Assembly: GCA_903886485.1 (NCBI GenBank)
Contig: CAISMH010000014.1
Location: 124,001 to 188,000, forward strand
Length of the DNA stretch: 64,000 nucleotides
DNA from: an uncultured Burkholderiales bacterium
GTDB lineage: Bacteria; Pseudomonadota; Gammaproteobacteria; Burkholderiales; Burkholderiaceae_C
Direction of reading: 5' to 3'
Shown here: positions 1 through 64,000 of the stretch, piece by piece
How the letters are laid out: every line of letters starts with the position of its first letter
How positions within the stretch are numbered: position 1 is the stretch's first letter
The notes under the pieces: model-generated
Told to the model about the DNA's origin: nothing
Database searches by the model: none
Seen by the model: the letters and a program-made list of their open reading frames with translations, nothing else
Translations under genes and position numbers: made by a program

Positions 1-96
1 TGATTAGCACGTCTACAGATGAGCCAGATGAAGCAGGTTTGCACAAATGAGACATCTGACGCTTCAGAGGCTCTAGCTTTGTGCTAAATTCAACCC

Positions 97-153
97 ATGA
101 AAAATTTTTCGTTGGCTCTACTACTTCTATCCCCCTTCGGGCGGAGTTGGTAG
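97..153 (+). CDS. leuL: leu operon leader peptide (18 aa)
   Basis: This short reading frame encodes MKNFSLALLLLSPFGRSW and ends at TAG. Five of codons 6-11 are leucine (TTG, CTA, CTA, CTT, CTA), and CTA is rare in the neighbouring genes, which prefer TTG, CTG and CTC. It sits 105 bases before leuA and just ahead of a terminator hairpin at 173-208, the classic layout of a transcription attenuator. When charged tRNA-Leu is scarce, a ribosome stalled on the leucine run should block the terminator and let leuA be read. There is no clear Shine-Dalgarno before the ATG. The peptide has no expected function of its own. The symbol follows enterobacterial use. Confidence 0.8.
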   Translation: MKNFSLALLLLSPFGRSW

Positions 154-208
154 CGCACGCGCAAACCCACACAAGGCCCGTATGCACATGCAACGGGCCT
201 TTTGCTTT
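138..208 (+). promoter_or_regulatory. leuA transcription attenuator (antiterminator/terminator)
   Basis: A 9-bp perfect stem pairs 173-181 with 193-201 (AAGGCCCGT / ACGGGCCTT), with an inner TGC/GCA extension, and is followed by TTTTGCTTT. Bases 138-142 (CGGGC), just after the leucine codons of the leader peptide, can pair with 176-180 (GCCCG) inside the 5' arm. That gives a competing antiterminator. A ribosome that reaches the leader stop at 151-153 would cover 138-142 and favour termination. One that stalls at 118-129 would leave it free. The hairpin is seen directly; the switching is inferred. Confidence 0.78.
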
Positions 209-258
209 GGGGCTAAACCAAACGTTGCCAGTTTTTTAGGAATCTAGGAGTTCTGACC

Positions 259-1797
259 ATGACCGACAAGCTCATCATTTTTGACACCACTTTGCGTGAC
301 GGCGAACAGTCGCCTGGCGCTTCTATGACGCGCGACGAAAAACTGCGTATTGCTCGGCAGTTGGAGCGATTGAAGGTGGACGTGATCGAAGCTGGTTTTG
401 CTGCGAGTTCAAATGGTGATTTCGATTGCGTGAAGTCAATCGCTGCTGCAATCAAGAACTCCACGATCTGTTCGCTTGCTCGCGCCAATGATCGCGATAT
501 CTCTCGCGCGGCAGAGGCTCTGAGTGGTGCGGCCAATGCAAGGTTGCATATTTTTCTTGCCACCAGTCCTTTGCATATGGAGAAAAAGTTGCGCATGTCG
601 CCAGAGCAAGTACTGGAGCAAGCCAAGCAATCGGTGCGATTTGCGCGTAACTTGATGGGAGATATCGAATTCAGCGCGGAAGACGGCTATCGCAGCGAGA
701 TGGACTTTTTATGTCGTGTGGTCGAGGCCGTGATTCATGAGGGTGCGACAACCATCAACATTCCCGACACCGTGGGCTACGCTATTCCTGAGCTCTATGG
801 CAATTTCATCAAAACCTTGCGCGAGCGTGTGCCTAACAGCGATAAAGCCATTTGGTCTGTTCACTGTCACAACGATTTAGGCATGGCTGTGGCTAACTCT
901 TTGGCAGGCGTGAAGATGGGTGGGGCCCGTCAGGTGGAGTGCACGATTAACGGTTTAGGCGAACGCGCGGGTAACTGTTCATTGGAAGAAGTGGTGATGG
1001 CGATCAAGACTCGTCGCGACTATTTCGATCTCGACTTGAACATCGATACCAAACAAATCGTGTCGGCAAGCCGCATGGTTAGTCAAACGACAGGCTTTTT
1101 GGTGCAGCCAAACAAGGCGGTCGTGGGGGCGAATGCTTTTGCACATGCATCCGGTATTCATCAAGACGGCGTGCTCAAGGCGCGTGACACCTACGAAATC
1201 ATGCGCGCCGAAGATGTGGGCTGGAGTGCTAACAAAATCGTGCTTGGCAAGCTCAGTGGGCGTAATGCATTCAAGCAACGCTTGGAAGACTTGGGTGTGC
1301 AGATGGAAAGCGAAGCCGATATCAACACAGCTTTTGCCAAGTTCAAAGAATTGGCAGACCGTAAGAGCGATATTTTTGATGAAGACATCTTGGCGTTGGT
1401 CAGCGAAGAGTCGGTGACCAATGCCAGCGAACAGTTTGCTTTTGTGTCTTTGTCTCAGCACAGTGAAACTGGTGAACGTCCGCACGCGACCGTGGTATTC
1501 ACCGTTGGCGGCAAAGAGGTCAAAGGTGACTCAGATGGCAATGGTCCTGTTGATGCGTCTTTGAAAGCGATTGAATCTCACATCAAGAGTGGTGCTGAAA
1601 TGGTGCTCTATTCTGTGAATGCGATCAGCGGTTCAACCGAGAGCCAAGGCGAGGTGACCGTGCGTTTGCAAAACAGTGGTCGGGTTGTGAATGGCGTCGG
1701 CTCAGACCCAGACATCGTGGTGGCTTCTGCGAAAGCCTATTTGAGTGCTTTGAACAAGCTGCAAAGCAAGTCAGACAGAGTCGCCGCTCAGGGTTAA
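259..1797 (+). CDS. leuA: 2-isopropylmalate synthase
   Basis: It condenses acetyl-CoA with 2-oxoisovalerate to 2-isopropylmalate, the committed step of leucine synthesis in the cytoplasm. The catalytic TIM barrel starts with [10 protein letters not shown] at residues 8-17, where Asp14 is a metal ligand. HCHNDLG, near residue 200, carries further metal ligands, and GNCSLEE follows. The C-terminal third (about residues 390-505) matches the leucine-binding regulatory domain, so feedback inhibition is expected. At 512 aa it is full length for the bacterial type. The ATG has AGGAG at 245-249. It is preceded by a leucine leader peptide and attenuator and followed by a strong terminator, so it seems to be transcribed alone. 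Confidence 0.97.
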
Positions 1798-1836
1798 GCT
1801 GACAAAACTGATTTTCGAATCAAATTTGTTAGAAAG

Positions 1837-1870
1837 GCCGCGCAAGTCTTTGATCTTGCGCGGCTTTTCT
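1837..1870 (+). terminator. intrinsic terminator after leuA
   Basis: A perfect 10-bp GC-rich stem pairs 1837-1846 (GCCGCGCAAG) with 1855-1864 (CTTGCGCGGC) over an 8-base loop. A T-rich tract follows directly. Confidence 0.9.
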
Positions 1871-1917
1871 TTGGTAGACTAACGACCAATATGTTTTTCA
1901 AGCTAAAGGAACACCAC

Positions 1918-2883
1918 TTGAAACGACTGCTGATTGCTACTTCACTTGGACTTTTGACATCGCTGTGCACGCTGCACGCTCAGGCGGTGACCAATCAAAA
2001 AAAACCGACTGTGCAAAAGTCCAAACCAACTGTGGTGAAGACCCATCTGCGCCAAGCCAAAGTCGTCAGGACCACGCCAGCCGTCCCTTCTTTTGGACAA
2101 AAAGCAGGTTTGCACGCCACCAACGACATTTTGGATTTGAAGTCCAGCGTGGCTTATGTGATTGATCAAGACACCCATGAAGTTTTATTAAGCAAAAATG
2201 ATCAAGCGGTTTTGCCCATTGCCTCGATCACAAAGCTGATGACGGGTTTGATCATCAGCGAAGCCAAGTTGCCGATGGATGAATCCATCACCATCACCCA
2301 AGATGATGTGGATACTGAAAAGGGAAGTAGCTCGCGTTTGCGCGTGGGTGCAACACTGACGCGTGGTGAGTTGTTGCACTTAGCCTTGATGGCCAGTGAA
2401 AACCGTGCGGCGCACGCATTAGGGCGTACCTACCCCGGCGGCATGTCCTCTTTTGTCGGCTTAATGAATGCCAAAGCTGCACAGCTGGGTATGCATGACA
2501 CTCGATACATCGAACCTACGGGGCTATCTAGCCAAAATCAATCAAGCGCCAAAGATTTGGCAACGTTGGTCGGTAACGCTTATCACGACGCGACTTTGCG
2601 CGAGTTGTCCACATCACCAAGCTACAAGGTTGAAGTGGGTAACCGTACCTTGCAATACAACACGACAAACCGTTTGGTCAAAAATCCCAATTGGGAAATC
2701 GGACTGCAGAAGACTGGCTACATTTCTGAGGCGGGTCAATGTTTGGTGATGCAAGCCAAAGTCTCTGGCCGCAAGCTCATCATGGTGTTTTTGGACTCCG
2801 CTGGCAAATTCAGCCGGATTGCCGATGCGGAACGCGTTCGCAAATGGGTAGAAATTAACCACAGTGCGCGCCCTCAAATTTAA
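1918..2883 (+). CDS. pbpG: D-alanyl-D-alanine endopeptidase, PBP7/8 type
   Basis: A periplasmic low-molecular-weight penicillin-binding protein (peptidase S11) that cuts D-Ala cross-links in peptidoglycan. The three active-site motifs are in order: SITK in PIASITKL, SEN in ALMASENRA, and KTG in GLQKTGY. An N-terminal signal peptide (MKRLLIATSLGLL...HAQA) is followed by a Lys/Val/Thr-rich linker. I chose TTG at 1918 because AAAGGA lies 7 bases ahead of it and the protein then starts exactly at the signal peptide. An in-frame ATG at 1891 would add nine residues but has no ribosome site and lies close to a possible -10 (TAGACT, 1875-1880). The product is 321 aa (330 from 1891). A terminator follows. 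Confidence 0.9.
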   Translation: MKRLLIATSLGLLTSLCTLHAQAVTNQKKPTVQKSKPTVVKTHLRQAKVVRTTPAVPSFGQKAGLHATNDILDLKSSVAYVIDQDTHEVLLSKNDQAVLPIASITKLMTGLIISEAKLPMDESITITQDDVDTEKGSSSRLRVGATLTRGELLHLALMASENRAAHALGRTYPGGMSSFVGLMNAKAAQLGMHDTRYIEPTGLSSQNQSSAKDLATLVGNAYHDATLRELSTSPSYKVEVGNRTLQYNTTNRLVKNPNWEIGLQKTGYISEAGQCLVMQAKVSGRKLIMVFLDSAGKFSRIADAERVRKWVEINHSARPQI

Positions 2884-2901
2884 TATCTGTGACGCCTAAG
2901 T

Positions 2902-2929
2902 AAAAGCCAGCCTATGTGCTGGCTTTTTT
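2902..2929. terminator. bidirectional terminator between pbpG and the IclR gene
   Basis: Stem 2902-2911 (AAAAGCCAGC) pairs with 2918-2927 (GCTGGCTTTT) over a 6-base loop, with T runs on one side and A runs on the other. It can serve both convergent genes. Confidence 0.88.
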
Positions 2930-2937
2930 ATGTCTAT

Positions 2938-3732
2938 TCAAGCGTTGGTATCTTTGTGTCCCAGCGCGTGAGAAATGGCTTGGGTCGTTGCTTGCAATTT
3001 AGGAAGCCAACCTTCGTCCAACCGATCTGCTGGGGCAGAAATAGATAAGCCTGCAACGAGTTTGCCTTGGTCATCGTAAATGCCTGAAGCCATGCAGCGC
3101 ACGCCAAGTTCAAGCTCTTCGTTATCTCGTGCTACGCCATATTGGCGTGCCTTTGAAAGCTCGCGCTCAAGGATTGGAAGCTGTGTGATGCTATTTCGTG
3201 TTTGCCCTGGGAGGCCAGTGCGAGTCGCGTAGGCGCGAACACGTTGTGAGTCATCCATCGCTAAAAATAACTTACCCACTGAGGTTAAGTGGAGTGGCGC
3301 GCGACCACCAATGGCGCGAACGACTTGCATGCCTGAGCGTTCACTGAATGCGCGCTCGATATAAACAATTTCATCACCTTGGCGAACGCTCAAATTAACG
3401 GGTTGCTGAATGAGCTTGTGCAATTCACGCATTGGCTGGAACGCTACGTCGCGAACATTGAGACGCCCCTTGACTAAATTGCCTAACTCCAACAACCGCA
3501 TGCCCAAGCGATAACTGCCTGCTTCAGGGCGATCCACAAAACGTCCGACCGCCAAATCATTCAGAATTCGGTGCGTGGTGGAGGGGTGCAGTCCCGTGCG
3601 CTCACTGATTTCCTTCAAAGATATGGCCTCTTCACGTGAGGCCAGCACATCAATGAGTGTGAATATTCGCTCAATGACTTGGATGTTAGGTGTGGATGGC
3701 ACAGTAGATTTACGCATGATTAATTTTATCAT
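2938..3732 (-). CDS. IclR-family transcriptional regulator
   Basis: A 264-aa one-component regulator. An N-terminal winged helix-turn-helix covers roughly residues 15-80 ([19 protein letters not shown]). An effector-binding IclR domain follows, with [10 protein letters not shown] and VGKLFLAMD in the usual places. Members usually control catabolic or shunt genes in response to small organic acids; the target cannot be told here. It is the last gene of the aat-bpt-iclR block. Its ATG overlaps the bpt stop in an ATGA arrangement, which suggests translational coupling. An internal ATG at 3717 is an alternative start; neither has a clear ribosome site. Confidence 0.85.
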
Positions 3733-4472
3733 GTGAAATTAAAATCGACCCACTTTCCATCGATCAAACGTTGGTGTGGGACGAAGTCAGCTTTGTAGCG
3801 CATCTTTTGGCTGTCTTGAATCCAGTAGCCAAGATAAGCGAACGGCATCTTGAGTTCCCGCGCCCGCTCAATTTGCCACATCACGTTGTAGGTTCCATAA
3901 CTGGTGTGCGGTTCAGGTTCGTAGAAAGTGTAAACCGCGGATAAACCATCATTGAGCACATCTACCACCGACACCATTTTGAGAATGCCGCGAGGGTGTT
4001 GTTCGCTGGCCTCTCGAAACTCAACCAATCTGGTATTTACACGACTTTGTAACAAGAACTGGGTGTACTGCTCGATGCTATCTTCATCCATGCCCCCACC
4101 CGCGTGGCGTAAGGTTTGATAGCGCAGGTACAAGTCGTAATGTTCAGGGTCAAATCCCAGTTTCATGATACGCACAACAAGGTTTTTGTGACGCATCCAC
4201 GCGCGTCGTTGGCTTCTGGTTGGCTTGTATGTCGCCGTATCTACCCTCAGGGCAGTGCATGCTTGACAGCTGTCGCAGTAGGGTCGGTAGGTGAATAAAC
4301 CACTGCGACGAAAACCTTGATGCACTAAATCTGCATAAACCTCGTTGTTGATCAAGTGACTTGGCGTTGCTACTTGTGAGCGGGCAATTCGCTCTGGCAA
4401 GTAGCTACAAGAGTAGGGCGCAGTTGCATAAAACTGCACGGCTTGCAAGGGTAAATCTTGACGGTTGGTCAA
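3729..4472 (-). CDS. bpt: aspartate/glutamate leucyltransferase
   Basis: Bacterial protein transferase of the ATE family, which moves leucine from Leu-tRNA onto proteins with N-terminal Asp or Glu and so marks them for ClpS/ClpAP. Seen here: the N-terminal [12 protein letters not shown] region, [17 protein letters not shown] with its cysteine cluster, and [13 protein letters not shown] near the C-terminus. I chose the TTG at 4472, whose TTGA overlaps the aat stop, because the protein then begins [10 protein letters not shown] as the family does (247 aa). A longer TTG start at 4505 has no support. It lies directly downstream of aat, the partner transferase, and overlaps iclR. Confidence 0.9.
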
Positions 4473-5242
4473 GGCAGTTCTTTCTTTGACAAGAGCAAGT
4501 CCCAATAGGACGGTTCAAAACACCAAGCATCCAATGGCTTGCTATTGGTTTCACGAATTTTCTGTAAAAAATCCGATCTAGGTATTTCTTTGGCGCCTAG
4601 GGATGCCAAGTGCTTTGTGTTTTGTTGGCAATCGATCCATTCAACTTTGTGCGCACGCGCAAACGCGACCAAACCAGCCAAGGCAATTTTTGACGCATTA
4701 CTCTGCTGTGCAAACATGGATTCACCAAACACAGCGTGTCCAAAGGCGACGCAATACAAGCCGCCTACCAAGTGACCTTCGATCCAAGTTTCGATGCTGT
4801 GGGCAAAACCCGCGACATGCAGTGCTTCGTAGGCAGAAATCATCTCAGGCACGATCCACGTGCCTGATTGGCCTTGCCGCGGACTGCTTGCGCAATGACG
4901 AATCACCCGACCAAAAGCGCTGTTGAATCGGATCTCGCATTTGGGATCTTCACAAAACGCCTTCAAACTTTTAAGTAAGCTGCGATGAAGTCTGAATTCA
5001 TCCGTACGTAGGAGCATGCGAGGATCTGGAGACCACCATAGGACCGGCTGACCCTCGCTAAACCATGGAAACATCCCATGTCGATAGGCCTCCTGTAATC
5101 GCGCAGTCGATAACCCGCCCCCTGCAGCGACCAATCCCGCCAAGGGTGTGCCTATTTTTTGTGCAGATTCTGCTGGTGGCAAGGGTGTCTGACTCTCTAA
5201 CCAGGGAATTTGCATCAATTCGTTTTGCATCTTGAGTGGCAT
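4469..5242 (-). CDS. aat: leucyl/phenylalanyl-tRNA--protein transferase
   Basis: It adds Leu or Phe from aminoacyl-tRNA to proteins with N-terminal Arg or Lys, creating primary N-degrons for ClpS. Hallmarks are [23 protein letters not shown] near residues 53-75, the [27 protein letters not shown] block, and KVEWIDCQ. The 257-aa length fits, with a slightly extended N-terminus. It is the first gene of aat-bpt-iclR on the minus strand. Start choice among nearby ATGs (5242, and another 12 bases in) is uncertain. Together with bpt, and with clpS and clpA near 51-54 kb, it makes a full N-degron pathway. Confidence 0.95.
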
Positions 5243-5427
5243 TGTGCTGTTTGCTTGTCGGGCGAGGTTAGCCTTATCGGATTAACTTTTTCTAAAGAGG
5301 AGTCCTTTGTCATTGATGATGACATATTTGAAAAATTAAGTGCCTTGACGCAGGATAACTCCCTACAATTCTTCACTCATGTGTGGGGAATCTCTCACTC
5401 ACACCGATAAGTTATCCGGAGCGAACT

Positions 5428-6369
5428 ATGCAATTGATGTGGGTATCAGGACCCACCGCCTCTGTGCGGACTATTTCAATCACGGCACACAAGGTGTTGC
5501 TGGGTATGTGCGCGACTGCGTTCGTTTTGGTGGCGTTTGGCGTTCTATTGCACTTTGTCGGTTTTCGAATTGCCATTGAACTGAGTCCCAGTTTTGCGCG
5601 TAGTTTGGGCGGCGTGACCACTGAAGCTGAGCAGCAAAAAGTAGAGGCTGTGTATCGTGAGCATTTGGACAATCTGCGCCAGACCTTGAACATGACGGTG
5701 CAGGAAATTCGTCAGCTTGAAACCTTGAAAAATCGTTTCATGGAAGTTGCAACCCCCACGAATTTACGCGACAAATACAGCAAAAAAGAAGAGGCGCGCG
5801 GTGGTCCTTGGGTTGCGCCACGGTTTCAAAACAATGCATCGCGCGATCTGAATCAGGACTTTTCTTCTGCGATCGAAGAGTTCAAACAAACTCAAGCGGC
5901 CGTTAAAAACTTGACTCTCAACTGGTCGGCCCAGCTGAGTTGGTTGCATGCCTTACCCACGGGCATCCCCATGGGTAAGGACTACCGCGTGACGAGTGGT
6001 TTTGGTATTCGTAACGATCCGTTTACAGGCCAGCTAGCCATGCATGAGGGACTGGACTTTGTTGCTGATATCGGTTCATCCATCATTGCGACAGCGGCTG
6101 GAACAGTTACACGTTCAGCTTGGGACGCGTCCTATGGCAATGTGGTGGAGGTGAGCCACATTGAGGGCTTCATCACACGCTACGCGCATTTGAGCAAGCG
6201 CTTGGTTGAAGTGGGGCAAAAAGTTCAACGCGGTGACACCATTGCACAGTTGGGCAGCACGGGGCGCTCCACCGGCCCGCACCTGCATTACGAGGTGATA
6301 CGCAATGACCGCGTGTTAAACCCAACGCAAATGTTGTTACAAACCACAACGACAGCCAGCAATCAGTAA
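5428..6369 (+). CDS. M23-family peptidoglycan metallopeptidase, membrane-anchored
   Basis: An N-terminal transmembrane helix (about residues 23-45) is followed by a short coiled-coil-prone stretch and a C-terminal LytM/M23 domain. Zinc and catalytic motifs are intact: H-x3-D in MHEGLDF and HLH in GPHLHYE. It should therefore be an active endopeptidase in the periplasm rather than a degenerate LytM activator. I chose ATG 5428 because GGAG lies 7 bases upstream (313 aa); a GTG at 5383 would add 15 residues. Thirty-one bases downstream is a bactofilin, a pairing often seen when a bactofilin scaffold positions an M23 hydrolase to shape the cell wall. Confidence 0.9.
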   Translation: MQLMWVSGPTASVRTISITAHKVLLGMCATAFVLVAFGVLLHFVGFRIAIELSPSFARSLGGVTTEAEQQKVEAVYREHLDNLRQTLNMTVQEIRQLETLKNRFMEVATPTNLRDKYSKKEEARGGPWVAPRFQNNASRDLNQDFSSAIEEFKQTQAAVKNLTLNWSAQLSWLHALPTGIPMGKDYRVTSGFGIRNDPFTGQLAMHEGLDFVADIGSSIIATAAGTVTRSAWDASYGNVVEVSHIEGFITRYAHLSKRLVEVGQKVQRGDTIAQLGSTGRSTGPHLHYEVIRNDRVLNPTQMLLQTTTTASNQ

Positions 6370-6400
6370 GTACGCTGAAACAATACAAAAGGCCAGAGCT

Positions 6401-6844
6401 ATGTTTGAAAAACTCAAAGATAAATCGTTGTCGCCTTCTCAGGAGCGCTTTGACACCATCATCGGCCGGACTACCCAAATCTATGGTCGTTTGGTGTTAC
6501 TCGATAGTGTTCGTATCGATGGCAAAGTGGTCGGCAATATTGAAACAACGAAAGACAACAAAGTTACCGTTGCAATTGGTAAAACGGGAGAAGTCTCTGG
6601 TGACATCACAGCGCACCGTGTCATGGTGGCCGGTAAGGTCGAGGGCAATATCTACGCTGCGGAGCGCGTGGAGTTCCATAAAGACTCTATCGTTCAAGGT
6701 GATATTTCTTATGGCTCCATCGCTGTCGAGCATGGCGCACGCTTGCTAGGCTTGGTGATTCAAAACCCCATCAGCTCTGCGGCTGCCAACAGCAGTACAG
6801 ACGCTAAGAATGTCATCAAAAAAGCCCAAGAAACCAGTAGCTAA
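6401..6844 (+). CDS. bactofilin (polymer-forming cytoskeletal protein)
   Basis: A 147-aa bactofilin (former DUF583, CcmA type). The middle (about residues 25-115) is made of repeating short beta turns typical of a right-handed beta-helix, for example RIDGKVVGNIE, TGEVSGDITAHRVMVAGKVEGNIYA and HGARLLG. Both ends are polar and likely disordered. Bactofilins self-assemble into filaments at the inner membrane and recruit wall enzymes. The gene directly follows the M23 peptidase and ends at a strong terminator, so the two probably form one operon and one machine. Confidence 0.93.
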   Translation: MFEKLKDKSLSPSQERFDTIIGRTTQIYGRLVLLDSVRIDGKVVGNIETTKDNKVTVAIGKTGEVSGDITAHRVMVAGKVEGNIYAAERVEFHKDSIVQGDISYGSIAVEHGARLLGLVIQNPISSAAANSSTDAKNVIKKAQETSS

Positions 6845-6881
6845 GTACATGCATACAAGCACACTGTTTTGTTCAAGCAAT

Positions 6882-6909
6882 AAAAAAGCGCCTTTTAAGG
6901 CGCTTTTTT
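6882..6909. terminator. intrinsic terminator between bactofilin and tRNA-Ser
   Basis: Perfect 11-bp stem: 6882-6892 (AAAAAAGCGCC) and 6899-6909 (GGCGCTTTTTT) over loop TTTTAA. The A and T runs make it usable from both strands. It lies just past the 3' end of tRNA-Ser on the minus strand. Confidence 0.92.
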
Positions 6910-6919
6910 ATTTGTGTGG

Positions 6920-7010
6920 TGGCGGAGCAAGCGGGATTCGAACCCGCGGTGGGCTATTAACCCACACACGCTTTCCAGGCGTGCGACTTAAACCACTCAT
7001 CCATCGCTCC
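6920..7010 (-). tRNA. tRNA-Ser (anticodon GGA)
   Basis: The minus strand folds into a class II tRNA of 91 nt: acceptor GGAGCGA with a matching 3' arm, anticodon loop CTGGAAA (GGA, reading UCC and UCU), a long variable arm, and the T-arm GGGTTCGAATCCC. CCA is encoded. The long variable arm confirms serine. Confidence 0.96.
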
Positions 7011-7020
7011 GAAGCCTGTC

Positions 7021-7029
7021 ATTGTAACA
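7021..7029 (-). promoter_or_regulatory. extended -10 promoter for tRNA-Ser
   Basis: On the minus strand TGTTACAAT ends about 10 bases before the tRNA 5' end, the right distance for a start near the mature end. The upstream TG fits an extended -10; the -35 is weak. The core TTACAATGAC also occurs in front of tRNA-Pro at 31775-31784. Confidence 0.65.
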
Positions 7030-7089
7030 GGGGGCGAGTACACTTCGGCGCTGTTGTTTTTTTCAAGCCTCAAACGCTCGGAGTCCCGC

Positions 7090-9354
7090 ATGAAATTTCG
7101 CTTCCCTATCGTCATCATTGACGAGGATTTTCGTTCTGAGAATACCTCAGGCTTGGGCATCCGCGCGCTCGCAGATGCCATTGAAGGCGAGGGATACGAA
7201 GTCATGGGTGCGACGAGTTATGGCGATCTGAGTCAGTTCGCGCAACAACAGTCTCGTGCCAGTGCCTTTATCTTGTCCATTGACGATGAAGAGTTCACGC
7301 CCGGCCCAGACTTGGATCCTGCCGTTTTGAATTTGCGCAACTTCATCGAAGAAGTGCGTCGCAAAAATGCAGATGTCCCCATCTATGTTTACGGTGAGAC
7401 CAAAACATCACGTCACTTGCCCAATGATATTTTGCGCGAGTTGCATGGCTTCATTCACATGTTTGAAGACACGCCCGAATTTGTCGCACGACACATCATC
7501 CGCGAAGCCAAGAGTTATTTGGAGAGTGTTCAACCACCTTTCTTCAAGGCCTTGCTCGATTACGCTGAAGACGGCTCTTACTCTTGGCATTGCCCAGGCC
7601 ACTCGGGTGGTGTGGCATTTCTCAAGAGCCCTGTGGGTCAGATGTACCACCAGTTCTATGGTGAAAACATGCTGCGTGCGGACGTGTGTAATGCGGTGGA
7701 GGAGTTGGGGCAGCTGTTGGACCACAACGGTGCCATTGGTGAGAGCGAGCGCAATGCCGCACGTATCTTCAACGCCGACCATTGCTTCTTTGTCACCAAC
7801 GGCACCAGCACGTCTAACAAAATTGTGTGGCATCACACGGTGGCACCTGATGATGTGGTGGTGGTTGACCGCAACTGTCATAAGTCGGTGTTGCACGCCA
7901 TCATCATGACCGGTGCTGTGCCGGTGTTCTTGAAACCTACGCGTAACCATTACGGCATCATTGGACCCATCCCTCAAAGCGAGTTTGAGCCGGCGGCCAT
8001 TCAAGCCAAGATCAAGGCCAACCCCTTGCTCAAAGGTGTGGATGCCAAAAAGGTCAAGCCTCGTGTCTTGACTCTCACGCAGTCCACTTACGATGGCGTG
8101 CTCTACAACACAGAGACCATCAAGAAAATGCTGGACGGCTATGTGGCCAACTTGCACTTTGACGAAGCCTGGTTGCCGCATGCCGCGTTCAATCCGTTTT
8201 ACGGCACTTACCACGCGATGGGTAAGAAGCGCGAGCGACCGATGCATTCGGTGGTGTACGCCACGCAATCCATTCACAAGCTGCTCGCTGGCATCAGCCA
8301 AGCCAGCCATGTGTTGGTCCAAGATTCACAAAAGACCAAGTTGGATCGCCACCTCTTCAACGAAGCGTATTTGATGCACACCAGCACCAGCCCTCAATAC
8401 AGCATCATTGCCAGTTGCGACGTGGCTGCGGCGATGATGGAGCCGCCCGGTGGCGCGGCCTTGGTCGAGGAGAGCATTGCGGAAGCCCTCGACTTTCGTC
8501 GTGCCATGCGCAAAGTTGACGAAGAGTATGGCAAGGACTGGTGGTTCAAAGTCTGGGGCCCCGACGAACTGGTAGACGATGGCATTGGCCGTGCAGAGAG
8601 CTGGATCATCAAAGGCAAGGGCAAGTCGTCTAAGTGGCATGGCTTTGGCAACTTGGCCGATGGCTTCAACATGTTGGACCCTATCAAGGCCACCATCGTC
8701 ACGCCCGGTTTGGATTTGAACGGCAAGTTCGATAAGACGGGCATTCCCGCCAGCATCGTCACCAAGTTCTTGGCAGAGCACGGTGTGATCGTCGAGAAGA
8801 CTGGCTTGTACAGCTTCTTCATCATGTTCACCATTGGTATCACCAAAGGCCGTTGGAACTCGCTGTTGACGGCCCTTCAGCAGTTCAAGGACGACTATGA
8901 TCGCAACCAACCCATGTGGCGCATCCTCCCCGAGTTTTGTCAAAAACACAGGGCCTATGAGCGCATGGGCTTGCGCGATTTGTGTCAGCACGTTCATACG
9001 CTTTACGCCAAATACGACATCGCGCGTTTGACGACAGAAATGTATTTGAGCGACTTGACACCTGCGATGAAGCCTAGCGATGCTTATGCGCAAATCGCAC
9101 ACCGCAACACGCAACGCGTGCCCGTCGATGACCTGTTGGGTCGCATCACCACCAGCTTGGTCACGCCATACCCACCTGGTATTCCGCTGCTAATTCCAGG
9201 TGAAGTGTTCAACAAGAAAATTGTGGACTACTTGAAGTTCGCCCGTGAATTCAACATGCAGTGTCCCGGTTTTGAAACCGACATCCACGGCTTGGTCGAA
9301 GAGGTGGGCGAAGATGGTGTGAAGCGTTATTACGCTGATTGCGTGAAAGTCTAA
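7090..9354 (+). CDS. Orn/Lys/Arg-family PLP decarboxylase, large inducible type
   Basis: A 754-aa fold-type I PLP decarboxylase. It has an N-terminal receiver-like wing domain (about residues 1-130, FPIVIIDEDFRSENTSGLG), a large PLP domain with the PLP-binding lysine in SIHKLLAG near residue 400, and the C-terminal Orn_DC_C domain. These cytoplasmic enzymes turn lysine, arginine or ornithine into a diamine or agmatine, often for acid tolerance or polyamine supply. The length is nearest to E. coli biodegradative arginine decarboxylase (about 755 aa), but the substrate cannot be assigned by eye. No antiporter gene is adjacent. I chose ATG 7090, with GGAG 7 bases upstream. A shared terminator follows. 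Confidence 0.9.
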   Translation: MKFRFPIVIIDEDFRSENTSGLGIRALADAIEGEGYEVMGATSYGDLSQFAQQQSRASAFILSIDDEEFTPGPDLDPAVLNLRNFIEEVRRKNADVPIYVYGETKTSRHLPNDILRELHGFIHMFEDTPEFVARHIIREAKSYLESVQPPFFKALLDYAEDGSYSWHCPGHSGGVAFLKSPVGQMYHQFYGENMLRADVCNAVEELGQLLDHNGAIGESERNAARIFNADHCFFVTNGTSTSNKIVWHHTVAPDDVVVVDRNCHKSVLHAIIMTGAVPVFLKPTRNHYGIIGPIPQSEFEPAAIQAKIKANPLLKGVDAKKVKPRVLTLTQSTYDGVLYNTETIKKMLDGYVANLHFDEAWLPHAAFNPFYGTYHAMGKKRERPMHSVVYATQSIHKLLAGISQASHVLVQDSQKTKLDRHLFNEAYLMHTSTSPQYSIIASCDVAAAMMEPPGGAALVEESIAEALDFRRAMRKVDEEYGKDWWFKVWGPDELVDDGIGRAESWIIKGKGKSSKWHGFGNLADGFNMLDPIKATIVTPGLDLNGKFDKTGIPASIVTKFLAEHGVIVEKTGLYSFFIMFTIGITKGRWNSLLTALQQFKDDYDRNQPMWRILPEFCQKHRAYERMGLRDLCQHVHTLYAKYDIARLTTEMYLSDLTPAMKPSDAYAQIAHRNTQRVPVDDLLGRITTSLVTPYPPGIPLLIPGEVFNKKIVDYLKFAREFNMQCPGFETDIHGLVEEVGEDGVKRYYADCVKV

Positions 9355-9370
9355 ACTTCGAAAACCTCAA

Positions 9371-9400
9371 AAAAAAGGAGCGACTTGTCGCTCCTTTTTT
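9371..9400. terminator. bidirectional terminator between the decarboxylase and fabI
   Basis: Perfect 13-bp stem 9371-9383 (AAAAAAGGAGCGA) and 9388-9400 (TCGCTCCTTTTTT) over loop CTTG. It is usable by both convergent genes. Confidence 0.93.
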
Positions 9401-9420
9401 GTGGATGCAGATCAGGCACT

Positions 9421-10233
9421 TTAAGCGTCGCTCGGCTCGGCAATGCCGCCCACAACTTGGCTAAAACCGCCGTCCACATAGGTGATTTCAGCGGTCACGC
9501 CAGCCGCTAAGTCACTCATCAAGAACGCAGCGACATTGCCTACATCTTCAATTGTCACGTTGCGACGGATGGGGGAGGCTTCTGCGACCACGCTCAAAAT
9601 TTTGCCAAAGCCTTTGATGCCGCTGGCCGCCAAGGTTTTGATAGGACCCGCGCTGATGCCGTTGGCACGCAAGTGACGGCCTCTGGCGCCTAAAGACTCG
9701 GCCAAGTAGCGCACAGATGCTTCCAGCGAGGCTTTGGCTAAGCCCATGGTGTTGTAGTTGGGGACGGTGCGGATCGCACCCAAGTAAGAAAGCGTGAGCA
9801 CGGCGGACTTGTCGTTCAGATAGGGCAAGGCAGCTTTGGCCATCGCTGGAAAGCTGTAAGCGCTGATGTCGTGCGCGATTTGAAAACCTTCGCGTGACAA
9901 ACCGTCCAGAAAGTCGCCAGCAATCGCTTCGCGTGGCGCATAACCAATGCTGTGTACAAAACCATCAAACGTAGGCCAGTGAAGGGACAAGTCTTTGAAC
10001 ATTTGTTCGATTTGTGCGTCGCTGCTGACGTCACAGTCAAAAATCAGCTTGGAGTTGAAGTCTGCGGCAAACTCTGTGATACGGTCCTTGAAACGCTCAC
10101 CCACATAGCTGAATGCCAGTTCCGCGCCTTGCGCGTGACAAGCCTTGGCGATGCCATACGCGATCGAACGGTTAGACAAAACGCCCGTGATGAGAAGTTT
10201 TTTGCCAGATAGGAAACCAGTTTTTGTACTCAT
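9421..10233 (-). CDS. fabI: enoyl-[acyl-carrier-protein] reductase (NADH)
   Basis: It reduces trans-2-enoyl-ACP in the last step of each fatty acid elongation round. It is a short-chain dehydrogenase: cofactor region [15 protein letters not shown] at the N-terminus and the FabI-type Tyr-x6-Lys (YNTMGLAK) near residue 157. The 270-aa length is slightly longer than E. coli FabI (262). I chose ATG 10233 because GGAG lies 8 bases upstream; an in-frame GTG at 10242 would sit on the ribosome site. It is divergent from yejA with only 35 bases between the starts, so its promoter must reach into the yejA coding region. Confidence 0.96.
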
Positions 10234-10268
10234 GCGAATCACTCCAAAAAATCTTGCAGAATTGTCGC

Positions 10269-12131
10269 ATGCGTAGCTTCTTCATTTTGTTGGCATTTTT
10301 GTGTTCTGGCCCGTCTTGGGCTGCACATGCTTATGCCCAATTTGGCGATGTCAAATACCCAGCAAATTTTAAAAATTTCGACTATGCCAACCCCTTAGCT
10401 CCCAAAGGTGGTGAGTTGGTGCTGGTGCCGCCCTCGCGCTTGACCAGCTTTGACAAATACAACCCGTTTACGTTGAAGGGCAATGCTGCACCTGGGTTGG
10501 CGAACTTGGTGTTCGAGTCCTTGCTCACAGGCACCATGGATGAACCAGCCACGGCCTATGGCTTGTTGGCTGAGGATGTGACGGTGGCGCCAGATCGTCG
10601 GTCGGTCTTGTTTAAGTTACGTCCTCAAGCGCGTTTTCATAACGGGGACCCTGTGTTTGCGGACGATGTGAAATATTCTTTTGAGCAGCTCATCAGCAAA
10701 CAAGCCGCACCACAATTTCGCACCTTGTATGCAGAGGTGGCCAACGTCACTGTCGTGGATGCACGCACCGTGCGTTTTGACTTCAAGCGCGTGAACCCCG
10801 AGTTGCCGCTGATCGTAGGTGGCATGCCAGTGTTTAGCCATCGCTGGGGCGAAGAGGGCGGGCAAGCCAAACCGTTCGACAAAATCGTGACAGACATGCC
10901 GATTGGCAGTGGTCCTTACAAAATGGGGCGTGTCGTGTTCGGTCGTGATGTGAGCTATGAGCGCGATAACGCCTACTGGGCGCGGGACTTGAACGTTCGC
11001 AAAGGGCTTTTCAATTTTGATCGCATCACCTACCGCCTCTACAAAGACAGCACAGCCCAACTCGAGGGCTTCAAGGCCGGCGAATTTGATTTGATGCAGT
11101 CTTTCATTGCGCGCGAGTGGGCGAGGGGCTTCACAGGCAAACAGTTCACCAGCCGAGAACTCATGAAGAGCGAGTTCAAACATGGCAATGCAGGCGATTT
11201 CCAAGGTTTCTTATTCAACACCCGTTTGTCTAAATTTAAAGATGCGCGTGTTCGCGAAGCCATCGGTTTGGCGATGGACTTTGAGTGGATGAACCGCCAG
11301 CTGTTTTACGGCGCCTACCAGCGCGTCCGCGGTTATTTCGTGGCCAGTGATTTCGAAGCGACGGGGCTGCCCGATGCGGCCGAGTTGGCGTTGTTACAGC
11401 CGTTGCGCGATCAGCTCTCAAAAAATGTTTTTGAACAAACTGTGCCACTGCCGCCACGCACATCGCTCGATCCGCAGTCTGGCGAAACCTTGCGCGACCA
11501 TTTGCGCCGTGCCAAAGCGTTGTTAGCCGATGCAGGTTGGACCTATCGTGATGGCGCCTTACGCAATGCCAAGGGTGAACCCTTCACGATTGAGTTTTTA
11601 GACAACTCAGGTGCGATGGGCCGTGTCATCACGCCGTACACCAAAAACTTAGAGAAACTGGGCTTTCATGTGAGCTACAAAGTCATTGATTTCGCAGTTT
11701 TACAAAAACGCCTTGACGTGTTTGATTTTGAAATCATCAGCAACCGCTTGGTCGGAAGTGAGTCACCGGGAACCGAGTTGATGGAACGATTCGGCTCCAA
11801 AGCGGCCACCACGGAAGGTGCTGGCAACTTCATGGGCGTGCAAGATCCTGCGGTCGATGCTTTGCTTGAGCGGGTGATCTCAGCCAAGACAAGACCACAA
11901 CTCATCACCGCAGTTCGCGCCCTCGACCGTGTGCTGCGTCATGGCCATTACAGCGTGCCTCACTGGTACGGCGGCGTGCATCGCGTGGCGTGGCGCAATG
12001 GACGCTTCGAATTGCCCGCTGTCATGCCACGGTATTACCAGCCAGAATCTTGGGCTTCATCGGTTTGGTGGGCGACGCTGGATAACCGCGCCACTTTGGC
12101 TGCGGCGAAAAAAGCGGAGCGTCAACCATGA
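10269..12131 (+). CDS. yejA: ABC transporter periplasmic binding protein, YejA type
   Basis: Family 5 extracellular solute-binding protein (oligopeptide/microcin C type). A signal peptide ([21 protein letters not shown]) is followed by [20 protein letters not shown], the usual start of the mature YejA group, and [26 protein letters not shown], the SBP_bac_5 signature. The 620-aa length fits. It delivers peptides to the YejBEF permease. First gene of a tightly overlapped yejABEF operon (ATGA overlap with yejB). I chose ATG 10269 because the signal peptide starts there. An upstream extension to 10224 would run across fabI and has no ribosome site. Confidence 0.93.
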
Positions 12132-13162
12132 GTTCGTACATCTTCAAACGTTTGTTGCTGATGATCCCCACGTTGTTGGGCGTGCTCCTCATGACTTTCG
12201 TCGTGATTCAGTTTGTGCCTGGCGGCCCCGTTGAACAAATGGTGTCGCAGTTGCAAGGTCGTGACAGCGGTGGCGAAGGTGCTGCCGTTGCTGGGGCTGG
12301 TTACCGTGGTCGTCAAGGTGTGGATGCGGCGCGCATCGAGGAAATTCGTGAGCAATACGGCTTCGATAAACCCCCGACCGAGCGCTTTTGGCAAATGCTC
12401 AAACAGTTTGCCGTGTTTGATTTAGGCAAGAGCTTTTTTTATCCAAAAACCGTGTGGGAGTTGGTCAAAGAAAAAATGCCTGTGTCCATCAGCCTCGGTT
12501 TGTGGACCTTCTTTTTGAGTTACCTCATCTCTGTGCCATTGGGTGTTGCCAAGGCAGTGCGCGCTGGCTCGCACTTCGACCTGTTGACGAGTCTCTTGGT
12601 CCTCATCGGTTTTGCCATTCCCGGCTTTGTGTTGGGGGTGGCTTTGTTGGTGGTTTTTGGCGGTCAACTGCAATGGTTTCCGCTGCGTGGTTTGACATCG
12701 GCTAATTGGGAGCAACTCAGCTGGGGAGCTCGCATCACCGACTACCTGTGGCACATCGTGTTGCCCGTGACTTCTAGCGTACTCGGAGCGTTTGCTGTCA
12801 CCACCTTGTTGACCAAAAACGCCATGCTGGAAGAAATTCGCAAGCAATATGTGCTGACTGCCCGTGCCAAAGGCTTATCCGAGCGACGTGTTGTTTGGCA
12901 GCACGTGTTTCGCAATGCCTTGATTCCTTTGGTCACAGGTTTCCCCGCCGCTTTCATTGGTGCATTCTTTACCGGTTCTCTGCTGATAGAGACTTTGTTT
13001 TCATTGGACGGTTTAGGGCTGTTGAGTTACGAGAGCGTGATGCGTCGTGATTACCCTGTGGTGCTAGGGACCTTGTATTTGTTCACGTTGATCGGCTTGC
13101 TCACCAAGCTCATCAGTGACCTTTGTTATGTTTGGGTGGACCCGCGTGTCAAATTCGACTAA
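12128..13162 (+). CDS. yejB: peptide ABC transporter permease, YejB type
   Basis: Inner-membrane permease of the microcin C/oligopeptide importer (344 aa). It starts in the usual way with a transmembrane helix at residues 5-30 (RLLLMIPTLLGVLLMTFVV), then a periplasmic segment containing EQYGFDKPPTERF. Five further helices follow, with the coupling motif near LTARAKGLSERRVVWQHVFRNA. Its start overlaps the yejA stop by ATGA, and its end overlaps yejE by 17 bases. It has the longer first periplasmic loop (about residues 37-95) that separates YejB from DppB. Confidence 0.94.
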   Translation: MSSYIFKRLLLMIPTLLGVLLMTFVVIQFVPGGPVEQMVSQLQGRDSGGEGAAVAGAGYRGRQGVDAARIEEIREQYGFDKPPTERFWQMLKQFAVFDLGKSFFYPKTVWELVKEKMPVSISLGLWTFFLSYLISVPLGVAKAVRAGSHFDLLTSLLVLIGFAIPGFVLGVALLVVFGGQLQWFPLRGLTSANWEQLSWGARITDYLWHIVLPVTSSVLGAFAVTTLLTKNAMLEEIRKQYVLTARAKGLSERRVVWQHVFRNALIPLVTGFPAAFIGAFFTGSLLIETLFSLDGLGLLSYESVMRRDYPVVLGTLYLFTLIGLLTKLISDLCYVWVDPRVKFD

Positions 13163-14189
13163 AGCCTCTCTTTCGCCCACCCAACGCGCATGGCTGCGCT
13201 TTCGGCACAACCGCCTTGGCTTTTACAGCTTGGTGCTGTTTGTGTTCTTCTTCGCTTTGAGTTTGTTGGCCGAGGTCTTGTGCAATGACAAGCCATTGAT
13301 TGCGCGCTACAACGGCAGTTTTTACATGCCTATCGTGCACAACCAGCCAGAGACCACATTTGGCGGTGATTTTGATACACCCACAGATTTCTTAGACCCC
13401 TTCATACAAGCTCAGTTCGACCAACCTGGCAACTGGGCTTTGTATCCACTCATCCCATACCACCACAGCACGCTGAACTACTTTGCCAAGCAACCCAATC
13501 CAGCGCCGCCGTCCTCAGACAACTGGCTGGGCACGGATGACCGCGGCCGCGATGTCGTGGCGCGGTTGCTCTACGGGTTTCGTATCTCTGTGTTGTTTGC
13601 ACTGGCGCTCACACTTTTTGGCACAGTGATCGGCATCTTCACTGGGGCACTGCAAGGCTTTTTTGGTGGTAAGACGGATTTGGCGATGCAGCGATTCATT
13701 GAGATTTGGAGCGCCATGCCAGAGCTGTACTTGCTCATCATCTTCTCGGCTGTGTTTGATCCCAGCATCATGTTGTTGTTGATGCTGTTGGGCTTGTTTG
13801 GCTGGATGGGTCTGTCCGATTACGTACGCGCCGAGTTTTTGCGTAACCGTCAACTCGATTACGTGCGTGCAGCGCGAGCACTAGGTTTGTCGAACGCACA
13901 AATCATGTGGCGTCATGTGCTGCCCAATAGCCTCACGCCTGTGGTCACGTTCTTGCCATTTCGCATGAGCGCAGCCATTTTGTCGCTGACCTCACTGGAC
14001 TTTCTTGGCCTAGGTGTGCCTCCTGGAACCCCGAGCTTGGGAGAGTTGTTGGCGCAAGGCAAAAACAACATCGATGCTTGGTGGATTTCGCTGTCCACGT
14101 TTGCGGTGCTCGTGATCACCTTGATGTTGCTCACCTTCATGGGGGACGCGCTGCGTGATGCGCTTGACCCCAGAAAGGCGCAGTCATGA
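13146..14189 (+). CDS. yejE: peptide ABC transporter permease, YejE type
   Basis: Second permease of the YejABEF system, 347 aa from GTG 13146 (MSNSTKASLSPTQ...). Its length above 340 aa and the long periplasmic insert between helix 1 and the LGTDDRGRDVVARLLYG motif (about residues 45-130) are typical of YejE and unlike the shorter DppC/OppC. The coupling region reads [22 protein letters not shown]. The gene overlaps yejB by 17 bases and yejF by 4 bases. An in-frame ATG at 13128 is an alternative start. The GTG is preferred because its weak GGTGG site is correctly spaced. Confidence 0.92.
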   Translation: MSNSTKASLSPTQRAWLRFRHNRLGFYSLVLFVFFFALSLLAEVLCNDKPLIARYNGSFYMPIVHNQPETTFGGDFDTPTDFLDPFIQAQFDQPGNWALYPLIPYHHSTLNYFAKQPNPAPPSSDNWLGTDDRGRDVVARLLYGFRISVLFALALTLFGTVIGIFTGALQGFFGGKTDLAMQRFIEIWSAMPELYLLIIFSAVFDPSIMLLLMLLGLFGWMGLSDYVRAEFLRNRQLDYVRAARALGLSNAQIMWRHVLPNSLTPVVTFLPFRMSAAILSLTSLDFLGLGVPPGTPSLGELLAQGKNNIDAWWISLSTFAVLVITLMLLTFMGDALRDALDPRKAQS

Positions 14190-15820
14190 GATTGCCTTTG
14201 CTTCAGGTGCGTGATTTGCGCATCGCGTTTCAAAACGAAGAGGTTGTCAAGGGCATCAGCTTTAACTTGGATCTCGGTGAGAAGTTGGCTTTGGTGGGAG
14301 AGTCTGGTTCGGGAAAAAGCGTGACCGCCCTCAGCTTTGTCAAGCTGCTGGAGGGTGCACGTGTGTCAGGTCGCGTGCTGTGGACAGCGCAAGACGCCGA
14401 CACACTAGCGCCCGATGCGACAGATGCACCACATACCCATGATTTGGTCAAACTCAGCGAGCGCGAGTTGGTAGATATCCGAGGGCAAGACATTGCCTTT
14501 GTGTTTCAAGAGCCCATGACTGCCCTGAACCCTTTGATGACGGTCGGTGCTCAAATCGCTGAGGTGCTAGAGGTCAAGCGTGGCATGAGTCCCGCCGAGG
14601 CTTGGCATGAGGCCGTGGAACTGCTCATCCTCACCGGCATTCCCGAGCCTGTCCGACGGGCCAGCACCTACCCGCATCAGTTGTCTGGCGGTCAGCGTCA
14701 GCGCGTGCTGATTGCCATGGCCTTGGCTTGTCGACCCCGTTTGCTGATTGCCGACGAGCCAACGACGGCGCTGGACGTTTCCTTGCGTGCTCAGATCTTG
14801 GATTTGCTCAGCGAATTACAAAAGCGTTTTGGCATGGCCGTGATGCTCATCACTCACGACCTCAACACGGTGCGTCACTTTGCAACCCGTGTGCTGGTGA
14901 TGGAAAAAGGCACGGTGGTGGAGTCGGGCGATGTGAATGTGGTGTTGAGTTACCCAGAACACACCTACACACAAAGGTTGATCCACAGTCAGCCGCCGCG
15001 TGACGTTGTTGCGGCTAACGACAACGCTGCGGTGCTCATGCAAGCCCAAGGGCTGCGAGTGAGTTACCCCATTCGCCGTTCTGGCTGGCGAGGCTGGCTG
15101 GGTAGCGGTAAGTTCATGGCAGTGCACGGCGCAGACTTTCGTTTGTGCGCAGGTCAAACCCTGGGCGTGATTGGCGAGTCGGGCTCTGGCAAAACCACCT
15201 TGGCGCTGGCTGCTTTGGGTTTGATGCGTAGCGAAGGCACGCTCACGATTGACGGTGTCTCTTGGCGGGGCCGTGCTGCTCAGGATTTGCCATTGCGTCG
15301 CAAGGTCCAAGTGGTGTTCCAAGATCCGTTCTCATCGCTTTCGCCTCGCATGAACGTTCAGGAGTTGGTCTCTGAAGGTTTGAGCTTGCATGCGCCTGAG
15401 CTGGATGATTTAGGACGTTTGCGTCGCATCTTGGTCACGTTGGCAGCGGTTGGGTTGACCGAGACAGAGTTTCCGGGCTTGCTACAGCGTTACCCGCATG
15501 AGTTTTCGGGTGGCCAACGTCAGCGTTTAGCCATCGCACGCGCCTTGGTGGTCGAGCCACAGATGCTGGTCTTGGACGAACCCACCAGTGCGCTCGATGC
15601 CACCACCCAGCTACAAGTCCTGCAACTCTTGCAAAAGCTCCAACGGGAGCGGGGTTTGAGTTATTTGCTCATCACCCACGATGTGTCTGTGATTCGTGCC
15701 ATGGCACATCACGTCATGGTCATGCAGGCGGGAAAGGTGGTGGAGGCAGGCACGTTCGAGCAAATTTTGAACAACCCGCAAGCGCCTTACACCAAAATTT
15801 TGCTGGGGGTAGAGGCCTAA
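14186..15820 (+). CDS. yejF: peptide ABC transporter ATP-binding protein, two NBDs, YejF type
   Basis: One 544-aa chain with two nucleotide-binding domains. NBD1 has Walker A GESGSGKS near residue 36, signature LSGGQRQR near residue 170 and Walker B LLIADEPTTALD. NBD2 has GESGSGKTT near residue 331, FSGGQRQR and LVLDEPTSALD. Each NBD is followed by the OppD/F-type C-terminal segment (PYTKILL at the end). It powers peptide import through YejBE. It overlaps yejE by ATGA and is the last operon gene. No terminator follows immediately; the next structure is the rimP leader hairpin. Confidence 0.95.
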   Translation: MRLPLLQVRDLRIAFQNEEVVKGISFNLDLGEKLALVGESGSGKSVTALSFVKLLEGARVSGRVLWTAQDADTLAPDATDAPHTHDLVKLSERELVDIRGQDIAFVFQEPMTALNPLMTVGAQIAEVLEVKRGMSPAEAWHEAVELLILTGIPEPVRRASTYPHQLSGGQRQRVLIAMALACRPRLLIADEPTTALDVSLRAQILDLLSELQKRFGMAVMLITHDLNTVRHFATRVLVMEKGTVVESGDVNVVLSYPEHTYTQRLIHSQPPRDVVAANDNAAVLMQAQGLRVSYPIRRSGWRGWLGSGKFMAVHGADFRLCAGQTLGVIGESGSGKTTLALAALGLMRSEGTLTIDGVSWRGRAAQDLPLRRKVQVVFQDPFSSLSPRMNVQELVSEGLSLHAPELDDLGRLRRILVTLAAVGLTETEFPGLLQRYPHEFSGGQRQRLAIARALVVEPQMLVLDEPTSALDATTQLQVLQLLQKLQRERGLSYLLITHDVSVIRAMAHHVMVMQAGKVVEAGTFEQILNNPQAPYTKILLGVEA

Positions 15821-15836
15821 AAATACCTTTTATCCT

Positions 15837-15865
15837 TTGATAATCAAGCATTTAGGCGCTACAAT
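15837..15865 (+). promoter_or_regulatory. sigma70 promoter of the rimP-nusA-infB operon
   Basis: TTGATA at 15837-15842 and TACAAT at 15860-15865 are separated by 17 bases, a near-consensus promoter. The predicted start is about 15872, just before a large hairpin. It lies 92 bases before rimP and begins right after yejF. Confidence 0.82.
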
Positions 15866-15874
15866 GTGCGCTTC

Positions 15875-15918
15875 ACGACCAAACGGGCGGGTAATTACCG
15901 CTCGTTTTTTTTGGTCGT
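15875..15918 (+). terminator. terminator-like leader hairpin before rimP (possible attenuator)
   Basis: Inner stem 15882-15890 (AACGGGCGG) pairs with 15898-15906 (CCGCTCGTT), 9 bp with one G-T, followed by eight Ts at 15905-15912. Outer arms 15875-15883 (ACGACCAAA) and 15910-15918 (TTTGGTCGT) are also perfect complements and could extend or replace the inner stem across the T run. It lies only a few bases past the predicted start of the operon transcript. It could also end yejF transcription. Confidence 0.75.
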
Positions 15919-15957
15919 TTGTTTTTGAACATTTGAAATTAAAGGCTATTCGTCGAC

Positions 15958-16515
15958 GTGAGTTTGCAGCAAACAGTAGAACAAACAGTGACCGGTTTAG
16001 GTTACGACCTGGTAGAGATTGAACGCTCCGCCGGGGGACTCTTGCGCATCACGATTGATCTGCCATGGACCGCTGACGCCCCAGTGCAAGCCATCAACGT
16101 CGAAGATTGCGAGCGCGTCACGCGTCAGCTGCAATTTGCCCTGGAAGTCGATGGCGCCGATTACGCCCGCTTGGAGGTGTCCTCGCCTGGCATCGACCGT
16201 CCCTTGAGGCATCAAGTTGATTTCGAACGCTTTGCTGGCGAAGAAATCGATGTCACGCTCAAAGCGCCCATGGGTGTCGCCGCAGCAGGACAGGTCTCTG
16301 CCAATCGCAAAAAATTCCGTGGCACCTTAGAGCGCACCGAAGACGGTGCGGGTTGGCAAATCACCTGGCGTGATGAAGTCAAAGCTAAACCCGGTCAAAA
16401 GATCAGTAAAAAAAGAGCCGATACACCAGTGCATGCGCTGGGTTTCACGCTAGACGAGTTGCGTGAAGCGCGTTTGGCCCCAATTGTGGATTTCAAGGGC
16501 AAAAAGCCCCGTTGA
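15958..16515 (+). CDS. rimP: ribosome maturation factor RimP
   Basis: Needed for 30S subunit maturation. The N-terminal domain carries GYDLVEIERSAGGLLRITID (residues 14-33), and DYARLEVSSPGIDRPL marks the RimP signature. The C-terminal SH3-like domain follows, ending in a basic tail. At 185 aa it is longer than E. coli RimP (about 150) because of an insert around residues 105-150, common in beta lineages. The GTG start at 15958 has no clear ribosome site but gives the family's usual first residues. First gene of rimP-nusA-infB-rbfA-truB. Confidence 0.94.
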   Translation: MSLQQTVEQTVTGLGYDLVEIERSAGGLLRITIDLPWTADAPVQAINVEDCERVTRQLQFALEVDGADYARLEVSSPGIDRPLRHQVDFERFAGEEIDVTLKAPMGVAAAGQVSANRKKFRGTLERTEDGAGWQITWRDEVKAKPGQKISKKRADTPVHALGFTLDELREARLAPIVDFKGKKPR

Positions 16516-16543
16516 ACATAGGTAAGAGAAGGAGTAACCGATC

Positions 16544-18028
16544 ATGAACCGCGAAATGTTGATGTTGGTCGAGGCAATCTCGCGCGAGAAAAACGTCGAG
16601 CGCGATGTGGTTTTCGGCGCTGTTGAATTGGCGCTGGCCCAAGCCACCAAAAAACTATACGAAGGTGATGTGGACATTCGCGTGGCCATGGACCGTGACA
16701 CGGGCGAGTACGAAACCTTCCGTCGTTGGTTGGTCGTGCCTGACGAAGCCGGTTTACAAAACCCCGAAGCTGAAGAGCTGCTGATGGATGCACGCGAGCG
16801 CGTGGCTGACGTCGAAGAGGGCGAATACATCGAAGAAGGTGTGGAGTCTTTGCCCATTGGCCGCATTGGGGCGATGGCTGCCAAGCAAGTCATCTTGCAA
16901 AAGATTCGTGACGCTGAACGCGAGATGTTGCTCAACGACTTCATGTCACGTGGCGACAAGATTTTTGTAGGCACCGTCAAGCGCATGGACAAAGGCGATC
17001 TGATCATTGAATCCGGCCGCGTGGAAGGTCGTTTGCGTCGCAACGAAATGATTCCCAAGGAAAACTTCCGCAGTGGTGACCGTGTGCGCGCGATGATCAT
17101 GGACGTGGACCTGACTTTGCGTGGTGCGCCCATCATCTTGTCGCGCTCTGCGCCTGAGTTCATGGTTGAGTTGTTCCGCCATGAGGTGCCAGAAATCGAA
17201 CAAGGCATGTTGGAGATCAAGTCATGCGCCCGTGACGCAGGTTCACGCGCCAAGATCGCAGTGATTTCTCATGACAAGCGTGTCGACCCCATTGGCACTT
17301 GCGTGGGTGTGCGTGGTACCCGTGTCAACGCCGTGACCACGGAACTCGCAGGCGAGCGCGTGGACATTGTGTTGTGGAGTGAAGACCCAGCGCAGTTTGT
17401 GATTGGTGCTTTGGCACCTGCCAACGTCAGCTCCATCGTGGTGGACGAAGAGCGTCACGCCATGGATGTGGTGGTGGACGAAGAAAACCTCGCCATTGCC
17501 ATCGGTCGCGGCGGTCAAAACGTGCGTTTGGCTGCTGAATTGACGGGCTGGAAAATCAACATCATGGATGCCGCTGAGTCTGCACAAAAGCAAGCTGACG
17601 AAACACACAGCATCCGCGAATTGTTCATGGCCAAGTTGGACGTGGACCAAGAAGTCGCTGACATCTTGATTGAAGAAGGCTTCACCAGTCTTGAAGAAGT
17701 GGCCTACGTGCCATTGCAAGAGATGTTGGAAATCGAAAGCTTTGATGAAGACACTGTCAACGAGCTGCGCACACGTGCCAAGGATGCGCTGCTCACCCTA
17801 GAAATTGCACGCGAAGAGAGCGTCGAAGAAGTTTCGCAAGATTTGCGCGACCTCGAAGGATTGAATGCGGAGTTCTTGCCCCAGTTGGCTGAGAGCGGCG
17901 TACACACCCGTGACGATTTGGCCGATTTGGCCGTAGACGAGCTCACAGCCATCACTGGCCAAAGCGAAGAAGAGGCCAAAACCCTGATCTTGAAGGCACG
18001 TGAACATTGGTTCACGGGTCAAGAGTAA
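16544..18028 (+). CDS. nusA: transcription termination/antitermination factor NusA
   Basis: Binds RNA polymerase and the nascent RNA, modulating pausing, termination and antitermination. Domains in order: N-terminal polymerase-binding domain (about 1-130), S1 (about 135-200, [20 protein letters not shown]), KH1 and KH2 (about 225-350, [11 protein letters not shown] and [19 protein letters not shown]), then two acidic helix-hairpin-helix repeats to residue 494. A good GGAG site precedes the ATG. A possible target of its own activity is the leader hairpin at 15875-15918. Confidence 0.97.
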
Positions 18029-18052
18029 TGGTCATGGCGAGGAAGATCACAT

Positions 18053-20887
18053 ATGTCCAGTACGACCGTAGCCGAGTTTGCCAGCGAACTCAAAAAACCA
18101 ACCGACACCCTGCTTGATCAACTCAAAGCAGCAGGTGTCGCCAAATCTTCTGCCAGCGATGTGCTGACGGAAGGTGACAAGCAAAAGCTGTTGAGCCATT
18201 TGCAAGCCAGTCACGGCACTGCATCGCCTGAGCGCAAGAAGATCACTTTGGTCAAGAAATCGACCACCGAGATCAAACAAGCCGACGCCACAGGCAAAGC
18301 ACGCACCATCCAAGTGGAAGTGCGTAAAAAACGCACCTTCGTCAAGCGTGATGAAGATGAGTCCACCGAAGTTCAAGCGTCAGCACAACCTGTTGTGGCT
18401 GAGGTGCCTGCCGCGCCTGTGATTGATCACGCTGAGCTCGCCCGTCGTGAAGAAGAAGCGCGTCGTCAAGCCGAGCTGATTCGTCGCCAAGAAGAAGAGC
18501 TGGCTGAAAAGCGTCGTCTGCGCGAAGAACAAGAAGCCAAAGAACACGCCAAGCAAGAAGCGGCGAAAGCCAAGGCCCAAGCGCAAGCAGATGTGCTCGC
18601 TGAATCTGCCGCACCTGAGGCCAAAGACGAACCCTCTGAGCCCACGGTCGACCTCAAAGCACAAGCTGCTGAAGCTGCCCGTGTGCAGGCTGCAGCCGCA
18701 TCCAAAGCCCGTGCTGATGAAGACACAGCGCGTGCTGTCGACTTAGACTCGCGCCGTCGCAAAGCGCTGGCTGAAGCCGAAGCCATTCGCTTGATGATGA
18801 GCACGCCGCAAAAGACCATGGTGGCCAAAAAGCCTGAGCCAACGCCAGACCCCAAAGCCATCAAAGGTACGTTGCACAAACCAGCCGGAACACCCGGTGC
18901 TCGTCCCGGGGCACCTGCTGCGCCCGGCACAGCCACACCTGGCAACAAAGAAGTCAAGAGCGCCAAGCTGTCCTCCAGCTGGGCCGACGAACAAGCCAAG
19001 AAGAAAGCCATCAAAACACGCGGTGACGCGAGTGGTGGCGTAGGCCGCAACAGCTGGCGTGGTGGTCCTAAAGGTCGTCGCGAACGCGATCGTGACGATG
19101 ACCGTGCACCCCAAGCCGCTGTCGAGGCGCGCGTGATCGAAGTGCACGTGCCTGAGACCATCACCGTGGGCGAATTGGCCCACAAGATGGCAGTCAAAGC
19201 CTCTGAGGTCATCAAGCAGTTGATGAAGCTCGGTCAAATGGCCACCATCAACCAGCCTTTGGACCAAGACACCGCCATGATCGTGGTGGAAGAAATGGGC
19301 CACAAAGCCGTGATTGCGGACTTGGATGATCCAGAAGCGTTCACAGAAGAAGAAGCCTCGGGTCACCAAGCGGAGTCCATCACACGTGCCCCAGTGGTCA
19401 CAGTCATGGGCCACGTGGACCACGGTAAAACATCGTTGCTGGATTACATTCGTCGCGCCAAAGTCGCCTCGGGTGAAGCGGGCGGCATTACCCAACACAT
19501 TGGTGCTTACCACGTGGAAACCCCACGCGGCATGATTTCCTTTTTGGACACGCCCGGTCACGAGGCCTTCACGGCCATGCGTGCACGCGGTGCTAAAGCG
19601 ACCGACATCGTCATCTTGGTGGTGGCGGCGGACGACGGCGTGATGCCGCAAACCAAAGAAGCCATCAAGCACGCGAAAGCGGCGGGTGTGCCCATCGTGG
19701 TGGCGGTCAACAAGATCGACAAACCCGGTGCCAACCCAGAGCGCGTCAAAGGCGAATTGGTGGCTGAAGAAGTGGTGCCTGAAGAGTTCGGTGGTGATTC
19801 ACCGTTCTGTGAAGTCTCCGCCAAAACGGGTGCCGGCATTGACGAGTTGCTGGAGCAAGTGCTCTTGCAAGCCGAAGTGCTCGAACTCAAAGCGCCGGTC
19901 GATGCCATGGCCAAAGGCTTGGTGATCGAAGCGCGCCTCGACAAAGGTCGCGGTCCCGTGGCCACCGTGCTGGTGCAGTCCGGTACGCTGAACGTGGGCG
20001 ATGTGGTCTTGGGTGGTCAAACCTATGGTCGCGTGCGCGCCATGTTGGACGAGAACGGCAAGCCCATCAAGTCTGCTGGCCCCTCGATTCCTGTAGAGAT
20101 TCAAGGTCTCACCGAAGTGCCGCAAGCCGGCGACGAATTCATGGTCATGACCGACGAGCGTCGTGCCCGTGAAATCGCCACCTACCGCGCAGGCAAAGTG
20201 CGCAACACCAAGTTGGCCAAGCAACAAGCGTCCAAGTTGGAGAACATGTTCTCTGACATGACGTCGGGCGAAGTCAAGATGTTGCCCATCATCGTCAAAG
20301 CCGACGTGCAAGGTTCACAAGAAGCTTTGGCAGCGTCCTTGCTCAAGTTGTCGACCGACGAAGTCAAGGTTCAATTGGTCTATGCCGCAGTCGGCGGCAT
20401 CAGCGAGAGCGATGTCAACTTGGCCATCGCTTCCAAGGCCGTCATCATTGGTTTCAACACGCGCGCTGATGCCGGTGCGCGCAAGTTGGCTGAAGGCAAC
20501 GGCGTTGAGATCCGTTACTACAACATCATCTATGACGCGGTAGACGAACTCAAAGCCGCAATGTCAGGCATGCTCACGCCCGACAAGAAAGAAGAAGTCA
20601 TCGGTACCGCCGAGATTCGCCAAGTGCTGCGCGTCAGCAAGATTGGTGCAATCGCGGGTTGTATGGTCACCTCTGGTTTGGTACGCCGCAACGCCAAGTT
20701 GCGTTTGTTGCGCAACAACGTGGTGGTCTTCACGGGTGAACTCGACAGCTTGAAGCGCTTCAAAGACGATGCCAAAGAAGTCAAAGAAAACTTCGAGTGC
20801 GGTTTGACCATCAAGAACTACAACGACATCGTCGAAGGCGATGTGTTGGAATTCTTCGAAATCAAAGAGGTGGCACGCACGCTGTAA
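18053..20887 (+). CDS. infB: translation initiation factor IF-2
   Basis: GTPase that brings fMet-tRNA to the 30S subunit. A 944-aa form: IF2_N domain (1-52), a long Ala/Lys/Glu-rich coiled-coil and Pro/Gly-rich linker (about 60-350), and a second IF2_N near 360-415. The G domain starts with GHVDHGKT near residue 452, then [12 protein letters not shown] and SAKTG. Domains II-IV follow, with the C-terminal fMet-tRNA-binding part. All G motifs are intact. GAGG at the proper spacing precedes ATG 18053. Shorter isoforms from internal starts are known in E. coli; none is obvious here. Confidence 0.97.
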
Positions 20888-20920
20888 GGCGTGAGTGGCA
20901 CTTTGAACAGGCAGTCCAGC

Positions 20921-21292
20921 ATGGCCCGTAAACCGAGCAGCACCCCCAACCGCAGCTACCAAGTCGCTGACCAGATCCAACGCGATCTGGCCGACTTGAT
21001 TGCGCGCGAGTTGAAAGACCCACGCGTTGGGTTTGTCACGCTGCAAGGCGTGGAGGTCACCCCCGATTACGCCCATGCCAAAGTGCATTTCAGCGTGTTG
21101 AATGGTGATCCTGTGAAAACAGGCGAGGGCTTGAACCAAGCGGCAGGGTTTCTGCGCAATGGCTTGTTCAAGCGCCTACACATCCACACCGTGCCGACCT
21201 TGCATTTTGTGTATGACCGCACGCCCGAGCGTGCGTCTGACATGAATGCGTTGATTGCGCAGGCAGTCGCGTCCAAAGCGAAGGACGACTGA
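20921..21292 (+). CDS. rbfA: 30S ribosome-binding factor A
   Basis: A cold-shock-linked 30S maturation factor that binds near the 5' helix of 16S rRNA; KH-like fold. Seen: [34 protein letters not shown] and the C-terminal [11 protein letters not shown]. The 123-aa length from ATG 20921 fits the family. A GTG at 20891 would add ten residues. The gene lies 33 bases after infB and 1 base before truB, within the operon. Confidence 0.95.
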
Positions 21293-21293
21293 G

Positions 21294-22319
21294 ATGAACC
21301 TCGTTGGGCAGTCACAAGAGAGCGAACCGTCTCTCAGCACACGTATGCCGCGCCTACGGGTGCAGCGACGCCCTGTGCATGGTGTGTTGCTGTTGGACAA
21401 GCCCTTGGGTTTGTCGAGCAACGATGCCTTGCAAAAAGCCAAATGGCTGTTACGCGCAGAAAAAGCGGGCCACACGGGCACGCTCGACCCCTTAGCGACG
21501 GGGGTGTTGCCTTTGTGTTTTGGCGCGGCCACCAAATTCAGCCAACTCCATTTGGACGCGGACAAAACGTATGAGACCACCGTGCGCTTAGGTGTGAAAA
21601 CCAGCACTGCGGATGCCGAGGGCGAGGTCATTGAGCAGCGACCTGTCACGTGCACCGTGGGTCAAGTGGTGGAAGTGCTAGACCGCTTCATGGGACCCAT
21701 CACGCAAGTGCCGCCCATGTACAGCGCCTTGAAAAAAGATGGCAAAGCTCTGTACGAATATGCGCGCGCCGGTGAGACCGTTGAGCGCGAACCTCGCCAC
21801 GTGGTGATTCACGACTTAGAGTTGCTGGAGATGCAACTCGAGGGCGATGCCCCATTTTTACGTTTGCGCGTGACGTGCAGCAAAGGCACCTACATTCGAA
21901 CCTTGGGCGAAGACATGGCCGAGGCTTTGGGATGTGGCGGCCACTTGAGTGCCTTGCGTCGCGTGGCCACTGGGCCTTTTGTGCAAACTGATTGTGTGAC
22001 CTTAGAAGACTTGACCGCCATGGATGAGCCCCAACGCCAAGCGCGTTTGATGCCCGTGTCGTGCCTCTTGTCGGATCACCAAGCGATCACCTTGGATGCT
22101 GAGAACGCAGGCCGCTTTTTGAGCGGTGTGCGTCGTCGCGGTACTTGGCCTGACCTTGACCGTGTCTGTGTGTTTGGAGAAAACCCACACGCTTTGCTGG
22201 GCAGCGCCCATGTGAAAGCGGGGGAACTGATTCCGGGACGATTGTTGAGTCCCCTTGAAATTCAACAAATTTTGGAAAAATCGCCTGTCAACCAGCCCTT
22301 GCTGGCACAACGGGCATAA
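21294..22319 (+). CDS. truB: tRNA pseudouridine(55) synthase
   Basis: Makes pseudouridine 55 in the T loop of tRNAs. Catalytic Asp lies in [12 protein letters not shown]; other TruB blocks are [31 protein letters not shown] and [18 protein letters not shown]-terminal PUA-like tail follows. I chose ATG 21294 (341 aa) because AAGGA lies about 8 bases upstream and the rbfA stop is 1 base before it. It has an N-terminal extension of about 25 polar residues before the first conserved block. Last gene of the rimP operon, with typA 14 bases on. Confidence 0.95.
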
Positions 22320-22333
22320 AGGAAGAGAAAAGC

Positions 22334-24151
<1,818 letters not shown>

Positions 24152-24168
24152 AACCTTGTTTTGCATCC

Positions 24169-24196
24169 AAAGCCGAGGCCACGACCTCGGCTTTTT
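24169..24196 (+). terminator. intrinsic terminator after typA
   Basis: Stem 24169-24178 (AAAGCCGAGG) pairs with 24185-24194 (CCTCGGCTTT) over a 6-base loop and ends in a T run. It probably ends the rimP-to-typA transcription unit. Confidence 0.9.
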
Positions 24197-24218
24197 CATT
24201 GGAATCTGGAGTATGCAT

Positions 24219-25337
24219 ATGGCGACCTATACCACCGATGTTCACAGCGAATGTGTGGGCCATCTAGGCCTCATCACCCTCCATCGTCCCAAGGCTTTGA
24301 ATGCCCTGTCATTGGCGATGGTGCGTGAACTCAATCATGTCTTGCAGCAGTGGCAAGACGATTCACAGGTGAAGGCCGTGGTCGTGCGCGGCAGCAACAA
24401 GGAAGGCCCCTTTGGTGCGTTCTGTGCGGGTGGTGATATCCGTTATTTTCATCAAGCAGTTCTGAGCGGTGACGTGACGCTGGAAGACTTCTTCACGGAG
24501 GAGTACAGCCTCAACCATTTGATTCAAAACTACCGCAAGCCCTACATCGCGTTGATGGATGGCATCGTCATGGGCGGTGGCATGGGCCTCAGCCAAGGTG
24601 CTGCACTGCGTGTGGTGACCGAGCGCACCAAGATGGCGATGCCTGAGACCCACATTGGTCTGTTCCCCGATGTCGGCGGCGGTTATTTCTTAAGTCGTTG
24701 CCCGGGGCACATGGGTGAGTATTTGGCCTTGACAGGCCATGTGCTGCATGGGGGCGAGGCCTTGCATACAGGCTTGGCTGATGTGTGTGTGCCATCTGCG
24801 ACCTTGCCTGCCTTATGGGACCATCTGCGTGAGCGAGATTGGGTGAATGGCGAAACTGTGGTGACGTGGCTGCTTGAACAAAGCAAAGTCAGCACAGAAC
24901 TTGCGTTGGCGGCGACACCTGAGTGGCGCAGTGCTCCGATAGATGCTGTTTTTGGTTTGGCGACCGTGGCTGAGATCGACCACGCCTTGCATGCCCAAGA
25001 TGATTGGTCGGTGCGCACACGCCAAGCCTTGCACCATCAATCACCCTTGATGTTGTGCGTCACGCTAGAGCAAATTCGACGTGGCCGTCACATGACCTTG
25101 GCGCAAGATCTGCGCATGGAGCGTGACTTGGTGCGTCATTGTTTCCAAACCGATCATCTCGCGCGTCGTGGCGTGGCCAGCGAAACGGTGGAGGGCATTC
25201 GTGCCTTGGCGGTGGACAAAGACCATCAGCCTAAATGGCAGCCCGCCCGCATCGCCGATGTGACGCCTGAGATGGTGTTGCCGTTTTTCGAAAGTCCTTG
25301 GCCTGAAGCCGCGCATCCCTTGCGGCATTTGACTTAA
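24219..25337 (+). CDS. enoyl-CoA hydratase/isomerase family protein, 3-hydroxyisobutyryl-CoA hydrolase type
   Basis: A 372-aa crotonase-fold protein. The length and the blocks LNALSLAMVREL, FCAGGDIRYFHQ, FFTEEYSLNHLIQNYRKPY, DGIVMGGGMGLS and PETHIGLFPDVGGGYFLSR are those of the HIBYL-CoA hydrolase subfamily, which frees 3-hydroxyisobutyrate in valine breakdown. The oxyanion-hole glycines and the Glu of PETHIG are present. I chose ATG 24219 because GGAG lies 7 bases before it; an ATG at 24213 is too close. Substrate is by family only. It stands alone, convergent with the CoA-transferase gene. Confidence 0.85.
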   Translation: MATYTTDVHSECVGHLGLITLHRPKALNALSLAMVRELNHVLQQWQDDSQVKAVVVRGSNKEGPFGAFCAGGDIRYFHQAVLSGDVTLEDFFTEEYSLNHLIQNYRKPYIALMDGIVMGGGMGLSQGAALRVVTERTKMAMPETHIGLFPDVGGGYFLSRCPGHMGEYLALTGHVLHGGEALHTGLADVCVPSATLPALWDHLRERDWVNGETVVTWLLEQSKVSTELALAATPEWRSAPIDAVFGLATVAEIDHALHAQDDWSVRTRQALHHQSPLMLCVTLEQIRRGRHMTLAQDLRMERDLVRHCFQTDHLARRGVASETVEGIRALAVDKDHQPKWQPARIADVTPEMVLPFFESPWPEAAHPLRHLT

Positions 25338-25339
25338 AG

Positions 25340-25402
25340 ACGCTGCCGCTGATCGAGAGATGGGCTGCTGCGTGTGTGTTGCCGTGTTTAACGCGGCAGC
25401 GT
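25340..25402. repeat. 10-bp perfect inverted repeat at the convergent gene ends
   Basis: ACGCTGCCGC at 25340-25349 is exactly matched by GCGGCAGCGT at 25393-25402, 43 bases apart. The right arm lies in the last codons of the CoA-transferase gene. No T run follows, so it is not a standard terminator; it could be a 3'-end stabilising hairpin. Confidence 0.5.
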
Positions 25403-26305
25403 GTGCAACGGAATGTCTTGGCTGCTCGCCAGCTTGTCGAGTTGTTGGCGCGTTTGCGTGGCTAAGAACTGGGCAATCGCCTCATGTGTACGGCGCTTGT
25501 GCATATGCATCGCCGTTTGTTTAGGTAGACCCGCAGCCTCACACAAGCGCGCAGCAAAGTGCGGTTCAAGCGCGGCCACCGCCACGCGTCCGTTTTTGCA
25601 GGGGTAAACCTTGTAGCCAGCATGCGCGCCACCAACATCACCATCCGGTGCGGTGAGTCCCCAAGTGCGGGGTAAGGCGAGGTAAGCCGAGGCATCGCTC
25701 AAAGCCACTGGGTGGAACACGCCTTTGCCTTGGTTGCGCCCTGTGCGCTGACGCAAGAGCAACGCTTGCAACACGGCCTCCGTGGTGAACAGCGAACCGC
25801 CCATGTCGGCATACAGACTGGCGGGCATGTCTAAACCGTTGACCAAGCCACTGTCGGCTTGGTAGGTCAAGTCGTGTCCGGCCTCTTCGACACGTAGTCC
25901 GGGTGAGCCCACAATGCTCACCACGCACAGAGCAGGGTAGCGCTGGTGCAGGTCTTTCCAAGCTAGCCCCAGTTTGACCAAGGCAGAAGGACGAAAGGAT
26001 GTGATGAGCACATCGGTTTGCGCCAGTTGCTTGTGCAGGCTGGCTTGCCCGCGTTCTGACTTGAGGTCAGCTTGAACCACTTTCACGCCTTCGTGCATCA
26101 CGTCATAGGCGGCGGGCTTGTAGATGCCCATGGGGTCCGCTGTTGTCATGCCTGCTGTCGCGACAGGTTCGAGCTTGGTGCATTTGGCACCCATGGATTG
26201 CAAGCGCATCACGGCGGCGGGACCCGGGAGATTCAGCGCGAGGGTGAGAACGCGGATGCCTTTCAAGGCCTTGTGCGTGGATGAGTTGGCGTGTGAAGCA
26301 GTCAT
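25388..26305 (-). CDS. CaiB/BaiF-family CoA transferase
   Basis: A type III CoA-transferase or racemase-like protein. The N-terminal KGIRVLTLALNLPGPAAVMRLQSMGAKCTKLEP is the standard CaiB start. AQTDVLITSFRPSALVKLGL and GSLFTTEAVLQALLLRQRTG are typical middle blocks. At about 305 aa it is shorter than most members (360-400 aa), with less sequence before the C-terminal helix; it looks compact rather than broken. I chose ATG 26305, 7 bases after the upstream gene. A GTG at 26338 would overlap that gene. It is last in the tcu-like minus-strand series and could supply or remove CoA from the imported acid. Confidence 0.8.
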   Translation of the reverse strand: MTASHANSSTHKALKGIRVLTLALNLPGPAAVMRLQSMGAKCTKLEPVATAGMTTADPMGIYKPAAYDVMHEGVKVVQADLKSERGQASLHKQLAQTDVLITSFRPSALVKLGLAWKDLHQRYPALCVVSIVGSPGLRVEEAGHDLTYQADSGLVNGLDMPASLYADMGGSLFTTEAVLQALLLRQRTGRNQGKGVFHPVALSDASAYLALPRTWGLTAPDGDVGGAHAGYKVYPCKNGRVAVAALEPHFAARLCEAAGLPKQTAMHMHKRRTHEAIAQFLATQTRQQLDKLASSQDIPLHTLPR

Positions 26306-26312
26306 GCCGCCA

Positions 26313-27104
26313 TTATCGGGCGGCGACGGGGTCCACACCCGTTTTGCGAATCACGTCGGCTACTTCGGGCGATTGAAAGAAGCGAATCAGTTGCTTGGCA
26401 GTCTCTTGCTCGGTGGAGCCTTCGACCAAGCCCGCTGAGAAGAAAATGGTTTGCTGCACAGATTCGGGCAGAGTGCCGATGAAGTCGAGCTCTTTGAAAT
26501 AAATCAGTTCGCTCACTTGCTGAAAGCCGAGTTCGGCATCGCCACGTGCGACGACCGCACCGACGCGTTCACTCATGATTTTTTTGGCGGTGTCTTTGAG
26601 TTGTTCAGCCACTCCGAGTTTGGCGAACAACTCAGTGGACAAATAGGTGCCGCTCGCACTGGCTGAGTAAGCAATGGATTTGGCGTTCAGCAAGGTGGCC
26701 TTCAATGCCTCGACGGTGCTGATGTCTGGCTTGGGTGTGCCTTTGCGAACAGCCGCTCCGATTTGCGAACGAACCAAGTCCACCCGACTGCCTGGGATGA
26801 CTTTGCCATTTTTGATCAAGGCCTCTAGGCCGCCATCGGACAAGATGACCAAGTCAAATTTCTCACCGCGCGAAAAACGTGTGGGGATTGAGTCTGGTGC
26901 GTTACCAACAGAGGCGCCAAACGAGCTGATGACTTTGTGGCCTGTTTTCTTTTCGAACTCAGGCACGAGTTGCTTGTAAGCCTCAGTGAAAGCGCCTGAT
27001 GTGATGACCCGAATCTCAGCCGCATGCGTGAGTTGTGAGGCGGCTAAAAATAAACCGAGTCCCGCCAGTAATAGACGGCGCGTGATGTGGAGTGCGTTGG
27101 TCAT
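26313..27104 (-). CDS. periplasmic substrate-binding protein, ModA-like
   Basis: A 263-aa secreted solute-binding protein with a signal peptide (residues 1-28, ...LTHAAEIRV). Blocks VITSGAFTEAYKQLVPEFEKKTGHKV, VILSDGGLEALI and ERVGAVVARGDAELGFQQVSEL place it in the SBP_bac_11/ModA-like group, many of which bind organic acids or unknown ligands rather than molybdate. No ABC permease or ATPase lies beside it. It lies between the Bug receptor and the CoA-transferase, all on the minus strand with short gaps. The ligand is unknown. Confidence 0.83.
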   Translation of the reverse strand: MTNALHITRRLLLAGLGLFLAASQLTHAAEIRVITSGAFTEAYKQLVPEFEKKTGHKVISSFGASVGNAPDSIPTRFSRGEKFDLVILSDGGLEALIKNGKVIPGSRVDLVRSQIGAAVRKGTPKPDISTVEALKATLLNAKSIAYSASASGTYLSTELFAKLGVAEQLKDTAKKIMSERVGAVVARGDAELGFQQVSELIYFKELDFIGTLPESVQQTIFFSAGLVEGSTEQETAKQLIRFFQSPEVADVIRKTGVDPVAAR

Positions 27105-27127
27105 GTCAGGTTTCCTTTGGATGGTTC

Positions 27128-28102
27128 TTACTCGCCGGTGATTTTTCGTTCACGAATCACACGCCCCCACGTGGCTGATTCTTTGGCGATGTACTTGGCC
27201 AATTCATCGCGCGTGCTGGGCATGGGGGTCAGGCCATGGTTGTTGAGTTGCTCCACCACATCGGGGGACTTCAGCACTTTGACAAGTTCTGTGTTCCAAC
27301 GATCCAAGGTGGCTGTGGGCACTTTGGAGGACGCCACAAAGGCATACCAGTTGGTGGCGCTGAAACCGGGGTAGCCCGACTCGGCAATGGTCGGGATTTT
27401 GGGCAAGGACCGCAGGCGCTGTGTCCCTGTGCTGGCCAGTGGAATGAGCTTGCCACTGTCGATGTAAGCCTGCGAGGTGGAATAGGTGGAGAAATAGGCC
27501 GCTACGCGGCCGCCCAATAAGTCTTGCAAAGCTGGTGCGCCGCCCTTGTAGGGGACGTGGACGGTTTCAATGCCGGCCATGTCATCCAGCAATTCCCCTG
27601 CGAGGTGAGAGGCTGAGCCCGGGCCTGTGGATGCGTAGTCAAGCTTCTTGGGATTTTTCTTGGCATAGGCAATGTATTCGGCAAACGTTTTGATGCCCGT
27701 GCCCGCATGCACCACCAACACATTAGGGAAGTTCACCCCCATGGAGATGGGCGCGAGGTCTTTGACCGGGTCATAGGGCAGCTTCATCATGTGAGGCGCG
27801 ATGGTGAGTGGGCCGACTGAGCCAAACAAAATCGTGCTGCCATCGGTCGGTCCGTTGGCTGCAAACTGATGGGCGATGTTGCCGCCAGCACCCCCTCGGT
27901 TGTCGATGACCACCGAGGCACCAATGTTGTCGCCGAGTTTTCTGGCGATGATGCGTGCAGCTGTATCGGCCGCGCCTCCGGCGGCAAAGCCAACCACCAT
28001 GGTGATGGTTTTCTTAGGAGGAAATTCTTGCGCTTGTGCTGCGAGCGTGCACAGGCCCAGTGTGAGCAAAGCGATGCTGTGGCGGAATTTATTTTTAATC
28101 AT
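27128..28102 (-). CDS. Bug-family (TctC-like) periplasmic substrate receptor
   Basis: A 324-aa tripartite tricarboxylate transporter receptor. A signal peptide (MIKNKFRHSIALLTLGLCTLAAQA) is followed by FPPKKTITMVVGFAAGGAADTAARIIA, VIDNRGGAGGNIAHQFAANGPTDG and PYKGGAPALQDLLGGRV, all standard Bug blocks. ATG 28102 has AAAGGA 6 bases upstream. No tctA/tctB membrane genes are present, so it must use a membrane part encoded elsewhere or act as a sensor. Position next to tcuAB suggests a di- or tricarboxylate such as tricarballylate or citrate. Confidence 0.92.
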   Translation of the reverse strand: MIKNKFRHSIALLTLGLCTLAAQAQEFPPKKTITMVVGFAAGGAADTAARIIARKLGDNIGASVVIDNRGGAGGNIAHQFAANGPTDGSTILFGSVGPLTIAPHMMKLPYDPVKDLAPISMGVNFPNVLVVHAGTGIKTFAEYIAYAKKNPKKLDYASTGPGSASHLAGELLDDMAGIETVHVPYKGGAPALQDLLGGRVAAYFSTYSTSQAYIDSGKLIPLASTGTQRLRSLPKIPTIAESGYPGFSATNWYAFVASSKVPTATLDRWNTELVKVLKSPDVVEQLNNHGLTPMPSTRDELAKYIAKESATWGRVIRERKITGE

Positions 28103-28118
28103 GATGTGTCCTTTCAAA

Positions 28119-29291
28119 TTATTCGCTGCCCAAACCCAATTGGTTGGGTTGACGCTTTTCAACGGCAAAGCGCAGCAAGGCGGCGGTTCTAAAAATACCA
28201 TGCGCAAATTTGCCATAGGGCAATGTCGCAAAGAGCGCCATGACGATGCCCAAATGAATGGCTAGCAACGCAGGCAAGGCAGCACTGTCACGGCACAGCC
28301 ACAACGCGAGACCACTCAAGCTGGTGAAGAACAGTAAGGCGATGAAACCCAAGTCCATCGGTTTTTGCATGGCATCGCCATGCAGGGGGTGGCGTTGCAG
28401 ATGCAGCTTGAACAGACTCGCTGTGCCGAGTAGCAAACTCACACCACCGACAGCACCGAGCACCTTGGGTAGGCTAGGTAAATCGTAAGGCGCTTCCCAG
28501 CCCAAGGCGTAGTGGTACACCGTAGCCAAACTGGTGGCGGCAAAGCAAAGCATGAAGCCATAGAAGGTGAGGTGGTGTGCGTGCCGACGCGAGAGGGTGA
28601 ACGCATCGTCTTCGTTGTTGCAGCCTTCACCATGACCACCATCCAAGTACTTCAAGCGCAACACGTTTTGTGTGGCCTCACCTGCAGCGGGTTGGCTGAG
28701 TGCGGCCCCGCTGGTTGCCGGTGTGATGTCTTGCCAAAAACGTCGCACGCCCAACGCCAAGGCCACGGTCGCAAACAAGAACACAGGCGCGAACAAAGCC
28801 ACCAGCAAGTTGTGTGGGAACAGGTGGTAAAAGTTGCCTTGCAGTTGTGCCGACCACAAGGTGCCGTTGAGTTGCAATGCCAACAGCAAAAACAAGGACA
28901 AGCCAGCAGCCAGAGCCAATGACAGGGTGAGTCCATTGCGTTTGTAGAGTGCGCCTAAGGCAGGCGGCCACGCATAGTCGGCATAGGTTTGGCCACGCAC
29001 TTGCGCCATGGCTTGCGGGACGTTGACTGCAAATTCGTGAGGTGGTGCGTATTGGCAGGCATGCAAACAAGCGCCACAGTTGTGGCAAAGGTTCGCCAAG
29101 TAATGGATGTCGGCTTTGCCAAATTCAAGCCGTCGTGTCATGGCTGGAAACATCGCGCAAAAACCTTCGCAGTAACGGCAAGCGTTACAAATCTGTAGCT
29201 GTCGTGCGACTTCGGTTTCTGGCGCTGACAGCATCACTTCGCCATTGCCGAGCGCGCGCGCTTCTTGGGTGAGGGCCTCAAGCGTTTGCAT
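28119..29291 (-). CDS. tcuB: TcuB-type iron-sulfur/heme membrane electron carrier
   Basis: A 390-aa protein. The N-terminal part holds cysteine-rich iron-sulfur motifs ([15 protein letters not shown] and [16 protein letters not shown], within residues 25-80). The rest is membrane-spanning, with several helices and histidines fit for heme binding (for example [14 protein letters not shown]). TcuB reoxidises the flavin of TcuA and passes electrons to the quinone pool. It matches TcuB (citrate utilization protein B) and the C-terminal half of CobZ. ATG 29291 has AAGGAG 7 bases upstream. It overlaps tcuA by 14 bases, so the two are coupled. Confidence 0.9.
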
Positions 29292-30720
29292 GGTGCGCTC
29301 CTTGCGTGTTGCGTTGGAAGGCGGCCCTTGCCGCTTCGGTGCCTGCAATGCGGCCAAATGCGGTGCCAATCGACATGCCAACACCCGCAGTGTAGCCCTT
29401 GCCTAAGACGTTGCCAGACATCATTTCGCCCGCCACAAAGAGGTTGTCGCTGGGGATGTCGTTGAAGCGCACGGCGGCCGTCTCATCTGTCTTGAGCCCG
29501 AGGTAGGTAAAGGTGATGCCAGGGCGCAAGGCGTAGCCGTAAAACGGTCCTGTGTCGATGGTGCGTGCCCAATGGGTTTTGGCAGGACTGATGCCTTCGG
29601 TGTGGCAGTCGTCCAAGCGCGTGTGGTCGAAGGTGCCAATACGACATGCATGGTTGTAATCGTTGAGGGTTTGCATGAACGCATCCACGGGTAGTTCGAG
29701 TTTTTGGGCCAGTTCAGGTAGTGAGTCGGCTCGTACGCCCGGAAATACCGGTGGCATGAAACGCCCAATGGCTTTGGCGTCAATGATGGAATAACCCGTT
29801 TGCTCGGGTTGTTGGGCCACCAAGCGGCCCCAGATGGCATAGCGTTTGGGCCAAAAATCTTCGCCTTCGTCATAAAAGCGCTGGCCATTGCGGTTGACCA
29901 CAACGCCCAGTGAGACGCAGTCAATGCGCGTGCAGATGCCGCCGTCATACAAAGGGGCGCGTGCATCAATGGCCACCATGTGGGCTTGTGTGGGGTCGCC
30001 AATGCGGTCCGCACCATGCGCCAGCATGTGCTTGAGCAACACACCTTGGTTGTATTGCGTGCCACGGATGAGGAAGTTGTCAGCCGGCCATTCACCACGG
30101 TCGTTTTGACCCCAAGCTTCACGCAGCCATTCTCGGTTGGACTCAAACCCACCGGCGGCCAGCACACAGGTTTTGGCGGTGATGCGCTCGTCGCCGACAT
30201 AAGCGGCTACAAAGCGTCCGTTCTCGATGTCGAGTTTGTCAACCGGCGCGTTGTAGCGCACCTGAACACCAAGTTTCTCGGCGCTGCGGTAGTAAGCATT
30301 GACCAGCGCTTTGCCGCCCCCCATGAAAAATGCGTTGGTGCGGGCCACATGCAAAGCCCCAGACAGCGGCGGCTGAAAATGAACACCATGCTTGCGCATC
30401 CAATCGCGGCAGGTGGACGAAGCGCGGATCACCAGACGAGCCAATTTTTCATCGGTGATGCCGCCCGTGACCTTGAGCAAGTCTTGCCAATACTCTTCTT
30501 CTGGATAAGCCTCGACAAGCACGTCTTGCGGTGCATCGTGCATGCAGCGCAGGTTGCGTGTATGGCCTGAGTTGCCGCCGCGCCATTCCCGAGGTGCGGC
30601 TTCGAGCATCAATACGGAGGCTCCCGCTTCAGCGGCCATCAAGGCAGCGCACAAGGCCGCATTACCGCCACCGATGATCAGAACATCGAGGTCTTGTGTT
30701 GCACTTTTTTGAATAGTCAT
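29278..30720 (-). CDS. tcuA: FAD-dependent tricarballylate dehydrogenase
   Basis: A 480-aa flavoprotein of the fumarate reductase/succinate dehydrogenase flavoprotein family. N-terminal FAD site [21 protein letters not shown] (residues 14-34), [12 protein letters not shown], and the C-terminal [33 protein letters not shown] block. In Salmonella TcuA oxidises tricarballylate to cis-aconitate; here the substrate is inferred from the pairing with TcuB and could be a related acid. The gene follows the LysR gene at 53 bases and overlaps tcuB by 14 bases. Confidence 0.9.
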
Positions 30721-30773
30721 CCCACGAGTGTCGAGGCAAACGGTTATGTTGAGAAGTGCAATTTAGGGTTTGA

Positions 30774-31703
30774 TTATTTCGTTTTCCGCACGAGTCTGGC
30801 TTTCGACTCCTTGGGCTTGAGATGAGCCTTTTGAATCAACTCAAAAAAGGCTTGGGCCGCCGGCGAAAGACTGGTGTTTTTGTGCCGCAGCAAAGCAACC
30901 TTGCGTTTGACGACAGGGCCAGTCAAGGTGATTTTGCGCACATGCATTCGATCGCCATCCAGCAAGGTAGAGGAGGGCAGAATGGCGCAGCCCACGCCTG
31001 CGGCCACTAAATTGATCGCCGTTGCGTGATGCTGCACTTCGTAGTTGCCGTTGAGGCGAATGCCATGCTTGGCCAATTGGTAGTCCATGAACACGCGAGT
31101 CGCCATGAAGTTGCTGACCACAATCAGATCCGCTTCGCGCATGTCGGCCCACGTGACCGTGTCTTTGCCTTGCAGTGGGTGGGTATCTCGGCAGATGAAT
31201 ACCAAGGGGTCGTCAAACAAAGGCGTCTCAATCAGGTCTGGATGAGTTTCACCGTTGATGGCAATGCCGATTTCAGCCTGATGGTTGAGCACGGCTTCGC
31301 GGACCTCGTAAGAAGCGGCGTCCAACAAACGAATGCGGTTGCCGGGGCAGGTGTCGGCATATTGCCGGATGAGTTGAGGCAGCATGTGTGCGGCCATGCT
31401 GGGCACGCAGGCTAAGGTGAAGTTGCCCTTGGCATGCAGCGACATGTCTTTGAGCCGTCCCACAGCAGAGGTCATTTCATTGACGATGGCACGTGCTTGG
31501 GGCAGGAAGTCTCGTCCAACTGCGGTCATCTCAACGCGGCGCGTGGTGCGGTCGAGCAGCTTTAAACCCAAATAGGTTTCTAGTTTTTGCACTCGGCGTG
31601 TCAGTGCGGTTGGCGTGATGTGTAGCTGGTCTGCGGCTTTGTTAAAGCCCCCCAACTCTGCTGTCACAACAAATGCTTGGATGCCATCAAAATCTATTTT
31701 CAC
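30774..31703 (-). CDS. LysR-family transcriptional regulator of the tcu-like cluster
   Basis: A LysR regulator of about 309 aa. The N-terminal helix-turn-helix (FVVTAELGGFNKAADQLHITPTALTRRVQKLE, residues about 9-40) is followed by a periplasmic-binding-like effector domain. I chose GTG 31703 because it gives the usual LysR first residues (MKIDFDGIQAF); no ribosome site is visible, and TTG 31721 is an alternative. It lies upstream of tcuA on the same strand, unlike the usual divergent LysR layout, so it may be first gene of the operon or have a separate transcript. It is likely the counterpart of TcuR. Confidence 0.85.
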   Translation of the reverse strand: MKIDFDGIQAFVVTAELGGFNKAADQLHITPTALTRRVQKLETYLGLKLLDRTTRRVEMTAVGRDFLPQARAIVNEMTSAVGRLKDMSLHAKGNFTLACVPSMAAHMLPQLIRQYADTCPGNRIRLLDAASYEVREAVLNHQAEIGIAINGETHPDLIETPLFDDPLVFICRDTHPLQGKDTVTWADMREADLIVVSNFMATRVFMDYQLAKHGIRLNGNYEVQHHATAINLVAAGVGCAILPSSTLLDGDRMHVRKITLTGPVVKRKVALLRHKNTSLSPAAQAFFELIQKAHLKPKESKARLVRKTK

Positions 31704-31775
31704 GACGTCATTGTCAATCAACACGACCACCAGATTTTCATCACCATGCAAATCAAAAAGTCGTGATTTGCGGGT

Positions 31776-31781
31776 TACAAT
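31776..31781 (+). promoter_or_regulatory. -10 element of tRNA-Pro
   Basis: TACAAT ends 8 bases before the tRNA-Pro 5' end. The block TTACAATGAC (31775-31784) is identical to the one before tRNA-Ser. No clear -35 is seen 16-18 bases upstream. Confidence 0.6.
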
Positions 31782-31789
31782 GACGGCAT

Positions 31790-31866
<77 letters not shown>

Positions 31867-31873
31867 CAAAAGC

Positions 31874-31904
31874 AAAAAAGGCCTCGTACTGCGAGGCCTT
31901 TTTT
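31874..31904 (+). terminator. intrinsic terminator between tRNA-Pro and tRNA-Arg
   Basis: A 13-bp perfect stem, 31874-31886 (AAAAAAGGCCTCG) and 31892-31904 (CGAGGCCTTTTTT), over a 5-base loop. It begins 8 bases after tRNA-Pro and ends 5 bases before tRNA-Arg. Confidence 0.92.
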
Positions 31905-31909
31905 CATTT

Positions 31910-31986
31910 CTGTCCGTAGCTCAGTTGGATAGAGCAACAACCTTCTAAGTTGTGGGTCACAGGTTCGATTCCTGTCGGACAGGCCA
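31910..31986 (+). tRNA. tRNA-Arg (anticodon TCT)
   Basis: A 77-nt cloverleaf with acceptor CTGTCCG/CGGACAG, anticodon stem ACAAC/GTTGT around CTTCTAA (TCT, reading AGA and AGG), T-arm ACAGG-TTCGATT-CCTGT, discriminator G and encoded CCA. It has no room for its own promoter after the terminator just upstream. Confidence 0.95.
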
Positions 31987-31995
31987 TCTCTTTGA

Positions 31996-32994
31996 TCAGT
32001 TGAATAACCAATCTGGGTTCAACGCGACATAGCAGTTCTTTTCTCCGAGTAAATGTCCGTCTGGACTCACACAAAAGTTGGCACGGCGGAACTTCTTGTC
32101 GTCCGTCAACACATACGAGCGATAGATCTCTTTGCTTTTGATGCCCGTTTTGTCCTTGGGGTACAACATCATGAGACGCGTTGAACCGCATTCTCCGGTG
32201 CGAAGGCATTGCAGCGCACTTTTGTCATCGATATAAAACTCCACAAAAACTGCGCCAGGAAATTTTGTATTCGGTTTGGCAACCTTGATCATGCAGGGTA
32301 GCTCTTGAGCTCTTGGAAGACCCATGCGGTCAGCAAATGTGTTCATTTCTGCCAAGATGGTGTCGCGGTATTTGGTACTGATGGTCTTACGACACAAAAA
32401 ATAATCGGCATACACATTGGACTGAACCACAGGGGTGAGTGGCCGATTGGCGCCGTCTAATTTGATCACCGCGCTGTCGTACACCTTACTCACGGTGGGC
32501 TCTACTTTTTTTGCTTCTTTGCCGTGACCGCCACCATGACCTCCGCCGTGGCCATCGTCACCTTTTTTTGCATCTTTTTTTGGGTCGCCGTGACCGTCAT
32601 CTTTCTTTTTTTCTTCTTTTTTAGGCTCGCCGTGGGCGTCATGGCCATCGTCCTTTTTCTTTTCTTCCTTTTTATGTTCGCCGTGCCCATCGTCCTTTTT
32701 CGCGTGAGGATCAGACGCCTTGCCGTGTTCATCCTTGGGTTCAGGCTTGTGCGCTTCTTTTGCCTCTCCTTTGGGAAGCTCTTTGGGTTCTTCAAATTTG
32801 GGTTTGGCTACGTGTTTGTAGACATAACCGCTGCGACCCACTTCACCTTCTTCGTCAACGTAGTCGAACTTAGGTTTGGGTGGTTCCTCTTTAACTGCTG
32901 ATTTTTTAGGCGGATCGTTCGCCAGCACAGGCAAGCTCAGGCCGCTCGTCATGAGCAGGAGGGCCGCAAGAAGTGTGGGAAATGAAAAACGCAT
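31996..32994 (-). CDS. secreted six-cysteine protein with His/Lys/Asp-rich repeats, function unknown
   Basis: I do not recognise this 332-aa protein. It has a signal peptide (about residues 1-25) and a charged middle at residues 71-165 rich in Lys, Glu, Asp, His and Gly, with four DDGH units (101, 115, 132, 146) ending in GHGGGHGGGHG. That segment could bind metal ions. The C-terminal domain has cysteines at 201, 234, 263, 269, 308 and 321. The same six cysteines, with nearly the same spacing, occur in the next gene upstream, so the two are tandem paralogs. I chose ATG 32994 because the signal peptide begins there; a TTG at 33018 is possible. It ends 10 bases from tRNA-Arg. Confidence 0.75.
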   Translation of the reverse strand: MRFSFPTLLAALLLMTSGLSLPVLANDPPKKSAVKEEPPKPKFDYVDEEGEVGRSGYVYKHVAKPKFEEPKELPKGEAKEAHKPEPKDEHGKASDPHAKKDDGHGEHKKEEKKKDDGHDAHGEPKKEEKKKDDGHGDPKKDAKKGDDGHGGGHGGGHGKEAKKVEPTVSKVYDSAVIKLDGANRPLTPVVQSNVYADYFLCRKTISTKYRDTILAEMNTFADRMGLPRAQELPCMIKVAKPNTKFPGAVFVEFYIDDKSALQCLRTGECGSTRLMMLYPKDKTGIKSKEIYRSYVLTDDKKFRRANFCVSPDGHLLGEKNCYVALNPDWLFN

Positions 32995-33050
32995 ATCCCT
33001 AGAAGATCGGCTTTTCAACGGAGGGCTTTAGCGCCTTTGGCAAAAAAGCC

Positions 33051-33611
33051 TCAGGGAACGGTGTAGCAAGTGGTGTCTGGGAACAATTTGCCCTTATCAG
33101 TCACGCACTGTTGCGAGATCAGCTTGCGGGACATATCGGACAAAAAGTAAGAGCGATAAAGCACTTTATCTTTTGGAATCAGACTGATGCTGCGAAACAC
33201 AGGACATTGTTCGTTGCGAACACAGGCGGTGAGTCGCTGTTGATTCACATATAAGTGAATGTTGATCCGCCCAGGGGTCAAACTTTTGTCTGTCCCAATG
33301 CTCACCACGCATGCATCGCCTTTGACGAATGGCAAGTCAGCCAACTCCGCAAAATAGTTCATCTCGGCGACCACAAGTTCTCTGAACCAAGGTGCAACGA
33401 TGCCATCGCAATCAAAGTAATCTAGCTTGGTGGTATGAACCATGATTTCGGTGTAGGGGCGATTTTTCGGTCCCAGCAACAACATAGGTTCTGCCCCCGA
33501 TTGCGGTGGCCTGGCAAGTAATGCTCGTGAGGCTTTTGTTTTGTCTTGCGCGAACACACCCGTCCATACAGACAGGAGCAAGCAGGTCAACAGGAAAAAC
33601 TTCTTAAACAT
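33051..33611 (-). CDS. secreted six-cysteine protein, function unknown (paralog of the next gene)
   Basis: A 186-aa unrecognised protein with a signal peptide (residues 1-21, ...TGVFAQ). Cysteines lie at 68, 101, 130, 136, 169 and 182, giving spacings 33-29-6-33-13, against 33-29-6-39-13 in the downstream neighbour. Shared blocks are DYF-C, AEMN-F, PKDK and YRSY-L-D. It lacks the charged repeat segment. The two lie 56 bases apart on the minus strand and are probably cotranscribed. Three disulfides in a periplasmic or secreted domain are likely. It is divergent from the NHL lipoprotein gene. Confidence 0.75.
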   Translation of the reverse strand: MFKKFFLLTCLLLSVWTGVFAQDKTKASRALLARPPQSGAEPMLLLGPKNRPYTEIMVHTTKLDYFDCDGIVAPWFRELVVAEMNYFAELADLPFVKGDACVVSIGTDKSLTPGRINIHLYVNQQRLTACVRNEQCPVFRSISLIPKDKVLYRSYFLSDMSRKLISQQCVTDKGKLFPDTTCYTVP

Positions 33612-33716
33612 GACGTCTCAGCAATCGGTTGTAATGGAGGTAACTTTATCAGTTTGTACTGAGTCCTTGTTTTGAGCTATCAAGTAAAGTCCAGAGAAGC
33701 CGATTAAAACCTTAGG

Positions 33717-34775
33717 ATGAAAACTATCAAATTTTTTTTTGTAATTTTGCTGGCGGCTTTCGTGGGGGCATGTGGTGGAGGCGGCGGTGGAGTGGGTGTC
33801 CCAGGAGGGAATTCGGGAGGTGGTTCGAATGGGCCGATCTATACGGTGACGACCCTGAATTTGAACCCCCTATCTCTGACGACGCCTTCTGGCTTAACCT
33901 TCGACACAAACGGAAATTTGTACGTTGCTGACACCAGTGTTGATCTAATTAAAAAAATTCAAAACCTGAGCAGTACTACTCCCAGCGTTAGCTCATTTTT
34001 AGGCGGCGGGGGCACAGACTACAACACATGCAGTGGTTCTAAGTTGTATTCACCATATGGCGTTGCTGTCGATAGCACTGGTACGCTTTATGTGGCTGAA
34101 CAAAACAAAACAGATGTGCGTTACGCTGACTGCACAGTTGGTTTTGGCGTGTCTGCTGTTTATGGTACTGGGGCTGCGCTCTCAGGCCCCAGTGGCATTG
34201 CGTTGTCTGGAAACCTCTTGTATGTAGCAGACACGGGTAACAATGTCATTCGCTTGATCACCAACAACGGAGTGCACAGTGGCGTTTCCTCGACATTTGC
34301 TGGACTCGGTACGAATGGCTATGTGGATGGCGCCTCTAATATTGCAGTCTTTTCTTCTCCCACAGGAGTTGCTGTCTCAAGATCAGGGGACGTTTTTGTT
34401 ACTGATACCAATAATTGTGTGATTAGAAAAATTTCTGCGGGGCAAGTGTCTACGTTTGCGGGCGCTGGCCCGACCTCTTGTGCCAGCGCAGACGGCACTT
34501 CAACAGCTGCTCAATTCAATCATCCTTCGGGTATCGCCTTGGATGCCAGTGATAATTTGTATGTGGCCGATACAGTGAGTAACAAGATCCGTCGAATTAC
34601 GCCGCAAGGTGTGGTGACGACAGTTGCTGGTTCTGGTGTAAGTGGCTCAGCCGATGGCACAGGTTCTAGTGCCACATTTAATACACCAACCGGTATCGCT
34701 ATTGATGCAAATGGCAATGTCTTCGTAGCCGAACATGCCAGCGGCAAGATTAGAAAAATTACCGTTACGCCATAA
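33717..34775 (+). CDS. NHL-repeat beta-propeller lipoprotein
   Basis: A 352-aa predicted lipoprotein with lipobox FVGAC at residues 15-19, then a Gly/Ser/Asn-rich spacer to about residue 42. The rest consists of NHL-type repeats such as PSGLTFDTNGNLYVADT, PYGVAVDSTGTLYVAEQ, PTGVAVSRSGDVFVTDT, PSGIALDASDNLYVADT and PTGIAIDANGNVFVAEH. Five or six blades can be seen, forming a beta-propeller for binding. The ligand or partner is unknown. AGG sits very close to the ATG, so initiation looks weak. It is divergent from the six-cysteine pair across 105 bases. Confidence 0.85.
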   Translation: MKTIKFFFVILLAAFVGACGGGGGGVGVPGGNSGGGSNGPIYTVTTLNLNPLSLTTPSGLTFDTNGNLYVADTSVDLIKKIQNLSSTTPSVSSFLGGGGTDYNTCSGSKLYSPYGVAVDSTGTLYVAEQNKTDVRYADCTVGFGVSAVYGTGAALSGPSGIALSGNLLYVADTGNNVIRLITNNGVHSGVSSTFAGLGTNGYVDGASNIAVFSSPTGVAVSRSGDVFVTDTNNCVIRKISAGQVSTFAGAGPTSCASADGTSTAAQFNHPSGIALDASDNLYVADTVSNKIRRITPQGVVTTVAGSGVSGSADGTGSSATFNTPTGIAIDANGNVFVAEHASGKIRKITVTP

Positions 34776-34782
34776 CAAATTC

Positions 34783-35487
34783 TCAGCGTTTCTCAAATTG
34801 CGCAGCACCAAACAAAACGGATTTAGCTTTGTCATCCATTAGTGGCTTGCGCAAATCAGCCAACACCTGCACCCCGCGCTGCACCGCAGGCCGTGCGGCG
34901 ATCTTGTCAAACCAAGCTTTAAGGTGTGGGTAGTCTGCCCAGTCAATGCCTTGATTTTCCCAGCTGCGCAGCCACGGGAAAATGGCGATGTCTGCAATGC
35001 TGTAACTGTTGCCTGCGATGAACTTGTGTTTCTCAAGCTGTTTGTCCATCACGCCATACAGGCGTTTGGCTTCGTTGGTGTAACGGTTGTAGGCGTAGTC
35101 AATTTTCTCTGGCGCATAGATTCGAAAGTGGTGTGCTTGACCCAGCATCGGTCCTACACCGCCCATTTGAAACATCAGCCATTGCAGTACTTCGAACTTC
35201 GCGCGGTCACTCTTAGGCAAGAACTTACCGGTCTTGGCTGCGAGGTAGAGCAAGATGGCGCCTGATTCAAACAGGCTGATCGGTTTGCCATCGGGCCCAT
35301 GCGGGTCGACCAAGGCTGGGATTTTGTTGTTGGGACTGATCTTCAAAAACTCTGGCTTGAACTGGTCACCCTGACCAATGTTGACGGGGTGTGCCAGCCA
35401 ATCACGGCCTAAGCGCAAGCCGCACTCTTCAAGCATGATGTGCACTTTGTGTCCGTTGGGCGTGGCCCATGAGTAAACGTCGATCAT
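34783..35487 (-). CDS. glutathione S-transferase family protein, YfcG/YghU type
   Basis: A 234-aa GST with a thioredoxin-like N-terminal domain (MIDVYSWATPNGHKVHIMLEECGL; P65-less region PNNKIPALVDP; ES in LFESGAILLYLA) and an all-alpha C-terminal domain ending GVQVLADLRKPL. The Thr/Asn residues of ATPNG match the Nu-class disulfide-bond reductases YfcG and YghU, which reduce small disulfides with glutathione. It is the last gene of the acyl-CoA series, 9 bases after the acyl-CoA dehydrogenase. It is convergent with the NHL lipoprotein gene, 7 bases apart. Confidence 0.9.
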   Translation of the reverse strand: MIDVYSWATPNGHKVHIMLEECGLRLGRDWLAHPVNIGQGDQFKPEFLKISPNNKIPALVDPHGPDGKPISLFESGAILLYLAAKTGKFLPKSDRAKFEVLQWLMFQMGGVGPMLGQAHHFRIYAPEKIDYAYNRYTNEAKRLYGVMDKQLEKHKFIAGNSYSIADIAIFPWLRSWENQGIDWADYPHLKAWFDKIAARPAVQRGVQVLADLRKPLMDDKAKSVLFGAAQFEKR

Positions 35488-35496
35488 GTGTATTCC

Positions 35497-36759
<1,263 letters not shown>

Positions 36760-36786
36760 GGTGGTTTTCCTTGTCTCTTTTTTCTA

Positions 36787-37842
36787 TCAGGCTTGTTGTG
36801 CAAATTTCCATGCCAGCTCGGCCATGGGGCGCGCACCTGCGCCGTTGGCTTTGGCTTGGTCGCTAGAGGCTGTTCCCGCTTCCACGCGCTTGGCAATGCC
36901 TTGCAAGATGGCTGCAATTCGGAACATGTTGTAGGCGAGGTAAAAATTCCAGTCCGCCTTCAGGTCGGCGGGTGAGGCCAAGCCTGTGCGTTCGCAATAG
37001 CGATGGATGTAGTCATCCTCGCTGGGGATGCCTAGCGCGGCAATGTCCACGCCACCAATGCCTCTGAACGTGCCCGGCGGGATGTGCCAGCCCATGCACA
37101 AGTAGCTGAAGTCGGCCAGTGGGTGACCGAGGGTGGAGAGCTCCCAATCCAACACCGCCAGCACACGAGGTTCGGTGGGGTGAAACATCAAGTTATCGAG
37201 ACGGTAGTCACCGTGGACGATGCTCACCTTGCTGGCGTCTTGTGCGCTGGTAGGCATGTTGGCGGGCAGCCATGCCATGAGCTTGTCCATTTCAGGGATG
37301 GGCTGCGTGACGGAGGCGAGGTATTGCTTGGTCCAGCGCCCAATTTGACGTTCAAAGTAATTGCCGGGTCGGCCATAGCTTTCGAGCCCGTGCGCCGCGA
37401 AATTGACGGTATGCAGGGCAGCCATCACACGGTTCATCTCGTCATAGATGGCGCTGCGTTCGTCGTTGCCCATGCCGGGCAGGGTTTGGTCCCACAGCAC
37501 ACGCCCGGGCACAAACGCCATGACATAAAAGGCGCGGCCAATGATCGTTTCGTCTTCACACAGCACGTGCATTTCGGGGACTGGCACTTCTGTGCCGTAC
37601 AGACCCTGCATGACTTTGAATTCACGTTCAATCGCGTGGGCCGATGGCAACAGCTTGGCCACGGGGCCAGGCTTGGTACGCATCACATAGCGTTTGTTTG
37701 GCGTGATGAGTTGGTAGGTGGGGTTGGATTGCCCACCTTTGAACATCTCGAGCGAGACAGGGCCTTCAAAGCCGGGCAGGTGAGCTTTGAGCCAAGCTGC
37801 GAGCGCCATCGTGTTGATGTTGTGCGTCTCGCCCCCGCTCAT
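36787..37842 (-). CDS. aminoglycoside phosphotransferase-family kinase, ACAD10/11 N-terminal-like
   Basis: A 351-aa kinase-fold protein. Seen: FKGGQSNPTYQLITPNKRYVMRTKP (nucleotide loop), the catalytic IVHGDYRLDNLMFHP (HGD-x4-N) and AVLDWELSTLGHPLADFSYL (metal-binding Asp). Members of this COG3173 group act on hydroxyacyl-CoAs, not on antibiotics, and correspond to the kinase part of ACAD10/11 and to LvaA. It is placed between a Crp-type regulator (13 bases upstream) and its presumed dehydrogenase partner. I find no reason to call it an antibiotic resistance gene. Confidence 0.88.
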   Translation of the reverse strand: MSGGETHNINTMALAAWLKAHLPGFEGPVSLEMFKGGQSNPTYQLITPNKRYVMRTKPGPVAKLLPSAHAIEREFKVMQGLYGTEVPVPEMHVLCEDETIIGRAFYVMAFVPGRVLWDQTLPGMGNDERSAIYDEMNRVMAALHTVNFAAHGLESYGRPGNYFERQIGRWTKQYLASVTQPIPEMDKLMAWLPANMPTSAQDASKVSIVHGDYRLDNLMFHPTEPRVLAVLDWELSTLGHPLADFSYLCMGWHIPPGTFRGIGGVDIAALGIPSEDDYIHRYCERTGLASPADLKADWNFYLAYNMFRIAAILQGIAKRVEAGTASSDQAKANGAGARPMAELAWKFAQQA

Positions 37843-37855
37843 GAACGCACCTCTG

Positions 37856-38575
37856 TCAGCGATCGGCTTCGCTGATTTGTAGCAATCCGTCGCGGTTGCG
37901 AATCACCAAGCCACCCGGTTCGATGCGAATCGCTTCTTCCCGTTCCATGGCTTTGAGTTCTTGGTTCACGCGTTGGCGTGATGCACCCAGCAGCTGCGCC
38001 AACTCTTCTTGGGCCAAATGCAGACCGATGCGAATCTCTTGCGCATTGGTGAGACTCTGCACGCCGTAGCTGCGTGCCAAGTGCAGCAGTTGCTTGGCCA
38101 AACGTGAGCGTAAGGGCAGGGTGTTGAGGTCTTCCACCAAACCGAAAAGCTGACGAATGCGACGTGCTTGCAAGCGCAGCATGGCTTCGTAGAACTCCAC
38201 ATGCAGGCTGAGAATTTTTTGAAAGTCCGCTTTCGCGACGCACAAAATGGTGGTGTCGCCGTGGGCGTAGACATCGTGCGTGCGACGATCGCCATCCAGA
38301 ATCGCCACGTCGCCAAACCAAATCCCAGGCTCTACATAGGTGAAGGTGATCTGCTTGCCCGACAGCGACGTGGAGCTGACGCGCACCGCGCCCTTGGCGC
38401 AGGCCATCCACTCTTCGGCTGGGTCGCCGCGTGCGGCGATCAAGTCGCTGTCTTTGCATCGTTTGACGTAAGCGCATCGAAGAATGTCATGCCTGAGTGA
38501 GGGGGAAAGAGATGAGAACCAACGTCCTGAGTTGATGGCCTCGCGTTCTTCGATGTTAAGAATAGGATCGTCCAT
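37856..38575 (-). CDS. Crp/Fnr-family transcriptional regulator
   Basis: A 239-aa regulator with an N-terminal cyclic-nucleotide-binding-like domain (about residues 25-140, including FVTYVEPGIWFGDVAI-like and DRRTHDVYAHGDTTILCV blocks). The C-terminal helix-turn-helix follows (GLHLAQEELAQLLGASRQRVNQELKAME, about 185-212). No cysteine cluster for an Fnr-type iron-sulfur site is seen at the N-terminus. It is the first gene of the kinase-dehydrogenase-GST series on the minus strand and likely controls it. Confidence 0.88.
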   Translation of the reverse strand: MDDPILNIEEREAINSGRWFSSLSPSLRHDILRCAYVKRCKDSDLIAARGDPAEEWMACAKGAVRVSSTSLSGKQITFTYVEPGIWFGDVAILDGDRRTHDVYAHGDTTILCVAKADFQKILSLHVEFYEAMLRLQARRIRQLFGLVEDLNTLPLRSRLAKQLLHLARSYGVQSLTNAQEIRIGLHLAQEELAQLLGASRQRVNQELKAMEREEAIRIEPGGLVIRNRDGLLQISEADR

Positions 38576-38655
38576 AGCCTGTCTTTTGTGTGACCTGAAA
38601 GTAAGAGTTTGTCACTCAGGAGACCCGTTGGATCAGCGGGGTTTGAGTGAGGCGA

Positions 38656-39435
38656 TTATTTGTAGATGGGCAATTCATGGTTGAGGAAGGCTTGGATGCC
38701 AAGAGCGCCGTTGGGGTGATGCAAATTTTTCACAAAGTGGAGACGTTCATGCGCCAACTGCTCGGTCAGCGATTGTGTGCTGGCATCGTTGATGAGTTCT
38801 TTGATGCTGTCCATCACGTTCGGTGCGCGTGCATTGATGCGCTCGGCCAACGTCAACGCTTCTGACAAGGCGTGCCCATTCTCGACCACACGGTTGACGA
38901 TGCCGAGTTCTTGCAAGCGTTGAGCACTGATGCGCTCACCCAGCATGAGCAATTCCGATGTCAACTGCCGAGGTAAGGCGTGCACCAAACTCCAGCTGCC
39001 GCCTGCATCTGGGGATAGACCTAGGTTGCTGTAAGCGGTGGCAAATACGCTGTTGTCTGCCGCAACGATCATGTCGCACATCAGTGCCAGCGAGAAGCCA
39101 GAGCCAACCGCTGCGCCTTCGACGGCTGCAATGACAGGTTTGGGAAAGGTGCGAATCGCCTCCATCCAGTTGTGCAAGCTCTCGATTTCTAGGGCTTGGA
39201 TTTCGGCAGGCTGTTCACGGTTGGTCTTGAGACGTTGCACATCACTGCCTGCGCAAAAGTGCGCCCCTTCACCCGTGATGATCACACTGCGAATGTCAGG
39301 GTTGGTTTCTGCGACGTTGAGTGCTTCAATGCCCGCTGCGTAAATGGCTTCGCCCATGGCGTTGCGTAGGGTGGGGTCTGACAAGGTCAAGATGAGGGTC
39401 TGACCTTGGTTGGTGCTTTTGAGTTGCGTGCTCAT
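38656..39435 (-). CDS. enoyl-CoA hydratase/isomerase, PaaG-like
   Basis: A 259-aa crotonase. Blocks SVIITGEGAHFCAGSDVQRL, WMEAIRTFPKPVIAAVEGAAVGSGFSLALMCD, AYSNLGLSPDAGGSW and FVKNLHHPNGALGIQAFL resemble the Burkholderiales group annotated as alternative oxepin-CoA hydrolase; I cannot confirm the substrate. I chose ATG 39435, 5 bases after the upstream dehydrogenase gene; the longer frame has no support. It is in tandem with a 3-hydroxyacyl-CoA dehydrogenase fragment, as in phenylacetate or beta-oxidation clusters. Confidence 0.85.
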   Translation of the reverse strand: MSTQLKSTNQGQTLILTLSDPTLRNAMGEAIYAAGIEALNVAETNPDIRSVIITGEGAHFCAGSDVQRLKTNREQPAEIQALEIESLHNWMEAIRTFPKPVIAAVEGAAVGSGFSLALMCDMIVAADNSVFATAYSNLGLSPDAGGSWSLVHALPRQLTSELLMLGERISAQRLQELGIVNRVVENGHALSEALTLAERINARAPNVMDSIKELINDASTQSLTEQLAHERLHFVKNLHHPNGALGIQAFLNHELPIYK

Positions 39436-39440
39436 AGGGT

Positions 39441-40406
39441 TCAGCTCTCGACGTGCAGCAGGCTCAAGCCCAAAGCACCACGACGGCGAAGCCACGGGCT
39501 AGGGCGGTAGCGTGTGTCGCCATAAACAGTTTGCACGTTGAAGAGCACTTCCAAAATTTCGGTAGGCCCATATTTGTCGCCCATCGTCAGCGGGCCCATG
39601 GTGTAACCTAGGTCGACCGCGCCTGTCGCTTCAAGTGTTTGTGGCGTGCAGATGCCTTGCTGGCACATGTCGCATGCGATGTTGATGATCTGAGCCACCA
39701 CACGTTGCGTGACAAAACCACCACTGTCGCGAATCACCGTGACAGCTTTGCCATCGCAGGCAAACAAGGCATGCGCCGCATCGCGCATGTCTGCACGTGT
39801 CGCTGGGCTGGTGGCGAGTACACGGCGTTGCGTGAGCTTGTCGTCAATCAGCATGTCAATTCCGACGGTGCGTGCTGGGTCAAGCCTTTCGACGATGGCC
39901 ACGGTGGTCACATCAAAGCCCAGAGGGGCCACGATCGACAGTGCTTGCGCCGAAGGCGATGCCCCCGTTTCAATCTTGGCGCCCAAGTCTTTGAGCAACT
40001 GCAACAACTCAGGGCGGCGCATGGCGCGCGTGGACACCCACACCGGTGGCATCTCTGTCACGGTGGGCGTCACAGGCTCAGGGGCTATTTGTGCTACGCC
40101 ATTGAGGTATTTGTAAAAGCCTTCGCCTTTTTTCTGGCCATGTGCGCCAGCCGTCAAGCGCTCTATCAACATGTTGTTGGGTCGGTAGCGCGGCTCGTGC
40201 CAGTATTGTTGGTAAACCGATGCCATGGCGTCGTGAGCGACATCCAAGCCGGTGAGGTCTAGCAACTGGAATGGGCCCAGTTGAAAGCCCGCTTGGTCGC
40301 GCAAGATGCGGTCAATGGTGGCGAAATCGGCCACGCCTTCAGAAGCGATTTGCATCGCCTCTGTAGCCCCGCCCAAGATGCCAATGGTTTTGTAGATAGC
40401 GTTCAT
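39441..40406 (-). CDS. 3-hydroxyacyl-CoA dehydrogenase lacking the NAD-binding domain (truncated)
   Basis: The 321 aa match only the C-terminal helical parts of PaaH/FadB-like enzymes. A first 3HCDH domain covers residues about 10-100 (EGVADFATIDRILR, GPFQLLDLTGLDVA, PRYRPNNMLIERL, KGEGFY). A second half ends VDLGYTMGPLTMGDKYGPTEILEVL. The Rossmann domain of about 190 aa, with the NAD site and catalytic His/Glu, is missing. Upstream lies a different dehydrogenase gene only 21 bases away, so the missing part is not in another frame. It is likely a decayed gene or one with a non-redox role. The ATG is the first possible start after the neighbour's stop. Confidence 0.8.
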   Translation of the reverse strand: MNAIYKTIGILGGATEAMQIASEGVADFATIDRILRDQAGFQLGPFQLLDLTGLDVAHDAMASVYQQYWHEPRYRPNNMLIERLTAGAHGQKKGEGFYKYLNGVAQIAPEPVTPTVTEMPPVWVSTRAMRRPELLQLLKDLGAKIETGASPSAQALSIVAPLGFDVTTVAIVERLDPARTVGIDMLIDDKLTQRRVLATSPATRADMRDAAHALFACDGKAVTVIRDSGGFVTQRVVAQIINIACDMCQQGICTPQTLEATGAVDLGYTMGPLTMGDKYGPTEILEVLFNVQTVYGDTRYRPSPWLRRRGALGLSLLHVES

Positions 40407-40427
40407 GATGATGATGCCGACAAGGCT

Positions 40428-41435
40428 TTAGCGACGTACTTGTAAAGCGCCGGGATTGACGATGTTGGTCGGCGTGCCTTTGATGAAGTTCACCACGTTG
40501 TCAAAAGCTGTGCCGAAATACTGCTCGTAGCTGTCTTGTTCGACATAGCCGATGTGTGGCGTGCAAATGCAGTTTTCTAAACGCAGCAGTGCATGGCCTG
40601 GCATGATCGGCTCGCTTTCGAACACATCAATCGCGGCCATGCCTGGGCGTCCACGGTTTAACCCTGTGATCAGTGCATCAGGCTCAATCAATTCAGCGCG
40701 CGAAGTGTTGACCAATAAGGCCGTCGGCTTCATGCGGTTCAGATCGGCCAACTTCACAATGCCCCGTGTGCCATCGACCAACCGCAGATTGAGGGTGAGG
40801 ACATCGGATTCTTCGAAGAATGCTTCACGCGATTCGGCCACATTCAGCCCGTCTTTTGCAGCCCGTTCACGTGAGGCTTCGCTACCCCACATCAACACAC
40901 GCATGCCGAAAGCTTTGCCGTAGCCCGCCAAGATTTGCCCGATCTTGCCGTAGCCCCAAATCCCCAAAGTTTTGCCGCGTAAGACTTGACCTAAGCCAAA
41001 GTTGGTTGGCATGGAGCCCGCTTTCAGACCTGATTGTTGCCATGCCCCATGCTTTAGATTGCTGATGTACTGAGGCAGGCGGCGCATGGCGGCCATGATC
41101 AAGGCCCATGTCAACTCGGCCGGTGCAATGGGCGAGCCCGATCCTTCTGCAACCGCAATGCCGCGCTCTGTGCAAGCCGCGATGTCAATGTGACTGCCCA
41201 TCTTGCCGGTTTGCGAGATGAGCTTAAGTTTGGGTAACTTGTCCAGCAACTGACGCGTGAGGTGCGTGCGTTCGCGAATGAGGACGAGCACCTCGGCGTC
41301 TTTGAGTCTGACCGATAACTGGCCAACCCCTTTGATGGTGTTGGTGTAAACCTTGGCGGGGTAGGCTTCTAATTTGGACGCGCAAGACAGTTTGCGCACA
41401 ACATCTTGGTAGTCGTCGAGGATGACAATATTCAT
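40428..41435 (-). CDS. D-2-hydroxyacid dehydrogenase family protein
   Basis: A 335-aa NAD-dependent dehydrogenase of the phosphoglycerate dehydrogenase-like family. Rossmann motif GKTLGIWGYGKIGQILAGYG lies near residues 153-172. The active-site Arg is in NTSRAELIEPDAL, Glu in the DVFESEPIM region, and His in CICTPHIGYVE. The substrate is unknown, a 2-hydroxy acid or 2-keto acid. It heads the minus-strand run of acyl-CoA genes and is 21 bases upstream of the truncated dehydrogenase. Confidence 0.88.
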   Translation of the reverse strand: MNIVILDDYQDVVRKLSCASKLEAYPAKVYTNTIKGVGQLSVRLKDAEVLVLIRERTHLTRQLLDKLPKLKLISQTGKMGSHIDIAACTERGIAVAEGSGSPIAPAELTWALIMAAMRRLPQYISNLKHGAWQQSGLKAGSMPTNFGLGQVLRGKTLGIWGYGKIGQILAGYGKAFGMRVLMWGSEASRERAAKDGLNVAESREAFFEESDVLTLNLRLVDGTRGIVKLADLNRMKPTALLVNTSRAELIEPDALITGLNRGRPGMAAIDVFESEPIMPGHALLRLENCICTPHIGYVEQDSYEQYFGTAFDNVVNFIKGTPTNIVNPGALQVRR

Positions 41436-41523
41436 CCCCCAATTGTGCCTTGCGTCCTACCCCTTTGCGCCTTGATGAAGCCTATTTTGCAAGTCCAGTT
41501 TTGGCAGGCTTGCCCCTGAAATG

Positions 41524-41760
41524 TCAGTGGCGGTTTTCGAGTTCGGCCAAGCGGTCGAGTTCAGCGCACACATCGGCCATCCGACCCGAGATGACCATGC
41601 GACCCGCGTTTTTGCGGTTGTGTTGGACTTCCATCACACGGGCGACGCGCAGTGGCAGTGGGCGACGTGTGCTTTGCAAGGCCTGTGCGGGCATAAAGCC
41701 ACGAACGACGTTTTGCAGGGGGTTCAAAAGGCGATAAGCGCCAAAAAGTGCGAGGCTCAT
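41524..41760 (-). CDS. small protein downstream of lexA, function unknown
   Basis: A 78-aa basic N-terminal and acidic C-terminal protein. It starts 13 bases after the lexA stop on the same strand, with a purine-rich AAGAAAG region ahead of the ATG. Seen: LFGAYRLLNPLQNVV, STRRPLPLRVARVMEVQHNRKNAGRM, then the helix MADVCAELDRLAELE. It has no transmembrane segment or signal peptide. The tight spacing suggests it is cotranscribed with lexA and so SOS-controlled. It shows no likeness to SulA that I can see. Confidence 0.65.
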   Translation of the reverse strand: MSLALFGAYRLLNPLQNVVRGFMPAQALQSTRRPLPLRVARVMEVQHNRKNAGRMVISGRMADVCAELDRLAELENRH

Positions 41761-41773
41761 GGTCGTTCTTTCT

Positions 41774-42430
41774 TTACATCATCATGGTGTTGCGGATCAG
41801 GCCGACGGCCAGACCTTCGATTTCAAAAGGCTCACCCGGCTCGACCACAATGGTTTTGAAGTCGGGGTTTTCTGCGAGCAATTCAATGTGGCTATCGGTT
41901 TTGCGAAAGCGCTTGACGGTGACGTCCTCGCCCAAGCGTGCGACGACGATTTGGCCGTTTTTGGCATCGCGGGTGGATTGAACGGCCAGCAAGTCGCCAT
42001 CCATGATGCCGGCGTCGCGCATGGACATGCCGCGCACACGCAGCAAGTAGTCGGGCTTGCGTTGGAACAAGCTGCTTTCTACAAAATAGGTTTGATCCAC
42101 ATGCTCTTGCGCCAAGATAGGCGAGCCTGCCGCAACGCGTCCCACCAAGGGCAAGGAGAAGCCAGAGGGCGAAGCGGTGAAAGCGCTCTCTTGGTAGCTG
42201 CGTTGGTTGCCTCCTTTGAGGCGAATGCCGCGCGAGGTGCCACTGACCAATTCAATCGCGCCTTTGCGAGCCAAGGCTTGCAAATGCTCCTCAGCCGCGT
42301 TGGCTGACTTGAAGCCAAGTTCGGTGGCGATCTCGGCGCGCGTGGGGGGTGAGCCGGTGTTGGCAATGGCAGATTGGATGAGTTCCAGAATCTGTTGCTG
42401 GCGGGCGGTGAGTTTGGGCATTTCAATCAT
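41774..42430 (-). CDS. lexA: SOS-response repressor LexA
   Basis: A 218-aa repressor. The N-terminal winged helix (residues 1-70, [24 protein letters not shown]) binds SOS boxes. The C-terminal S24 protease domain has the Ala101-Gly102 self-cleavage site (RVAAGSP), Ser136 in GMSM and Lys173 in VTVKRF. All parts for RecA-stimulated cleavage are present. Two LexA boxes lie 41 and 60 bases upstream, so it should control itself. ATG 42430 or, nine bases in, ATG 42421 may be the true start. Confidence 0.96.
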
Positions 42431-42470
42431 CGGTTCGACTCCTGCACAATGTGTGACTTGAGGGATGTGC

Positions 42471-42486
42471 CTGTTTGGACATCCAG
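42471..42486. promoter_or_regulatory. LexA (SOS) box 1
   Basis: CTGTTTGGACATCCAG fits CTG-N10-CAG, with CTGT on the left half and CCAG on the right. It lies 41 bases upstream of lexA. The centre-to-centre distance to box 2 is 19 bases, like the paired operators of E. coli lexA. Confidence 0.62.
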
Positions 42487-42489
42487 TAA

Positions 42490-42505
42490 CTGTATTTTTA
42501 ACCAG
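42490..42505. promoter_or_regulatory. LexA (SOS) box 2
   Basis: CTGTATTTTTAACCAG is a CTG-N10-CAG match with an AT-rich centre, the better of the two boxes. It lies 60 bases before lexA and only 20 bases before the divergent asparaginase ATG, so it could affect both genes. Confidence 0.75.
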
Positions 42506-42525
42506 CTTTTTGAGTTTGGCAAGTC

Positions 42526-43431
42526 ATGAATAGAAATAAAACTAAAAAAATCGTGGTTTTAGCCACAGGTGGGACGATTGCTGGGTTGGCAGCGGATTCG
42601 GATCAGCCTCAAAACTACAAGGCAGCCCAAGTCGATGTGACCCAGCTGCTCGATGGTGTGGTTCCTACGGGCTTGCACGTGTTGACCGAGCAAGTGGCTC
42701 AGGTGGACAGCAAAAACATGTCATTCGCAGTTTGGCAAAGTTTGTTAGGCCGTGTTGCACATTGGGTGGCGCAAGATGAGGTTCAGGGCGTGGTCATCAC
42801 TCATGGCACAGACACGTTGGAAGAAACCGCTTATTTCTTGCAAACCGTTTTGCAGCCCAACAAACCGGTGGCGATCACTTGTGCCATGCTGCCGGCCAAT
42901 GCCCCTGAGAGCGACGGTCCAGCCAATTTGAAACAAGCCTTGTCGTGGGTGCAATTGAGGGGTTCAGTGGGGGTGTCGGTGGTGTGTGCAGGTCAAGTTC
43001 ATGCGGGCCATGCGGTGCAAAAAAGCCATAGCCATCAGCGTAACCCATTCACATCACAAGCCCATGTGAGGCATCCCGATTCGCTACAGATACCCACTGT
43101 GGCGCAGGTATTGAGCTGCACCCATTGGCCGCATGTGGCGCTCGTGTTCAACCATGTCGAAGCTGATGGTCGTCTGGTGCGTACCTTGATGGCCCATGAC
43201 GCGCCTGATGGCTGGGTCGTGGCAGGGACGGGCAACGGCACGTTGCACCATGACCTGCAAGCCGCGCTGCTTGAGGCACAAGAGCAGGGCGCACATGTGC
43301 TGCGTGCCTCACGTTGTGCATGGGGTGGCGTGCAATCACGGGATGCGGATGTGTTGCCCCATGCCGGATTGCTGACCGCGGTGCAGGCTCGTGTTGCCTT
43401 GTTGCTGGATTTGATTGCGCGGCGGTCATAA
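42526..43431 (+). CDS. ansA: L-asparaginase
   Basis: A 301-aa type I/II asparaginase-fold enzyme that turns asparagine into aspartate and ammonia. Active-site Thr17 lies in VLATGGTIAG. The second Thr is in THGTDTLEETAYFL, with Asp following. No signal peptide is visible, so it is probably cytoplasmic. The C-terminal half is shorter than in E. coli enzymes (about 330-350 aa). It is divergent from lexA; an SOS box lies 20 bases upstream. No clear ribosome site precedes the ATG. The symbol is tentative. A strong terminator follows. Confidence 0.88.
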   Translation: MNRNKTKKIVVLATGGTIAGLAADSDQPQNYKAAQVDVTQLLDGVVPTGLHVLTEQVAQVDSKNMSFAVWQSLLGRVAHWVAQDEVQGVVITHGTDTLEETAYFLQTVLQPNKPVAITCAMLPANAPESDGPANLKQALSWVQLRGSVGVSVVCAGQVHAGHAVQKSHSHQRNPFTSQAHVRHPDSLQIPTVAQVLSCTHWPHVALVFNHVEADGRLVRTLMAHDAPDGWVVAGTGNGTLHHDLQAALLEAQEQGAHVLRASRCAWGGVQSRDADVLPHAGLLTAVQARVALLLDLIARRS

Positions 43432-43461
43432 AAAAAAGCTGCTCATCAGAGCAGCTTTTTT
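43432..43461. terminator. bidirectional terminator between ansA and adk
   Basis: Perfect 13-bp stem 43432-43444 (AAAAAAGCTGCTC) and 43449-43461 (GAGCAGCTTTTTT) over loop ATCA. It serves both convergent genes. Confidence 0.93.
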
Positions 43462-43482
43462 CAAGCGAAGGGCTTGAAGCGA

Positions 43483-44169
<687 letters not shown>

Positions 44170-44205
44170 TTAGTTGAGGATATCACGCGCATCCCTTCCA
44201 AAGCC

Positions 44206-44982
44206 TTACGCGTCGGCGCTGAGCAGCACACGCACGCGTGACAAATCCTCTGGTGTATCCACACCAGGTCCGGGCGAATGGTCGATGATGTGGACCGCAA
44301 TGCGGTGGCCGTGCCACATGGCGCGGAGTTGTTCCAGCGACTCCGTTACTTCAATCGGCGCTTGCGCTAGTTTTGGAAATTGGCGCAAAAAGCCAACGCG
44401 ATAGCCGTACAGACCGACATGGCGCAAGGGTGCGGGCGTGGGCAGTGCTGTGAGGCCACCCGTCAAGCCACCGTTGGCAAAGCCATCGCGCCACCATGCA
44501 ATGGGGGCTCGGCTGAAGTACAACGCGGTGTTGCGGGCATCGAGCACCACTTTCACAACATTGGGGTTGGCAAAGTCCGCCACGGTGTCGATGGCATGGG
44601 CCAAGGTACTCATGCTGCAATCGGGGCGCGTTTGTAGCAACTGCGCTGCGGCGTCAATGGAGGCGGGGTCAATCAAGGGCTCATCACCTTGCACATTCAC
44701 CACCACCTCGGAGTCTTGCAAATTCAGCAGATCACAGGCCTCAGCCAAACGGTCGCTGCCAGAAGGATGGTCGGTGCGGGTGAGTACAACTTCGATCTGA
44801 TGCGCTTGGCACGCAGACACGATGCGGGCGTCGTCCGCGGCGACCACCACGCGCGTCGCCCCAGAGCGCTGCGCACGTTGCGCCACCCGCACGACCATGG
44901 GCAGGCCAGCAATATCGGCCAAGGGTTTATCAGGCAGGCGCGACGAGGCCATGCGCGCAGGAATTAAAACGCAGAACGACAT
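44206..44982 (-). CDS. kdsB: 3-deoxy-manno-octulosonate cytidylyltransferase
   Basis: It makes CMP-Kdo from CTP and Kdo for the lipopolysaccharide inner core. Seen: [23 protein letters not shown] at residues 4-26 (nucleotide loop), [14 protein letters not shown], and [30 protein letters not shown] near the end. At 258 aa it is full length. Its ATG follows the Trm112 stop with no spacer, which indicates coupling. Confidence 0.96.
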
Positions 44983-45165
44983 TTACACAGCCAGTTCGGC
45001 GTCTGAGAGCGGGCGGGCTTCGTTTTCTAACAACACAGGAATGCCATCGCGAATGGGGTAAGCCAAGCGAGCGCTGCGCGAGATGAGTTCTTGCGTGTCG
45101 CGTTTCGATTCAAGTGGGCCTTTGGTCACGGGGCAGACCAAGAGTTCAAGCAGTTTGGTGTCCAT
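44983..45165 (-). CDS. Trm112-family protein
   Basis: A 60-aa protein of the Trm112/YcaR type: [46 protein letters not shown]. Only one cysteine (Cys11 in LVCPVTKG) is kept from the metal site. It lies between lpxK, which it overlaps by 20 bases, and kdsB, which it abuts, as commonly seen in proteobacteria. Eukaryotic Trm112 activates methyltransferases; the bacterial role is not clear. Confidence 0.9.
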
Positions 45166-46189
45166 GCGGTGATGATAGCTTTGTGTGTCGTGTCGCTGCG
45201 AGGTGCGCGTCTATTGCGGCGAGTAATTCGGGCGGCAAGGTGGTTTGCAAGGGCACAGCCCAAGCATGGGGGTGCTGGGGCCATAGTTTGACCGCGTCCT
45301 TTTCCGTACACACCACATCGCCCTGCGTGTTGTCTATGCATAGCTGGCGTAAATCAGCATGGTCCGGCAGGGCTTGGGTGTGGTGCAAACGCAAGCCTTG
45401 GGCGCGCAGCATGGCAAAAAACACGTCGGGTTTGGCAATCCCTGCCAACGCCTGCACAGGCGTGTCGCCCCAACTTTGCAGTACGCGTTGTGTCCCATCA
45501 GCGCGCACTGCGAAATCGGCCAAACGGCGTTGCACGGCAAATTCGTTTGTGCCCACGTCGCCAGCGGTCCTCACGATGAAGCAAGGCACCTCGTTCAAGG
45601 CTTGACGCGGCCATGATTCTCGCAATGGACCTGCGGGCAGCAAGTGGCCGTTGCCCACGCCGCGCTCGTCAAACACACACAACTCAAGGTCACGGCCCAG
45701 TTGCCAGTGCTGCAAGCCATCATCACACACCAGCACTTGGACTTTGGGATGGCTGGCCAGCAGGGCGAGCCCAGCGGCCACACGGCTGGCCCCCACAAAG
45801 ACAGGCACTTGGCAGGCTCGGGCAATCAACAAAGGCTCATCGCCCACGTCGTGTGCCGTGCTGCCAGATGTGACGGATTGGATGTCGGATGCTTCGCGAC
45901 CATACCCCCGTGACAGCACACCCACATGCCAACCTTGTGCCTTCAGGTGCTGCACAAGGGCGATGGTGATGGGCGTTTTGCCCACACCGCCCGCCATCAC
46001 ATTACCCACCACGATGACGGGGATGGGTAAGTGCTTTTGTTGGAGAACGTGGTGTTGATAAAGGCGGCGGCGTAGCGCCACCAGCAAACCAAATAACCAG
46101 CTCAACGGAAGTAAGAACGTGGCAAGGGCTTGGCCCCAACCGCCTTGGCCATTCCACGCTTGCGTCAAGGCATGGCGCATGCTTGCCAT
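45146..46189 (-). CDS. lpxK: tetraacyldisaccharide 4'-kinase
   Basis: An inner-membrane kinase that adds the 4'-phosphate to the lipid A precursor. N-terminal membrane anchor (about residues 22-40), a P-loop-like motif in [22 protein letters not shown] near residue 62, LSRGYGRE, and [21 protein letters not shown]. At 347 aa it is slightly long because of the C-terminus, which overlaps Trm112 by 20 bases. It starts 6 bases after exbD. Confidence 0.95.
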
Positions 46190-46195
46190 GTTGGC

Positions 46196-46621
46196 TCAAT
46201 CCGCTTTGCCGTTGGAGGACTGGGCGGCGAAGGTGAGTTGATTTAAGCCATTGCGACGCGCGGCCTCCATCACCATCATGACCGACTGGTGGCTGGCGTT
46301 GGCATCGGCGCTGATGATGATCATGGGGTTGTCGATGGATTGCGTGACTTGGGCCATGGCTTGGCTCAAGCCTTGTACGTCGCGGCTTTGAATCTCACGC
46401 TTGTTCACCGAAAACTGACCGTCACTGCTGATGGCAACGATGACTTCGTTGGGCCGTTCTTGCTGTGCAGCTGCATCCGCAACAGGCAAATTCATCTGTA
46501 TTTCTGTGAACTTGCTGTAGGTGGTTGAGAGCATCAAAAAAATCACCACAACCAACAAAATGTCGATGAATGGGATCAGGTTGATCTCGGGCTCAGGGCT
46601 TTTTTCGCGATGAAATTTCAT
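46196..46621 (-). CDS. exbD: ExbD/TolR-family biopolymer transport protein
   Basis: A 141-aa inner-membrane protein with one N-terminal transmembrane helix (about residues 16-37, LIPFIDILLVVVIFLMLSTTY) that includes the essential proton-path Asp in PFIDIL. The periplasmic domain follows. With ExbB it forms the proton-driven motor that energises TonB- or Tol-type outer membrane processes. It is placed 13 bases after the exbB-like gene and 6 bases before lpxK, the standard beta/gamma order. Confidence 0.93.
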   Translation of the reverse strand: MKFHREKSPEPEINLIPFIDILLVVVIFLMLSTTYSKFTEIQMNLPVADAAAQQERPNEVIVAISSDGQFSVNKREIQSRDVQGLSQAMAQVTQSIDNPMIIISADANASHQSVMMVMEAARRNGLNQLTFAAQSSNGKAD

Positions 46622-46634
46622 GGCTGCGGTGTCT

Positions 46635-47267
46635 TTACTTCAAGCGTGCGCGCATGGCCAACAGGTGACGCACAAAACGCTCGGCATCTAACTCAAAGCC
46701 CAAGACATACGCATCCACGCGCGCGCGCAAGTAGCGCCAAAACATCAAGGCAGGAATCGCCACGATCAAGCCAAATGCGGTGTTGTAAAGCGCCATGGAG
46801 ATGCCATGCGCCAGTTGCACGGGGTTGCTGGTGCCTGGTGCTTGCGAGCCAAAAATGTCAATCATGCCAATCACTGTGCCCAGCAAGCCCAGCAAAGGTG
46901 CGGCGGAGGCGATGGTTGCCAAGGCCACCAAGTGTTTTTCCAAGTCATGCGTTGCTTGGCGACCCGCTGATTCCATGCTGGAGCGCAGGTCCTCCGCGCT
47001 GATCAGCGGTTCATCCCGCATGGCGTGCAAGCCTGCAGCCAAAATTCGCCCAAGCACCGAGTGATCGTGCAGTTGGGCCATGGCCTCCTCAGAAGGTAAG
47101 TTGTCTTGCGATGCATGAAGTGCTTGGTCGAGCAGGCCTTGTGGCGCCACCAAGTGTGCGCGCAAGCTCAACATGCGTTCAATGATCAAAGCCAGTGCCA
47201 CGATGGAGCAGATCAAAAGGGGCCAAATCGGCCAGCCGGCCGCTTGTATGATGGTGAACAAAGCCAC
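46635..47267 (-). CDS. exbB: MotA/TolQ/ExbB-family proton channel
   Basis: A 210-aa inner-membrane proton channel with three helices: near the N-terminus (WPIWPLLICSIVALALIIERML), LATIASAAPLLGLLGTVIGMIDIFGS, and GISMALYNTAFGLIVAIPALMFW. The GLLGTVIGMI and TAFGL motifs line the proton path. It is the first gene of the minus-strand operon with exbD, lpxK, Trm112, kdsB and adk. A DnaA-box-like cluster lies 40-75 bases upstream of its start. Confidence 0.93.
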   Translation of the reverse strand: MALFTIIQAAGWPIWPLLICSIVALALIIERMLSLRAHLVAPQGLLDQALHASQDNLPSEEAMAQLHDHSVLGRILAAGLHAMRDEPLISAEDLRSSMESAGRQATHDLEKHLVALATIASAAPLLGLLGTVIGMIDIFGSQAPGTSNPVQLAHGISMALYNTAFGLIVAIPALMFWRYLRARVDAYVLGFELDAERFVRHLLAMRARLK

Positions 47268-47306
47268 ACTCCAAGGAATTTTGTTAGGTCAATTATGGCC
47301 CAGTCA

Positions 47307-47341
47307 TCATCCACACGATCTGTGGATAACTTTGGGGATAA
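47307..47341. promoter_or_regulatory. cluster of DnaA-box-like sites between exbB and xseA
   Basis: Three 9-mers lie in 35 bases. TGTGGATAA at 47321-47329 is a perfect TTATCCACA on the minus strand. TGGGGATAA at 47333-47341 has one change. TCATCCACA at 47307-47315 on the plus strand has one change. The first and third form an inverted repeat ATCCACA/TGTGGAT with a 5-base gap. A fourth copy, TGTGGATGA, lies at 47496-47504, with an A/T-rich stretch at 47409-47431 between. Confidence 0.55.
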
Positions 47342-47511
47342 GCGGCCACGCGCCCTTGCGCAACCCGCATGAATGGGCCGATTCAGCAGAATGACCGAAA
47401 ATTGAGCGCAAAAAAATTCAATAAAATCAAAGACTTGTACCGAGCGCCCGTGCTTTTTGAGATTTCTAAGCGGACAACGACCAATGGTTTATTTTTGTGG
47501 ATGAGTTATCA

Positions 47512-48795
47512 ATGCCAACCCAAGAAACGCTAGGTTTGACGCCACAAATTTGGGCAGTCGGTGCGCTTTGCCGCGCCATTGCTGATGTCCTAGACAGCCG
47601 GTTTAATCCGGTCGCTGTGCGTGGCGAGATTTCGGGCTTCACGCGGGCGGCCAGCGGGCATTGCTACTTCACCCTCAAGGATGCAGGCGGTCAGCTGCGT
47701 TGCGCCATGTTCAAACGGGCCGCCCACATGCTCGATTTCCGTCCTGTGGACGGCGAACTCGTTGAAATCAAAGGCCGTTTAGGTGTCTACGAGCCTCGCG
47801 GCGAGTTGCAAATGGTGGTGGAACACATGCGCCGTGCTGGGCAAGGCGCATGGTTTGAACAGTTTTTGCAACTCAAAGCCAAGCTTGAAGCAGAAGGCTT
47901 GTTTGATGCCCAGCGCAAACGTCCACTCAAAACCATGCCGCGTGGCATTGGGGTGGTCACCTCACTTGGTGCTGCTGCCTTAAACGATGTGGCTACCGCA
48001 TTGCAGCGCCGCGTGCCCCACATTCCCGTGGTGCTTGCGCCGTCCTTGGTGCAAGGTCGGGATGCGCCGCCTGCTTTGGTGCGCGCCCTTGATCAACTCA
48101 GCCAGCAGCCCCATATCGACGTCATTTTGCTCGTGCGGGGTGGTGGTTCCATGGAAGACCTCTGGGCGTTCAACGACGAAAACTTGGCCCGAGCCATCGT
48201 CCATAGCCCAGTGCCCATCATCAGCGGCGTGGGCCATGAAACCGACTTCACCATCGCCGACTTTTGTGCTGACCTGCGCGCGCCCACGCCCACGGCCGCT
48301 GCCGAAATGTGCGCGCTGCCGCAGGCGGAGTTACTGTCCAACCTGCAACTTTGGGGTGGTGCGCTACAAACCATCGCCCACCGCCAGCTAGACACCCAAG
48401 CGCAGCGCCTTGACCGAGCTCAAGCCCGCTTGGGCCGCCCCTCTGAAGGGCTGAGCACAGAAAAAATGCAGCTTTTGCGTTTGCAACAGCGCTTGGGTCA
48501 AGCTGTGCAAACCCGCACCCAGCGTTGCCACAACGAACTCGCCACCCTCACCAGCGGCTTGGCCCGTGGCGTGCAGCAAACGCCCGCCACCGCCCGCGAG
48601 CGGCTGCACCGCGCCGCTTTGCGCCTGGACCTGCTCGATCCCAAGTTGGTCTTGCAACGCGGCTTTGCTTGGCTCAGCGATGCCCATGGCCAAGCCGTGA
48701 CCTCGGTGGCGCAAACCTCAGAAGGCCAAGCCTTGCAAGCAACCCTTGCCGATGGCGTGGTTGAATTACGGGTTGCTGCACCCAGTCGCATTTAG
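47512..48795 (+). CDS. xseA: exodeoxyribonuclease VII large subunit
   Basis: With XseB it degrades single-stranded DNA from both ends. N-terminal OB fold (about residues 15-105, [22 protein letters not shown]). The catalytic part has [42 protein letters not shown]-like blocks and [26 protein letters not shown], then a coiled-coil and C-terminal tail. I chose ATG 47512 (427 aa); a GTG at 47497 would add five residues. xseB is not in the window. Spacing of 35 bases to sodB. Confidence 0.95.
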
Positions 48796-48830
48796 TTTTT
48801 ACAATTCACGTTTTTACACAAGAGGACTTC

Positions 48831-49412
48831 ATGGAACACACGCTCCCCGCACTGCCCTACGCCATTGACGCATTGGCCCCTCACTACTCCAAAGAAACTT
48901 TGGAGTTTCACCACGGCAAGCACCACAACGCTTATGTGGTGAACTTGAACAACCTGCAAAAAGGTACAGAGTTCGAGAGCTTGCCCCTCGAAGAGATCGT
49001 CAAGAAGTCCAGCGGAGGCATCTACAACAACTCAGCTCAAATCTGGAACCACACCTTCTTCTGGAGCTGCATGAAGCCCCAAGGCGGCGGTGAGCCCACT
49101 GGCGCCTTGGCTGCGGCCATCAACGCCAAATTCGGCAGCTACGCAGCGTTCAAAGAAGCTTTTGTCAAAAGCGCCGTGGGCAACTTTGGCTCTGGCTGGA
49201 CATGGTTGGTCAAAAAGGCCGACGGTTCTGTTGACATCGTCAACATGGGCGCCGCTGGCACCCCTCTGACCACAGGCGACAAAGCCTTGTTGACTGTGGA
49301 TGTGTGGGAACACGCTTACTACATTGACTACCGCAACATGCGTCCTAAGTTCGTGGAGACTTTCCTTGAGCACTTGGTCAACTGGTCTTTTGCGGAAAGC
49401 AACTTCGCTTAA
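48831..49412 (+). CDS. sodB: superoxide dismutase, Fe type
   Basis: A 193-aa cytoplasmic enzyme turning superoxide into hydrogen peroxide and oxygen. Metal ligands: His27 in [13 protein letters not shown], His near residue 75 in WNHTFFWSC, and Asp and His in [13 protein letters not shown]. The Gln-containing FGSGWTWLV and the GGGEPTG block favour iron over manganese. AGAGGA precedes ATG. A TACAAT at 48800-48805 could be its -10, though no good -35 is seen. A terminator follows. Confidence 0.96.
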
Positions 49413-49452
49413 TTCCACGTAGTTTGCGAGCTGTGAAGCTCGCACACACGTC

Positions 49453-49481
49453 AAAAAGCCGCCTAATCAGGCGGCTTTTTT
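49453..49481 (+). terminator. intrinsic terminator after sodB
   Basis: Perfect 12-bp stem 49453-49464 (AAAAAGCCGCCT) and 49469-49480 (AGGCGGCTTTTT) over loop AATC. The rest of 49413-49543 holds nothing else clear. Confidence 0.92.
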
Positions 49482-49543
49482 GTGGGCAGTGCGAGAGCGA
49501 AGGCTGCGAGGTGACGTGCAAGCGACGTCGCTTGCGCAACTCC

Positions 49544-49987
49544 TTAAGGCTTGAAGGCGACGCCGCTCAAACGGCTACCGGCCTTGAGGCCTTTCTTGGC
49601 AAACCAGCCTTGGTGCATTTCCAGCACAAAGCGCACAGGCTTTTCAGAGCAGTGCGAGTCGGTGGTTTGAGGCTTCATGTCGGCCAAGTTGACGATCGTG
49701 CCGTCATCCGCCACAAAGGCGGCGGTGAGCGGCAGCAGGGTGTTTTTCATCCAAAAGCATTGGGTCGTGGGTTGTTCAAACACAAACAACATGCCTTCGT
49801 GCTGGGGCATGTCTTTGCGAAACATCAGACCTGTGCTGCGTTGCTCAGGGGTTTGCGCCACTTGCGTGTCGATTTGATACATGCCCGCTTGCAGCTTGAT
49901 GCGAGGCAAGTTGGTTTGAGGTGTGTCTTGAGCGATGGCAGAAAAGGCCAAGCCAGAAATGAGGAGGGTGAGCAGTGCGCGTTTCAT
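49544..49987 (-). CDS. DUF192 family secreted protein
   Basis: A 147-aa protein with a signal peptide (MKRALLTLLISGLAFSAIAQ) and the DUF192 domain: QVAQTPEQRSTGLMFRKDMPQHEGMLFVF, CFWMKNTLLPLTAAFVADDGTIV, and FVLEMHQGWFAKKGLKAGSRL. Function in bacteria is not established. I chose ATG 49987 because it begins the signal peptide. The gene is alone on the minus strand, divergent from icd across 112 bases. Confidence 0.88.
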   Translation of the reverse strand: MKRALLTLLISGLAFSAIAQDTPQTNLPRIKLQAGMYQIDTQVAQTPEQRSTGLMFRKDMPQHEGMLFVFEQPTTQCFWMKNTLLPLTAAFVADDGTIVNLADMKPQTTDSHCSEKPVRFVLEMHQGWFAKKGLKAGSRLSGVAFKP

Positions 49988-50099
49988 GGGGCATGACTGT
50001 AGCGCAGCCCCGCCTCGCTGGGGCGAGAGCCCGCTTGCCATGGCCTTCGCTGGCTAGAATCGAAACGAAAAACATTGCCCACCCAAGAAAGCATCGCTC

Positions 50100-51356
50100 A
50101 TGTCTTACCAGCACATCCAAGTGCCCGCCGCAGGTCAAAAAATCACGCTCAATACTGATACATCGTTGACCGTTCCAGACCACCCCATCATCCCGTTCAT
50201 CATGGGTGATGGGGTGGGGCAGGACGTGACGCCTGTCATGCAAAAGGTGGTCGATGCCGCAGTGGCCAAAGCGTATGCGGGTCAGCGTCAACTGCATTGG
50301 ATGGAGGTATTTGCTGGCGAGCGAGCCACACGTGTCTATGGCGCGGATGTATGGCTACCAGAAGAAACCGCCCAAGTCATGCGCGACTATGTTGTGTCCA
50401 TCAAAGGTCCGCTCAACACGCCAGTGGGCGGTGGGATACGCTCACTCAACGTCGCTTTGCGTCAAGCCTTGGATTTGTTCGTCTGTCTGCGTCCCGTGCA
50501 GTACTTCAAAGGTGTGCCTTCACCGCTGAAGGAGCCAGAAAAAACCAATATGGTGATCTTTCGTGAGAACTCGGAGGACATTTACGCAGGCATTGAATAT
50601 GCTGCCGAAAGTCCAGAAGCCAAAAAGCTCATTGCATTTTTGAAAACAGAAATGGGAGCGACCACCATTCGCTTTCCCAACACCTCGGCCATAGGTGTCA
50701 AGCCCGTGTCGATCGAAGGCACCGAGCGCTTCATCCGCAAGGCCATTCAATACGCGATTGACCACGACAAGCCCAGCGTCACCATCGTGCACAAGGGCAA
50801 CATCATGAAGTTCACGGAAGGGGGCTTTCGCGATTGGGCTTTGGCGCTGGCTCAAAAAGAGTTTGGCGCCAAGCTGATCGATGGTGGGCCTTGGTGCCGC
50901 ATCACCAGCCCGAAGACGGGCAAGAACATCATCATCAAAGACGTGATTGCCGATGCGTTCTTGCAACAAATCTTGATGCGTCCTGCCGAATATTCCGTGG
51001 TGGCGACACTCAACCTCAATGGCGACTACATCTCAGACGCCGTGGCAGCCCAAGTTGGTGGCATCGGCATTGCACCCGGCGCCAACATGTCTGACACCGT
51101 GGCTTGTTTTGAGGCCACCCACGGCACGGCCCCCAAATATGCGGGCAAGAACTACGTCAACCCAGGCTCCATGATTCTTTCGGCCGAGATGATGCTGCGT
51201 CACATGGGCTGGACGGAAGCCGCCGACACCATCATCCGCGCCATGGAAGCAGCCATTGCCACCAAACGCGTCACTTACGACTTTGCGCGCTTGATGGACG
51301 GGGCAGAGCAGGTGAGTTGTTCTGGCTTTGGTGATGTGATGATTGAGCAGATGTAG
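50100..51356 (+). CDS. icd: isocitrate dehydrogenase (NADP+)
   Basis: A 418-aa homodimeric TCA-cycle enzyme, E. coli Icd type. Substrate site with Ser in [29 protein letters not shown]-like block ([15 protein letters not shown]) and [26 protein letters not shown] for metal binding, then [28 protein letters not shown] with the NADP-specific residues near the C-terminus. The phosphorylation-site Ser is present, but no aceK is in the window. A TAGAAT at 50055-50060 may be the -10. Confidence 0.96.
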
Positions 51357-51434
51357 GCGCTGATTGGCCCACCAAGGCATTGCCGTGTGCCAAGCAATAG
51401 GCCCCAGTCTTTTCTGCCTCGATAGAATGAGCCA

Positions 51435-51782
51435 ATGGCTACAAAAAAACCAACTCCCAAAGTCCAATTACCTGACCGCGACGATGGCGGTTCTGTCGTT
51501 TTAGAGCGTTTGACGCAACGCACCAAGCCACCGCAGATGTTTCAGGTGCTTATGCTCAACGACGATTTCACGCCAATGGAGTTTGTGGTGATGGTGCTGC
51601 AAGAGTTTTTCAGCAAAGACCGTGAGAGCGCCACGCAAATCATGTTGCAAATTCACCTTGACGGTAAAGGCGTGTGCGGCGTGTACAGCAAAGACATTGC
51701 CGCCACCAAAGTTGATCAAGTGCTAGACGCCGCTCGCAAAGCAGGACACCCCTTGCAATGCGTCGCAGAGCCCATTGAGTGA
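51435..51782 (+). CDS. clpS: ATP-dependent Clp protease adaptor ClpS
   Basis: A 115-aa adaptor that binds N-degrons (Leu, Phe, Tyr, Trp) and hands them to ClpA. Seen: [25 protein letters not shown] with the NDD-x-TPMEFV pocket, [17 protein letters not shown], and C-terminal CVAEP. The N-terminal 35 residues are charged and probably disordered. A TAGAAT at 51423-51428 ends only 6 bases before the ATG, so the mRNA may be almost leaderless. clpA follows at 114 bases. Confidence 0.95.
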
Positions 51783-51896
51783 GCCCCGCGTGACAAACAT
51801 GACCTATCGTTTGCACGTAATTAACACACCTATTGAATAAACGGCTTTCGTTTCCATATACAGTCAATCATCAGTTGCAAGCACGAAGGAAAACAC

Positions 51897-54233
51897 ATGA
51901 TCGCCCAAGAACTTGAAGTCAGCTTGCACATGGCCTTTGTCGAGGCCCGTCAACAACGACATGAATTCATCACCGTCGAGCACTTGCTGCTCGCCTTGCT
52001 GGACAACCCCAGCGCCGCCGAAGTGCTGCGCGCTTGCTCGGCCAACATTGACGACCTGCGCAAGTCCTTGTCCAACTTCATTGCTGACAACACCCCCCAG
52101 GTGTCGGGCACCGAAGAGGTGGACACCCAGCCCACTCTCGGTTTTCAGCGCGTGATTCAACGCGCCATCATGCATGTGCAGTCCACCGGCAATGGCAAAA
52201 AAGAAGTCACCGGTGCCAACGTGCTGGTCGCCATCTTTGGTGAGAAAGACTCGCACGCGGTCTACTACCTCCACCAGCAAGGCGTGACGCGCTTGGACGT
52301 GGTGAACTTCATTGCCCACGGCATCAAAAAGAGCGACCCACCTGAAGCGGTCAAAGGTGGAGAGTCATCCGCGCAAGCCGATCAAGAAGAGGGCGGTGCT
52401 GCTTCTGAAAAGAACGAAAAGGCCTCGCCACTCGAACAATTCACCCAAAACCTCAACCAAGCCGCCAAAGACGGCAAGATTGACCCACTGATTGGCCGCG
52501 AGTACGAGGTGGAGCGCACGATTCAAATCTTGTGCCGTCGCCGTAAAAACAACCCACTGTTGGTGGGCGAGGCCGGTGTCGGCAAGACCGCAATTGCCGA
52601 AGGTTTGGCATGGCGCATCACCCAAGGTGCTGTGCCTGAAATCTTGTCCGAGGCCATCGTGTATTCGCTGGACATGGGCGCTTTGCTGGCAGGTACCAAA
52701 TACCGTGGTGATTTTGAGCAACGCCTCAAAGGTGTCATCAAAAACTTGCAGGGCAAGCCCAACGCGATTTTGTTCATCGACGAAATTCACACCCTCATCG
52801 GCGCGGGTGCTGCGTCGGGCGGCACCTTGGATGCCTCTAACCTGTTGAAGCCCGCGTTGTCGAGCGGCCAACTCAAGTGCATTGGCGCCACCACCTTCAC
52901 CGAATACCGTGGCATCTTTGAAAAAGACGCGGCCCTGAGCCGTCGTTTCCAAAAGGTCGATGTGGTGGAGCCTTCTGTGTCGGAGACTGTGGACATCCTC
53001 AAAGGCCTCAAGTCGCGCTTTGAAGAGCACCACAACGTCAAGTACGCCGTGGCGGCACTGCAAGCTGCTGCCGAGCTGAGCGCCAAATACATCAACGACC
53101 GCCAATTGCCAGACAAGGCGATTGACGTGATCGACGAAGCCGGTGCGGCACAACGCATCTTGGTGGCGTCTAAGCGTAAGAAAACCATTGGCAAGGCCGA
53201 GATTGAAGACATCGTGGCCAAGATTGCGCGCATCCCGCCCGCCAATGTGTCCAACGACGACCGCAGCAAGCTGCAAACCATCGAACGCGATTTGAAGAGC
53301 GTGGTGTTCGGTCAAGACAAAGCGCTTGAAGTGCTGGCGTCTGCTGTGAAGATGGCGCGCTCTGGCCTCGGTAAAGCCGACAAGCCCATTGGCGCCTTCT
53401 TGTTCAGCGGCCCTACCGGCGTGGGCAAGACCGAAGCGGCCAAGCAATTGGCCTACATCATGGGCATCGACCTGATTCGCTTTGACATGTCGGAGTACAT
53501 GGAGCGCCACGCCGTGAGCCGCCTCATTGGCGCGCCCCCCGGCTATGTGGGCTTTGACCAAGGCGGTTTGTTGACCGAGGCGGTCACCAAAAAGCCGCAT
53601 TGCGTGTTGTTGCTCGATGAGATCGAAAAAGCCCATCCCGACATCTTCAATGTGCTGTTGCAAGTGATGGACCACGGCACGCTGACCGACAACAATGGCC
53701 GCAAGGCCGACTTCCGCAACGTCATCCTCATCATGACGACCAACGCGGGCGCTGAGACCATGAACAAGGCCACCATTGGCTTCACCAACCCACGTGCAGC
53801 GGGCGATGAAATGGGCGACATCAAGCGCTTGTTCACACCCGAGTTCCGCAACCGTTTGGATGCCATCGTGGGCTTCAAAGCTTTGGACGAAAACGTCATC
53901 ATGCGCGTGGTCGACAAGTTCTTGCTGCAACTCGAAGGCCAGTTGGCTGAGAAAAAAGTCGACGTCACCTTCAGCGACTCGCTGCGCAAGCACTTGGCCA
54001 AGAAGGGCTTTGACCCACTCATGGGCGCTCGCCCGATGCAACGCCTCATCCAAGACACGATTCGCAAGGCCTTGGCCGACGAGTTGCTGTTTGGTCGCCT
54101 CACCGACGGTGGCCGCCTGAGCGTGGACATCGACGACAAAGAAGAGGTGTTGCTGGACATCACGCCTTTGCCCAAAAAGGAAAAAACGGCCAAAGGCGAA
54201 CACAGTGCCTCCGAGGAACCTGCCGCCAGCTAA
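51897..54233 (+). CDS. clpA: ATP-dependent Clp protease ATP-binding subunit ClpA
   Basis: A 778-aa hexameric AAA+ unfoldase partner of ClpP. N-domain (1-145) for ClpS binding. D1 carries Walker [10 protein letters not shown] near residue 224 and [15 protein letters not shown]2 carries [13 protein letters not shown] near residue 505 and [14 protein letters not shown]. The ClpP loop lies in FTNPRAAGD (about residues 628-636), at the place of IGL/IGF (ATIGFTNP). The C-terminal tail ([15 protein letters not shown]) is charged. It is cotranscribed or regulated with clpS, 114 bases upstream. A terminator follows. Confidence 0.96.
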
Positions 54234-54256
54234 CGCGAGCACGATCCCGTACTCTG

Positions 54257-54285
54257 AAAAAGCGACTGGCAACAGTCGCTTTTTT
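54257..54285 (+). terminator. intrinsic terminator after clpA
   Basis: Perfect 12-bp stem 54257-54268 (AAAAAGCGACTG) and 54273-54284 (CAGTCGCTTTTT) over loop GCAA. It ends the clpSA unit. Confidence 0.92.
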
Positions 54286-54379
54286 CATGTCTAAAGGCAA
54301 GCGCCGGTCTTGGCTAAGCAGTTTCGTGTGAGTACGTCACGTAAAATTGCACGCAGTTGTCAACAAGCAAGGATTTTAC

Positions 54380-55099
54380 GTGGCAGGCCATAGCAAATGG
54401 GCAAATATTCAACACCGCAAAGGGCGGCAAGACGAGAAGCGCGGCAAGATTTGGACACGCATCACGCGTGAAATCATTGTGTCCGCCCGCCTAGGCGGCG
54501 GCGACCTGAGCTTGAACCCTCGTTTGCGCTTGGCCATTGAGAAAGCCAAGGCCGCCAACATGCCCGCCGACAACATCAAACGCAACGTCGACAAAGCCAC
54601 AGGCAACCTCGACGGTGTGGTGTACGACGAAATTCGCTACGAAGGCTACGGTGTGGGCGGCGCCGCCATCATCGTTGACACCATGACCGACAACCGCGTG
54701 CGCACCGTGGCCGAAGTGCGTTTTGCCTTCAGCAAAAACGGCGGCAACATGGGCACCGAGGGCTCGGTGGCGTTTCAATTCAAGCATTGCGGCCAACTGG
54801 TGTTTGCACCGGGCAGCGATGAAGACCGCATCATGGAAATCGCCCTCGAAGCGGGCGCCGACGATGTGATCAATGATGACGACGGCGCGATTGAAGTGCT
54901 GACGCCACCTGCCAGCTTGGAGGCTGTCAAAAACGCTTTGGAAGCTGCGGGCCTCAAGCCCGAAGTGGCCGAGGTGACCTACCGTGCAGACAACACCATC
55001 GAACTCGAGGGTGATGACGCTGCGAAGATGCAAAAACTACTGGACGCGCTAGAAGACCTTGACGATGTGCAAGAGGTCTATCACAACGCAGCACTATGA
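54380..55099 (+). CDS. yebC: YebC/PmpR-family regulatory or translation factor
   Basis: A 239-aa member of the YebC/TACO1 family. [27 protein letters not shown] is the diagnostic N-terminus. The middle holds [37 protein letters not shown]. Members act as DNA-binding regulators or help ribosomes pass proline stretches. I chose the GTG at 54380 (AGGA upstream) because the family starts MAGHSKW. Its stop overlaps purD by ATGA. Confidence 0.94.
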
Positions 55100-56388
55100 A
55101 CGTATTCGTTATTGGCGGCGGTGGCCGCGAGCACGCTTTGGCGTGGAAGATTGCCCAATCCAACAAGGTGCAAAAAGTGTTCGTCGCTCCCGGCAACGGT
55201 GGCACGGCACGCGACAAGCGTTTGACCAATGTTGACATCACCGGTGTCAAAGCCTTGCGCGAGTTTGCGCAAGCCAACGGTGTGGAGCTGACGGTGGTCG
55301 GGCCTGAGACGCCTTTGGCCGCCGGTGTGGTGGACGAGTTCCGCGCTCACGGCATGCGCATTTTCGGCCCCACCCAAGCCGCAGCGCAGCTCGAAAGCTC
55401 CAAAGCGTTTAGCAAAGCGTTCATGAAGCGCCACAACATCCCCACGGCGGAATACGACACCTTCACCGACGCCCAAGCTGCCCACGATTACGTCAACGCC
55501 AAGGGCGCACCGATTGTGGTGAAGGCCGATGGGTTGGCCGCGGGCAAGGGCGTGGTGGTGGCCATGACAGCGGCCGAGGCCCACGAAGCCATTGACTTCA
55601 TGTTGCTCGACAACAAGCTGGGCGTGAGCCACAACGCAGGCGGCGCGCGCGTCGTCATCGAAGAATTTTTGCAAGGCGAAGAAGCCAGCTTCATCGTCAT
55701 GTGTGATGGCAAGACCGTGTTGCCATTGGCCACCAGCCAAGACCACAAGCGATTGCTCGACGCCGATCAAGGCCCCAACACCGGCGGCATGGGCGCGTAT
55801 TCGCCAGCGCCTGTGGTCACGCCCGAGGTGCATGCCCGCGCCATGCGTGAAATCATTTTGCCCACCATCAAGGGCATGGAAAAAGACGGCATCCCGTTCA
55901 CCGGCTTCTTGTACGCAGGCTTGATGATTGACCCACAAGGCCATGTCAAAACCCTCGAGTTCAACTGCCGCATGGGCGACCCTGAAACGCAGCCCATCAT
56001 GGCGCGCTTGAAAACCGATTTGGTCGATGTGCTGATGGCGGCCACGGCCAGCAATCCCGATGTGCGTTTTGACGACTTCGAACTGGAGTGGGACCGTCGC
56101 AGCGCGGTGGGCGTGGTGTTGGCCGCACATGGCTATCCCATGAATCCCCGCAAGGGCGACGCGATCACTGGCTTGCCCCAAGACACCGACGATGTGGTGG
56201 TGTTCCATGCCGGCACGCAGATGCAAGAGGGCCAAGTGGTGACCAGTGGCGGGCGTGTGTTGTGTGTGACGGCGCTGGGTGGCACCTTGAAGCAAGCACA
56301 GCAACAGGCCTATGACACGGTTCACAACATTCACTTCGATGGCATGCAGTACCGCACTGACATTGGCTACCGTGCGATCTCGCGCTGA
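55096..56388 (+). CDS. purD: phosphoribosylamine--glycine ligase
   Basis: A 430-aa ATP-grasp enzyme for the second step of purine synthesis. Domains: N-terminal [20 protein letters not shown], central ATP-grasp ([50 protein letters not shown]), and C-terminal [19 protein letters not shown] with metal-binding Glu and Asn. ATGA overlap with yebC. The next gene follows at 13 bases. Confidence 0.97.
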
Positions 56389-56401
56389 ATTTGACCTACC
56401 C

Positions 56402-57004
56402 ATGCCCGTGCAGTGCAAGCCCAATCGGGTGGCTGCTTGGCTGGTGCGGTACATGGGCTGGCAGATAGAGTTCAACGGCTTACCCAGCCCGCAAGGCGTG
56501 CTCATAGGCTATCCGCACACCAGCAACTGGGACTTTGTCACGATGATGCCCGTCAAGTGGGCCTTGGGTCTGCCAGTGCAGTTTTTCGCCAAAGAAAGCT
56601 TGTTTCGTATTCCGCTGTTTGGTCGTTGGATTCGCTTCATTGGTGCGGTGCCGATTGACCGTTCATCCCCCAAAGGTGTGGTGGGCGAGATGGTGGATGC
56701 GCTGAAAAAACACAAGCAAGATGGCAGCTTGCTCTGGATCGCTTTGTCTCCCGAAGGCACGCGCAAGCTGACCGACGGCTGGCGCAGTGGGTTTTACCAA
56801 CTCGCTTTGGGGGCCGATGTGCCTTTGCTCATGCTCCACATTGATTACGGCAAGAAGCTGGCCAAAGTGACCGACTTCATGCGCTTGACGGGCGATGTGC
56901 AAGCGGACTACGCCCACATTGCCAAGGTCTATGAAGGTGTGCAGGGTTTTCATGTGAACCAAGCTGCCCCCATTCGACCCTTGCCACCGCGCACGCCGAG
57001 TTAA
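56402..57004 (+). CDS. PlsC-like acyltransferase
   Basis: A protein of about 200 aa from the lysophospholipid acyltransferase superfamily. The H-x4-D motif is in YPHTSNWDF (about residues 38-46). [14 protein letters not shown] is block II, and [21 protein letters not shown] is block III. It may acylate a glycerol phosphate or related lipid. The shape matches short COG0204-like proteins, not the plsC of the main pathway. ATG 56402 is used; a GTG at 56372 would overlap the end of purD. Confidence 0.8.
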
Positions 57005-57026
57005 GGCCAACAGAGAACCACACACG

Positions 57027-57971
57027 ATGACCACCCACACCCACGCACAGCTTGTTGCCGCCGCGCGCGACTACCTCATTGGCCTGCAAAGCCGCATCAC
57101 CAGCGCCATAGAGGCCAAAGATGGCCAAGCCAAGTTCTTGGTGGACACGTGGGACAAGGGTCCGGGCGAGCAGTTGCAGGGCAGCGGCATCACGCAAATT
57201 TTAGAAAACGGCTTGGTGTTTGAGCGGGCAGGGTGTGGCTTTTCGCATGTGCGCGGGCCCAAGCTGCCCCCTTCGGCCACTCAGCACCGTCCTGAACTCG
57301 CTGGCGCACCCTTCGAAGCCATGGGCGTGTCGCTGGTGTTTCACCCGCGCAACCCCTATGTGCCCACCGTCCACATGAACGTGCGCATGATTGCGGCCAC
57401 GCCTGCCAACGGCACGACGGTGGCATGGTTTGGTGGCGGCATGGACTTGACGCCTTATTACGGCTTCGTCGAGGACGCCCGACATTTTCATCAGGTGTGC
57501 CACGACGCCTTGCAGCCCTTTGGCAAAGACCTCTACCCGCGTTTTAAAACATGGTGTGACGAATACTTCTGCAACAAGCACCGCCACGAACAGCGCGGCA
57601 TTGGCGGTATCTTTTTTGATGACTTCTCAGAGCTGGGCTTTGCGCGCAGTTTCGAGATGTTGCAGAGCGTGGGAGATGCTTTTCTGGCGTCGTACTTGCC
57701 CATCGTGGACCGCCGCGTCAACACGCCATATGGCGAGCGCGAGCGCAATCATCAGTTGTACCGACGTGGCCGCTATGTTGAGTTCAATCTGGTGTGGGAC
57801 CGAGGCACGCACTTTGGCTTGCAGTCGGGCGGACGCACCGAGTCGATTTTGTTGTCCATGCCGCCCTTGGTGATTTGGTCGTACCAGCACCAGCCAGACG
57901 CGGGTACGCCAGAACATGCCTTGCTGCATGATTTTTTGGTGCCGCAAGACTGGTTGGCGCGTCAGCTTTGA
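57027..57971 (+). CDS. hemF: oxygen-dependent coproporphyrinogen III oxidase
   Basis: A 314-aa enzyme of aerobic heme synthesis that makes protoporphyrinogen IX from coproporphyrinogen III. Seen: [53 protein letters not shown], and [27 protein letters not shown] near the C-terminus. All signature blocks are present. Translated from ATG 57027, 22 bases after the acyltransferase. Confidence 0.96.
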
Positions 57972-57984
57972 GCGCGTGCACACC

Positions 57985-58605
57985 ATGAACCGCAAGCCAC
58001 GACTGGGTGTTTTTGGTGGTTCGTTTGACCCGCCGCACATCGCGCACATGGCGCTGGCTAAGCACGCGATAGAGCAGTTCGACTTGGCTGAGTTGCGCAT
58101 CATCCCCACGGGTGACGCTTGGCACAAAACCCGCACACTCACCCCGTCACCACACCGTTTGGCCATGGCACGTTTGGCCTTTGCCGATTTGCCGCAGGTG
58201 GTGGTGGATCCGCGCGAAATCGACCGCGAGGGGGCCACGTACACCTTTGACACACTGCAAGAACTCAAGGCCGAGGTCCCAGAGGCCGATTGGTACTTGT
58301 TCATTGGCGCCGACCAAGCCCATGCCTTCCAAACATGGCATCGGTGGTCAGAGATTTTGGGCTTGGCCACCGTGGTCGTGGCGGACCGACCCTCAGGCTT
58401 GAAGGGGGGCATGGCCAGTCAGTGGCACAATGCGGTATCCCCCGACGCGCAACGCTTGGACATGCCGAGCCTGAATGTGAGTGCCACCGAGATTCGTGCA
58501 CAGTTTGCCCAAGGCACACAGCCAGACCCCAAGATGCACGCGTGGTTGCCTGCCGCTGTGCAGCACTACATTGAAAAACACAGCCTTTACAGAACAAGCG
58601 AATGA
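57985..58605 (+). CDS. nadD: nicotinate-nucleotide adenylyltransferase
   Basis: A 206-aa enzyme making deamido-NAD from nicotinate mononucleotide and ATP. GVFGGSFDPPHIAHMALA is the (H/T)xGH-like nucleotide site, with PTGDAWHKTRTLTP, WYLFIGADQAHAFQTWHRW and NVSATEIRAQFAQG. I chose ATG 57985 because it gives the family's N-terminus. It starts 13 bases after hemF and overlaps rsfS by ATGA. Confidence 0.95.
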   Translation: MNRKPRLGVFGGSFDPPHIAHMALAKHAIEQFDLAELRIIPTGDAWHKTRTLTPSPHRLAMARLAFADLPQVVVDPREIDREGATYTFDTLQELKAEVPEADWYLFIGADQAHAFQTWHRWSEILGLATVVVADRPSGLKGGMASQWHNAVSPDAQRLDMPSLNVSATEIRAQFAQGTQPDPKMHAWLPAAVQHYIEKHSLYRTSE

Positions 58606-59390
58606 CCGAAACCTCCGCCAAAAAAGATGTCCAGAAATTACAACGCACCGTTGTCGATGCGCTAGAGGACGTCAAAGCCCAAGACCTCGTGGTGTTTGAC
58701 ACCGAGCACTTGTCATCGCTGTTTGAGCGCGTCATCGTGGCCTCAGGCACCTCCAACCGCCAAACCAAGGCCTTGGCCTCCAGCGTACGCGACAAGGTGC
58801 GCGAAGCTGGCTTTGGCAAGCCCCGCATTGAAGGCGAAGACAACGGCGAATGGATCATCGTGGATTGCGGTGCTGTGGTCGTGCACGTCATGCAGCCCAC
58901 CATCCGTAGCTACTACAACCTTGAAGAAATTTGGGGCGAGAAGCCTGTGCGTTTGAAGTTTGGTGCGCCCAAACCTGTCAAAGCGTCTGAGCCAGAAGAG
59001 GCGCCTGCGAAGAAGTCGGCGGGCAAAAAATCTGCTGACAAAAAGCCCGCAGCTAAGAAAACGGCGGCTGGCGACAAGAAGCCCGCTGCTCGCGGTGCTT
59101 CACGCGGTGGCGCTGACGTGCGCACAGGGTCGGCCAAGCCTGCGACGCGAAGCACCTCCACACGTGGACCTGCCAATGCAGCACCCGCTAAAACAGCCGC
59201 CAAGAGCGCACCGGCCAAATCGACAACGGCTAAAAAGCCAGCAGCGCCTGCCAAGTTGCCCATCGTCAAGGTGGCGCTCAAAGGTGCCAAGTCTTCGGCC
59301 AAGTCGGCGGCTCGCACCGCGACCACCACGGCCGGCAAACCTGCGGCCAAGCGTTCCGCTGCTAAAAAGACCACTGCCCGCAAAGCATGA
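58602..59390 (+). CDS. rsfS: ribosome silencing factor RsfS with a long basic C-terminal tail
   Basis: Binds 50S protein L14 and blocks subunit joining in starved cells. The RsfS domain covers residues 8-119 ([53 protein letters not shown]). Residues 120-262 are a low-complexity tail of Lys, Ala, Pro, Ser and Thr, with KKPAAKK- and AKKTTARKA-like stretches as in histone H1-like proteins. Typical RsfS is 105-150 aa, so this one is nearly doubled. The frame is intact: its ATG overlaps nadD and its TGA overlaps rlmH, both as ATGA. The tail may bind rRNA or DNA; that is inference. Confidence 0.93.
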
Positions 59391-59854
59391 AGCTGTGGGT
59401 CGTCGCAGTCGGCCAACGAGTGCCCGACTGGGCGCAAACCGCTTGGGACGATTACGCCAAGCGGTTCCCGTCTGAGTTGCGGGTCGAACTCAAGGCTGTC
59501 AAAACCGAGCCGCGCAGCTCTAAAACCCTAGACACGATTTACGCGGCAGAACGCGAGCGCATCGAAGCCGCGATTCCGCGCGGCTGCCGCATCGTGGCTT
59601 TGGACGAGCGTGGCACCAATCTCACCACCGTGGCCTTGGCCACCAAGCTCAAGCATTGGCAGCTCGAAGCCGACGATGTGGCTTTGGTCATTGGCGGGCC
59701 CGATGGTCTGTGCCCCGAGTTCAAAAAACAAGCGCACGAACGCATCCGTATTTCTGACCTGACCTTGCCACATGCCATGGTGCGTGTGTTGTTGGTCGAG
59801 CAGTTCTATCGCGCGTGGTCGATCAACGCCAACCATCCCTATCACCGCGAGTGA
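59387..59854 (+). CDS. rlmH: 23S rRNA (pseudouridine1915-N3)-methyltransferase
   Basis: A 155-aa SPOUT methyltransferase. [28 protein letters not shown] is the start, [13 protein letters not shown] the SAM-binding knot, and [22 protein letters not shown] the typical C-terminus. Overlaps rsfS by ATGA. The rsfS-rlmH pair is conserved widely. Confidence 0.97.
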
Positions 59855-59889
59855 ACCACGCAAGTGCATCGCTCCAGCAAGTCAGCGCC

Positions 59890-60516
59890 ATGTCCAATAC
59901 CCAATTCGTTTACCTCGCTTCGCAAAGTCCACGTCGTCGCCAACTGCTCGAACAATTAGGGGTGCAGTACGAACTGCTGTTGGCTGACGACCACGAAGAC
60001 GCCGAAGCCCTTGAGGCGGTGTTGCCCCATGAAGCCCCACGCGCTTATGTGCAACGCGTCACCCTGCTCAAGCTAGAGGCGGCCTTAGCCCGCTTGAAGC
60101 GCCGTGGCTTACCTGCTGCGCCTGTGTTGTGCAGCGACACCACTGTGGCTTTAGGCAAAACCATTTTGGGTAAGCCCGATGACGCCAAACATGCGGCGCA
60201 AATTTTGAGTGCGTTGAGCGGGCACACCCATCGTGTGTTGACGGCAGTTGCCATGGGCACTGTTTCTAAAACGGGCAAGCCATTGAAAACAGAGCAAGCC
60301 TTGAGCGTGTCCAACGTCCGCTTTGCGCCTTTGACGCGCACACAAATTCAACACTACGTGGCCAGCGGTGAGCCCATGGGCAAAGCTGGTGCGTATGCGG
60401 TGCAGGGCAGGGCTGCGGCCTACATCGAGCACATCAGCGGCAGCTACTCTGGCATCATGGGCCTACCCATGTTTGAAACTGCGCAGCTGTTGCGTGCGTT
60501 TGGATTCAAGGTTTAA
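59890..60516 (+). CDS. maf: Maf-family nucleoside triphosphate pyrophosphatase
   Basis: A 208-aa Maf protein that hydrolyses non-standard or pyrimidine nucleotides. N-terminal [39 protein letters not shown] with the catalytic Asp, and the C-terminal [29 protein letters not shown]. Looks like the YhdE (dTTP/UTPase) group. ATG 59890 gives the usual N-terminus. It lies between rlmH and rng, 14 bases from rng. Confidence 0.94.
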
Positions 60517-60530
60517 CTTTTACACCCCCT

Positions 60531-62021
60531 ATGCAACAAGACATCCTCATCAACTGGTCGCCCCAAGAGACCCGCGTGGCCGTGGTGGAAACCGGCGCGG
60601 TGCAAGAGCTGCATGTGGAACGCACCTTGGAGCGTGGTTTGGTGGGCAACGTGTATTTGGGCAAAGTCGCACGCGTGTTGCCCGGCATGCAATCGGCCTT
60701 CATTGACATTGGCTTAGAACGCGCCGCCTTCTTGCACGTGGCCGACTTGATGAGCAGCGTGGCTGCGCGTCATGCCGACAACGACAAGGGCGAACCAGCG
60801 CCCGTGGTGCCGATTGAAAAACAAGTGTTTGAAGGCCAGTCCTTGTTGGTGCAAGTCATCAAAGACCCGATTGGCACCAAAGGCGCGCGCCTGTCCTCGC
60901 AAATCAGCATTGCGGGCCGCTTGCTGGTGTTCTTGCCGCAAGACCAACACATGGGTGTGTCACAAAAAATCCCATTTGAGCAACGTGAAGCCTTGCGTCA
61001 ACGCCTGCAAGCCTTGGCCGAAGCGGGAGCCCCCCATGGGCAAACGGGTGGCTTTATTTTGCGCACCAATGGTGAAGAAGCCAGCGATGCCGAGTTGGGT
61101 GAGGACATCGCCTACTTGCGCAAAACTTGGGCGCGTATCAAGGATGCAGCCACGCGCTTGCCACCCAAATCCTTGCTGCACCAAGACCTGAGTTTGTTGC
61201 AACGCGTGCTGCGCGACTTGGTGAGCGAGACCACACAAACCATTCGCATTGACTCGGCCGAGCAGTTCAAAAAACTACAAACGTTTGGCCAAGAATTCAT
61301 GCCCAGCGCTGTTCACAAATTGCAGCTCTACAAAGGCGAGCGTCCCATCTTTGACCTCTTCAACATTGACGAGGAGGTGGGCAAAGCCTTGGGCCGACGT
61401 GTGGATTTGAAGTCTGGCGGCTACCTCATCGTGGACCAAACCGAAGCCCTCACCACGGTGGATGTGAACACGGGCGGCTTTGTGGGTGCACGCAACTTTG
61501 ACGAAACGATTTTCAAAACCAACCTCGAAGCGGCTGGCGCCATTGCACGTCAACTGCGCTTGCGAAATTTGGGCGGCATTGTCATTGCCGACTTCATTGA
61601 CATGACGCGTGAAGACCACCGCGAAGCGGTGTTGGTTGAGTTTCGAAAGCAACTGGCCCGTGACCGTGTGAAGACCATGGTGAGCGGCTATTCGGCCTTG
61701 GGGCTGGTGGAGATGACGCGCAAGCGCACCCGCGAATCACTGGCCCACATGCTGTGTGAGCCTTGCCCCGTGTGCGAGGGCAAAGGCAGCGTGAAAACAG
61801 CGCGCACGGTGACCTATGACATCTTGCGTGAAATCTTGCGTGAAGCCCGTCAGTTCAACCCGCGCGAGTTCCGTGTGATTGCCTCACCCGATGTGATTGA
61901 TGTGTTGCTGGATGAAGAAAGTCAACACTTGGCGGGGTTGAGTGACTTCATTGGCAAGCCCATCTCTTTGCAAGCCGAAGGCGCGATGACGCAAGAGCAA
62001 TATGACATTGTTTTGCTTTAA
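60531..62021 (+). CDS. rng: ribonuclease G
   Basis: A 496-aa endoribonuclease of the RNase E/G family, used in 16S rRNA 5'-end maturation and mRNA decay. It has an S1 domain (residues about 33-125), the DNase I-like catalytic region with VDVNTGGFVGARNF and LGGIVIADFIDM for metal binding, and the zinc-link CEPCPVCEGKG. No long C-terminal scaffold is present, so it is RNase G rather than E. It ends on a TTAA shared with the convergent glycosyltransferase stop. Confidence 0.95.
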   Translation: MQQDILINWSPQETRVAVVETGAVQELHVERTLERGLVGNVYLGKVARVLPGMQSAFIDIGLERAAFLHVADLMSSVAARHADNDKGEPAPVVPIEKQVFEGQSLLVQVIKDPIGTKGARLSSQISIAGRLLVFLPQDQHMGVSQKIPFEQREALRQRLQALAEAGAPHGQTGGFILRTNGEEASDAELGEDIAYLRKTWARIKDAATRLPPKSLLHQDLSLLQRVLRDLVSETTQTIRIDSAEQFKKLQTFGQEFMPSAVHKLQLYKGERPIFDLFNIDEEVGKALGRRVDLKSGGYLIVDQTEALTTVDVNTGGFVGARNFDETIFKTNLEAAGAIARQLRLRNLGGIVIADFIDMTREDHREAVLVEFRKQLARDRVKTMVSGYSALGLVEMTRKRTRESLAHMLCEPCPVCEGKGSVKTARTVTYDILREILREARQFNPREFRVIASPDVIDVLLDEESQHLAGLSDFIGKPISLQAEGAMTQEQYDIVLL

Positions 62022-62890
62022 GCGACGAGCTTGAAGTGCTTGCGGCTGAAATCCAAACCAAACGCTTTCTCTAACTTCATCAACCAGCGATGCCGCTTCT
62101 CACGTGGGGTGAGTTGGTAGTCGGGGTCCATCGTGAAGCTTTTTTCTGCAGAGCTTTCTAGCCAAGGCTTGACCAAGGCTGGGTGTGTCCCTGTGAAGGG
62201 CTGCAAGACCTGTGCATCGAACTGGCTGTAGCGAATGGTGGGCGCACCATGCGACCAAAACTTACTCACTTGGTCGAGCTTTTTTTGCATCGCTTCGTTG
62301 CTGCGCACCCAGCCGTAGTGGTAGATGTGCGCGTTCGCTAACGCGGCTTGTGGGTTACGGCCTTTTTTGTGATTGGACGTGACCAACCAATACTGGCCGT
62401 CCGGCGCATACGAGCGGATGGTGTTGCGGATCAGTCGACATTCACGGCGGTACCACGCGGGGCTGTTGGCGACAAATTCGGGCGTGCCGTAAAAGTGAAA
62501 GTAGTCAAACACCAAGGCCTCTACCGCGGGGTTGCTGTGGTGCTTGTCCACGCTGGCGCGGATGCTGGCCAACTCGGCTTCGTGCACCACCTCGTCGCCC
62601 TCCAAATAAAACGCCCAGTCGCCCGTGCAGGCGTATTGCGCGATCATTTTTTGTTGAGCGTAGACAAAGCCGCGATCGGCCATGCGTTCATTCCAGATGG
62701 TTTCAATCACGCGAATTTTGGGCGAGCCGATCGCGTGGATACGCGCGAGCGTGTCGTCATTGCTTTGGCCGACCGCCACCACAAACTCATCGACCAAAGG
62801 CAGTAGCGAGCGAATCGAAGCCTCAAAGGGAAAGGCCAATTCGACGCCGTTGCGAATGAAGGTGAAACCGCTGATGGATGCTTGGCTCAT
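62018..62890 (-). CDS. family 2-like glycosyltransferase
   Basis: A 290-aa GT-A fold glycosyltransferase. Seen: SGFTFIRNGVELAFPFEASIRSLLPLVDEFVVAVGQSNDDT at the N-terminus and WAFYLEGDEVVHEAELASI, which holds the metal site (EGDE instead of DxD). No membrane helix appears. It follows the msbA gene at 21 bases on the minus strand, so it may act on lipopolysaccharide or another surface glycan. The sugar and acceptor are unknown. Its stop overlaps the rng stop (TTAA). Confidence 0.83.
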   Translation of the reverse strand: MSQASISGFTFIRNGVELAFPFEASIRSLLPLVDEFVVAVGQSNDDTLARIHAIGSPKIRVIETIWNERMADRGFVYAQQKMIAQYACTGDWAFYLEGDEVVHEAELASIRASVDKHHSNPAVEALVFDYFHFYGTPEFVANSPAWYRRECRLIRNTIRSYAPDGQYWLVTSNHKKGRNPQAALANAHIYHYGWVRSNEAMQKKLDQVSKFWSHGAPTIRYSQFDAQVLQPFTGTHPALVKPWLESSAEKSFTMDPDYQLTPREKRHRWLMKLEKAFGLDFSRKHFKLVA

Positions 62891-62911
62891 AAGTTACTCA
62901 GATGAAGATGC

Positions 62912-64000
62912 TCAGATGCGGGGTGCGTCAGGAAAATGGTTGTCTGCGCTTTGTGCTGCCACTTGGTACAGCGCAGCATATGCCCCGCCTTGTGCCATGA
63001 GTTGTGTGTGTGTCCCGCTCTCGACGATGCTGCCGGCTTGCATGACCACAATCAGATCGGCGTGTTCGATGGTGGACAGACGGTGTGCAATGACCAGTGA
63101 GGTGCGGCCTTGCATCAGCACTTGTAGCGCGTCCTTGACGGCTTGTTCGGAGGTGGTGTCCAAGGCCGAGGTGGCTTCGTCCAAGATGAGAATGGGCGCA
63201 TCTTTGTAGATGGCGCGCGCAATCGCCAACCGCTGGCGTTGACCACCGGAGAGTTGGGTGGCGTTGTGGCCGACCAAGGTGTTTTCTTGGTGCGGCAGGC
63301 TGCGCACAAAGTCGCCTAAATTGGCGGCTTCTAGGGCGTTCCACACGCGTGTCGTGTCAATGCTTTCGCCCAGGGCGATGTTTTGCGCCACCGAGTCGTT
63401 GAACATGACCACATCTTGGCTGACATAGGCCACTTGGTTGCGGAGGCTGGCGAGGGACCAATCTTTGAGGGCTACACCGTCTAAGCGGACTTGGCCCGAT
63501 GTGGGGTCTAAAAAGCGCGGCAGCAGGTTGGCTAGGGTGGTTTTGCCCGAACCCGAGGGGCCCACCAGCGCCACCGTTTGACCGGGTTGGATGGTCAGGC
63601 TCACGCCGTTCAGTGCAGGTTGTGTGGCAGAAGGGTATTGCAGACGGATCAGCTCAAAACAAATCTCACCTTTCGCATGGGCCGTGGTGTGTGTGCCTTG
63701 GGTCTCGTCAGGCGCAAGGTCGAGCAGGTTCAGGCCGCGCTCCAGCGAGGTGACGCCGCGCGTCAGCGTGCCCGCCACTTCGGACAAGTGTTTGATCGGC
63801 GAGATCAACATCAACATGCCGGTGATGAACGCGGCAAAGCTGCCCACCGTCACCCCTGGGGTGGCACCGTCGCCCGTGCTTTGGTAGAGCGCCACCATGA
63901 TGACGGCCGACAAGGCCAAGGCCGCAAACATTTGGATGAGTGGCGTCATCACCGAGTTCGCAATCACGGCTTTGAGCGCTAACTGGCGCAGCTTTTGGTT
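62912..64000 (-). CDS. msbA: lipid A export ATP-binding/permease MsbA (partial)
   Basis: Only the C-terminal 363 codons are in the window; the frame stays open to base 64000, so the start lies beyond. The last transmembrane helices (ALALSAVIMVALYQSTGD; GVTVGSFAAFITGMLMLI) are followed by an ABC domain: Walker A GPSGSGKTT, Q-loop YVSQDVVMF, signature LSGGQRQR, Walker B ILILDEATSALD, and H-loop IAHRLST. It flips lipid A-core across the inner membrane. Family assignment to MsbA rather than another exporter rests on this half and on the lipid A genes nearby. Confidence 0.88.
   Translation of the reverse strand, partial: NQKLRQLALKAVIANSVMTPLIQMFAALALSAVIMVALYQSTGDGATPGVTVGSFAAFITGMLMLISPIKHLSEVAGTLTRGVTSLERGLNLLDLAPDETQGTHTTAHAKGEICFELIRLQYPSATQPALNGVSLTIQPGQTVALVGPSGSGKTTLANLLPRFLDPTSGQVRLDGVALKDWSLASLRNQVAYVSQDVVMFNDSVAQNIALGESIDTTRVWNALEAANLGDFVRSLPHQENTLVGHNATQLSGGQRQRLAIARAIYKDAPILILDEATSALDTTSEQAVKDALQVLMQGRTSLVIAHRLSTIEHADLIVVMQAGSIVESGTHTQLMAQGGAYAALYQVAAQSADNHFPDAPRI

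Follow-up and report, generated by a model that had tools for sequence, protein, structure and literature searches.

A conserved leader ahead of leuA in Comamonadaceae is very probably a leucine attenuator on a leaderless transcript

The window (the whole stretch of 64,000 nucleotides that was analysed, from the 2.49 Mb genome, in 21 contigs, of a freshwater bacterium) carries, ahead of leuA, an element that is very likely to be a leucine attenuator of the ribosome-mediated type, acting on a leaderless transcript. This kind of attenuator is already known; the new part is the leaderless variant, with its extended −10 box. The sequence and its comparison among relatives showed the leader, its bias towards leucine and CTA codons, the terminator and the alternative pairing, all of them conserved, together with the −10 box and the lack of a Shine-Dalgarno (SD) sequence. 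An earlier note had placed a leucine attenuator in front of leuA, a proposal supported by the conserved leader, the CTA bias, the terminator and the alternative pairing. The leaderless architecture, a protector pairing (1:2) and the position behind ilvC-pssA, as suggested by the sequence, go beyond that note.

The element lies on the + strand between pssA and leuA, behind ilvC-pssA. The 3′ end of pssA, which encodes CDP-diacylglycerol--serine O-phosphatidyltransferase, occupies positions 1–50 (+ strand), with its TGA stop codon at 48–50. At locus L001, the ORF upstream of the leader matched the TIGR00473 pssA model with 123.9 bits (cut-off 107), and the ORF preceding pssA was identified as the C-terminus of ketol-acid reductoisomerase (ilvC). 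The putatively regulated gene, leuA (positions 259–1797, + strand), encodes a 2-isopropylmalate synthase, with scores of 894.7 bits for NF002087 and 697.4 bits for TIGR00973 leuA_bact (cut-off 599), and an SD sequence, AGGAG, was read at 246–250 (+ strand). Among named relatives, the LeuA protein is closest to those of Burkholderiales/Comamonadaceae MAGs and of Limnohabitans. No match to window positions 1–258 was found in a plasmid collection. Shortly past the leuA stop (1797), we also observed a GC-rich inverted repeat followed by a T run at 1834–1868; it gave a sub-threshold MIR7510 match and is most likely the leuA terminator.

The leader peptide ORF, which resembles leuL and has homologs in relatives, extends from position 97 to 153 (+ strand) and encodes MKNFSLALLLLSPFGRSW in 18 codons plus a stop (ATG AAA AAT TTT TCG TTG GCT CTA CTA CTT CTA TCC CCC TTC GGG CGG AGT TGG TAG). 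Leucine occupies five of codons 6–11, three of these as CTA, just as the earlier note had described, and this stretch (TTG GCT CTA CTA CTT CTA, positions 112–129, + strand) is the putative leucine sensor, a role consistent with the enrichment of CTA among leaders. The window thus holds a short, conserved ORF with 5 leucines in 6 codons ahead of leuA; at 18 codons, such a frame is commonly overlooked by gene finders on account of its length. CTA is the rarest leucine codon, at 53 of the 1690 leucine codons (3.1%) in the 38 window ORFs of at least 300 aa and 0.4% in leuA genes, compared with 42% of the leucine codons in 46 leaders from the same genus and 45% in 59 leaders from the family. Rare leucine codons play a role in the leu leader of Salmonella. 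The leaders also ended more often in TAG (68 out of 105) than the window ORFs did (2 out of 38); both the CTA bias and the TAG stops might be explained by the complementarity of these two codons. A small group of leaders (L031, L032, L093 and L095) exhibited a short leucine run, with three leucines in seven codons.

When window positions 1–258 were resampled (order 1), a short ORF with at least 5 leucines in 6 codons, then a terminator stem of at least 7 bp within 60 nt, appeared in 2 out of 5000 resamples, and the leader is the sole occurrence of this pattern in the 64 kb, both strands included. The combination of leader and terminator is not due to chance.

To describe conservation, leuA upstream regions were taken from genomes of the same genus, family and order (206 usable), using as a pattern the extended −10, a gap of 5–9 nt, an ATG and a short ORF containing 2 or more leucines. 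This pattern was found in 47 out of 49 upstreams from the same genus, 72 out of 131 others from the same family, and 0 out of 26 from other families. Alignment of relatives' leuA upstreams, the check proposed in the earlier note, bore out its expectation: the leucine run, the stem and the CGGGC/GCCCG pairing were conserved, with drift elsewhere. The two upstreams of the same genus without the pattern were L030, with a GTG start, and L102, where the leader has been lost and the apparent 3′ half of the terminator is left, a natural deletion. In both L030 and L287, a GTG apparently serves as the leader start codon, its distance to the −10 box being unchanged. In 44 of the 59 family upstreams that lacked the pattern, the C-terminus of another leuA-like gene lay immediately ahead.

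Of 80 named loci, 77 extended at least 450 nt upstream, and the full pattern was present in 65 of these, immediately ahead of leuA in 53 and ahead of the leading member of a leuA pair in 12, compared with 0 out of 80 reverse strands, 0 out of 1600 resamples and 0 out of 80 downstream stretches. Six of the 12 loci of this length without a match were viewed: in L243 and L283 the leader lay beyond the spacing limit, L287 had the GTG start, L261 carried a decayed leader, and L241 and L257 had none. Named loci with such a pair, L216, L218, L220, L223 and L235 among them, have the leader ahead of a first leuA-like ORF, with a bacterial-type leuA next in line; in L218, the only pair tested, that first gene encodes a 2-isopropylmalate synthase of the yeast type (TIGR00970). 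Overall, the leader is present across Comamonadaceae, including Limnohabitans, Polaromonas, Acidovorax and Hydrogenophaga.

Structural comparisons were based on 105 distinct leaders with GCCCG in the stem, with L025, L132, L166 and L203 left out by hand; 64 of the 105, hand-chosen for similar length and spread, made up alignment A1 and covariance model R1. R1 matched 143 out of 150 family genomes at E ≤ 0.01 (own genome, 9e-33), partly by construction since it was built on selected family leaders; the best E was ≤ 1e-6 in 109 of the 150, and the weaker matches often covered the terminator alone. Among 274 genomes of the class, the three of the own family matched strongly, and the best E of the other 271 was 1.1e-5. 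One strong match (G104:C12) was a further copy of the element, ahead of a different leuA-like ORF, and a weak one (G181:C13) was rejected as a leader, its sequence context resembling a plain terminator behind another gene.

The leaderless arrangement is suggested by a conserved box, the putative extended −10 promoter element TGTGCTAAATT (positions 80–90, + strand), whose hexamer TAAATT lies at 85–90. Transcription is predicted to start at the first base of the leader AUG (position 97, + strand), 6 nt past the hexamer; the conserved box thereby speaks against transcripts that begin downstream of 208, the other refuting condition named in the earlier note. Among 112 leaders from the 206 usable upstreams, picked by their leucine run and terminator alone, blind to the −10 box, 104 carried TGnTAnnnT 2–11 nt ahead of the ATG (consensus TGTGCTACATT), with an expectation by base counting of about 1%. 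In three of the eight leaders without it (L025, L132 and L166), a wrong in-frame ATG had been picked. Spacing from the −10 to the ATG among the 104 was 6 nt (63 leaders), 7 nt (35), 8 nt (4) or 9 nt (2). Ahead of the leader, 99 of the 112 had no SD core, and 108 of the 112 had an SD core of at least 4 bases at leuA. The window leader likewise fits what is expected of a leaderless mRNA, namely a −10 element 6–8 nt from the start codon and no SD. Because the extended −10 sits 6–7 nt before the AUG and the SD is missing, the leader mRNA is apparently leaderless, with its AUG at +1, a layout that is uncommon for attenuators. Transcription starts prefer a pyrimidine at −1; such a base preceded the leader AUG in 92% of 119 leaders, and was also found at leuA in 77%. 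In the own genome, TGTGCTAAATT followed by 6 nt and ATG occurs exactly twice: at the leuA leader, and directly ahead of a Phd/YefM antitoxin ORF (G000:C19:363794-363813, L290; PF02604, 5.5e-11), a gene that is probably leaderless as well, judging by this layout.

A leucine attenuator could also operate here without being leaderless, if TGTGCTAAATT were something else and polymerase came in from ilvC-pssA, or else from an upstream promoter. Such entry would fit with pssA being on this strand and ending 46 nt before the leader, with the strict promoter scan, in which no sigma-70 site was found at the window leader, and with the lack of a conserved −35 among the 112 leaders. We nevertheless consider this unlikely, given that it must be set against an extended −10 box in 104 of the 112 leaders, 98 of them with a spacing of 6 or 7 nt, against the SD counts at the leaders and at leuA, and against the other copy of the pattern in the own genome, whose ATG starts the antitoxin ORF. 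Upstream entry and a leader-proximal promoter could act together.

Downstream of the leader, the terminator consists of a 5′ arm, AAGGCCCGT (region 3, positions 173–181, + strand), and a 3′ arm, ACGGGCCTT (region 4, positions 193–201, + strand), forming a 9-bp stem followed by a U-rich tract, CCTTTTGCTTT (positions 198–208, + strand); a T run also follows the stem in relatives. The 9-bp hairpin is the one given in the earlier note, and its competing CGGGC/GCCCG pairing was found as well: the CGGGC core of region 2 (positions 138–142, + strand), the 5′ arm of the antiterminator, pairs with GCCCG at 176–180, within region 3, and overlaps the leader ORF. In alignment A1 (64 sequences), 98.4% of the terminator cells were paired, a percentage inflated because the rows were chosen for carrying such a stem, and 18 cells were changed on both sides, a count which this selection does not affect. 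The core of the antiterminator (2:3) was paired in 95.9% of cells; it is nearly invariant and therefore gives no covariation of its own. The inner antiterminator helices predicted for the window had no covariation support in A1. A third pairing, the 1:2 or protector hairpin, joins region 1, made of leucine codons (positions 118–127, + strand), to the 3′ part of region 2, GGAGTTGGTAG (positions 143–153, + strand), which includes the stop codon; it was predicted by the MFE fold and was moderately conserved, with 69.7% of cells paired over the 64 sequences versus 32–49% for slid partners.

Taken by itself, the hairpin between pssA, which ends at position 50, and leuA would look the same if it were an ordinary terminator of ilvC-pssA, with a separate leuA promoter downstream and an incidental leucine-rich frame. 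This explanation appears highly improbable: an incidental frame leaves unexplained the joint conservation of the leucine run, the CTA bias, the fixed spacing between −10 and AUG and the CGGGC of the leader, and the element precedes an upstream leuA-like gene in 12 of the 77 named loci, yeast-type in the one tested.

What is conserved in the leaders, as far as their sequences indicate, is the RNA pairing and not the peptide, since region 2 is kept at three offsets and in three frames while the peptide ends differ. The GGGC/GGGT of region 2 preceded the stop by 12 nt (70 leaders), 8 nt (21) or 4 nt (3), with L026, L028 and L090 of the 8-nt group carrying the 12-nt copy too; it was found in all three reading frames (82, 21 and 8 of 111). 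GCCCG followed at most 90 nt past the stop in 117 out of 119 leaders. The peptide ends varied by clade (GRSW, GLDQ, GPRQ, PRAR and KAG). That the leader peptide or the terminated RNA of about 110 nt acts in trans, with control of leuA secondary, has a precedent in the leaderless leader RNA of S. meliloti (peTrpL/rnTrpL), according to the available text of PMC7298713, but is very unlikely here because conservation follows the RNA switch, the pairing persisting while the peptide ends (GRSW, GLDQ, PRAR, KAG) vary.

For the leaderless leucine attenuator, the following course is proposed. Transcription would start from the extended −10 promoter (80–90), no more than one base away from the leader AUG (97), and a ribosome would start on the 5′-terminal AUG without an SD sequence and translate the leucine run. 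If charged tRNA-Leu were scarce, above all for the rare CTA, the ribosome would stall at codons 6–11 and cover region 1; CGGGC (138–142) would then pair with GCCCG (176–180), no terminator would form and leuA would be transcribed. With plentiful leucine, the ribosome would reach the stop codon and cover region 2, leaving the 173–201 hairpin and its U tract to end transcription in vivo before leuA. If no ribosome were loaded, the 1:2 hairpin would hold region 2, and the terminator would form too. Expression of leuA would accordingly be expected to follow tRNA-Leu charging.

Folding predictions, which are equilibrium folds, were consistent with this course. The RNA of positions 97–215 folded at −45.4 kcal/mol (z −3.67), with 0 out of 200 shuffles as low. 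In the free window RNA, the leucine codons paired with 143–153 (−20.4 kcal/mol for the RNA as far as region 3). When a ribosome was placed on leucine codons 6–10, the CGGGC/GCCCG helix was the best fold once region 3 was made (−14.0 to −15.4 kcal/mol), and with a ribosome at the stop codon the terminator alone remained. A stall at the last leucine codon (127) covered part of region 2, and the antiterminator was lost. Among the 96 of the 105 leaders with at most 20 aa, stalled-ribosome folds contained the antiterminator in 94, versus 44% of 1920 synonymous recodings, and the full switch behaviour was observed in 71 (74%), versus 30% of the 1920; in 23 of the 96, the antiterminator (2:3) was predicted without a stalled ribosome. 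When recoded leaders were resampled with leuA codon usage, the native 1:2 pairing was better in 76 and the 2:3 pairing in 87 of the 96. A more conservative resampling, with codons drawn from the leaders, left a weak advantage (77 and 81 of the 96, respectively), and the 1:2 pairing of the window itself was no better than controls of the latter kind (z −0.1).

The closest known counterpart is the enterobacterial leuL attenuator (RF00512, Leu_leader), which also senses leucine ahead of leuA by means of a leucine run with CTA codons and a terminator competing with an antiterminator. The window leader differs in having no sequence match to it, no SD, a −10 box beside the AUG and a position between pssA and leuA. 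In 20 leuA-upstream loci, and over the leader region of the window, no Rfam 15 family (T-box, RF00512 and others) reached its gathering score. A Thr_leader match over 109–207 was rejected (20.4 bits versus 55), and a sub-threshold RF00512 match lay elsewhere in the window (1775–1871; 16.7 bits versus 50). The available text on S. meliloti trpL/rnTrpL describes an RNA whose 5′ end is the start codon (ATG) of its leader ORF (PMC7298713), thus a leaderless attenuator like the one proposed here; it concerns tryptophan and trpE(G) in Alphaproteobacteria, however, and not leucine and leuA. The actinobacterial LEU element, as presented in the available text of PMC1262725, is likewise an upstream ORF with a run of leucine codons before leuA, but there a pseudoknot is formed whose base stem joins the leucine run and the leuA SD, in contrast to the terminator and antiterminator of the window. 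Among titles and opening abstract lines of the open-licence literature and in Rfam 15, we found no description of a betaproteobacterial leuA leader.

A second class of leucine leaders, ending in ...LLLxGLLLRxAR and putatively leaderless, was observed before leuA in other betaproteobacterial families (L072–L089 and L320–L357). In the order sample from other families, 45 out of 64 upstreams had a −10-like box 5–10 nt ahead of a leader with a leucine run, compared with 0 out of 64 reverse strands and 3 out of 1280 shuffles. Thirty-eight of these 45 leaders fitted a loose ...LLR..-type end pattern, 37 had no SD and none had a GCCCG..CGGGC terminator. The 30 nt past the stop were rich in C and poor in G (C 0.40, G 0.13; n = 27), and an alignment (A2) of 16 of these 27 sequences showed a conserved leader end and no obvious common structure. 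It is possible, if somewhat less than probable, that the leucine-sensing leaders of betaproteobacterial leuA genes go back to a common leaderless ancestor and that the output part has been exchanged, with a terminator and antiterminator in Comamonadaceae and a different output, which may be Rho-dependent termination or control of translation, in other families. If so, initiation on the 5′-terminal AUG would link the sensor to the pathway by which leaderless mRNAs are initiated.

For Comamonadaceae, the element would represent a family-wide and testable control point for leucine. Its leaderless layout raises the question of how an attenuator that needs tight coupling between the first ribosome and RNA polymerase would work without an SD sequence, and the leader's many naturally occurring variants could serve to test this coupling.

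Follow-up and report, generated by a model that had tools for sequence, protein, structure and literature searches.

A duplicated, putatively exported six-cysteine domain of an unclassified family beside a variable lipoprotein gene in Limnohabitans

Two neighbouring genes of an uncultured Burkholderiales bacterium (assembly GCA_903886485.1, contig CAISMH010000014.1) encode proteins with a common pattern of six cysteines, which raises the question of what this domain is, how the pair arose and what it might do. A first-pass annotation had described them as tandem secreted proteins with a duplicated disulfide-rich domain of a family that it did not recognise. We analysed the window of 64 000 nucleotides that contains both genes (contig positions 124 001–188 000) together with related genomes. 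The source genome is 2.49 Mb in size and its nearest named relatives are the Limnohabitans isolates Jir61, JirII-31 and B9-3 along with freshwater Comamonadaceae bins. We are highly confident that the two proteins, here called A and B, arose by an ancient duplication and are exported, probably to the periplasm or outer membrane, and that each is built on one compact beta-rich domain in which six invariant cysteines are predicted to form three disulfides.

RESULTS

Two adjacent genes share a six-cysteine domain

Gene A (33051–33611, minus strand) encodes a protein of 186 aa with a predicted export signal and is followed on the same strand by gene B (31996–33018), as the first-pass annotation had placed them. 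Hydrophobic signal peptides, also claimed there, were read by eye in both, namely MFKKFFLLTCLLLSVWTGVFA followed by QD in A (33549–33611, minus strand) and MRFSFPTLLAALLLMTSGLSLPVLA followed by ND in B (32920–32994, minus strand), and both proteins are accordingly predicted to be secreted. The reading frame of B is open from a TTG at 33018 (340 aa), but the ATG at 32994 is the more likely start because the signal peptide begins there. The domain had been described as C-terminal in both proteins. This holds for B, where it lies at 31999–32502 (minus strand) behind a charged low-complexity linker of 139 residues (32503–32919, minus strand; 24% K/R, 25% D/E and some HG), and not for A, where it spans residues ∼40–186 (33054–33494, minus strand) and makes up most of the mature protein. 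The linker of B measured 20–152 residues by script among relatives.

Recounting over all members reproduced the reported cysteine spacings exactly, with 33-29-6-33-13 in A and 33-29-6-39-13 in B. The cysteines of mature A are at residues 68, 101, 130, 136, 169 and 182, and a seventh, C10, lies within the signal peptide. The sequence blocks DYF-C, AEMN-F, PKDK and YRSY-L-D were found in both proteins. Since BLASTP aligned A and B with 30% identity over 142 aa (E 1e-22), their likeness is beyond chance, in agreement with the earlier judgement that the pattern was too regular to be accidental.

All complete domains of the family contained the six cysteines, and an extra cysteine was absent from all 92 aligned copies. 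The spacings C1–C2 (33, rarely 35), C3–C4 (6) and C5–C6 (13) were nearly fixed while C2–C3 and C4–C5 varied among members, which hints at a sequential pairing of the cysteines. When the remote relative described below was included, only one proline and the six cysteines remained as invariant columns. Six invariant cysteines with none extra, retained even in a remote relative, is the pattern expected from three structural disulfides, and such an even, invariant set, as of an exported three-disulfide domain, was found throughout the family. Within the genus, R111, R124, E54, N56 and D130 (A-domain numbering, alignment A5) were also invariant or nearly so, and they matched no known active site.

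Distribution and duplication history

The family was matched in 56 of 61 genomes of the same GTDB genus (Limnohabitans). A orthologues were found at 24 loci around matches and in most genomes of the genus, and A was under strong purifying selection (dN 0.03–0.09, dS saturated). In the sample of the same bacterial family, 6 of 400 genomes matched, all of them of the genus Limnohabitans and none of any other genus. Samples of the order, class and phylum gave one further credible match, an exported protein in a genome (G949) from a different family, likewise in the class Gammaproteobacteria (E 2e-12, spacing 33-31-6-33-12), and a relative of this type was present in 1 of 47 genomes of the order of G949. 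Order-wide weak fragment matches (best E 8.7e-4 over 44 aa) were taken as noise. Each genome was screened through a loose first pass, so that remote members may have gone unnoticed. Given the 56 of 61 genomes and the match in G949, this is a core family of the genus with at least one distant cousin and is not strictly genus-bound. In one genome, G542 (84% complete), A, B and the neighbouring lipoprotein gene were jointly absent from the slot, whereas most other absences in the genus coincided with contig ends or incomplete genomes and are little informative.

A tree of 129 distinct domain sequences, computed rapidly under a simple model and rooted at the midpoint, resolved three groups with support of 81–99 on the deciding branches. 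The A clade (54 sequences) was always the first gene of a pair and the B clade (55 sequences) always the second, while 14 unpaired copies formed a group S, sister to A. Because A and B form separate clades in a fixed gene order, their duplication appears to predate the sampled genus, and a single duplication before the genus spread would explain the pair. The two clades and the invariant cysteines thus bear out the proposal of a duplicated domain, whose disulfides are predicted. A hydrophobic N-terminal segment was present in 47 of 48 A, 44 of 48 B and all 15 of 15 S proteins by a heuristic other than SignalP, and according to a pattern test 23 of 48 A proteins have a lipobox in place of the signal peptide. 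The S copies at L058–L060 are among those lying near redox or sulfur genes, and the S copy at L052 lies beside a 6.2-kb ORF (L052:8122–14298) whose haemagglutinin-like product contains YDG and ALTTAQ repeats.

Searches for known families and folds

We searched A and B against family collections and found no match in Pfam, including when 39 members were scanned singly (noise only), or in PHROGs and PADLOC; in NCBIfam the only hit (E 3.8) was located in the linker of B. Plasmid and phage records contained no match to the domain family, and the sole match of the family profile against PDB sequences, nucleolin (E 0.14), was taken as chance. A profile search of genomes and of solved-structure sequences recovered a genus-wide family and no known domain, and the remark that the family could not be recognised stands. 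No description of it was found among the open-licence papers searched. Three protein classes were rejected from the sequences. Thioredoxin-like and DsbA oxidoreductases were dismissed for the lack of CXXC, the closest cysteines being 6 apart in every member; c-type cytochromes for the absence of the CXXCH haem site from A and B; and the cystatin family for the absence from both of the QxVxG motif of the inhibitory hairpin.

AlphaFold gave a confident model of the B domain (pLDDT 89.6, pTM 0.86), in the order strand-helix-strand-strand-helix-four strands, and a moderate one of A (pLDDT 72 overall, mostly in the 80s for residues 60–130). No significant structural match was obtained for either. 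Foldseek against the PDB and viral libraries returned nothing under E 0.3 with the A and B-domain models, and E was 0.46 or more where a cystatin-like fold was in question. Second looks with VIA likewise gave no Z of 5 or more, and by that tool's own notes a Z under 8 may reflect only a common arrangement. The top-ranked solved structures for both models were of the monellin/cystatin fold (PDB 5o7l and 5o7k; true cystatin 2w9p), a helix wrapped by an antiparallel sheet, for which the best VIA Z values were only 4.8 and 4.9. The likeness consists of a helix after the first strand, followed by strands, over 73–82 residues. On the other hand, the rmsd was 3.6–5.0, the Z values are within the range of chance arrangements, a sequence match is absent, and A and B have extra strands and three presumed disulfides. 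BLIP and BLIP-like proteins and the DUF2874 periplasmic proteins (3e2k, 4fr9 and 4ipb), which are likewise exported alpha/beta binding domains, gave weak structural rows (Z ∼3.1–3.4) and no significant match.

A variable lipoprotein gene adjoins the pair

The A–B slot adjoins glutathione S-transferase (GST) and acyl-CoA dehydrogenase genes and, in many genomes, tRNA-Arg and tRNA-Pro. Tandem-repeat and Rfam scans of the locus returned only one short simple repeat and two tRNAs. In the window, a LysR-type ORF (30774–31940) overlaps tRNA-Pro (31790–31866), and as the listed ORF runs through this tRNA into tRNA-Arg, its true start lies further in.

Upstream of A, a divergent gene (33717–34775, plus strand) encodes a 352-aa poly-Gly lipoprotein with the lipobox AFVGAC-GGGGGG and a predicted NHL-type beta-propeller (E 2.6e-35). 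The 105-bp intergenic region between them (33612–33716) is a candidate shared promoter region, in which a simple scan found no sigma-70 consensus. A divergent poly-Gly lipoprotein gene was found beside A at 34 of 45 pair loci as compared with 0 of 14 unpaired loci. The neighbour lipoproteins fell into three mutually non-alignable BLAST groups with Pfam calls of NHL (window), FG-GAP (L007, L019 and L071) and lactonase (L081), and between species whose A proteins are 93–96% identical the similarity of the propellers can fall to the level of shuffled sequences. Across loci L006–L128, the lipoprotein beside A is exchanged or diverged beyond recognition between close species while flanking genes are ∼90% identical. 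The 11 of 45 pair loci that lack the divergent lipoprotein mostly carry another exported-looking gene pair, and at L073, L101 and L106 the slot had no neighbour gene beside A. At seven loci (L063, L064, L080, L100, L112, L114 and L116), a divergent OMP_b-brl-like barrel replaces the propeller lipoprotein, and a co-directional repeat protein of ∼300–355 aa without a Pfam family lies upstream of A.

Many Gram-negative lipoproteins have a glycine stretch behind the lipid cysteine, and in surface sorting of fHbp this stretch is dispensable (PMC5500766). As surface exposure of fHbp is independent of it, poly-Gly is no proof of a surface location for the neighbour lipoprotein (PMC5500766). The notion that a variable lipoprotein may have its own dedicated partner nevertheless has a parallel in the surface lipoproteins fHbp and NHBA and their export factor Slam (PMC5449769, PMC5500766), and the divergent neighbour resembles fHbp in its poly-Gly stretch after the lipid cysteine. 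Slam, however, is an outer-membrane protein and is unrelated in sequence to A and B. SlipAM gave 0 matches in the 61 genus genomes, a search in which the control was silent as well.

DISCUSSION

The shared domain, export signals, cysteine framework, duplication, synteny and variable neighbour are all supported by sequence. No conserved enzyme motif was found in A or B, and the two probably act by binding as non-enzymatic proteins. Their genes lie side by side on one strand and are probably co-expressed. In the model that we infer, the six invariant cysteines would form three disulfides stabilising each domain, and A and B, located in the envelope, would perhaps form a heteromeric complex from which B reaches out on its charged linker. 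The pair could then fold, anchor or present the divergent lipoprotein, in which the propeller head changes from one species to another. Taken as a whole, envelope proteins made together and perhaps partnering the lipoprotein is our best explanation, and a tentative one. The partnership itself is possible but doubtful: the presence of the lipoprotein at 34 of 45 pairs and at none of the 14 unpaired loci and the joint absence in G542 speak for it, and the 11 pair loci without the lipoprotein speak against it. Going further, the pair may be a conserved module dedicated to handling or displaying an interchangeable lipoprotein, with non-homologous heads of NHL, FG-GAP or lactonase type being swapped into a single chromosomal slot, a specific form of the idea that we regard as unlikely.

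It is about as possible that A and B are self-standing exported binders, such as inhibitors of foreign proteases or ligand binders shaped like cystatin or BLIP, and that the lipoprotein merely shares a turnover-prone slot. Monellins ranked first for both models with true cystatins and BLIP-like proteins lower, some genomes keep A–B without the lipoprotein, and the unpaired S copies have no lipoprotein neighbour. Yet Z values of this size may stem from a common arrangement only, the inhibitory QxVxG motif is missing, and the strict A–B pairing and the frequent lipoprotein neighbour would demand another cause. Chemically active cysteines, with an envelope thiol or sulfur/redox function, would be in keeping with the surroundings of some S copies, of which one lies between two rhodanese genes (L048) and others near an AhpC/TSA-thioredoxin protein (L047), near OsmC and a CysM-like enzyme (L055–L057), near hemerythrin (L052) and near Rrf2, thioredoxin 2 and flavocytochrome-c sulfide dehydrogenase (L061). 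These neighbourhoods differ from one another, however, the A–B pair has no such neighbours, and exactly six cysteines without CXXC form the pattern of structural disulfides, so that we consider this function improbable. Still further from likely is a metal-binding role of B in which the domain would serve as an anchor for the HG-rich linker. DDGHG and HGGGHGGGHG repeats do occur in the B protein of the window and its near relatives, but histidine is near zero in other B linkers (KKEEKKEGGEKK type) and some relatives have a linker of only ∼20 residues; as its histidines are not conserved, we rejected metal binding as a general function.

The domain family is unclassified, and its distribution, its division into A, B and S, its distant cousin, the unmatched structural model and the variable neighbour are added here. 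Among freshwater bacteria, Limnohabitans is a dominant one (PMC10019246, PMC3591437). That its core gene set includes a strictly conserved exported pair from an unclassified family, next to a lipoprotein gene that changes fast, points to genus-specific cell-envelope biology, and if the partner role were true, the pair would represent a system that handles lipoproteins and whose substrates can be exchanged.
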